A DNA stretch of 36,888 bases from Flavobacteriales bacterium (GTDB lineage Bacteria; Bacteroidota; Bacteroidia; Flavobacteriales_D; CAJJDF01): the NCBI GenBank assembly GCA_020630395.1, contig JAHDBM010000029.1, forward strand, positions 1,216-38,103, read 5' to 3'. The notes under the pieces were generated by a model. The model saw only the letters and a program-made list of their open reading frames with translations, was not told the DNA's origin and made no database searches. Positions 1 through 36,888 of this stretch are shown piece after piece. The translations under genes and the position numbers were made by a program. Positions within the stretch are counted from its first letter, which is position 1; each line of letters opens with the position of its first letter.

Positions 1-66
1 GAAAATAAATCTGTTTTTGTAATTCCCATATTGCAATATTACGATAAAAGGTTTGATTATAAAAAT

Positions 67-1326
67 CTAATGCTCAATTAATTTACCTTCTAATGCATTT
101 ATCGCTCCATAAGCTGCTTGTTCACCACTTCTCATAGCTGCATTTAATGAACCGTTTACAAGTTGATCTCCTGCCAAAAAAATAGTTTCTGTTAATTGAG
201 TTTCTGTAGGATCAATATCTCCTACAACATTTGTGACATTAGGTAATGCCTTATGAATATGATAACTCCTTAAATAATGAATACCTTCTATTTTACAATA
301 CGATTTTAACTCTTCAGTAACTTCTTTTACTAATTCAGCTTCACTTAAATCGTGATGCTTAATAACAGATACAGATAGTAATTCTTTACTTCCTTTGGTC
401 TTATTTAGTATACTAGTAGCATAAAATATATTATTAATTAAAGTAGATTCATCTGCAATTAACCCAATAATAGGATCATTTAATACATTAGATCCAACCT
501 CAAAATATAAATTATCACAACTTTTCCATTGCGTTTGTTGATTTTTCAAATTAGATACTAACTGAGAGGCTTCAGTAGCTATAATAGTGGCATGACTTTC
601 AATTTCATCAATATCGTTAAGTATGATTTTACCTTCTTTAACTTGATCTACTTTAACATTAAAATGAACCTTGGTTTTAGTGAGCTTTCTGCTAAGTTGT
701 TTTGGTATTTCTTCCATGCCTCCTTTAGGTATTACAGCATATCCTTCGGCAAACATTTTAAAGATAAAACAGAATAAACGAGAAGATGTTTCTAGATTAG
801 GCTCTAAAAATATTCCTGTAAAAAATGGTTTAAAAAAATTCGATATTATACTATCCGAAAATCCATAATCTTTTAGAAAGTCTAATGTTGAAATCTCTTT
901 CAACTTAAAAACTTCATCTATTGATTTTGCTTTCATTGATCTGGTTAGCTTAAATATTTTCAATTTGTCTTTAAAAGTTCCTACTGATGAAAACAAAGTT
1001 GGCAGTAAAAAAGAAAAACTTCTAAGTGGATCTCCTATTTTATGTTGCTTCCCATTTTTATAGATAATAGAACCAGGCATAAGTTTTTGTACGTCTAATT
1101 CATCTAAATCGAGGTAGCGTTTAACCATAGGGTAAGCAGATAGTAATACTTGAAATCCATGATCTAATTGATATCCCTTAACAATATCTGTCTTTACTCT
1201 CCCTCCTACTCGATCACTTGCTTCGTATATTACAGGTGAATAACCTTTTTCTTCTAACACTCTTGCAGCTACTAAACCAGCTACTCCTGCCCCTATAATA
1301 TTTATGTTATAATTCGATTTATCCAT
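67..1326 (-). CDS. NAD(P)/FAD-dependent amine-oxidase-like oxidoreductase
   Basis: The N-terminus carries a Rossmann dinucleotide-binding motif, GAGVAGL, about 12 residues in, followed by EASDRVGGR. This is the signature of the flavin amine oxidase / phytoene desaturase / protoporphyrinogen oxidase superfamily. The C-terminus has the matching FAD-contact segment (FLAGDQ then [15 protein letters not shown]). About 419 residues, close to full length for the family, with no membrane segment evident. The start is placed at ATG 1326, which is preceded by an A-rich stretch and puts the Rossmann strand right at the N-terminus as in relatives. An in-frame ATG at 1356 would add ten residues. It stands alone, divergent from the aromatic amino-acid pair. 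The substrate cannot be told from sequence; carotenoid, sterol-like or amine substrates are all possible. Family assignment is firm, function open. Confidence 0.85.
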
Positions 1327-1488
1327 GCTTTTCTTATTACTACTAAAAATAAACATTTACAATTAGCATTGGATACTAAATGCTATCTAATTTATGCTTA
1401 TTTTTAAGTAACCTTACGGTATAATCCGTTTGTTTATAATGGTAATCAATTTTATCATTTTGCAGTACACCACATTAGGTAATTTAGT

Positions 1489-2562
1489 ATGATATTAACC
1501 AATGAAATAAATAATAAAAAAAGGCCTTTTTTAATAGCTGGTCCTTGTAGTGTTGAATCTGAAGAACAGGTTGTTTCAGTTTGTAACGATATAAAAGTAC
1601 AAACAAATGCTTCTGTTTTAAGGGGAGGAATTTGGAAACCAAGAACACGTCCAAATAGTTTTGAAGGTGTTGGCGCTATTGGTTTACCTTGGTTAGTTAA
1701 AGCAGGTAAGCAGACCGGACTCCCAGTAACTACAGAAGTAGCTAACGCAAAACATGTTGAATTAGCGTTAAAAGCTGGTATCAATATATTGTGGGTTGGT
1801 GCAAGAACTACTGTTAATCCTTTTGCTGTGCAAGAAATTGCTGATGCAGTTAAAGGAACTAATGTTCCAATTATGATAAAAAATCCTGTTAATCCTGATT
1901 TAATGCTATGGATTGGAGCTTTTGAGCGGTTTCAAAAAGCTGGAATTACAGATTTAACAGCAATTCATAGAGGTTTTTCAATATACAATCATCCTAAATA
2001 CCGTAATGTCCCTAATTGGGAAATCCCAATAGCTTTAAAAGAGAAGTTACCTAATGTTCATCTTATATGTGACCCTAGCCATATTTCTGGTAAACGAAAT
2101 GGACTTTTGCCTGTATCTCAAAAAGCTATGGACCTTAATTTTGATGGACTCATGATCGAAACTCATCCGAATCCTGATGATGCTTGGTCGGATGCTAAAC
2201 AACAAGTAACCCCTTTAGGTCTTAAAAACATACTAGACTCATTAGTGCTTAGAAAAGAAGAACTAACTGGTGATTCCATTACTAAAATGGAAGTTATGAG
2301 AGAGAAAATAGCAGGTTTAGATGATAAAATATTTGAGTTATTAACCGCCAGAATGAGATTATCAGAAGAAGTTGGAATATATAAGCGTCAACATGATATT
2401 ACCATACTACAACAAGAACATTGGAAAAAAGTCATTTCTTACAGATTAAGTAAAACCGAAGATTATAAACTAACAGATAAATTTGTCAGAGATTTTATGG
2501 ATGCCCTACATCAAGAATCTATTAGGCATCAAAATAATGTTATGAACCCTGATTTAAAATAA
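1489..2562 (+). CDS. Bifunctional DAHP synthase (class I beta) / chorismate mutase
   Basis: Residues 1-260 are a 3-deoxy-7-phosphoheptulonate synthase. It condenses PEP and erythrose 4-phosphate, the first shikimate-pathway step. Visible motifs are AGPCSVES (17-24, with metal-binding Cys20), LRGGIWKPRTRP (44-55) and DPSHISGKR (195-203, His198), with Glu224 and Asp230/231 completing a plausible metal site. Residues 265-357 form an AroQ-type helical chorismate mutase (MREKIAGLDDKIFELL). The order synthase-then-mutase is the Bacteroidota arrangement, characterised in Prevotella nigrescens, where prephenate binding to the mutase domain inhibits the synthase. Such allostery is inferred here, not shown. 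The stop codon directly abuts the ATG of aroA, so the two are surely cotranscribed. A poor -7-like match (TCATTTTG, 1455-1462) lies upstream. Confidence 0.96.
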   Translation: MILTNEINNKKRPFLIAGPCSVESEEQVVSVCNDIKVQTNASVLRGGIWKPRTRPNSFEGVGAIGLPWLVKAGKQTGLPVTTEVANAKHVELALKAGINILWVGARTTVNPFAVQEIADAVKGTNVPIMIKNPVNPDLMLWIGAFERFQKAGITDLTAIHRGFSIYNHPKYRNVPNWEIPIALKEKLPNVHLICDPSHISGKRNGLLPVSQKAMDLNFDGLMIETHPNPDDAWSDAKQQVTPLGLKNILDSLVLRKEELTGDSITKMEVMREKIAGLDDKIFELLTARMRLSEEVGIYKRQHDITILQQEHWKKVISYRLSKTEDYKLTDKFVRDFMDALHQESIRHQNNVMNPDLK

Positions 2563-3816
2563 ATGAAGATTACTATTTATCCTTCTAAGATTAAAGGAGA
2601 CGTTCACATTCCACCAAGTAAAAGTGATAGCCAAAGAGCAATATTATGTGCAGCACTTTGCAAAGGAAAATCTACACTCTATAACATTGGAAAAAGTCAT
2701 GATGAAAGAAATCTACTGATAGCTATTAAAGAATTAGGTGCTGATGTATCGTGTATTGATGAACAAAAAGGTGTTTTTGAAATTGATGGAACTTATGCGT
2801 TTAGTGAAGCTGGAGAGGTTAATATTGGTGAGAGTGGATTAGCTACTCGCTTGTTAACTCCTGTTTTAGCTACTAGACCTTACCATTATACCTTAAATGG
2901 AAATGGAAGCTTAAAAAATAGATCCATGTCTTTCTTTGATCAGGTTTTACCTAAAATGGGTGTTATATACTCCAGTAATGAGCATAAAGTTCCTCTAACG
3001 ACAAGAGGACCTATAAAAACTGAAGAAATAACCGTAGATGGGAATGCGAGCTCACAATATATTTCGGGTTTATTAATGGCTTTACCTCTTACTAAAACAG
3101 ATGTTACACTACACGTTACTAATTTAGTGAGCTTCCCATATGTAGAAATGACCATCAAAACTTTAAGTCTATTTAGAATCGAGATTCCCTATACAATTAA
3201 TGAAGTTGATAATATTATTACGTTTTACATAAAAGGAAACCAAATCTACTCTCCTACTCAATATACCATTGAAGGTGACTGGAGCAGTGCGAGTTATTGG
3301 ATAACAGCTAAATTATTAGGTGCTAACATCTCTATTAATGGATTAAATACAACTAGTTTACAAGCTGATAAGAAAATAGCTAAACTTATAGAAGGTGATA
3401 TAACAAATTGGCTTAAGTCTGCCCAAAAACAACCTTTAACACCATTTAAATTTGATGCAACCCATTGTCCTGATCTATTTCCTGCCTTAGTAACTATTGC
3501 CTCTTTCATTAATGGGACATCTATCATTATTGGAACTGATAGGTTAATTAATAAAGAAAGTAGTAGAGGAATAGTCTTACAAAAGGAGTTCGCTAAGCTA
3601 GGAGTTAATATTAATATTGCAAATAATGAAATGCATATTCATGGTACTGGTGAATTAGAAGGAGGAATAGTTTCTTCTCATCATGATCATAGAATTGCTA
3701 TGTGTTTAGGAATTGCCTCTCTTTTTGCGGAATCGGTTATGACTATTGAACAAGCAGAATCAGTTAGTAAAAGCTACCCCGATTTTTGGACACAACTTAA
3801 TGATTTGATTTTATAA
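2563..3816 (+). CDS. aroA: 3-phosphoshikimate 1-carboxyvinyltransferase (EPSP synthase)
   Basis: This enzyme transfers the enolpyruvyl group of PEP to shikimate 3-phosphate, the sixth shikimate-pathway step, in the cytoplasm. The N-terminal substrate motif PPSKSDSQRA (17-26) holds the catalytic-site Lys20. A GESGLATRLLTP segment near residue 90 replaces the more usual GNAGTAMR PEP-site loop, a variation that would matter for inhibitor sensitivity. HHDHRIAM (373-380) and SYPDFW (404-409) are the C-terminal signatures. At 417 residues it is slightly short of the usual 425-450 but covers both inverse-alpha/beta domains. The ATG begins on the base after the upstream stop codon, indicating translational coupling to the DAHP synthase/mutase. 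No other aro genes are in view. Confidence 0.96.
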   Translation: MKITIYPSKIKGDVHIPPSKSDSQRAILCAALCKGKSTLYNIGKSHDERNLLIAIKELGADVSCIDEQKGVFEIDGTYAFSEAGEVNIGESGLATRLLTPVLATRPYHYTLNGNGSLKNRSMSFFDQVLPKMGVIYSSNEHKVPLTTRGPIKTEEITVDGNASSQYISGLLMALPLTKTDVTLHVTNLVSFPYVEMTIKTLSLFRIEIPYTINEVDNIITFYIKGNQIYSPTQYTIEGDWSSASYWITAKLLGANISINGLNTTSLQADKKIAKLIEGDITNWLKSAQKQPLTPFKFDATHCPDLFPALVTIASFINGTSIIIGTDRLINKESSRGIVLQKEFAKLGVNINIANNEMHIHGTGELEGGIVSSHHDHRIAMCLGIASLFAESVMTIEQAESVSKSYPDFWTQLNDLIL

Positions 3817-3859
3817 TATCAGTTTAATGTGCTTATTTTTAATTAAATAATTATATTTA

Positions 3860-3880
3860 ATAATTCTAAATTAGAATTAT
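3860..3880 (+). promoter_or_regulatory. Perfect inverted repeat overlapping a start codon
   Basis: The arms ATAATTCTA (3860-3868) and TAGAATTAT (3872-3880) are perfectly complementary around a 3-nt loop (AAT). The last two bases of the right arm are the A and T of the ATG at 3879. As RNA this would partly hide the start codon; as DNA it is a 21-bp dyad that could bind a regulator. It is very AT-rich, so the hairpin would be weak, and there is no following T-run to make it a terminator for aroA. Confidence 0.45.
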
Positions 3881-4187
3881 GCTTGATTTGAATACTTTTG
3901 TTGACAATCCTGTATCAGATAAAAATGACTCATTAGTTAATCTATCTAACTATTTTCTTTTGGCAATATCTGAATCAAAAGGTAGTACCAAACACATCAT
4001 CATTCCTGATACTAAAGAGTCTACTATCATAAAAGCAATCAATAAAGTGTATAACTCTGAATCTCACTTTGAAAAATACTGTGTTAATTGGTCTAATGAT
4101 AATGGTATTATTAAATACTTTGATCAAATATTATGGTGTAATGTTAAAATCACTACTGTAGAAATTAACAAAATCATTCTTAATTAA
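3879..4187 (+). CDS. Small hypothetical protein
   Basis: A 102-residue predicted cytoplasmic protein with no signal peptide or membrane segment. I do not recognise a domain. It is Ile-, Asn- and Lys-rich, with two Trp (in the NWSNDNG and LWCNV stretches) and two Cys. It lies 62 bp after aroA on the same strand and ends before a strong terminator, so it could be read through from aroA or from its own promoter. A 9-bp-arm inverted repeat overlaps its ATG. No clear TAnnTTTG element was found upstream. Codon use looks like its neighbours. Its reading frame is uninterrupted and followed by a terminator, which favours a real gene, but the function is unknown. Confidence 0.6.
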   Translation: MLDLNTFVDNPVSDKNDSLVNLSNYFLLAISESKGSTKHIIIPDTKESTIIKAINKVYNSESHFEKYCVNWSNDNGIIKYFDQILWCNVKITTVEINKIILN

Positions 4188-4304
4188 CAGTTATTAGTTA
4201 TTTCAATCATTTCCTTTCTAACAAATAAATCACCTTGGTTATTTATATATTGCTAAGTGCATAATATTATATAGTATTACATCCTACTAACTGATAATGA
4301 TAAA

Positions 4305-4334
4305 AAAAGGGATTGTATTTGAACAATCCCTTTT
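4305..4334. terminator. Bidirectional intrinsic terminator
   Basis: A perfect 12-bp stem, AAAAGGGATTGT (4305-4316) with ACAATCCCTTTT (4323-4334), closes a 6-nt loop. It is flanked by an A-run on the left and a T-run on the right, so it can stop transcription from either side. It sits between the 3' ends of the small gene at 3879-4187 (+) and the secreted protein at 4355-4633 (-). Confidence 0.88.
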
Positions 4335-4354
4335 AAAAAGCCTATATATTAAGA

Positions 4355-4633
4355 TTAGTTTATTGTAATACAACCATCTTTAATGGTAATTTTGTCTCCA
4401 TCTTCTACTTCAACCCAACCACACTCTGTTTTAATTTTAACCTTATCAGCACTTGTTTGTACTGATGTAGATCCTGAAGTACTTGATCTAAACTCTATTT
4501 TTTGAGTTGATCCATTAGACTTAACCTCCATTTTATAGTTTTTGCTGTCTTTGTTATAATATTTAACGGTAAAAGCTCCAACTATGTTGGCAAAAAAGAT
4601 AAATCCTACTGCTAATGCGAATGTTTTTTTCAT
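4355..4633 (-). CDS. Small secreted hypothetical protein
   Basis: A 92-residue protein with a clear signal peptide (MKKTFALAVGFIFFANIVGA, cleavage expected near residue 20). The mature part is a Lys/Ser/Thr-rich, beta-prone chain with two Cys near the C-terminus (ECGW and DGCI) that could form a disulfide after export. No known domain is recognised. It follows two other exported-protein genes on the same strand but is separated from them by 92 bp and has its own -7 element (TACATTTG, 4662-4669), so it is probably an independent unit. It ends at the strong terminator at 4305-4334. Real gene likely; function unknown. Confidence 0.75.
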   Translation of the reverse strand: MKKTFALAVGFIFFANIVGAFTVKYYNKDSKNYKMEVKSNGSTQKIEFRSSTSGSTSVQTSADKVKIKTECGWVEVEDGDKITIKDGCITIN

Positions 4634-4661
4634 TGTTTTTTGTTTTTAATAATTTGTTAAA

Positions 4662-4669
4662 CAAATGTA
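4662..4669 (-). promoter_or_regulatory. -7 promoter element for the small secreted protein
   Basis: On the minus strand this reads TACATTTG, an exact match to the Bacteroidota -7 consensus TAnnTTTG. It lies 28 bases before the ATG at 4633. No TTG was found at the ideal -33 spacing, so this is a moderate prediction. Confidence 0.5.
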
Positions 4670-4725
4670 TAATTCCATCAAACGCAAAGGAAACATTATC
4701 AACTCTAATACTTGAATGGTATCAT

Positions 4726-5121
4726 TTAATTATCTAGGGTATCTGATTCAATGATAACCGAAATATTATTATCATCTATAAACAAGGGAAAATTACTATT
4801 AGGAACAGTATCTGACCTTAATAAATCAATTTGTTTTTGAGTTAATTTTACAAAAATATTTACTTTCTCTTTAACGTGTAACGATTTCTTTATAAAAGGA
4901 CCAAGTTCTATTACTCCTATTCCATATTTTTCTCTACTTGATTCAGTTAAAATAAAAAACCAGTTAATTGGAATTCTTCTAGTCTTCCCATCTCCACTTA
5001 AATGGCATGCTCCTCTTCTTCTTTCAAAAACACCTTCCATAATAACTGAATCAACAATATTATCTTGCCCCATTACATTAGAAATTAAAATAGTTAGACA
5101 TATTATAACTAAAATCTTCAT
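4726..5121 (-). CDS. Secreted hypothetical protein downstream of nuclease
   Basis: A 131-residue protein starting with a signal peptide (MKILVIICLTILISNVMG, then QDN), so exported to the periplasm or beyond. The mature chain has a basic patch (FERRRGACHLSG, then GKTRRIPINWFF) followed by alternating hydrophobic strands; a small beta-barrel or OB-like fold is possible but not shown. No family recognised. Its ATG lies one base after the stop codon of the secreted nuclease gene, so the two are an operon and probably translationally coupled. That arrangement suggests a functional link (accessory, inhibitor or co-secreted factor), which is inference only. Confidence 0.75.
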   Translation of the reverse strand: MKILVIICLTILISNVMGQDNIVDSVIMEGVFERRRGACHLSGDGKTRRIPINWFFILTESSREKYGIGVIELGPFIKKSLHVKEKVNIFVKLTQKQIDLLRSDTVPNSNFPLFIDDNNISVIIESDTLDN

Positions 5122-5122
5122 A

Positions 5123-6388
5123 TTATCTTTCTTGAAATGAAAGTTCAGAGTAAGGCGTTATTTCATCTTCTTTTTCAAGAATCATTGTAGGAGTACCTCC
5201 AAAATCAACTACTTTTCCTTCTAAACAAATCGTTTTACCTTTCCATTTTTTTATAATATCGTAGCTAAAATTAGGATGATTTTTTTTCCAGATAGCAACT
5301 GTAAATATTTGATTAGGAAATGATTGATCTAAATTTAAAAAGACATGTCCATTTTTAGAAATTTTAGTCCCTACCACTTTACCACATACATTTACTTTTT
5401 TAGACTCTCCAACATATAATTTTGCCTGTACAGTATTAAAGTAATTAGCTGGTAGTGATGGTGCTGAAATAGGTTTTACGTCTTGCTTATTTTTTTCTGG
5501 AATCCATAAAGATACATCACTTTGTTTTTCAATTTCATTTTCAATACTATCTGCTAATGAATGATAAAAATCAATTCCTGTCAGCTCTTCTATCTCATCT
5601 ATCGATTTTGCAAAACTTGCAATAGGGTATTGTATATTCTTATTTGGCATTAAGAAAGCAATTCCTCTATTATTCTTTATATCTATGGCAATTTTAAAAT
5701 ATTGCTTAGGAATGGTAACCTTATTAGTCCCCCTTTCAATATGAGGTAATTTTTTATTTAAAATTGGTCCAGTAACAACATATAATTGAGTAGTAGGATT
5801 ATTATATATATACCCCCTCAATAAACCTTCTAAATCTCCCCATTTACCTCTATTAAAATCAGCTACTTGTGGAGACATATTAGAATATAAATAAGACTCA
5901 CTAATAGCTTTAGCCGACCATCTAAAATCTGCCGAAGGAGCCAAGTGTCCTCTATCATAACCAAAACCATCATATTCGTATGTACTGTCAGGTTTCATAT
6001 ACTTTAAAAAGTAATCTTGTTCAATAGCAGATCCAGATTCAATCTTTTTATCTGGTCTAAAATCATTTGTTCTAGAATATTTACCTTCAATAATATCAGG
6101 AGTTATGATATGTGCAACCCATTTGGCTTGCTCATGAAATTCGCTATACACCAAACTCATTGCCGAATGATTGATTAATACTTCATCCGAGCGTACATAA
6201 GGTATCCCAACTTCATCTAAATCTTTTCTAATCTTTATGAGTTTATAGTCTTCTAACTCTAACTTTATTTGTGTTTGTTGATCTTGAAGATCAGCTAACT
6301 TTTTATTTAATGCTTCTATCTTCTCTTGATTGGTTTGACCAAACACTATAGAGTATAAAAACATCACTATCATTAATAACCTCATCAT
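5123..6388 (-). CDS. Secreted DNA/RNA non-specific endonuclease with C-terminal OB-like domain
   Basis: A 421-residue exported nuclease of the NUC1 / Serratia-nuclease (beta-beta-alpha-metal) family. Residues 1-18 are a signal peptide ending at Gln. Residues 19-55 form a short coiled coil (heptads around EKIEALNKKLADLQDQ). The nuclease core spans about 70-275: DRGH at 145-148 supplies the general-base His148, and SNMSPQ with the Asn179-containing FNRGKW segment supplies the Mg-binding Asn; VVTGPIL is the family's following strand. Residues about 319-412 look like an added nucleic-acid-binding OB fold (VNVCGKVVGT, HVFLNLDQ, KTICLEGKVVD). Expected to degrade extracellular DNA and RNA for nutrients. 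The first two codons are both ATG. It heads an operon with the 131-residue secreted protein. Confidence 0.88.
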   Translation of the reverse strand: MMRLLMIVMFLYSIVFGQTNQEKIEALNKKLADLQDQQTQIKLELEDYKLIKIRKDLDEVGIPYVRSDEVLINHSAMSLVYSEFHEQAKWVAHIITPDIIEGKYSRTNDFRPDKKIESGSAIEQDYFLKYMKPDSTYEYDGFGYDRGHLAPSADFRWSAKAISESYLYSNMSPQVADFNRGKWGDLEGLLRGYIYNNPTTQLYVVTGPILNKKLPHIERGTNKVTIPKQYFKIAIDIKNNRGIAFLMPNKNIQYPIASFAKSIDEIEELTGIDFYHSLADSIENEIEKQSDVSLWIPEKNKQDVKPISAPSLPANYFNTVQAKLYVGESKKVNVCGKVVGTKISKNGHVFLNLDQSFPNQIFTVAIWKKNHPNFSYDIIKKWKGKTICLEGKVVDFGGTPTMILEKEDEITPYSELSFQER

Positions 6389-6463
6389 ATAGCTTATCTA
6401 AATTGATTATACTTAAATATAAAACAAAAAAAGCGCTATGATGTTATGATAATGTTATATAAA

Positions 6464-6493
6464 AAAAGCCGTTTCAATAATGAAACGGCTTTT
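6464..6493 (-). terminator. Intrinsic terminator of aconitase gene
   Basis: A perfect 13-bp stem (AAAAGCCGTTTCA with TGAAACGGCTTTT) closes the 4-nt loop ATAA. On the minus strand a run of T follows (6461-6467 complement). It lies 22 bases past the aconitase stop codon and just upstream of the nuclease gene, isolating the two units. Confidence 0.9.
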
Positions 6494-6514
6494 AAGTCTT
6501 TTAATCTTTAACAA

Positions 6515-8788
6515 TTATGCAGTTTGTGCATTCTCTTTTTTAATTAGATTAAGAGCAGAACCATGATCATACCAATCAATTTGGTTAGCATTATAGGTAT
6601 GATTTAGCTTAATCATATCTTTAGATCCATCAGCATGAACAACCTCTAATGTTAATTGCTTACCTGGAGCAAATTCATTCAAATCTATAAAGTTAAATGT
6701 ATCATCCTCTTGTATTAAATCATAATCAGCTTCATTAGCAAATGTTAAGCCTAACATTCCTTGTTTCTTAAGGTTAGTTTCGTGAATACGAGCGAATGAT
6801 TTCACTATTACAGCTGCAACACCTAAATGTCTTGGTTCCATAGCTGCATGCTCTCTTGAAGAACCTTCCCCATAATTATGATCTCCAACTACAACTGTCT
6901 TAACACCAGCAGCTTTGTAAGCTCTTTGCGTAGCTGGAACTGGACCATATTCACCAGTTAATTGATTCTTAACCTTATCAGTCTCTTTATTAAATGCATT
7001 AACCGCTCCAATTAAGCAGTTATTGGAAATATTATCTAAATGTCCTCTATATTTTAACCAAGGACCAGCCATAGAAATATGATCGGTAGTACATTTACCA
7101 TAAGCTTTAATTAAAAGCTTAGCTCCAGTAATACTATCTCCTAATGGTGTAAATGGCGTTAATAATTCTAAACGACTTGAATTTTCATCAACAACTACCT
7201 CTACCCCACTTCCATCTGCAACAGGATCAATATAACCTGCATCTTCAACATCAAATCCTTTTGGTGGTAATTCTAAACCAGTAGGCTCATCTAATTTAAC
7301 TTGCTCTCCATTTTTATTTGTAATGGTATCTGTTAATGGATTAAAATCTAATCTTCCAGAAATTGCAATTGCAGCAACCATCTCTGGTGAAGTAACAAAA
7401 GCATGTGTATTTGGGTTACCATCTGCTCGTTTAGCAAAGTTTCTATTAAACGAATGAACAATACTATTTTTAGGAGCATTTTTAGGATCACTATATCTTG
7501 CCCACTGACCAATACATGGACCACAAGCATTTGTAAATATAGTTGCATCTAAATCCTCAAAAACATCTAAAATACCATCTCTTTCGGCAGTATATCGTAC
7601 TTGCTCTGAACCTGGGTTAATACCAAATTGAGCTTTTGTTTCTAATCCTTTATCTACCGCCTGTTTAGCTACAGATGCAGCTCTTGATAAATCTTCGTAA
7701 GATGAATTCGTACAAGAACCTATTAATCCCCATTCAACATCTAATGGCCAATCGTTAGCTTTCGCTTTCTCGGTCATAGTTCCAACAGGTGTAGCTAAAT
7801 CTGGAGTAAAAGGACCATTTAAATGAGGAATTAACTCATCTAAATTAATTTCAATTACTTGATCAAAATATTGCTCTGGATTAGCATACACCTCAGCATC
7901 ACCTGTTAGGTATTCAGCTACTTTGTTAGCTTCATCTGCAATATCATTACGATCAGTAGATCTTAGGTAACGTTCCATAGAATCATCATAACCAAAAGTA
8001 GAAGTTGTTGCTCCTATCTCAGCTCCCATATTACAAATTGTTCCTTTTCCTGTACAAGAAATAGACTTAGCTCCTTCTCCAAAATACTCAACAATTGCTC
8101 CAGTACCTCCTTTTACAGTAAGAATCCCTGCTACTTTTAGGATAACATCTTTAGGAGATGACCATCCACTTAATTTACCTGTTAACTTAACACCAATTAA
8201 TTTAGGAAATTTAAGCTCCCAAGGCATTCCTGCCATTACATCAACAGCATCAGCTCCTCCAACACCAATCGCTACCATTCCTAACCCTCCTGCATTTACA
8301 GTATGAGAATCAGTACCAATCATCATTCCTCCTGGAAATGCATAATTTTCTAATACTACCTGATGTATAATACCTGCTCCTGGCTTCCAGAAACCAATCC
8401 CATATTTATTAGATACTGATTGTAAAAAGTTAAATACTTCATTACTCGTATTAATTGCCTCTTGTAAATCTTTTTCAGCACCCATTCTTGCTTGAATAAG
8501 GTGATCGCAATGAACAGTAGTAGGTACAGCTACTTTTGGTTTACCTGCTTGCATAAACTGCAACAATGCCATTTGAGCGGTAGCATCTTGGCAAGCAATT
8601 CTATCTGGAGCAAAATCTACATAATCTTCTCCTCTTTTAAATGCTGTATTAGCAGTACCATCCCAAAGGTGGTTATATAATATCTTTTCAGATAATGTTA
8701 AGGGTTTACCTACTATTTTTCGTGCTTCATCTACACGGTTTGCCATTCTTTCGTAAACGGCTTTAATCATATCAATATCGAATGCCAT
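6515..8788 (-). CDS. Aconitate hydratase (mitochondrial-type)
   Basis: This enzyme interconverts citrate and isocitrate in the TCA cycle through a [4Fe-4S] cluster. The three cluster cysteines are visible: Cys359 in GSCTNSS, and Cys422 and Cys425 in ACGPCIGQW. The swivel domain follows, with [22 protein letters not shown] carrying the catalytic serine region (about residues 620-645). At 757 residues it matches the mitochondrial/Bacteroidota aconitase length rather than the larger E. coli AcnA (~890) or AcnB. It is a single-gene unit: a strong terminator lies 22 bp downstream and about 110 bp of non-coding sequence precedes the next gene upstream. A one-mismatch -7-like element (TATTGTTG, minus strand, 8814-8821) sits before the ATG. 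Confidence 0.97.
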
Positions 8789-8898
8789 GGGCTGTAATTT
8801 TGAATTTTAGGTTCAACAATACGCGAATTTAATGAATTTCGAGATGAATTGAAAGTCATAAGTTTATTTAGGTTCAGTACAAATAATGAGTTTAACAC

Positions 8899-11430
8899 TT
8901 AAAAATTAAATCCAATAACAAACTTTACTGCAATATTATCTTTGAATAAACTAAAACTATTAGGTCCTAATCTATAATATCCTCCCACACCAAAACTAGA
9001 CAGCCCCATACTAAGTAAATTATGTATTCTTAATCCACTTTCATAGTATCCATTTTCTAAAGTAGAAAACTCAATATTTTCATGAACATCTGGGTTATTT
9101 AATGAACCAACTCCAGCATTAAATACTGCTTCTAATTGCGGATTAAATTTTTTGCTAAAATTAAATGCTTTAAATCTATGTCTGTAAAATGCATATGCAT
9201 ACTTATCCGATAAAAACTCATTTAATCTCATGGTTTCAAATACATTATCGGATGATACATTAAATTGCCTAAAAAAACCAGGCGCATTACTTAACAGGGT
9301 ATATGGCACATCTCCCTCCACAACACCTGTTGCTAACGTAACATTAGACACTCCAAATTCACCAAGCTTAATGGTTTTATTTAATTTTAAATCTAATTTT
9401 GTATAAGATAGATTTCCATAATTAGTTGGTATTCCCATAGATACTTTAGCATATACAACCGGATATTTTGTTCCTAAACTAAATTTATCTAGTCCATCAT
9501 AAAAAAACGTTTCTTTATATGCCCACCTAACATTAACACCAACTTCTGATATAAAATGTGTTCCTTCAGAAACACTAATGTTTTCATTGGTTGTAGCTCT
9601 ATTAAATAAATACTCACTATTGGCTTTTCTAGTTTGAATATTACCAAAAAGATGAACTTTAAAGTACTTCAATGTTCTCATAGACAAATAAGCTTCATAC
9701 TTCTCTATATTATCCATTTGATTAATTAATAGTGTAGCGTAATCTCCTACAGTAAATAATGATTTTCCTTCTTCAAAAAAAGTAGGGTAACCAGATGCTA
9801 CAACATCATTTGTGTATGACGTGTTAAAATTTACCTCATGTCTTTTTGATAATTGAAAATTAAGATCTCCTCCATACTTCCATTGTTTATCTTTGAAACC
9901 ATAAGCAAAGTACCCTCCAACTTGAACTAATTTTGATAATCGCTCATTAGTATGAGCTCCTGCTCCTAGTCTAAAACCTTCAAAATCATTAAACCTCATA
10001 AAACGATCTAAATCTATACTAAACACACCTAACGGTACTTTTCCTGTTCGATAATACTTCATTGCATCAATCATACGATCAAACGACATTCCTTTTGGCA
10101 TGGAATCTTTATATTGCTCTAGTACAGCAAATTTTTCTTTTGAGGTTAGTTCTATTTTTCTTAGTTTGTCCCATTCGGTAGTATCTACTTTATGTGCATT
10201 GGGTGTAATTTCAAAAGCGATATTATCAACATCTCTACCTCTTACTTTAGTTTGATAATCAAAACTATCTATATATGTTTTAATTTCTCCAACCATACTA
10301 GTACCACTTACTTGAAGCCAACCAAATGAAAGGGTTCCTAACAATTGCTTAGGGATCCATTTATTATTTTTATCCTGCTCATAAAGTTGTTGCACAGTAA
10401 TTTTAGTCATAGCATTAGAATCAGCTGGTTCTGCTATTACATTTTTAATAGCCCAGCTACTTGAAGAAATTTGCAATACTCCTTTCATTCCGTCAAATAC
10501 TTTTCCTTTATATGGTCTGTAACTGATAACAAAAACGGTATCTATATTTTCATATATCGTATCTTCTATCAGATAAAAATAATTTCGAAGTCCTGCCTTC
10601 GAAATGGGTGATAAAAATCGATCTTTATTAATTTCAAAGTAATTTTTATAAAAACTAAACGATTGAATTTTAGTAGCCAAAGCCATAAAAGAAGGATTCT
10701 TAACTCCGCTCATTTTAGTTGCTGTAATTTTTTCTTTGCTTCTATCTGGAGCAATGTGTTTTTTTTCTACATAGGTTTCTAACGTCATTAAAGGTCTTTG
10801 ATAAAATAACTCTACATCACTTTTGTACAATACGGAATCTATCGGTATTAGTCTATTTTTATATTGAACAAAAGCTTCTCTTTTTATACCTACCTGTATA
10901 CTGTCTATCGGTAATAAATTACCATCTGTCGTTTTACCAAAAGTTGTATTGGAATTAATTAAACTATCTTCAATTACATACATGCCAACTGTATCATAGT
11001 TAACATTTATCTTAAATAAATTATACAGTTCACATGCATAATCCATTTTTTCAACATCATTAATTTTTCTGTTTTTTATGACATTACGAATAATCCTCAA
11101 AGCAGGATTTTCTTCTGGATTAATGACAACCTCATTTAAATTAAATGTTTTTTGTTTTAATGATATAACAAGCTCCTTATTTTCCCCAATAGTAACACTC
11201 TTAGGTTCATACCCAACATAAGAAAATTGTAATGATGTAACGGTAGTTTTTAAATTCAGCTCAAACCTACCATCAATATCAGTAGATGTTCCATAAGATG
11301 AATTATTTATTTCTATGTTTACAAACGGAAGTAATTCCTTTGTTGTAGCATCTACAACAGTTCCTTTTATATTTGTTTGCGCAAAGCTTTGTAAAGTCAA
11401 TATACAACCTAACAAGAATAATAGTCTCAT
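8899..11430 (-). CDS. DUF5686 / carboxypeptidase-like regulatory domain outer-membrane protein
   Basis: An 843-residue protein with a signal peptide (MRLLFLLGCILTLQSFAQ), then a CarboxypepD_reg-like beta-sandwich (about 20-105: IKGTVVDATTKELLPFVNIEI, YGTSTDIDGRFEL, SYVGYEPKSVTIG). A DUF5686 region follows (about 105-450). The last ~350 residues are rich in alternating hydrophobic and aromatic strands and end in a terminal phenylalanine (VKFVIGFNF), typical of a beta-barrel inserted by the BAM complex. The N-terminal sandwich is the same module found before TonB-dependent SusC-like receptors, but there is no evident plug domain. Function in the family is not established; transport or envelope roles are guesses. 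It lies 92 bp from the T9SS cargo gene upstream on the same strand. Confidence 0.88.
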   Translation of the reverse strand: MRLLFLLGCILTLQSFAQTNIKGTVVDATTKELLPFVNIEINNSSYGTSTDIDGRFELNLKTTVTSLQFSYVGYEPKSVTIGENKELVISLKQKTFNLNEVVINPEENPALRIIRNVIKNRKINDVEKMDYACELYNLFKINVNYDTVGMYVIEDSLINSNTTFGKTTDGNLLPIDSIQVGIKREAFVQYKNRLIPIDSVLYKSDVELFYQRPLMTLETYVEKKHIAPDRSKEKITATKMSGVKNPSFMALATKIQSFSFYKNYFEINKDRFLSPISKAGLRNYFYLIEDTIYENIDTVFVISYRPYKGKVFDGMKGVLQISSSSWAIKNVIAEPADSNAMTKITVQQLYEQDKNNKWIPKQLLGTLSFGWLQVSGTSMVGEIKTYIDSFDYQTKVRGRDVDNIAFEITPNAHKVDTTEWDKLRKIELTSKEKFAVLEQYKDSMPKGMSFDRMIDAMKYYRTGKVPLGVFSIDLDRFMRFNDFEGFRLGAGAHTNERLSKLVQVGGYFAYGFKDKQWKYGGDLNFQLSKRHEVNFNTSYTNDVVASGYPTFFEEGKSLFTVGDYATLLINQMDNIEKYEAYLSMRTLKYFKVHLFGNIQTRKANSEYLFNRATTNENISVSEGTHFISEVGVNVRWAYKETFFYDGLDKFSLGTKYPVVYAKVSMGIPTNYGNLSYTKLDLKLNKTIKLGEFGVSNVTLATGVVEGDVPYTLLSNAPGFFRQFNVSSDNVFETMRLNEFLSDKYAYAFYRHRFKAFNFSKKFNPQLEAVFNAGVGSLNNPDVHENIEFSTLENGYYESGLRIHNLLSMGLSSFGVGGYYRLGPNSFSLFKDNIAVKFVIGFNF

Positions 11431-11522
11431 GTCTTTTTATTTAATACAAATAAAAGCAATAAAACCCCTATTTCGTATATTAATTTGAAATAAGACGAAT
11501 AAGTATTTCGAAAAGTTACAGG

Positions 11523-12848
11523 CTATCTAACTAAATTAACATGACCTATCTTATTTTCTTTTTGAGTTGAAGTAACTTGCTTAAAAGAATATTTCCATGC
11601 AAAAACATCACTTTTACATTTCACATTTTTAAATTCTCCATTCCAACCTTGTTTTGGATCGGTTGTTTCAAATATTAATGCACCCCATTTATCAAAAATC
11701 TGGAAAATGTAATCTTCGATTAATGTTACATTAGAAAATTTCGGTTTAAATACATCATTATGCGGGTCATTATCTGGTGTAAACGCATTTGGAACGAAAC
11801 AAATACTTGATCCACATTGTTTTTCTACGTGTGTTACTTTTTCTGTATTAGAAATAGTACAAGAATTATCTGGATATATAATTCTATACTGATAATTACC
11901 TTCTTCTGATGTATCTACTGATAGAATTGAAGTATTTTCACCTACTATAGATATACCATCTTTATACCATTGAATTGTTTCTCCAGGATTAGTAGTTCCC
12001 ATTAATAACAAATTGTTTTTACAATATGTTCCTGACTTTGTAATTGTTCTAGATTCTTGAAATGCACTTTTTTCATTAACTGTTAATCCATCAGCAAAAT
12101 AATAAGGTTGTTGATTATCACTATCTGTAGAAGTAAAACAATCTGGACCAATAATTATCGTCTCCATATTAGTGGTTGGTGTAAATTCCATCTCAACAGT
12201 AACCCATTCATCATTACCGACAACTAATTTAGAGGCTAATTGTACAAACCCTCCTCCGGAGTTTGCAGGACATTCAAAACCCGCAAACGGTATATCCGCA
12301 CAATTAGATGATCCAAAAACAGCTATTTCTACTGAAGGCAATGACGTTAAATCATAAGTAAAAGCTGGATCTCCTTTTGCGAAACCTAATAAAAATTTAA
12401 GCTTATATGTTGTCCCTGCTAACATTGGACTGCTTAAACATGCTCCAACATATTCTTTATAAATACCTATTCCTGTTAAATTAGATATATCATGAAAACC
12501 AATATAACCATTATCTATTGGCGATCCATTGGAGGGTAAAAAATTGTATCCTACTAAATAGCTATAATCACACGTGTTAAAATAATCTGATGTTGCGCTA
12601 GAGGCTTGAATCCAACTAGTTGCCGCAGTAAGTTGGCTATGTGAACTAGGACAAGATGTAAAATCTTCAAAATTACTATTTGGTATTAAAGAAGGAACAT
12701 CATCCCACCCTCCTGTATTACAATCACATTCGTCATCAAGTAAATCAATTAATCCATCACCATCATTATCAATGCCATCATCACATATTTCTTGCGACAA
12801 TATCATAGATGATAAACTAACAAATAATATGATTAAACTACTTTTCAT
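11523..12848 (-). CDS. T9SS type-B sorting (gliding-motility-associated C-terminal) domain cargo protein
   Basis: A 441-residue secreted protein. After the signal peptide (cleavage near residue 18, SLSSMILSQ) comes an Asp-rich repeat, EICDDGIDNDGDGLIDLLDDE, resembling calcium-binding thrombospondin type-3 / dockerin-like loops that are common at the N-termini of Bacteroidota surface proteins. The middle (about 55-255) is a Cys-containing beta-rich module, then an Ig/PKD-like segment (about 265-340). The last ~90 residues are the CHU_C / type-B C-terminal signal: PNAFTPDNDPHNDVFKP, IFDKWGALIFET, GWNGEF, ending HVNLVR. Such proteins cross the outer membrane through the type IX machinery (PorU/PorV-dependent) and are released or anchored. 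Ligand or enzymatic activity is not visible. Confidence 0.88.
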   Translation of the reverse strand: MKSSLIILFVSLSSMILSQEICDDGIDNDGDGLIDLLDDECDCNTGGWDDVPSLIPNSNFEDFTSCPSSHSQLTAATSWIQASSATSDYFNTCDYSYLVGYNFLPSNGSPIDNGYIGFHDISNLTGIGIYKEYVGACLSSPMLAGTTYKLKFLLGFAKGDPAFTYDLTSLPSVEIAVFGSSNCADIPFAGFECPANSGGGFVQLASKLVVGNDEWVTVEMEFTPTTNMETIIIGPDCFTSTDSDNQQPYYFADGLTVNEKSAFQESRTITKSGTYCKNNLLLMGTTNPGETIQWYKDGISIVGENTSILSVDTSEEGNYQYRIIYPDNSCTISNTEKVTHVEKQCGSSICFVPNAFTPDNDPHNDVFKPKFSNVTLIEDYIFQIFDKWGALIFETTDPKQGWNGEFKNVKCKSDVFAWKYSFKQVTSTQKENKIGHVNLVR

Positions 12849-13096
12849 TGTATACTATATTAAACTTCTTATTTACTATAAGACGTAACCAATTTAAAAT
12901 GGTTGACTCTAACTTACAAGTATTTACAGATAACATTATTTTGCGGTTAACATACCATTTTAATGGTTTGAAATTCATAAACGTTTAAGCTTTAAAAAAC
13001 TTTGTATCATAAAACTACCTATAAAACCTACAGTAAAAACTTAAATTATTTTAAACAAAGCATTGACTTTATGAAACCTATTAAAAATTTCATCAA

Positions 13097-13798
13097 TTAA
13101 AATTTCGAGAACAAAGAAATCACAAGTGGAAGTATTAGAAAGAAAATTAATATTCCGTATCCAATATAATAGGATATATAAAAACCTCTCAAATAACTTT
13201 TTATAGTATTAAATGTAAACCCTTTTAATTGTTTAAAAGGCATATGATACATGGTTTGTTCTAATCTATGTTCATCATTTGCTAACAGTAATACCGTTAA
13301 CTCTTCATTATCTGGATTAATACCCATTTGAGTTAGTGCCTTTTTTTCGGCTATTTCCAATGCATGCACCAATGACCAATGCATCACTTTCTTTTTAAAC
13401 CAACCTGAATGTTCTGTTTCGTTTAAAAAATCACTTACTATTTCATCATTAGTAGGCACATGATTTAAATCTATATAACTCGATAGGTTTTGGGTCACAT
13501 ATTTATTAAACATTCCATATAACCCTTCTTCTGTTTTATTGATAGAAGTATTTAACATGTCATAAGCATCCTTTTCCACATGCTTTGTAGCTGCAAACAA
13601 CCAAAATAACGAAGCTAAACCAATAGGATATATAATGTAATAGATGCTATTTCTAACAACTTGAAAAAACGTGTCATTTTTTAGAATATTTCCTTTTCTA
13701 AACAAATAAATGATGAATATACCTAACAAAAAACCTATTGCTCCCCATTTGAAGCTATTCTCTAATTGATCTAAAATAAGAAGAAAGAAATACCACAT
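13097..13798 (-). CDS. Hypothetical inner-membrane protein
   Basis: A 233-residue protein with predicted membrane helices at about 17-34 (GAIGFLLGIFIIYLF), 51-69 (SIYYIIYPIGLASLFWLFA) and 206-229 (ISYYIGYGILIFFLILPLV), around a soluble, mostly helical, charged central part (70-200) containing an EIAEKKALTQMG segment. No family recognised. It lies 55 bp downstream of the symporter gene on the same strand and is probably the last gene of the lgt-TerB-symporter string. No signal peptide cleavage site is apparent. The frame is uninterrupted and codon use fits neighbouring genes, so I take it as real. Function unknown. Confidence 0.7.
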   Translation of the reverse strand: MWYFFLLILDQLENSFKWGAIGFLLGIFIIYLFRKGNILKNDTFFQVVRNSIYYIIYPIGLASLFWLFAATKHVEKDAYDMLNTSINKTEEGLYGMFNKYVTQNLSSYIDLNHVPTNDEIVSDFLNETEHSGWFKKKVMHWSLVHALEIAEKKALTQMGINPDNEELTVLLLANDEHRLEQTMYHMPFKQLKGFTFNTIKSYLRGFYISYYIGYGILIFFLILPLVISLFSKF

Positions 13799-13853
13799 AA
13801 CAATCTGTTTTACTCTTATTTATAACGCTACATATAATACGTAACCATCAAAA

Positions 13854-15248
13854 CTAAGATGTTGGAATATGGTCATCCCATTTTTGTTCAACAGGATCAT
13901 TTAGTTTTCCTACAGATTTTGCCACCAACATTGAAACCGTAGCATCTCCAGTAACATTAACTGTAGTTCTACACATATCCAATATTCGATCGACTGCAAA
14001 AATTAAGGTTAACCCAACTAGTATTTGATCGCCCGTAAATTTTCCTACAGACTGTAATACAATAACTAGCATTACCATTCCTGCTCCTGGAACAGCTGCA
14101 GACCCTATTGAAGCCATAAGCGCAGTTAAAATAATGGTCATTTGATCTCCAAAGGTTAAATCTACATGTAAAACTTGTGCTATAAACACAGCTGCAATGG
14201 CTTGATATAAACTTGTTCCATCCATATTGATAGTTGCCCCCACAGGCAATACAAAACTTGCTACTTCTTTATCTACTCCTATATGCTCTTCAACTCTTTC
14301 CATAGTAACTGGTAAAGTAGCTGCACTAGAACTAGTGGTAAAAGCCAATAACTGAGCTGGCGCTAATTGTTTTAAAAACCAAAATGGATTCTTTTTTGTG
14401 AATACTGCTACAAGAACACAGTAGAACACAATCATTAACGATAACCCTAATACTACAGCTAGTGAATATTTACCAAGAGCATATATAACCTCCCAACTTT
14501 CGGATGTAACAACAACAGTACATAATAATGCAAATACAGCATAAGGAGCCGTTAACATAATTAAATCGACCATTTTGAGTACAACATCATTTAATGCATC
14601 AAACAGATTCTTTAATGGTTTTACTTTTTCTTCGGGCAAAAGAATCATACATATTCCAAAAAATATGGCGAAGAAAATGACTTGTAACATCCTGCCATTA
14701 TTACCCAATGCACTGAATATATTACTTGGAAATACATCTACAAGAGGTTGTAAAGGTCCTACCGATTGTTGATTTTCGGCTTCTGCCATTCGACTGGCTA
14801 TCTTATCATTTCCCTTGTACGAATTAGTTAGCTCTGTTATCGTTTCATCACTAACTCCATCTCCTGGCTGAACTATATTTACTATTAATAACCCAATACA
14901 TATTGCTATAACAGTGGTTCCTATATATATTAAGATTGATCTACCTCCTATTTTTTTGAATTTTGATATATCCTTTAAATCACTTACCCCTTTAATTAAA
15001 GATGCTAATATCAAGGGTACAGCTATTAACTTCAGTAAATTAACAAAAATAGTCCCCCATGGTTTTATCCAATCTAACACAAAATCTTTACCATGCTTTA
15101 GGATAATAATTTTACCGTCTTCATCTAAAAGTTTTGTACCCGTTTCTGGATCAATTGCTTCTTCTGTCCAAAAGGTAAAACAAACTCCAGCCAATAAGCC
15201 AAGGAGCATACCTAACAGTATTTTTATGTGTAAGGGAAGCTTTTTCAT
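13854..15248 (-). CDS. Dicarboxylate/amino acid:cation (Na+ or H+) symporter, DAACS family
   Basis: A 464-residue inner-membrane carrier of the glutamate/dicarboxylate symporter family (GltP/DctA-like). The hairpin-1 serine-rich motif TTSSSAATLPVT and the TM7 motif GATINMDGTSLYQ are clear, as is the GxAxVPGAGMV-like hairpin 2 (SIGSAAVPGAGMVML) and the TM8 segment ILDMCRTTVNVTGD that carries the Asp, Arg and Asn substrate contacts. These features point to an acidic substrate (aspartate, glutamate or C4-dicarboxylates). The ATG at 15248 is chosen; an upstream TTG (15257) lies inside the preceding gene. One base separates this ATG from the stop codon of the TerB-like gene, so translational coupling is likely. 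Confidence 0.93.
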   Translation of the reverse strand: MKKLPLHIKILLGMLLGLLAGVCFTFWTEEAIDPETGTKLLDEDGKIIILKHGKDFVLDWIKPWGTIFVNLLKLIAVPLILASLIKGVSDLKDISKFKKIGGRSILIYIGTTVIAICIGLLIVNIVQPGDGVSDETITELTNSYKGNDKIASRMAEAENQQSVGPLQPLVDVFPSNIFSALGNNGRMLQVIFFAIFFGICMILLPEEKVKPLKNLFDALNDVVLKMVDLIMLTAPYAVFALLCTVVVTSESWEVIYALGKYSLAVVLGLSLMIVFYCVLVAVFTKKNPFWFLKQLAPAQLLAFTTSSSAATLPVTMERVEEHIGVDKEVASFVLPVGATINMDGTSLYQAIAAVFIAQVLHVDLTFGDQMTIILTALMASIGSAAVPGAGMVMLVIVLQSVGKFTGDQILVGLTLIFAVDRILDMCRTTVNVTGDATVSMLVAKSVGKLNDPVEQKWDDHIPTS

Positions 15249-15249
15249 A

Positions 15250-15624
15250 CTATGCAATTCTCTCTACATCTTTTTGAAACTTCTTAATCAAATCATTGGA
15301 AAAAGAATCAATCATTTTTTGTTCGCTTTCATCAACACCATTACTAGCTGCTGCAATTTGATTTAATAAATCTAGTATTTCATCATATTCTTTAGTTGGA
15401 CCATAATCCATGCATCTATTAATAGCCTTCTTGTAAATTTCTTCGGCAGGCTCATCTCTTAACCATTCGTAATTAAATGACCATTTAATATTAGATGCCC
15501 AAGGATGTTGTTCTAAAATCTCTGTTAACTTTCCTATTTCATCACCATCAATTAACCCATCAGCTTTAGCAATTGCATACGCTAATTCTCCAATTGCATC
15601 ATATAACCTGTCTTTATCAGCCAT
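15250..15624 (-). CDS. TerB-like (tellurite-resistance B fold) protein
   Basis: A 124-residue acidic helical protein resembling the TerB / DjlA-N domain. LYDAIGELAYAIAKADGLIDGDEIGKL and the later SNGVDESEQKMIDSF fit the two-fold Asp/Glu-bearing helical repeats thought to bind metal ions (ADGxIDxxE and NGVDESE). The start is ATG 15624 (MADKDRLYD); a TTG at 15654 would be inside lgt. Its ATG overlaps the TGA stop of lgt within the eight bases ATGGCTGA, and its stop lies one base before the symporter ATG, so the three genes form a tight operon. The role is unknown; despite the family name no tellurite link is implied. Confidence 0.78.
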   Translation of the reverse strand: MADKDRLYDAIGELAYAIAKADGLIDGDEIGKLTEILEQHPWASNIKWSFNYEWLRDEPAEEIYKKAINRCMDYGPTKEYDEILDLLNQIAAASNGVDESEQKMIDSFSNDLIKKFQKDVERIA

Positions 15625-16804
15625 TTTGTTTCTTTTTAAATTGTAGATAAGCAAACACTCCTAATCCTATACCAATTAATATAAGTGCTATTGATATAAT
15701 TTCTGCTTGTGTATAGCCACTTCCATACTTTGTATTTACCCTAATTTGCTCAATTAATAACCGCTCTAATCCAGTGCATAAAACATACAAAGAGAATATG
15801 ATAAATGGTATCTTAATTATTTTTCTAACAGACCATATTCCAGCAAATAGAAGACCACTCATAATCATTTCATAAAAAGCTGTTGGGTAAACTGGATTAG
15901 GTAATTTATTACAATATTCATCATTGTATATACAATCAGTAATAGGAATACCTTCTCCGTTAACATTATTTGGATAATCATAAGCCCACATCCAATCGGG
16001 TAAAAATCCCATCCAACCTGGCTTAGGCTCTAAATTTTCGATTCCCCAATCTCCATCTCCCGACATGTGACATCCAATCCTACCTATTCCGTAGGCTAAT
16101 AATACCAGAGGTCCTAATGCATCTAAATACTGTATGGCATTAAGTTTATTTTTCCAGAAATAATATACATTAGCTATAACAGCTAAAATAACGCCTCCAT
16201 ATACGGTTAACCCATTATATAAATGAGTAAACCCAACTTCTTGTCCATTAGCATCTTCTCCTGCAAAAAACTCACTTATTAAATGTGGTTTTTCCAGTGT
16301 TCCAAAAATAACAGCTCCTAATATACCACTTACCACACTCAACATAGTGATGTTACTCATGTGCTCATGAGGATGAAAATCTATTTGTTCTTCTTTAGGC
16401 TCTGGTAATTCGTTCTTTTTTGATTCCCTATATTTCCATGCTACCATTGCAATAGCTACTATAACTCCTCCTACTACACTTCCTTTACCAGACATAATAA
16501 AAGAAGGGAAATTTTCAGTTACTTCTGAGTTGTAAAAAATATAGATGAGCTTAAACCCCAAAATAAAACCTATAACTCCATTTGATATATAATCACCCAT
16601 TGAAGCTGGTTTACCTACAGTAATCGTTTTCTTTTCGGAAAACAGCAATCCTTCTGCTTCTTTTCTTTTTAATTCTTTAACACCTAACCAACTACCAACA
16701 ATAAACGCTATTCCCACCCAAAAACCAAACATTGGGATGGCTTTTAAAAAACTTGGAGCAGAACCAAATACATCAAAAAAGAAATGGTATAAAGTTGGGT
16801 ACAT
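15617..16804 (-). CDS. lgt: Prolipoprotein diacylglyceryl transferase
   Basis: This enzyme transfers diacylglycerol from phosphatidylglycerol to the lipobox cysteine of prolipoproteins in the inner membrane, the first lipoprotein-maturation step. The Lgt signature appears as GRIGCHMSGDGDWG (about 247-260), a Bacteroidota variant of GRIGNFxNGE. Several membrane helices are evident across the protein. At 395 residues it is about 100 longer than E. coli Lgt; the extra length includes a charged cytoplasmic linker (KYRESKKNELPEPKEEQ, near residue 130). The product would process the lipoproteins encoded in this window at 22522 and 34021. It is the first gene of the string lgt, TerB-like, symporter. 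Confidence 0.94.
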   Translation of the reverse strand: MYPTLYHFFFDVFGSAPSFLKAIPMFGFWVGIAFIVGSWLGVKELKRKEAEGLLFSEKKTITVGKPASMGDYISNGVIGFILGFKLIYIFYNSEVTENFPSFIMSGKGSVVGGVIVAIAMVAWKYRESKKNELPEPKEEQIDFHPHEHMSNITMLSVVSGILGAVIFGTLEKPHLISEFFAGEDANGQEVGFTHLYNGLTVYGGVILAVIANVYYFWKNKLNAIQYLDALGPLVLLAYGIGRIGCHMSGDGDWGIENLEPKPGWMGFLPDWMWAYDYPNNVNGEGIPITDCIYNDEYCNKLPNPVYPTAFYEMIMSGLLFAGIWSVRKIIKIPFIIFSLYVLCTGLERLLIEQIRVNTKYGSGYTQAEIISIALILIGIGLGVFAYLQFKKKQNG

Positions 16805-16921
16805 ATCAGTTATAAATTAAGGAACTAATATAACAGTTTTAGTTGGGTTATTACAGATGATGTTATAGGATTTATGAACGAGTCTTAATAACTGTTGTTC
16901 AATTTACACTTTTCAAAAATT

Positions 16922-17620
16922 CTACAGGATTTCTTCATCTCGAAAACTATAGTAGGATTGATCTCCAACAATAAGATGATCCAATACCTCAACATCAAAT
17001 AACGAGAGAGCTTCTTTTACTTTATTAGTTAACTCAATATCAGCTTTACTGGGCTTTAGATTACCTGAAGGATGATTATGTGCAAGAATTACAGCACTAG
17101 CTAAATGTTCTAATACTAATTTTCCAATAATTTTAATATCGGCTGTTGTTTGAGCAATTCCGCCTCTTCCAATTAATTTCTTCTCTATAACCTTATTAGA
17201 TCGATTAAATAATAAGATCCAAAATTCTTCGTGTGGTAAATCTTGTAAAACAGATTTTAATATTTCATAGGCTTGTTTACTAGATGTAATTTTTTCTACT
17301 ACTTCAATATCCATTGCCTTTCTTCTTCTTCCTAATTCTAATGCTGCTACTATGCTAATTGCTTTTGCTTCACCAATGCCTTTAAATTTCATTAAATCAT
17401 TAACGGTTAAACGTGCTAATTGATTTAAGCTATTATTAGATTGATGAAGGATGCGTTTACATAATGCTATTGCACTTTCCTCTCTACTACCAGACCCTAT
17501 CAATATAGCAAGAAGCTCTGCATCTGATAATGAAGATCGTCCTTTTGATAAAAGCTTTTCTCTTGGCTTATCGTCATCTGCCCAATCTTTGATGGATAGT
17601 TTTTGATCTAGTTTATTCAT
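16922..17620 (-). CDS. radC: RadC family JAB/MPN+ protein
   Basis: A 232-residue RadC-family protein. The N-terminal half has a UPF0758 helix-hairpin-helix region (DWADDDKPREKLLSKG, then KFKGIGEAKAISIVAALELGRR). The C-terminal half is a JAB/MPN metal-dependent domain with the JAMM residues AHNHPSG (His181, His183) and Asp194. Although named for DNA repair, a repair role in E. coli has been withdrawn and the activity is unsettled. The ATG at 17620 is chosen: a TTG-type extension to 17668 would overlap a perfect -7 element (17627-17634), and relatives begin near here. With that promoter the predicted leader is only about two bases, so translation would be nearly leaderless. Confidence 0.92.
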   Translation of the reverse strand: MNKLDQKLSIKDWADDDKPREKLLSKGRSSLSDAELLAILIGSGSREESAIALCKRILHQSNNSLNQLARLTVNDLMKFKGIGEAKAISIVAALELGRRRKAMDIEVVEKITSSKQAYEILKSVLQDLPHEEFWILLFNRSNKVIEKKLIGRGGIAQTTADIKIIGKLVLEHLASAVILAHNHPSGNLKPSKADIELTNKVKEALSLFDVEVLDHLIVGDQSYYSFRDEEIL

Positions 17621-17626
17621 ATAAAA

Positions 17627-17634
17627 CAAATATA
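17627..17634 (-). promoter_or_regulatory. -7 promoter element for radC
   Basis: On the minus strand this reads TATATTTG, an exact TAnnTTTG match. It ends seven bases before the radC ATG. Using the spacing seen at the SRP RNA gene, transcription would begin about two bases before the ATG. No good -33 TTG is present. Confidence 0.55.
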
Positions 17635-17710
17635 ATAGAAGAATTAAACTAATCTCTACATAAAACACTTAAAGTAAATTCTTTATATATTGTATTAAAT
17701 ATACTATACT

Positions 17711-17938
17711 ATGAAAAAAATGACATGTAAAGAATTAGGAGGTGCTTGTGATTTGGTATTTGAAGCCAATACATTCGAAGAGATTGCCAACATGAGTAAA
17801 CAACATGGTATGGAAATGTATCAACAACAAGACCAAGCACATATAACAGCTATGCAAGCAATGCAATCTTTAATGCAAAATCCCGAACAAATGAATAAAT
17901 GGTTTGCAGATAAAAGACAAGAATTTGAGAATAAGTAA
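17711..17938 (+). CDS. DUF1059 domain small protein
   Basis: A 75-residue soluble protein matching the DUF1059 pattern: MTCKELGGACDLVFEANTFEEI, with a conserved Cys pair (Cys6 and Cys13) in the first strand, then a helix with HGMEMYQQ. The second half is a Met/Gln-rich helix (AHITAMQAMQSLMQNPEQM) longer than in typical ~60-residue members. Family function is unknown; the cysteine pair could bind metal or respond to redox state, which is inference. It is convergent with clpX, with only seven bases between stop codons, and divergent from radC, so it is a single-gene unit. Confidence 0.8.
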   Translation: MKKMTCKELGGACDLVFEANTFEEIANMSKQHGMEMYQQQDQAHITAMQAMQSLMQNPEQMNKWFADKRQEFENK

Positions 17939-17945
17939 GCTTATT

Positions 17946-19175
17946 TTAGGCTACTTTTAACTTACTCAGTTTCGATTTACTAAATTTTTCTTCTGCGTAG
18001 GCTCTATCTACTTTAAGCTCTTTTATCTTATCATCAGATGGAATTTCGAACATTGCATCTGTAAGTATTGCTTCGCAGATAGATCGTAACCCTCTTGCTC
18101 CAAGCTTATATTCTACTGCTTTTTCTACCATAAAATCTAACACATCTTTACCTAACACCAATTTTACACCATCAAGCTCAAACATTTTAACATATTGCTT
18201 AATTAGTGCATTTTTAGGTTCAGTTAAAATTCTTCTTAGCGCTTCTTCATCTAAAGGTTTTAGATGAGTAATTACAGGAAAACGTCCTATTAGCTCAGGT
18301 ATTAAACCAAAACTTTTAACATCTTGCGGTCCAATATACTCTAATAAATCTTCTTCTTCAATGTATTCTTTGCTAGACCCAAAACCTAAAGGTTGTGTTT
18401 TTATTCTTCGCTCAATTAATCGTTCAATGCCATCAAATGCTCCACCAGCAACAAATAATATGTTCTTTGTATTAACCGTAATCATTTTTTGCTCAGGATG
18501 TTTTCTTCCTCCTTGTGGCGGCACCTTAATTTCACTTCCTTCTAATAATTTTAATAATGCCTGCTGAACACCTTCACTAGTAACATCCCTAGTGATAGAT
18601 GGATTATCTCCCTTTCTCGAAACTTTATCTATTTCATCAATAAACACAATTCCTCTTTCTGTAGCTTCTACATCATAATCGGCTGCTTGCAATAAACGAG
18701 ACAATATACTTTCAACATCCTCACCAACATAACCTGCTTGAGTAAATACAGTAGCATCAGCTATACAAAAAGGGACATTTAATAGCTTTGCTATGGTTTT
18801 AGCTAATAAAGTTTTGCCTGTACCTGTTCTACCTACCAACATTAAATTAGATTTTTCTAACTCAATATCTTCATCTTTAAAAGAGGGATTGATTAACCTC
18901 TTATAATGATTATAAACCGCAACTGATAATATTTTTTTAGCCTCAGTTTGCCCTATCACATATTCATCTAAGTGCTTCTTTATTTCTAACGGCTTTAATA
19001 AAGCAAAATCTTTCTTTAAATCATCTCCAGATTGTCCTGTAAATTCCTGCTTAACAATATCCCCTGCCTGCTCAATACAATTATTACAGATATGACCAGA
19101 AATACCTGCAATTAAAATTTTAGTTTCCTCTCTCTTTCTTCCGCAAAAAGAACATGTAGAATTTTTATCTGACAT
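17946..19175 (-). CDS. clpX: ATP-dependent Clp protease ATP-binding subunit ClpX
   Basis: An AAA+ unfoldase that feeds tagged proteins to ClpP. The 409-residue protein starts with the C4 zinc-binding domain (Cys8, Cys11, Cys30, Cys33) used for substrate and adaptor binding. Walker A is GRTGTGKT (115-122; Arg replaces the usual Pro), the pore loop is GYVG (148-151), Walker B is VFIDE (177-181), and GARGLRS is the sensor-2 region. The loop QPLGFGS carries the LGF/IGF tripeptide that docks on ClpP. The start is ATG 19175, because the longer frame to TTG 19202 runs into the promoter at 19200-19207. No clpP is adjacent. Confidence 0.97.
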   Translation of the reverse strand: MSDKNSTCSFCGRKREETKILIAGISGHICNNCIEQAGDIVKQEFTGQSGDDLKKDFALLKPLEIKKHLDEYVIGQTEAKKILSVAVYNHYKRLINPSFKDEDIELEKSNLMLVGRTGTGKTLLAKTIAKLLNVPFCIADATVFTQAGYVGEDVESILSRLLQAADYDVEATERGIVFIDEIDKVSRKGDNPSITRDVTSEGVQQALLKLLEGSEIKVPPQGGRKHPEQKMITVNTKNILFVAGGAFDGIERLIERRIKTQPLGFGSSKEYIEEEDLLEYIGPQDVKSFGLIPELIGRFPVITHLKPLDEEALRRILTEPKNALIKQYVKMFELDGVKLVLGKDVLDFMVEKAVEYKLGARGLRSICEAILTDAMFEIPSDDKIKELKVDRAYAEEKFSKSKLSKLKVA

Positions 19176-19199
19176 ATAGATTTTTAAATTTTGTCCTAT

Positions 19200-19207
19200 C
19201 AAATTTA
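19200..19207 (-). promoter_or_regulatory. -7 promoter element for clpX
   Basis: On the minus strand this reads TAAATTTG, an exact TAnnTTTG match, ending 25 bases before the chosen clpX ATG. It covers the alternative TTG start at 19202, arguing against that start. Confidence 0.55.
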
Positions 19208-19297
19208 ATGAAAAGTACTCTATTTATTTTATTATACTTAAATAAAAAAGATTAAAATAAAGCTATAAATAATGTAAAAACGTTAATCTTGATAACA

Positions 19298-20788
19298 TCA
19301 TATTTTTTGATCTAATATGTGTTCATCAACAAATATTTTCTGATTAGAGCCTAAAGAAATAAGGTATAACCCTAAAAAAGTAAATAATGAATTTACAATA
19401 ATTAATGTTGCTCCAAATTTAAACCCTCCAAATAAATCTGCTGAAAAATAATTCAAACACCATGTTAACACGGGTGCTAGAATACACACCATAATAACTA
19501 GTGAATCATTAATTTTTCTTTTGGTTAGTATTCCAAAAAAGAATAACCCGATTAATGGACCATAAGTATATCCTGCTAAAACTATTAATTGCCATATTGC
19601 ACTTTCATCTAATGTATGGTGTAATATAATAATCGTTATAAATAATACGCATGACATAATAATATGCACTCTTCTTCTTTTAATTTCAGATACCTTTTCT
19701 TTATCCTCTAAAAAATCAACACAAACTGATGTTGTTAAGGCTGTTAAAGCAGAATCAGCACTTGAATATGCGGCTGCAATAAGCCCTAATAAAAATAATA
19801 CTCCTACTCCTATTCCCATTTGAGATTCTAATGCTATTGTAGGAAATAATAAATCTGCTTTTTCTGGAACGGTAATTCCCTTTTGATTAGCATACATGTA
19901 TAATAATGCTCCTAATGCTAAAAATATTAGGTTAATCACAACAAGTAACCCAGCAAAAGACACCATATTTTTTTGAGCTTCTTTTAAGCTTTTACAACTC
20001 AAATTTTTCTGCATCATATCTTGATCTAGTCCAGTCATTCCAACTGATATAAATATCCCTCCTAAAAACATTTTAATAAAATGATTACCCTCCATTATAT
20101 CATCAAAAAAGAATAATTTGGAATATTGACTATCTGTAATAGCTCCAATTACACCTTGACCTTCTTCAAAAGTAAGTTCTTTAGATACAAACCAAAATGT
20201 TATTCCTAATGATAACAACATAAATAAGGTTTGCAATGTGTCTGTCCAGATAATGGTTTTAATGCCACCTTTAAAGGTATATATCCAAATTAATAAAATA
20301 GACAGCAAAACAGTCACCTCAAAAGGCACTCCTAAATCATCAAACACGAAAGCTTGGAGCACGTTAGCTACTAATAAAAGTCTTATAGAAGCACCAATTA
20401 TCCTTGATAATAAAAAATAAAACGCCCCAATTTTATGAGCATAATACCCAAATCTATTCTTTAAATAGGTATAAATAGAAGTAACATTTAATTTGTAATA
20501 AATAGGCATTAATACATAGGCTATTATAAGATAACCTACCAAATATCCTAAAACCATTTGCATATAGCCAAACTGCTTGGCTTCATTACCAACCCAGCCC
20601 GGTATTGAAATAAACGTAATTCCAGACAATGATGCCCCAATCATTCCAAAAGCAACTAAATACCATGGAGATTTTTTATTCGCTAGATAAAAACTTTCAT
20701 TATTGGCTCCTTTACCAGTAGCAAAAGAAATCACTACCAATACTAAAAAGTAAAGCCCAATTATAGATAATATTAGAGCTGGTGTCAT
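19298..20788 (-). CDS. Sodium:solute symporter (SSF/SLC5 family)
   Basis: A 496-residue inner-membrane transporter with about 13 hydrophobic segments. The SSF features are visible: the N-terminal helix ending in a Gly/Asn-rich SFATGKGANNESFYLANKKSP loop, the GIGASLSGITFISIPGW segment of the TM2 sodium-site region (here GMIGASLSGITF), TFKGGIKTIIWTDTLQT, and TALTTSVCVDFL near TM8-9 with the preceding AAAYSSADSALTALTT carrying the Ser residues of the Na2 site. The substrate cannot be inferred. It lies three bases after the stop codon of the alpha/beta hydrolase and is therefore in an operon with it; the hydrolase may act on what is taken up, but that is a guess. Confidence 0.9.
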   Translation of the reverse strand: MTPALILSIIGLYFLVLVVISFATGKGANNESFYLANKKSPWYLVAFGMIGASLSGITFISIPGWVGNEAKQFGYMQMVLGYLVGYLIIAYVLMPIYYKLNVTSIYTYLKNRFGYYAHKIGAFYFLLSRIIGASIRLLLVANVLQAFVFDDLGVPFEVTVLLSILLIWIYTFKGGIKTIIWTDTLQTLFMLLSLGITFWFVSKELTFEEGQGVIGAITDSQYSKLFFFDDIMEGNHFIKMFLGGIFISVGMTGLDQDMMQKNLSCKSLKEAQKNMVSFAGLLVVINLIFLALGALLYMYANQKGITVPEKADLLFPTIALESQMGIGVGVLFLLGLIAAAYSSADSALTALTTSVCVDFLEDKEKVSEIKRRRVHIIMSCVLFITIIILHHTLDESAIWQLIVLAGYTYGPLIGLFFFGILTKRKINDSLVIMVCILAPVLTWCLNYFSADLFGGFKFGATLIIVNSLFTFLGLYLISLGSNQKIFVDEHILDQKI

Positions 20789-20791
20789 AAT

Positions 20792-21709
20792 TTATAATTG
20801 TCTATTAATCCAATTGATAACATCTTCATACACCTCTTCTTTATTAGTTTCATTTAACATTTCGTGTCTACCTTCTTCGTAAATTTTTATGGTTACATCC
20901 TTAAATTCTAACTTCATGAATGTTTCAACTACCTTATTAATTCCTTTTGTGTACTCTCCAACTGGATCCATACTACCTGAAAAAAATAAAATAGGTTTAG
21001 TTTTATCACCTTTATTAATATTAGTTTCGTTATTAACTTCTAATACTATATTAGCCAAATCATAAAAAAATTGAGCTGAAAATGTTTGCATACAATATGG
21101 ATCATTGATATAATCGTCTACTACTTCTTCATCTCTAGATAACCAATCTTTAAGTGTTCTCTTTTTCTCATATTTATCATTAAAATCACCAAAGGCTATT
21201 TTATCAAAAAATTTACTTCTATTTCTTTTTCCAAATGCCTTAACAATAGCCGCTAACTTTACTCCAATGGTTCCTTTTAGACCAGGATGTCCTCCGGTTG
21301 CGCTATACATATATCCATCTGCTAGTTCAGGGAAATCGTATGCCAATTTCCGAGCTACAAAAGACCCCATGCTATGTCCTAATATAAATAGCTTAGCCGA
21401 TTTATATGTTTCTTTAGCTTTTTTATAAACCTCAACTGTATCTGCTACAATCTTTGTCATGCCATCTTTATCTGCTAAATGACCTACTCGCTCTATTTTA
21501 TCGGCTGTTTTCCCATGTCCTCTATGATCATGACCTATAACTGCAAAACCCTTACTCACTAAAAACTCTGCAAAATCATTATACCGAGCCAAATGTTCAC
21601 TCATACCATGAACTAATTGAACCACAGCTTTTGGTTTTTCAACTGCCCAATGATAACATACTACTTCTTCATTATCTTGAGTTTTTATCTTAAAATTTTC
21701 GTATGCCAT
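20792..21709 (-). CDS. Alpha/beta hydrolase (monoacylglycerol lipase / lysophospholipase-like)
   Basis: A 305-residue cytoplasmic serine hydrolase of the Hydrolase_4 (PldB/MGL) type. The catalytic triad is readable: Ser113 in the nucleophile elbow GHSMGSF, Asp248 in SGSMDPVG, and His282 in EEGRHEMLNE. The oxyanion-hole region is LVHGMSEH (33-40) and the GHDHRGHGKT loop follows. These match bacterial monoglyceride lipases and lysophospholipases; exact substrate unproven. It is the first gene of a two-gene unit with the sodium:solute symporter. The nearest -7-like site on its strand has one mismatch, so its promoter is uncertain. Confidence 0.9.
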   Translation of the reverse strand: MAYENFKIKTQDNEEVVCYHWAVEKPKAVVQLVHGMSEHLARYNDFAEFLVSKGFAVIGHDHRGHGKTADKIERVGHLADKDGMTKIVADTVEVYKKAKETYKSAKLFILGHSMGSFVARKLAYDFPELADGYMYSATGGHPGLKGTIGVKLAAIVKAFGKRNRSKFFDKIAFGDFNDKYEKKRTLKDWLSRDEEVVDDYINDPYCMQTFSAQFFYDLANIVLEVNNETNINKGDKTKPILFFSGSMDPVGEYTKGINKVVETFMKLEFKDVTIKIYEEGRHEMLNETNKEEVYEDVINWINRQL

Positions 21710-21783
21710 AACTGTTTTAATTTAATCAAGTTAAAGATAATAGAACCTACGATAATTTAAACCAAAAACCTTTATATTCGTTT

Positions 21784-22515
21784 ATGAAGCTGATCTTAAA
21801 AATCATTATTCTTAACAAATATAACCTAGCTAAGCATAGCGTGTTTTTTGTTATACTAACCTTTTTTTTAGGCTCTATCTCTTTTTCACAAACTACAGAT
21901 ACTATCCCTACCATATTTTACAAAAAGGATTTTATCGGTAAAAAAGACTCACTACTTAAACTTTATGGTAGCAACAAGGTTTTTATGGATAAACTTGAAC
22001 TACAAGCATTAGTAGCGCTATCCTACTACCCCGAATTAAAAAACGTTACCATAAAATTCAAAAGCAACAAACTCAATAGTACCATGGCTGCTAGACCAAC
22101 TTATGGATCGGTTTTTAAACGAAAAGGAAAAAGGAAGTATGTCATTACATTAAATGATAAACAATCTGTGAATGTTCCTTTTGATTCTGCTAGTTTTAAT
22201 GCTCAAGTAGGTGTTATTGGTCATGAATTAGCTCATATTTCTTATTACGAAAAAGAAAAAGCAGGAAAACTAAGAAGATTAACCTTTAAATACCTAAACA
22301 AAAAATTTCGAGCTAAATTTGAAAAAGACACAGACAAAAGAGCTGTACTTCATGGATTAGGATGGCAACTATATGCTTGGAAAAGCTTTGTAGAACATTA
22401 TCCTTATGTTCCTAAAGAGTATCTTGAATACAAGGCCAAAACTTATCTTGGATCTGCTCAAATAAAAGCCTTAACTATTTCTTACCTAAATGGTGAAATT
22501 AAACTCGAACAATAA
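21784..22515 (+). CDS. Exported HELAH metallopeptidase-like protein
   Basis: A 243-residue protein with a long N-region and a hydrophobic signal segment (about 19-34, VFFVILTFFLGSISFS), followed by Gln, so probably exported or N-terminally anchored. The zinc-binding HELAH motif is at 147-151, within VGVIGHELAHISYYEKEK. A downstream FEKDTDKRA segment (Glu180, Asp184) fits the third zinc ligand and Asp pattern of gluzincins such as M48 (ExxxD). Outside these motifs I see no known family. It precedes two further exported-protein genes on the same strand with very short gaps, and could be the protease of a small envelope module. Activity is inferred from motifs only. Confidence 0.78.
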   Translation: MKLILKIIILNKYNLAKHSVFFVILTFFLGSISFSQTTDTIPTIFYKKDFIGKKDSLLKLYGSNKVFMDKLELQALVALSYYPELKNVTIKFKSNKLNSTMAARPTYGSVFKRKGKRKYVITLNDKQSVNVPFDSASFNAQVGVIGHELAHISYYEKEKAGKLRRLTFKYLNKKFRAKFEKDTDKRAVLHGLGWQLYAWKSFVEHYPYVPKEYLEYKAKTYLGSAQIKALTISYLNGEIKLEQ

Positions 22516-22521
22516 TTAAAC

Positions 22522-23376
22522 ATGAATTATTATATATATATACTATATGCTCTTTTAGTATTTACTGGTTGTTCAAGAAATAAAGAATTTCCTATTTGGA
22601 AAATTAGCAAAGATGATATTCCAACTTCATACTTAATGGCTTCTACTGAATATTTAACAAAAGAAGAGGTTAATGAACGATTAAGTGACCGAATTATAGC
22701 TTTTTTTGATTCATGCAAAACCTATGTAAGCTTTTGGGATTTAACACATTCGAAACTATCAGAGACTTCTTCACTTATTGAAAATGATAGTGGGAAATTT
22801 TTAAGTGAAACCATGCCCCATGATTTATATACATCTTTTAAAACTCAATTATCCAACATATATCATGAAAAACTACCTATTGATAGTATTAAAATGAAAC
22901 CTCAATTTTTATTATTTGACGTTTTAAATAAAAAACCTGAAACAGCTTACAGTATTGATAATATGTGGTTTAAAAAAGCCATGCCCTCTTTTAAAAACCT
23001 TGAAGGAGTCATTACATTTCAAGATTATTACAAGTCTCTTAATATGCCATTTATCAAAACGCTACAAGAGCTGCTGGCTAAAGACTCTATTCATAATTTA
23101 AAAACTAATATCTTAAATGACCAAACACGATTATGGAGTAGTGATGATGTTAAAAACATAAAAAACTACACGCATCCTAATGACATTTATTTTACCTCTA
23201 TAAATGAAAAAAATCGTTATTATGAATGGTTTAACCAAAGTGTTGCAGATAACATCTGTCTACACCTAAATAAAAACTCCTGTTTTATTAATTTAGATGC
23301 TTATTATTTATTTGGGAAAAATAATATTAGAGACTTCTTGTTATTAAAAGGTTATCAAGTAACTCAGCTAAACTAG
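22522..23376 (+). CDS. TraB/GumN-like lipoprotein with degenerate active site
   Basis: A 284-residue lipoprotein: the signal peptide ends in the lipobox LVFTGC (Cys17). The sequence follows the layout of the TraB/GumN (TIKI-like) family. IWKISKDDIPTSYLMASTEYL (25-45) lines up with the canonical W-x-I-x(n)-SYLFGTIH-L start, and the C-terminal INLDAYYLFGKNNIRDFLLLKGYQV lines up with VGAGHL-x(n)-LLxxxGYxV. Both GxxH motifs, proposed to bind metal, are lost: Gly and His are replaced by Ala40 and Glu43, and by Asp259 and Tyr262. The acidic residue expected after the first helix is also not evident (YVSFWDL). A pseudoenzyme or a diverged ligand-binding role is likely. It is six bases after the HELAH gene. 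Confidence 0.68.
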   Translation: MNYYIYILYALLVFTGCSRNKEFPIWKISKDDIPTSYLMASTEYLTKEEVNERLSDRIIAFFDSCKTYVSFWDLTHSKLSETSSLIENDSGKFLSETMPHDLYTSFKTQLSNIYHEKLPIDSIKMKPQFLLFDVLNKKPETAYSIDNMWFKKAMPSFKNLEGVITFQDYYKSLNMPFIKTLQELLAKDSIHNLKTNILNDQTRLWSSDDVKNIKNYTHPNDIYFTSINEKNRYYEWFNQSVADNICLHLNKNSCFINLDAYYLFGKNNIRDFLLLKGYQVTQLN

Positions 23377-23409
23377 TTTTAGTATTTTTAAATCAATAAA
23401 TATTTAATT

Positions 23410-23811
23410 ATGAAATTTGCCCTTTTAATCGTATTGCTTATAACATCTCTTTTTTCTTATTCACAAGAAAAATTCTCGCCTTTACCAGCAAGCGAGATAG
23501 AACATATAGCTAAAGGCATATCTGGTGTTGAAATAACCTTCTACGAAAGTTCTCAAAGTGTATCTATGGAAGGGAATACCAACTGCTTATTTTTACCTGC
23601 ATCTTGTGATACTATTGTGCCAGATAGCCTCAATAACAAAAAGCATGCTTACATCATGATTATGGTTAATGATGATTTTTATATGGATGCTGAATTATCT
23701 TGGAGTGACACAAACCCGTATTTAATTTTGAAAAAAGACGGAATAAAATATCATAGTAAACTAACAGAGCAAGGAGCCTTTATGTTTAAGCAATTACTTG
23801 GTAAAAAGTAA
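23410..23811 (+). CDS. Small exported hypothetical protein
   Basis: A 133-residue protein with a signal peptide (MKFALLIVLLITSLFSYSQ, cleavage near residue 17-19). The mature chain is beta-prone with two Cys close together (TNCLFLPASCDT), probably disulfide-bonded after export, and a C-terminal helix (TEQGAFMFKQLLGKK). No family recognised. It lies 33 bp after the TraB/GumN-like gene on the same strand and is convergent with purB, with a single base between the stop codons, so its mRNA must end inside or beyond purB. Probably the third gene of an envelope-protein operon; function unknown. Confidence 0.72.
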   Translation: MKFALLIVLLITSLFSYSQEKFSPLPASEIEHIAKGISGVEITFYESSQSVSMEGNTNCLFLPASCDTIVPDSLNNKKHAYIMIMVNDDFYMDAELSWSDTNPYLILKKDGIKYHSKLTEQGAFMFKQLLGKK

Positions 23812-23812
23812 T

Positions 23813-25171
23813 TTATAAAATCATATTTATACCTGTGTAGTTATGTGGGGAAATTAATTGAAGCTCTTCCTTAATGATATCATCCACATCTAAATTTTCA
23901 ATGAAGACCTTTATTTCATTCTCTCCTATTTGGCTATTACTTCTGGTTAGTTCTTTAAGTTTTTCATAAGGTTTAGGATACCCTTCTCTCCTTAAAATTG
24001 TTTGTATTGCCTCAGCAACAACAGCCCAGTTATTATCTAAATCAGCATCAAGTGCTTTAACGTTAAGTTTTAGTTTACCTAATCCTTTCGCTAGCGATTT
24101 AAATGCAATTAATGTATGTGCAAAAGGCACTCCTACATTACGTAAAACTGTTGAATCTGTTAAATCTCTTTGCAACCTAGATATCGGAAGTTTTACGGTT
24201 AAATGTTCAAAAATAGCATTTGCAATTCCTAGATTCCCTTCCGCATTTTCAAAATCAATTGGATTGACTTTATGTGGCATAGCAGAAGATCCCACTTCAT
24301 TAGCTACAATTTTTTGTTTAAAATATTCCATAGAAATATACTGCCATACATCTCTGCTAAAATCTATTAGAATAGTGTTGATTCTTTTTAAACAATCAAA
24401 TAAAGCCGCTAAATTATCATAATGTTCGATCTGTGTCGTAAATTTTGATCGATCAAGCCCTAATCTAGCATCAACAAACTTATCGGCAAATTTCATCCAA
24501 TTTACTTCTGGATATGCGATATGATGAGCATTAAAATTCCCGGTAGCCCCTCCAAATTTTGCAGAAAAAGGAATCATTTTTAATTGCTTTAACTGACTTT
24601 CAATTCGTTCTACGAAAACCTTTATTTCTTTACCTAATATTGTTGGAGAAGCTGGCTGACCATGAGTTTTCGCTAACATTGGTATTTCCGACCATTCTTC
24701 ACTTAAATTATCTAATTGATCTACAATTCCTTTTATTGTAGGGATGTAGTTATGCTTTAATGCATCCTTAATCATTTTAGGAAAAGCAGTATTGTTTATA
24801 TCTTGAGAAGTTAATCCAAAATGAATAAACTCTTTATATTGAGATAAATTCAATTCATCAAATTTATCCTTTAAAAAATATTCAACAGCCTTTACATCAT
24901 GATTGGTAACTTGCTCTACATCTTTAATTTTTTGAGCATCAGCTTCTGTGAAATTTTCATAAATACTTCTTAAATTTTTAAAAACATCTTCATTAAATGC
25001 CTCTTTTAATGATGGTAAGGGCAACTCACACAATGAAATAAAATATTCTACTTCTACATAAGTCCTGTATTTTATGAGTGCATATTCAGAAAAATAAGGC
25101 GATAAATCCTCTATTTTAGATCGATACCTACCATCTATAGGTGAAACTGCACTAAGCTTTGATAAATTCAT
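23813..25171 (-). CDS. purB: Adenylosuccinate lyase
   Basis: This enzyme cleaves SAICAR and adenylosuccinate, releasing fumarate, in purine and AMP synthesis. At 452 residues it matches the E. coli-type PurB rather than the ~430-residue Bacillus type. The fumarase/aspartase superfamily signature GSSAMPHKVNPIDFENAEG lies at about 294-312, with the mobile-loop serine at 295-296. The proposed acid His is in KTHGQPASPT, and TSQDINNTAF is the first conserved region. It is a stand-alone gene with a good -7 element (25194-25201). Its 3' end abuts the convergent 133-residue exported-protein gene, and no terminator separates them. Confidence 0.97.
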   Translation of the reverse strand: MNLSKLSAVSPIDGRYRSKIEDLSPYFSEYALIKYRTYVEVEYFISLCELPLPSLKEAFNEDVFKNLRSIYENFTEADAQKIKDVEQVTNHDVKAVEYFLKDKFDELNLSQYKEFIHFGLTSQDINNTAFPKMIKDALKHNYIPTIKGIVDQLDNLSEEWSEIPMLAKTHGQPASPTILGKEIKVFVERIESQLKQLKMIPFSAKFGGATGNFNAHHIAYPEVNWMKFADKFVDARLGLDRSKFTTQIEHYDNLAALFDCLKRINTILIDFSRDVWQYISMEYFKQKIVANEVGSSAMPHKVNPIDFENAEGNLGIANAIFEHLTVKLPISRLQRDLTDSTVLRNVGVPFAHTLIAFKSLAKGLGKLKLNVKALDADLDNNWAVVAEAIQTILRREGYPKPYEKLKELTRSNSQIGENEIKVFIENLDVDDIIKEELQLISPHNYTGINMIL

Positions 25172-25193
25172 TTTATTTGAGTTATGCTTTATA

Positions 25194-25201
25194 CAAAAGT
25201 A
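25194..25201 (-). promoter_or_regulatory. -7 promoter element for purB
   Basis: On the minus strand this reads TACTTTTG, an exact TAnnTTTG match, 22 bases before the purB ATG. No purine-riboswitch-like structure is evident between it and the start codon, as the leader is too short. Confidence 0.55.
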
Positions 25202-25310
25202 TAACTTTTAATCATTGATAGAAGATAAATAATAAATTGAGTTAAAATTTTGTCATCTATTTGCAAAATACAAGAATTAGATTTTTCTTTATCTACTATA
25301 AGAAAAAAAA

Positions 25311-26132
25311 ATGAAGTTCACAAAACACTTGTTATTAGGTTATAGAAATTATTGGGGAGCTATTCAATTTATTGGAGAACACAAACTATGGCGTTTTTTC
25401 TTATTCCCAATGATTCTTTTTGGTGTAATATTTTATTTCGGATATTATTTTCAAGAGCTGAGAGATGCATCTCAACATGCGATTGATGTTGGTGACTATA
25501 CATTAGGTTTTATCGGTAAGGCATGGCTTTGGATAAAAGGACTATTTCAAGGGTTATTAGCTTTTTTATTCTTAGATGCTACTAAATATGTTGTCATGAT
25601 AGTACTATCTCCTTTAATAGCTTCCCTATCAGAAAGGACAGAAAGAATACTTACTGGAAATAAATACAAATTCAATTTAAAACAACTTATAAAAGATGTA
25701 AAAAGAGGTATCGGTATTGCTATTCGAATGCTACTTGCAGAGTCTATTGTTGTTTACCTAGTTTGGATGCCAATTTGTTGGATATTTAATATAAGTGAGC
25801 CTATTTTTTTATTGGTTAAAGTATTTATTGGTTTCTATTTTTATGGGTTTGGGTTTATCGACTATATCAATGAACGGTTAAGACTAAGCATATCAGAAAG
25901 TTGGACATTCATGAAAAAACATGCTGGGTTAGCGATAGCAATAGGATCAGTTTATTCTTTATTGTTTTATGTACCTTCTTTAATAGAACCTCAAAATAAA
26001 TGGATTGATGTTATTATTGATAATATTGGCGTTATTTTTGCTCCTGTACTAGCAGTAGTAGCTGCCACTATGGCTATGCACGAATTAGTAGATTTAAGTA
26101 AAAACAAATTTGCTGTTAAAAAAGAAAAATAA
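25311..26132 (+). CDS. EI24 (CysZ-like) domain membrane protein
   Basis: A 273-residue inner-membrane protein of the EI24 family (Pfam EI24, which includes the E. coli sulfate permease CysZ). Hydrophobic segments are seen at about 28-50 (WRFFLFPMILFGVIFYFGYYF), 72-105, 145-185, 200-225 and 240-262. The N-terminal region GYRNYWGAIQFIGEHKLWRF and the middle VIVLSPLIASLSERTE-like stretch are typical of the family. Whether it moves sulfate is not shown, and no sulfur genes are nearby. It precedes the TPR/PD40 gene by 67 bp on the same strand, and its 5' region holds no perfect -7 element. Confidence 0.82.
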   Translation: MKFTKHLLLGYRNYWGAIQFIGEHKLWRFFLFPMILFGVIFYFGYYFQELRDASQHAIDVGDYTLGFIGKAWLWIKGLFQGLLAFLFLDATKYVVMIVLSPLIASLSERTERILTGNKYKFNLKQLIKDVKRGIGIAIRMLLAESIVVYLVWMPICWIFNISEPIFLLVKVFIGFYFYGFGFIDYINERLRLSISESWTFMKKHAGLAIAIGSVYSLLFYVPSLIEPQNKWIDVIIDNIGVIFAPVLAVVAATMAMHELVDLSKNKFAVKKEK

Positions 26133-26199
26133 TAAATTACAATATATATCGTATATTTAGTAGCAACAGGTGTTGCAACAAAGAAATGAATTTTAGTAT

Positions 26200-27522
26200 A
26201 TGAAGAAAACAATTACACTACTTACCATATTTACATGTTTAACATTAGGATCTGAAGCTCAAGTTATAGATCAAGCAAAAGTTCAACTTAAACTAGCTGA
26301 TGGCAAACAAAAGTTATATACATACAACTACAGAGGAGCATTAAACGTTTTTAGAGAGGTATTGTCTATCGATCCAGATAATGCTACCGCTAACTTTAGA
26401 ATAGCTCAATGTCAGGCTGGCTTACAAAACTATCGTCTAGCTAAAAAGTATGCTGAGAAAGCAAAAGAAAAAAACCCTAAAGTAGATAAAGAATTAGACT
26501 ATGTTTTGGGAGAAGCTAATCATAGACTAGGAAATTTAGATGATGCCAAAAAGCAATATGAAGCTTTTAAGATGACATTATCTCCAAAAAAACAAGAGGA
26601 GTATGCCATTGCTAGAACAATTGAACAAATTGATTACGCTAAAAAAGCAATGGAGAATAAAGTTGATGTAGAAATCACCAATCTTGGAAATAAAATTAAT
26701 TCTAGCGCTCCAGAATATGGTGCTTCAGTTTCATCTGATGGTAAAACGCTAATCTTTACTTCTAGAAGAGCTGATACGAAAGGTGGAAATGTAGACCAGC
26801 AGTTTGACCATCAATATTATGAAGATATCTACATCTCAAATTGGGATGAAGAAACTGGTGATTGGGAAGAAGCAGAATCTGCAGAAGGCAGATTGAATAC
26901 AGAATTTCATGATGCGTGCTTAAATATTTCTCCAAACGGTAAATACATATATGTTTACCGAAATATTCCTAGAGCGACTAAGAGTGGAGACATTTACATC
27001 TCAAAAAAGAGTAAAAAAGGAAAATGGGGATCTCCTAAACCAATTAGTAAAGGAAAAAAAATTAACTCAACTTACTTTGAAAGTTCTGCTTCTATGACTG
27101 CAGACGAAAATACTTTGTTTTTTGTTAGTGATCGTCCAGGAGGAAAAGGAATGGCTGATATCTATGTTGCTAAAAAAGAAGGACGTGAATGGGGAGATCC
27201 AGTTAACCTTGGAGACTCTATTAACACGGATTTAGATGAAAAATTTGTGTTTGTACACCCTAATGGTAAAACATTATTTTTCTCTTCACAAGGGCATGAC
27301 AACCTAGGAGGATATGATATTTTTGTTTCGCATTTGGTAAATGGAAGATGGAGCAAACCAAAGAACTTAGGCTACCCTATCAATACAGTTGGAGAAGAAA
27401 AAACATTCTCTGTAACCGAAGACGGAAAAACAGCCTATATCTCATCTGCATATAAAGGTTCTAAAGGGGGATATGATATTTTTAAGATTGATATTTCTAA
27501 ACTGGGATTAGTGCAGAAGTAA
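26200..27522 (+). CDS. Exported TPR / PD40 beta-propeller protein without OmpA domain
   Basis: A 440-residue exported protein. The signal peptide (to about residue 20, GSEA) is followed by a TPR-like helical part (about 25-155: YNYRGALNVFREVLSIDPDN, NYRLAKKYAEKAKEKNP, RLGNLDDAKKQYEAF). Five PD40 (TolB-like) blades then follow, each with a DGKTLIFTS-like strand and GGYDIF-like turn (about 165-440). Bacteroidota relatives with this layout often continue into a C-terminal OmpA peptidoglycan-binding domain and work with T9SS or PorE-type envelope assemblies; this protein stops after the propeller. Likely a periplasmic or outer-membrane-associated scaffold, function unproven. A strong terminator follows 24 bp after the stop. 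Confidence 0.85.
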   Translation: MKKTITLLTIFTCLTLGSEAQVIDQAKVQLKLADGKQKLYTYNYRGALNVFREVLSIDPDNATANFRIAQCQAGLQNYRLAKKYAEKAKEKNPKVDKELDYVLGEANHRLGNLDDAKKQYEAFKMTLSPKKQEEYAIARTIEQIDYAKKAMENKVDVEITNLGNKINSSAPEYGASVSSDGKTLIFTSRRADTKGGNVDQQFDHQYYEDIYISNWDEETGDWEEAESAEGRLNTEFHDACLNISPNGKYIYVYRNIPRATKSGDIYISKKSKKGKWGSPKPISKGKKINSTYFESSASMTADENTLFFVSDRPGGKGMADIYVAKKEGREWGDPVNLGDSINTDLDEKFVFVHPNGKTLFFSSQGHDNLGGYDIFVSHLVNGRWSKPKNLGYPINTVGEEKTFSVTEDGKTAYISSAYKGSKGGYDIFKIDISKLGLVQK

Positions 27523-27546
27523 TACTTATTAAAATATACGTTTTGT

Positions 27547-27577
27547 AAAATCCAGTTGATATAATCAACTGGATTTT
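27547..27577 (+). terminator. Intrinsic terminator after the TPR/PD40 gene
   Basis: A 14-bp perfect stem (AAAATCCAGTTGAT with ATCAACTGGATTTT) around a 3-nt loop, followed by a run of T to 27581. It ends the gene that stops at 27522. Confidence 0.9.
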
Positions 27578-27581
27578 TTTT

Positions 27582-27826
27582 GTCCAAATTTTGTGTGAAT
27601 AATGATTAGTAACGTAAGTATAAAAATGAATTATATATCTTTTTATTCTTAGTATTAAATGACAATTTTAAGTCAAATAAAAAACCCATCTATATAATCT
27701 TTCCATGAGTACACTAGTTGTCTTAAATCTTTTCTACGAGTATAAAAGCAATCTTTTTATAGTTTAAAAACACTTTATAGCGTATAAATATAACATACAA
27801 CTACTAAAACAAAAGTAACTAACACA
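27582..27826. other. Intergenic stretch with no recognised gene
   Basis: These ~245 bases lie between the TPR/PD40 terminator and the tRNA-Pro terminator, within a 473-base gap between protein genes. I see only short frames (the longest from an ATG near 27602 is 16 codons), no TAnnTTTG element and no strong hairpin. Nothing can be assigned. Confidence 0.5.
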
Positions 27827-27860
27827 AAAAAGCCTTTCATTTATTAATGAAAGGCTTTTT
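27827..27860 (-). terminator. Intrinsic terminator downstream of tRNA-Pro
   Basis: A 15-bp perfect stem (left arm 27827-27841, right arm 27846-27860) with core GCCTTTCATT and AATGAAAGGC closes a TATT loop. It has T-rich flanks on both strands. It begins six bases past the tRNA 3' end and ends that transcript; it could also block reads from the left. Confidence 0.88.
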
Positions 27861-27866
27861 GTTAGT

Positions 27867-27940
27867 CGGGGTGGCAGGATTCGAACCTGCGACCTCCTCG
27901 TCCCAAACGAGGCGCGATAACCGGGCTACGCTACACCCCG
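27867..27940 (-). tRNA. tRNA-Pro (TGG anticodon)
   Basis: The 74-base sequence folds as a standard cloverleaf on the minus strand. The acceptor stem pairs CGGGGTG with CACCCCG, and the anticodon arm CCTCG-TTTGGGA-CGAGG presents TGG. The T arm GCAGGTTCGAATCCTGC carries the invariant TTCGAAT. No CCA is encoded, so it is added after transcription. It has a complete promoter of its own (27956-27986) placed just past the gyrB stop codon, and a terminator downstream. Confidence 0.97.
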
Positions 27941-27955
27941 AACTCAATCGGTTTG

Positions 27956-27986
27956 CAAATATAAAACTTCAAATGTTCTTTGCAAA
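27956..27986 (-). promoter_or_regulatory. Complete -33/-7 promoter for tRNA-Pro
   Basis: On the minus strand the element TTTG (27983-27986) is followed after exactly 19 bases by TATATTTG (27956-27963), the Bacteroidota consensus. The predicted start is about 11 bases before the mature tRNA 5' end. It lies ten bases past the end of gyrB. Confidence 0.82.
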
Positions 27987-27995
27987 AAAAACTTT

Positions 27996-29960
<1,965 letters not shown>

Positions 29961-29968
29961 TCAACTCA

Positions 29969-29976
29969 CAAATATA
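29969..29976 (-). promoter_or_regulatory. -7 promoter element for gyrB
   Basis: On the minus strand this reads TATATTTG, an exact TAnnTTTG match, 20 bases before the gyrB ATG. The 110-base region shared with the divergent VOC gene might allow supercoiling-sensitive control, but nothing in the sequence shows it. Confidence 0.55.
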
Positions 29977-30060
29977 AGTGAATTACCCCTTGATTTTACA
30001 CGAAAAAACAGGACTTTTCAACAAACCAATTAACAAGGTTATTAACAAAAAAATAAAGCC

Positions 30061-30068
30061 TAATTTTG
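30061..30068 (+). promoter_or_regulatory. -7 promoter element for the VOC gene
   Basis: TAATTTTG matches TAnnTTTG exactly and ends 17 bases before ATG 30086, giving a leader of about a dozen bases. It supports that ATG over the upstream GTG at 29978. Confidence 0.55.
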
Positions 30069-30085
30069 ACTCCATAATTTTATTC

Positions 30086-30493
30086 ATGAAACAAAGAATT
30101 GCTCAAATAGCTATAGTCGTTAAAGATTATGATGAAGCTATAGAATTTTACTGCAAAAAATTAAATTTCAGTTTAGTAGAAGATACTATACTAACACCAG
30201 AAAAAAGATGGGTTATCGTTCAACCTCCTGGCTCTAATGGCTGTGGTTTATTACTTGCTAAAGCTGCTAACAAAGAGCAAGAACTGAGCATTGGTAATCA
30301 AACTGGCGGACGAGTATTTATGTTTTTATTTACTGATGATTTTGACAGGGATTATACTAACATGTTGAATAATAATATTGAATTTGTTCGACCTCCAGAA
30401 GAACATGCTTACGGCAAAGTAGCTGTTTTTAAAGATTTATATGGAAACTTATGGGATTTTATAGAGCCTAATGAAAAAAACTCATTGTTTTAA
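30086..30493 (+). CDS. VOC (glyoxalase/bleomycin-resistance/dioxygenase) superfamily protein
   Basis: A 135-residue single-domain VOC-fold protein with two beta-alpha-beta-beta-beta modules. The first runs from AQIAIVVKDYDEAIEFYCKKLNF, the second from VFMFLFTDDFDRDYTNML to AVFKDLYGNLWDFIEP. The last motif (DLYGNLWDFIE) carries the Glu that usually binds metal. The first-strand His of glyoxalases is replaced (AQIAIVV), so classical metal coordination is incomplete and the substrate is unknown. The start at ATG 30086 is supported by a -7 element; the longer GTG frame from 29978 would enter the gyrB promoter. The following TetR gene is 95 bp downstream with its own promoter. Confidence 0.86.
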   Translation: MKQRIAQIAIVVKDYDEAIEFYCKKLNFSLVEDTILTPEKRWVIVQPPGSNGCGLLLAKAANKEQELSIGNQTGGRVFMFLFTDDFDRDYTNMLNNNIEFVRPPEEHAYGKVAVFKDLYGNLWDFIEPNEKNSLF

Positions 30494-30547
30494 TTAAAAA
30501 AACCTAATAATCAGTTAAATAAAATAATTTTTATACGCTTCAAACAC

Positions 30548-30565
30548 AAACAGACAAGTCTGTCT
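30548..30565. promoter_or_regulatory. Predicted TetR-family operator, copy 1 (tetR promoter)
   Basis: An 18-bp dyad, AAACAGA-CAAG-TCTGTCT, has seven-base arms with one mismatch. The 19 bases from 30550 match those from 31161 at 16 positions, differing only in three central bases. It sits where the -33 region of the tetR promoter should be, so bound regulator would block RNA polymerase, the usual autoregulatory arrangement. Confidence 0.72.
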
Positions 30566-30576
30566 ATTTATTTTTA

Positions 30577-30584
30577 TATCTTTG
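30577..30584 (+). promoter_or_regulatory. -7 promoter element for the tetR gene
   Basis: TATCTTTG matches TAnnTTTG and is the same octamer as at the SRP RNA promoter. There the RNA starts on the fifth base after the element; here the fifth base is the G of the GTG start codon at 30589. No -33 TTG is present, its place being taken by the operator. Confidence 0.65.
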
Positions 30585-30588
30585 TTAT

Positions 30589-31140
30589 GTGAAAAAACAC
30601 ATTAAGCAACATATAATTGAAACTGCATCTGGTCTTTTTTATAAAAACGGGTACAACTCTACTGGAATAAATGAGATTATAAAGGAATCAAATATTGCAA
30701 AAGCTACACTTTATAATCACTTTAAATCTAAAGAAGAAATATGTATAGCCTACTTAAAGTATAAAGGCAATAATTTTTTATCCGATATTAAGCAATACTG
30801 CTTAGGAAAACCAAAAGGAAAAGAACAAGTAATTGGTATATATAATTTCCTCAAAGATTTTTTTAGCTCTAAAGGGTTTAATGGATGTTGGTGCATAAAG
30901 ACTGCAGCTGAAATTCCTATAGACAATAAAACCATTAAAGAAGAAATTCAATTACAAAAAAGAGATTTCATCATTATAATAGAACACTTAATTGAGGAAA
31001 ATTTAGCATCTCTAAACACGGAAATATTAGCAAAACAATTATACGTACTATACGAAGGTGCTGTTGCTGAAAGTCATATACACAATGAGGTATGGCCTAT
31101 AAATAGTGCTATAGAAATTTGCAACAAAATAATAGAATAA
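30589..31140 (+). CDS. TetR/AcrR family transcriptional regulator
   Basis: A 183-residue repressor-type regulator. The N-terminal TetR helix-turn-helix is clear: IIETASGLFYKNGYNSTGINEIIKESNIAKATLYNHFKSKEEICIAYL (about 9-57), with the recognition helix around KATLYNHF. The C-terminal ligand-binding helices diverge and give no ligand clue; one Cys-rich spot (GCWCIKTA) is notable and could sense electrophiles or oxidation. GTG is the only plausible start, because the DNA-binding domain begins within a few codons. It is probably autoregulated through the dyad at 30548-30565, and probably controls the SDR gene 52 bp downstream through the matching dyad at 31159-31176. Confidence 0.9.
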   Translation: MKKHIKQHIIETASGLFYKNGYNSTGINEIIKESNIAKATLYNHFKSKEEICIAYLKYKGNNFLSDIKQYCLGKPKGKEQVIGIYNFLKDFFSSKGFNGCWCIKTAAEIPIDNKTIKEEIQLQKRDFIIIIEHLIEENLASLNTEILAKQLYVLYEGAVAESHIHNEVWPINSAIEICNKIIE

Positions 31141-31149
31141 AAAAATTTG
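31118..31149 (+). promoter_or_regulatory. Weak promoter for the SDR gene
   Basis: TTTG (31118-31121) is followed after 20 bases by AAAATTTG (31142-31149), one base off the TAnnTTTG consensus. The predicted start near 31154 would lie just before the operator at 31159, placing the operator at the first transcribed bases, where a bound repressor can block elongation. Confidence 0.45.
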
Positions 31150-31158
31150 AAAACAAAA

Positions 31159-31176
31159 AGACAGACTGTTCTGTCT
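31159..31176. promoter_or_regulatory. Predicted TetR-family operator, copy 2 (SDR gene)
   Basis: A perfect 18-bp dyad AGACAGA-CTGT-TCTGTCT, 15 bases before the SDR ATG. It is the better of the two copies. The TCTGTCTATT right half is identical in both. Confidence 0.75.
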
Positions 31177-31191
31177 ATTAAAAACAAACAA

Positions 31192-31938
31192 ATGAGTAAA
31201 TACACAAACAAAACAGCTCTAATAATTGGAGGAACTAGTGGAATTGGCAAAGCTACAACAGAAAAACTATTAGCCGAAGGTGCTAAAGTTCATGTTGTAG
31301 GTAGAAATGTATCAAAGATTAATGATACAAATAACCTAATAAAGCATAGTATTGACATCACTAATCAAAGCGAAGTGAATAAATTAATAGACAACATTAA
31401 TGAGTTGGATAATTTAGATTTCTTAGTAAATGCCTCTGGAATTTTTGAGCCTAAACCATTTCTTGAATATTCTATAGAAGATTACGATTCTTATCAAGAT
31501 TTAAACAGAGGTTTTTTCTTTATCACTCAAGCTGCTGCAAATAAAATGAAAAACACAAAAGGTGGAGCTATAGTAAATGTAGGATCAATGTGGGCAAAAC
31601 AAGCTGTTAAAGCTACACCATCTTCAGCATATTCTATGCAAAAAGCAGGATTACATTCCTTAACTCAACATTTAGCCATGGAACTAGCAGATTATAATAT
31701 TAGAGTTAATGCTGTATCACCAGCAGTAGTAAATACACCTGTATATAATAGTGTTTTTGGAGGAAAAGAAGAAGCTCAAAAAGCACTTGTTGGATTTGAT
31801 GCATTCCATCCTATCGGACGTGTTGGAACTGCAAATGATATTGCAAATAGTATTAACTTTTTGTTATCTGATGAAGCCTCATGGGTAACTGGAGCTATAT
31901 GGGATACTGATGGAGGTGTTATTGCTGGAAGAAATTAA
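31192..31938 (+). CDS. Short-chain dehydrogenase/reductase (SDR)
   Basis: A 248-residue classical SDR. The cofactor motif GGTSGIG is at 13-19, the NAS-type segment is NASGIF (about 83-88), and the catalytic residues are Ser132, Tyr147 and Lys151 (YSMQK). The C-terminal DTDGG is typical of FabG-like members. The residues after the second strand (VVGRN) put an Arg near the adenosine ribose, suggesting NADP preference, though this is tentative. The start is ATG 31192; a TTG at 31147 would translate through the operator. The gene is likely the TetR target; a small carbonyl or electrophile substrate is plausible given the pairing, but unproven. A terminator follows. Confidence 0.92.
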
Positions 31939-31963
31939 ATAACCTATACATTAATAAACATAT

Positions 31964-31998
31964 AAAAAGTCAATCATATTTTACATGATTGGCTTTTT
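31964..31998. terminator. Terminator embedded in the end of the metallophosphoesterase gene
   Basis: A 14-bp stem (one G-T wobble) of AAAAAGTCAATCAT and ATGATTGGCTTTTT around a 7-nt loop, with T-runs on both strands. It ends the SDR transcript. The right arm lies inside the last codons of the convergent metallophosphoesterase gene, whose stop codon sits in the loop region. Confidence 0.85.
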
Positions 31999-33216
31999 AC
32001 TTTTCTTCAACTCCAGCACAGTAACCTCTGGCATAATGCCCACTCGACCAGGGAAACCAAGATGTCCAAAACCTCTGTTAACATATAAATTTTGACTTTG
32101 TTCGGTATATAAACCTGCCCAATTCTTATATCTTAAACTAACTGGGCTCCATTTAAATCCTGGCAAATCAATTCCCATTTGCATACCATGAGTATGCCCA
32201 CTTAAGGTTAAATGAATATGTTTTTTACTTGGTAAAACATGATCTTCCCAATGGTGAGGATCATGAGATAATAGAATCGTAAATTCATCATCTCCTACTC
32301 CATTTAATGCTTTGTTTAAATCTCCATGGGGAGGAAATGGTGGTCTACCCCAATTCTCTACTCCTGCTAACCGAATTGAAGCCCCATCTTTTTCTATAAG
32401 TTGATTAGAATTTTCAAATAAATGAAACCCAATTGATTTATGATGATTTCTAATTCTTTGATTATTGGCTTTTTCAGCCTCTTTTGTTTCCCAAGGAATA
32501 TATAAACCATAGTCATGGTTTCCTAAAATAGAGTATTTCCCATACTTAGCTTTTAAGCCTTTAAACAACTCAATATATGGATCAAATTCTTCTGATAAAT
32601 TATTAACCAAATCTCCTGTAAACAATATTAAATCAGGCTGTTGAGCTTGAATTAAGTCTACTCCTTTTTTCATGGCTTCAAAACTATCAAAACTACCTGC
32701 ATGCAAATCACTAAACTGTACGATTTTGAAACCATTAAAAGCATCTGGCAAATCACTAAATACTAGTTCTTCTTTAAATACAGTAAAATTGTATCTTCCT
32801 TTAAATACTCCATAAATAAAAGATGCAAATGGTATTGATGCAACCACTAGTCCTGTATTAGTTATAAAACTTCTTCTAGAATCCATTAAGACATCTGCTG
32901 AATCTTTTCTAAAAAACTGAATAATCCAATCAAACAATCTATATACATCTTCACCTAATAAAAAAAGTGCAAATACCAACTTTGTAACTGTGAATGTAAC
33001 GGCTAAACCAAGTAAAATGTTAATCCACCATATGGTAACACTTAATCCTTTTTTATAAAAAATCCCCATAGATATAAAAGCAGCTATAATAACTAAAAAC
33101 ATTACTATACTAATTGCTAAAACCCAATTACCACTAGTACCACTATAACTTGTTCTTAAACCAAAAAAAACATAAGCTTCTAATACTAAAAATACGATAA
33201 ATAAAAATGCTAACAT
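31981..33216 (-). CDS. Membrane-anchored calcineurin-like metallophosphoesterase
   Basis: A 411-residue protein with about four N-terminal membrane helices (residues ~1-20, 30-52, 60-90, 120-140) and a cytoplasmic or periplasmic metallophosphatase domain. The metal ligands are readable: Asp170 and His172 (FSDLHAG), Asp202 (TGDLVNN), Asn233 and His234 (GNHDYG), and His341 and His343 (SGHTHGMQMG). This resembles the YkuE/YaeI lineage of UDP-diacylglucosamine or lipid-related phosphoesterases, but the substrate is not certain. ATG 33216 is chosen; a TTG at 33243 would overlap the upstream gene. It follows the cyclophilin gene by 10 bp and is probably cotranscribed. Its last codons contain a terminator arm. 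Confidence 0.9.
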   Translation of the reverse strand: MLAFLFIVFLVLEAYVFFGLRTSYSGTSGNWVLAISIVMFLVIIAAFISMGIFYKKGLSVTIWWINILLGLAVTFTVTKLVFALFLLGEDVYRLFDWIIQFFRKDSADVLMDSRRSFITNTGLVVASIPFASFIYGVFKGRYNFTVFKEELVFSDLPDAFNGFKIVQFSDLHAGSFDSFEAMKKGVDLIQAQQPDLILFTGDLVNNLSEEFDPYIELFKGLKAKYGKYSILGNHDYGLYIPWETKEAEKANNQRIRNHHKSIGFHLFENSNQLIEKDGASIRLAGVENWGRPPFPPHGDLNKALNGVGDDEFTILLSHDPHHWEDHVLPSKKHIHLTLSGHTHGMQMGIDLPGFKWSPVSLRYKNWAGLYTEQSQNLYVNRGFGHLGFPGRVGIMPEVTVLELKKSKKPIM

Positions 33217-33226
33217 TACCCTATGA

Positions 33227-34021
33227 TCATTTAATAACTTCAACTGTTGATATATATATTGATTTAACTGGCCAATCTCCTTGTTCAGTTTTTACATTAG
33301 ATATTTTCTTAAGCACACTAAAGCCCGAAATAACTTCTCCAAAAACAGTATAATTACCATCTAAATGTGGAGCTCCTCCTTTATTTAGATACCTATTTTT
33401 ATTCGTTTTTGTAATGGTTATTTCTCTTTCTTCTATTTCTTCTAAATATCTATTGCTTAGTTTTTGTCCTTCTACTATGTAAAAATTAAAGGCACTTGAT
33501 TTTTTTTCAAACTCTTGCTCCTCTGGACTAACTGCCATAGCAATGGCTCCTTTAACATGTGCAAACTTAGGATTGATTTCATTTGGTATTCTGTAAGCTC
33601 CAATAGCCGTCATTTTGGTTGTAATTTCATCATCATCAGTATTACCTCCTTGTATCATGAAATTGGGTATAACCCTATAAAACAATGTACTATCGAAATA
33701 TTTCTTTTTTGCCAACATAATAAAGTTGGCTCTATGAAGAGGAGTTTCGTTATATAAACGAATTTTCATATTACCATAAGTAGTTTTCATCAATACAATA
33801 GTCTCAGCATTCTCTTCTCCATAAGAAGTAAGCTTTTCAACTACATTCATATTGGTTATAATAGACTCCTTAAGTTTCTCTACTGTATCGATAACTTGCT
33901 CTTCAACCTCTTCTTGAACTTTTGCTGTTTCGTCTACAACCGATACTAAATCATGATCTTCTGAAGCATCACAAGCAAATAATACCGAAATTAATATGAA
34001 AAGAAAAATAAGGTTTCTCAT
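33227..34021 (-). CDS. Cyclophilin-type peptidyl-prolyl isomerase lipoprotein
   Basis: A 264-residue lipoprotein: MRNLIFLFILISVLFAC gives a lipobox ending at Cys17, so Lgt would lipidate it. After an acidic linker (~18-70) comes a cyclophilin domain (about 78-262): ETIVLMKTTYGNMKIRLYNETPLHRANF, FDSTLFYRVIPNFMIQGGNTD, and AMAVSPEEQEFEKKSSAFNFYI. The catalytic Arg is in FYRVIPNFMIQGG. It likely helps fold proteins in the periplasm. ATG 34021 is chosen over 34060, because the longer frame has no lipobox at the right place and would run into the SRP RNA gene that ends at 34047. No own -7 element was found in the 25 bases after ffs. Confidence 0.93.
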   Translation of the reverse strand: MRNLIFLFILISVLFACDASEDHDLVSVVDETAKVQEEVEEQVIDTVEKLKESIITNMNVVEKLTSYGEENAETIVLMKTTYGNMKIRLYNETPLHRANFIMLAKKKYFDSTLFYRVIPNFMIQGGNTDDDEITTKMTAIGAYRIPNEINPKFAHVKGAIAMAVSPEEQEFEKKSSAFNFYIVEGQKLSNRYLEEIEEREITITKTNKNRYLNKGGAPHLDGNYTVFGEVISGFSVLKKISNVKTEQGDWPVKSIYISTVEVIK

Positions 34022-34046
34022 GATGAAAATTAATGGCACAAAAAAT

Positions 34047-34140
34047 GGCAAGCTACTCATATCGCAATGCTACAACCACCTACCCTTGCTACATTCCTGT
34101 CCTGGGGGATTCAATAGGAGCTAATCGTATGAGACTTGCC
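34047..34140 (-). ncRNA. ffs: Small signal recognition particle RNA (4.5S type)
   Basis: The 94-base RNA on the minus strand holds the universal domain IV: CAGGACAGGAATGTAGCA (34087-34104), with the GGAA tetraloop and the asymmetric-loop AGCA that bind Ffh. The ends pair as GGCAAG with CTTGCC, then CTCATA with TATGAG, forming the long hairpin of the 4.5S class. It is followed by a run of six T (34040-34045 complement), so the terminal helix also serves as terminator. It has its own promoter and lies between glpK and the cyclophilin gene. It would guide membrane and exported proteins to the Sec machinery with Ffh. Confidence 0.93.
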
Positions 34141-34144
34141 AATG

Positions 34145-34174
34145 CAAAGATAGTATAAGTATCTAAATATTCAA
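34145..34174 (-). promoter_or_regulatory. Complete -33/-7 promoter for ffs
   Basis: On the minus strand TTG (34172-34174, within a T-run) is followed after 19 bases by TATCTTTG (34145-34152). The RNA 5' end (34140) is the fifth base past the element. This fixes the element-to-start distance for this genome, assuming the paired 5' end is the transcript start. Confidence 0.82.
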
Positions 34175-34188
34175 AAAAGATATTACAA

Positions 34189-35661
34189 TCAATCTTCAGC
34201 CAACCATCCTTTAGCTAATTGAACTGCCTTTTTCCATTTATGGTATAGCTTTTTTACTTTTTGTTCTTTTAAATTGGGGTTAATATAATCAGCATCATTA
34301 CTTATCTTTTTCAATGCATCCATATCCCAAAAACCACTTGATAATCCTGCCATAAAAACAGCTCCCTTCGCAGTTGATTCATGGTTTTGAGATCGTTTAA
34401 CTACCTTTTCTAAAATACTAGCTTGAAACTCCATTAAGTAATTATTTAGTGAAGCACCACCATCCACACTTAATTCTTTTAATTGAACTCCAGATTCTTT
34501 TTCCATTAAATCAAAAATATCTTTAGTTTGATAAGCTAAAGCGTTTAAAGTTGCTTTCACAATATCATTCTTATTCGTATCTCTAGTTAACCCTATCATT
34601 AATCCTCTAGCTGTTTCATCCCAATGAGGAGCACCCAAACCAACAAAAGCGGGTACTACATACACACTATCTTTAGTTGATTTTCTTGCCATTTCTTCAG
34701 ATTGTTTTGCATCTTCCAAAATTTGCAATTCATCTCTTAACCATTGTACAGCAGCCCCAGCAATGAAGACGCTCCCTTCAAGGGCATATTCAACTTTATT
34801 ATTTACCCCCCAAGCTATAGTGGTTAATAATCCATTTGAACTCGATTTAATTTCACTCCCCGTATTCATCAGCATAAAACAACCTGTACCATAGGTATTT
34901 TTAGCTTCTCCTTTATTAAAACAGCCTTGTCCAAATAAAGCCGATTGCTGATCTCCTATTGCACTATGAACAGGTAAAACATTACTCTGTATGTTTATAT
35001 CACCATAATAATATGATGATGGATTTACTGTTGGAAGCATGGATTTATTAACTCCAAAAAATGTTAACAAACGATCATCCCATTGTAGGGTTTTTATATT
35101 AAACAACATGGTTCTAGATGCATTGGAATAATCAGTTGCATGAATTTTCCTATCACTCATTTTCCACATTAACCAAGTATCAATTGTACCTATCAATAAA
35201 TCACTTTTGTCCCCATCATATTGATCCAGTAACCATTTTATTTTTGATGCAGAAAAATATGAGTCGACTATTAAACCTGTATTGTCTTTTATATAATTAC
35301 TTAATTCTAAATCTCTTTTTATTTCATTACAAAAATTGGCCGTCCTAGTATCTTGCCAAACTAATGCATGATGTATTGGATTACCTGTATGTTTATCCCA
35401 AACAACAATAGTTTCTCTTTGGTTGGTAATACCAACCGCATCAATATCTGAATGATTAATTCCAGCCTTTCTTATTACTTTTTCTACAACTGATAATTGA
35501 GTATTTAATAATTCAATAGGGTCGTGTTCAACCCAGCCAGACTGAGGATATATTTGTGTAAACTCCTGCTGAGAAACAGCTATAATCTCTCCTTTTTTAT
35601 TAAAAAGAATAGCTCTGCTACTCGTAGTTCCTTGATCTAAAGCTAAAATATATTTATTCAT
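34189..35661 (-). CDS. glpK: Glycerol kinase
   Basis: This FGGY-family kinase phosphorylates glycerol to glycerol 3-phosphate. At 490 residues it is full length. The ATP-binding start is ALDQGTTSSRAILF (Asp9), with glycerol-site residues in NQRETIVVW and WQDTRT, the FGGY signature around GLGAPHWDETARGLMIGLTRD, and the C-terminal adenosine motif ELSVDGGASLNNYLMEFQASIL. Neither glpF nor glpD is in the window, and no regulator is adjacent. A candidate -7 element (TATTTTTG, 35782-35789, minus strand) would give a ~120-base leader, which is uncertain. The stop codon lies 15 bases from the ffs -33 element. Confidence 0.96.
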   Translation of the reverse strand: MNKYILALDQGTTSSRAILFNKKGEIIAVSQQEFTQIYPQSGWVEHDPIELLNTQLSVVEKVIRKAGINHSDIDAVGITNQRETIVVWDKHTGNPIHHALVWQDTRTANFCNEIKRDLELSNYIKDNTGLIVDSYFSASKIKWLLDQYDGDKSDLLIGTIDTWLMWKMSDRKIHATDYSNASRTMLFNIKTLQWDDRLLTFFGVNKSMLPTVNPSSYYYGDINIQSNVLPVHSAIGDQQSALFGQGCFNKGEAKNTYGTGCFMLMNTGSEIKSSSNGLLTTIAWGVNNKVEYALEGSVFIAGAAVQWLRDELQILEDAKQSEEMARKSTKDSVYVVPAFVGLGAPHWDETARGLMIGLTRDTNKNDIVKATLNALAYQTKDIFDLMEKESGVQLKELSVDGGASLNNYLMEFQASILEKVVKRSQNHESTAKGAVFMAGLSSGFWDMDALKKISNDADYINPNLKEQKVKKLYHKWKKAVQLAKGWLAED

Positions 35662-35906
35662 TATTATATTCTTTTTTAAGTCACAATCTATCCTCTAAGG
35701 TAATAAAGTTAATCCTCAAAATACTGTCCAAAAACCAGAGATAATAAACAAAACAAATCCAGCCGTTAAATTCCTAATAATCAAAAATATAAACCTATTT
35801 GTTTTCGTTTAATTTATATTTTTCGTATATTAACTTAATATTAAAGCAACCTTAGCTAAACATTAACGTTTTAAGGTTAAATTTGAACATATTCATAACA
35901 ACAGAA
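35662..35906. other. Divergent intergenic region, glpK and secreted-protein genes
   Basis: The 245 bases between the two divergent genes are AT-rich. They contain a clear -7 element for the right-hand gene (35878-35885) and a weak candidate for glpK (35782-35789). No RNA gene or strong hairpin was seen. Confidence 0.5.
35878..35885 (+). promoter_or_regulatory. -7 promoter element for the right-edge secreted protein
   Basis: TAAATTTG, an exact TAnnTTTG match, 21 bases before ATG 35907. No TTG at the ideal -33 position. Confidence 0.55.
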
Positions 35907-36888
35907 ATGAAATTTAAATACCTTTTACAATCTTTTATCATTATTATGTTATTGGTTTTCACTAATAATACTAATGCCTCTCACATAAGTGGAGGTGATA
36001 TTACTTATCGTAATGTAGGGCCTAATCAATATGAAATTACTGTTAAACTTTTTAGAGATTGTAATGGTATTAATGCCCCAACATCAGTCAGAGTATATTT
36101 TGAAAACACTTGTGGATTAACAAACCCTACATCATTAACGTGTACCAGAATTAATAATCCTATTACTGGTCAACCACATACAAATATTTCTCAATTATGT
36201 AGTAGAGATAGTTTAAATAGTACGTGTTTTAGTGGTTCTTTACCGGGAATGCAGTTATATGAATACAGAGGTACAGTAGCTTTGCCTGCTCCTTGTAATT
36301 CATGGACTTTTTACTACACAACATGTTGTAGAAACTCTGCGGTTACTAATGTTTCTTCTAACGGAACTTACCTTGGTGCAACATTAAACAGTGTTAGTGC
36401 GCCTACTAATAATTCATCTGTATACACTTCACATCCTGTTCCTTATGTTTGTGTAAATCAATTAACAAATTATAACTTTGGAGTTATTGAGCCTGATGGA
36501 GATAGTGTTGTTTATCAATTTATTAGTGCAACACAAAATAATCCGCCTGCTCCGTTAACATACAATGCACCATATTCTGCGACTAATCCTGTTAATGGTA
36601 TCACATTAAATACAGCTACTGGTCAATTAACATTTACACCTACAACATTAGGTAATTTTGTTGTGGTGGTTCAAGTTACCGAATATCAGCCTGGGACAAA
36701 CATAGTTAAGGGGGTAACTTTTAGAGACATACAATTTGTTGTTCAAAACTGTAATAACCAAGTTGTAAATGCCAACACAATTACAATTTCTAACCATCAG
36801 GGAGCTGGTTCTGTTAATGGAAGTGAACTTACCGTATGTGAAGGTGATAATTTTTGTTTTGATATTGTTATTACTGATCCAGATGCAG
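35907..36888 (+). CDS. Large secreted Cys-rich surface protein (partial, 3' end outside window)
   Basis: The frame is open from ATG 35907 to the window edge (327 codons and one base). It starts with a signal peptide (about 24 residues, hydrophobic IIIMLLVF, ending in NTNA), then SHISGGDITYRNVGPNQYE, the start of a recurring Bacteroidota module with paired Cys (RDCNG, NTCG, LTCTR, QLCS, STCFSG, TTCCRN). A PKD/cadherin-like segment follows (FGVIEPDGDSVVYQFI, GITLNTATGQLTFTPT, FVVVVQVTEY). Relatives are usually very long and end in a T9SS C-terminal signal, so a surface-exposed or adhesin-like role is likely. The end, any sorting domain, and the function cannot be seen. Confidence 0.8.
   Translation, partial: MKFKYLLQSFIIIMLLVFTNNTNASHISGGDITYRNVGPNQYEITVKLFRDCNGINAPTSVRVYFENTCGLTNPTSLTCTRINNPITGQPHTNISQLCSRDSLNSTCFSGSLPGMQLYEYRGTVALPAPCNSWTFYYTTCCRNSAVTNVSSNGTYLGATLNSVSAPTNNSSVYTSHPVPYVCVNQLTNYNFGVIEPDGDSVVYQFISATQNNPPAPLTYNAPYSATNPVNGITLNTATGQLTFTPTTLGNFVVVVQVTEYQPGTNIVKGVTFRDIQFVVQNCNNQVVNANTITISNHQGAGSVNGSELTVCEGDNFCFDIVITDPDA

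Follow-up and report, generated by a model that had tools for sequence, protein, structure and literature searches.

A conserved operator pair at a tetR-SDR locus of Bacteroidota: a putative autoregulated sensor-effector module

Described TetR-reductase switches and the present locus

Locally acting, autoregulated TetR repressors associated with a reductase are an already known kind of switch; the tetR-SDR module considered here is, to our knowledge, uncharacterised, and an earlier account of this gene pair was not found in the open-licence literature. We also know of few TetR circuits that have been worked out in Bacteroidota. CifR of Pseudomonas aeruginosa, which is linked to epoxides, is, like the regulator of the present locus, a TetR-family protein with effector-domain cysteines and a related fold (structure rank 10), while the two share 14-15% identity and CifR has an epoxide hydrolase regulon. 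Fold and full-length alignment are likewise shared with regulators of the YxaF, PA2196 and SCO4454 type, although identity is low (21-22%).

Closer in arrangement is AcuR of Rhodobacter sphaeroides, the operator of which, TAATAGAC-n6-GTCTATTA, overlaps the promoter of the leaderless acuR-acuI-dddL mRNA (PMC3017554). The window, that is the whole stretch of 36,888 nucleotides of a Flavobacteriales bacterium contig that was analysed, resembles this system in that the gene of a TetR autorepressor is placed directly 5' of a reductase gene, in AGAC/GTCT half-sites within an operator that overlaps the promoter and in a leaderless regulator mRNA, which for the window is predicted (PMC3017554). The original prediction had called such half-sites common in TetR operators, with which the published AcuR operator is consistent (PMC3017554). 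On the other hand, AcuR uses a single operator, the spacing of which is n6, an internal promoter is lacking, AcuI does not belong to the SDRs, the promoter is of the proteobacterial -35/-10 type and the co-inducer is acrylate (PMC3017554). NemR of Escherichia coli, encoded by nemRA-gloA, has in common with the window regulator the fold, a redox cysteine, Cys106, which corresponds to Cys100, and an adjacent reductase gene (PMC5297802), whereas identity is about 21%, Lys175 is replaced, Cys102 is additional and an SDR takes the place of the flavin reductase NemA (old yellow enzyme) as effector, with no gloA downstream.

The locus (Table 1) is best read, and we consider this reading likely, as an autoregulated repressor of the NemR/AcuR type, probably thiol-sensing, which would control a detoxifying reductase as a self-contained sensor-effector module. 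The circuit itself, with both sites served by a single regulator, is well supported computationally. While the coordinates from O1 to O2 span both dyads, the functional unit reaches to the stop of the SDR gene.

Table 1. Positions of the features of the tetR-SDR locus within the window
Feature	Position	Strand	Sequence	Description
Operator O1	30548-30565	.	AAACAGACAAGTCTGTCT	over the expected -33 region of the tetR promoter; 1 arm mismatch
O1 core	30552-30561		AGACAAGTCT	upstream of tetR
-7 element	30577-30584	+	TATCTTTG	tetR promoter; Bacteroidota consensus TANNTTTG
tetR	30589-31140	+		GTG start; 183-aa TetR-family regulator; Cys52, Cys100, Cys102, Cys178 conserved
A-tract/TTT	31141-31149	+	AAAAATTTG	conserved; putative role as degenerate -7 element, second promoter
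Operator O2	31159-31176	.	AGACAGACTGTTCTGTCT	between tetR and the SDR gene; 0 mismatches, 7-bp arms
O2 core	from 31163		AGACTGTTCT
SDR gene	31192-31938	+		248-aa classical SDR; GGTSGIG, S132, Y147-x3-K151, G37-R38

The operator pair and its conservation

Both predicted dyads are present, O1 at 23 nt from the tetR GTG start and O2 at 18 nt 3' of the tetR stop and 15 nt 5' of the SDR ATG. The earlier description of O2 as perfect holds for its 7-bp arms, the central four bases being non-palindromic, and the near-identity of the two sites, given as three central differences over 19 aligned bases, is correct for 30550-30568 against 31161-31179 (ACAGACaagTCTGTCTATT / ACAGACtgtTCTGTCTATT), while an alignment that begins at 30548 has one further difference (A/G at position 2). 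The dyads are not due to chance, as confirmed by dinucleotide shuffles (3,000 per short region), none of which reached one mismatch for O1 or zero for O2. In a scan for further copies through the whole genome (3,532,823 bases, 138 contigs), O1 and O2 alone matched AGACAGA-N4-TCTGTCT with no more than one mismatch. At two mismatches, hits are no commoner than for a reversed-pattern control, and the four others of this class were, at this control-level frequency, rejected as extra targets. What Bacteroidota gain is a clean, genome-unique operator pair together with a ready regulator-enzyme set.

The original prediction had made the operator role depend in part on the conservation of the dyads in orthologous loci, and conserved they are. 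Compared were 84 loci, the window and 83 tetR orthologues of 34-65% identity, of which 80 derive from genome contigs (Flavobacteriaceae, Saprospiraceae, Chitinophagales and others) and 3 from the order of the window; L009 (G385) and L090 (a Crocinitomicaceae MAG) are one locus from two sources, which makes 83 independent loci. O1, with at most four mismatches, precedes tetR in 83/84 loci, so that the palindromic operator at the own promoter that is a trait of TetR regulators is, as a predicted operator, present. O2 follows the tetR stop with at most two mismatches in all 84 loci, with perfect arms in 50 and a start 17-19 nt past the stop codon in 72; among shuffled orthologous regions (3,360 per set), none had fewer than two mismatches for O1 or fewer than three for O2. 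The sites persist at a regulator identity as low as 34% (L010) and are kept where the SDR is swapped for other genes (L008, L009, L010, L096 and L097), and the AGAC-NN-GTCT dyad is absent at L105-L107, other-branch TetR loci from a wider search. That both sites are conserved across the 84 loci, that other-branch TetR loci are without the dyad and that SDR and regulator co-occur perfectly strongly supports the proposed single-regulator circuit of autorepression plus control of the dehydrogenase. The double-operator layout is, at the level of sequence, well conserved, the tetR-SDR switch arrangement being kept in dozens of Bacteroidota, and the regulator very likely binds and represses at both O1 and O2.

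The distance between O1 and O2 amounts to 608-655 nt, mostly 624-629 nt, and is mainly set by the length of tetR, due to which the helical phasing of the two sites was discarded as uninformative. A strict operator-plus-promoter pattern had no match in a scan of the phylum (0/395), but as the window itself does not satisfy this pattern either, the result carries no weight as evidence.

Promoter elements, the mode of action of O2 and linked genes

In 73/84 loci the tetR start codon is preceded, at exactly 4 nt, by a perfect TAnnTTTG; over all loci this codon is ATG in 53 and GTG in 31. The -7 consensus of Bacteroidota has been described together with Flavobacterium johnsoniae start sites 4-5 nt past this element; of the transcripts predicted in this species, 87% have leaders longer than 10 nt (PMC6847099). 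As the spacings agree, the tetR mRNA is predicted to be leaderless, with a likely transcription start at 30589; for a phylum with such a representative, this would be an uncommon state, predicted to be kept across these families. The O1 core starts 27-29 nt from the -7 element in most loci and a TTG in the O1 centre is often found at -33 spacing (20-22 nt; 43 loci), so that O1 covers the -33 region, a position suited to repression.

Next to O2, a canonical -7 element (TAHHTTTG) was not found in the 77 SDR loci. An AAAATTT element is present in 61 of these 77 loci, in 59 of the 61 exactly 14 nt from the O2 core; its general form is AAAAATTT(A/G), 5' of the O2 core at the fixed 14 nt, at 31141-31149 in the window and with equivalents in L011-L089. 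AAAATTT(A/G) may represent a degenerate form of the -7 element that serves a second promoter, in which case O2 would extend from about +6 to +23. Alternatively, O2 may be a roadblock or auxiliary site, with tetR and the SDR gene on one leaderless transcript and O2-bound repressor stopping read-through. The lack of TAHHTTTG beside O2 favours such a roadblock, as do the acuR-acuI-dddL operon, which has no internal promoter (PMC3017554), and the relatives L098-L102, where the next gene, 3-12 nt away and probably co-transcribed, goes along with O1 only. However, the fixed 14-nt position of AAAATTT resembles an RNA polymerase contact, and L010 and L096 carry extra dyads in the gaps before or beyond distal genes, as separate promoters would predict. 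We rate the roadblock as slightly short of an even chance; it concerns the mode of action of O2 alone and is compatible with the preferred reading of an autoregulated NemR/AcuR-type repressor.

The assignment of the downstream gene product as a classical SDR is based on PF13561 (adh_short/adh_short_C2 type; E 7.5e-49), the glycine-rich motif and S-Y-x3-K; in an alignment of 38 sequences G13-G19, Y147 and K151 are invariant and S132 and N105 nearly so. The G37-R38 pair after strand 2 presumably indicates NADP(H) as the cofactor. Of about 390 genomes sampled from the class, five only (G000, G484, G863, G1044 and G1060) contain SDR orthologues (E<=1e-60); they are the five with a tetR match above 245 bits, and the SDR gene is always adjacent to tetR. 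This restriction to close tetR orthologues, with invariable adjacency, identifies the SDR as part of the module and not as a chance neighbour. G1044 possesses, besides an intact module, a second SDR copy (L126, contig C262) that is partial and broken by one internal stop. As tetR is absent from the other genomes examined of the genus and family of the window and occurs in 4/399 genomes of the order, the module is patchy in distribution; perhaps it has been transferred between genomes.

A cupin gene lies between O2 and the SDR gene in 9 loci, and genes for an alpha/beta hydrolase, a CMD protein and a flavin amine oxidase are often found 3' of the SDR gene. Where the SDR is missing, O2 precedes different genes, encoding an OsmC protein (L008), a small CPVC thioredoxin-like protein with no Pfam match (L009/L090) or DUF1348 with a CMD-like protein (L010, L096), from which it follows that O2 belongs to whichever effector operon comes next. 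These alternative or accompanying effectors (OsmC, the small CPVC protein, CMD, cupin, alpha/beta hydrolase) are of redox and detoxification types. A VOC/glyoxalase-superfamily gene on the same strand (30086-30493) was considered as a partner in the manner of nemRA-gloA and rejected, since it is located upstream of O1 and is missing beside tetR in all orthologous loci, which excludes it from the module; its position by O1 is an accidental echo of nemRA-gloA.

The regulator, its cysteines and the sensed compound

The regulator combines an N-terminal TetR HTH (PF00440, E 6.7e-14) with an all-helical effector domain, and its structure model of nine helices (pLDDT 94.6) has many TetR structure matches with Z >16. 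At the top of the solved structures stands NemR (4yze; Z 21.6, rmsd 1.8, 180 residues, 21% identity); SCO4454, PA2196 and YxaF come close behind, the first ranks being tied. Scores for the NCBIfam models of AcuR, NF051457 (41.4 bits, cut-off 247), and of CurR, NF058643 (54.9 bits, cut-off 300), are below the curated cut-offs.

In the sequence alignment Cys100 coincides with NemR Cys106, and the structure model places it in the loop that joins helices 78-93 and 103-108. Conservation is 84/84 for Cys100, 83/84 for Cys52 and 81/84 for Cys102. The lysine proposed as sulfenamide partner in NemR, Lys175, has His163 at its aligned position in the window regulator and is not conserved; a NemR-based biosensor without this lysine still senses HOCl (PMC8748444). 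Distant relatives retain GC, with a second cysteine at this spacing in SDR-type regulators only (GCWC, L091-L095), where DUF1348-type regulators read GCGW, GCSF or GCCF. By these alignments Cys102 is nearly confined to SDR-type regulators and the Cys100 position is general in this TetR branch, so that conservation alone is no proof of thiol sensing; as GCWC also occurs in the regulator of the OsmC locus (L008), where the SDR is missing, the link between Cys102 and the SDR is not absolute. GCWC provides two residues at which the sensing chemistry can be directly tested.

In the mechanism that we infer, a dimeric TetR-family repressor would bind O1, where the -33 region of the tetR promoter lies, as well as O2, and with both occupied neither tetR nor the SDR gene would be expressed. 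The inducer would be a reactive small molecule, such as an electrophilic carbonyl, a quinone or similar, that modifies or occupies the effector domain around the Cys100 loop. The altered repressor would then leave O1 and O2, and the inducing compound, or a product formed further downstream, would be reduced by the SDR, with NADPH as the most likely cofactor. The predicted leaderless state of the repressor mRNA, for which the acuR operon offers a parallel, may hold the output of repressor below that of the enzyme. The chance that a reactive compound is sensed through Cys100 is about even, or somewhat better, and reduction of the sensed compound by the SDR is plausible. With NemR as the closest structure, Cys100 at the position of NemR Cys106 and redox or detoxification genes as neighbours or replacements, a putative electrophile-sensing SDR module, as originally proposed, is a reasonable hypothesis.

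Most TetR regulators are sensors of non-covalent ligands. The same circuit may respond to an ordinary metabolite, the substrate or product of the SDR such as a ketone, an alcohol or an aromatic compound, with the cysteines being structural, and the Cys100 position is indeed common to regulators with quite different effector genes. That acrylate co-induces AcuR points in the same direction (PMC3017554). Cys100 in 84/84 loci, in the loop that bears the redox cysteine of NemR, the second cysteine added almost only in this branch and the redox-flavoured effector repertoire argue against a non-covalent ligand, which we regard as possible but not probable. Beyond the preferred thiol-sensing repressor, a Bacteroidota redox switch may be imagined in which Cys100-x-Cys102, the GCWC pair that SDR-type regulators have and the DUF1348-type sister group lacks, is a two-cysteine sensor, the leaderless repressor mRNA and a second operator located behind a non-canonical promoter fix the repressor-to-enzyme ratio and the effector gene behind O2 is exchanged in evolution while the operators stay. 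As a whole we consider this composite unlikely. Highly improbable are RNA hairpins or repeat elements (attenuator, terminator or mobile repeat) in place of protein-binding operators since, although each dyad could form a 7-bp RNA stem, O1 is upstream of the predicted transcription start and would not be transcribed from that promoter, no U-run is present 3' of O2, the sequence itself is conserved beyond mere pairing and the genome has two copies only.

Sister regulators with the same AGACAGAC-type operator are followed by DUF1348 (NTF2/SnoaL-like) genes in L096-L103, a linkage which may hint at what DUF1348 does. In these DUF1348-type loci O1 stands alone where tetR and the DUF1348 gene are nearly contiguous (L098-L102, gap <=12 nt); in L101 O1 is degenerate. 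Three operator copies each are found in L010, where two stand before the DUF1348 gene and a third precedes tetR, and in L096, with copies upstream of tetR, before DUF1348 and farther downstream. At L106, a different TetR gene beside a different SDR gene has its own twin dyads, AGACCGTTCGGTCT upstream and TAGACCGAACGGTCTA between the genes, and the two-operator TetR-SDR layout thus recurs with another operator sequence.
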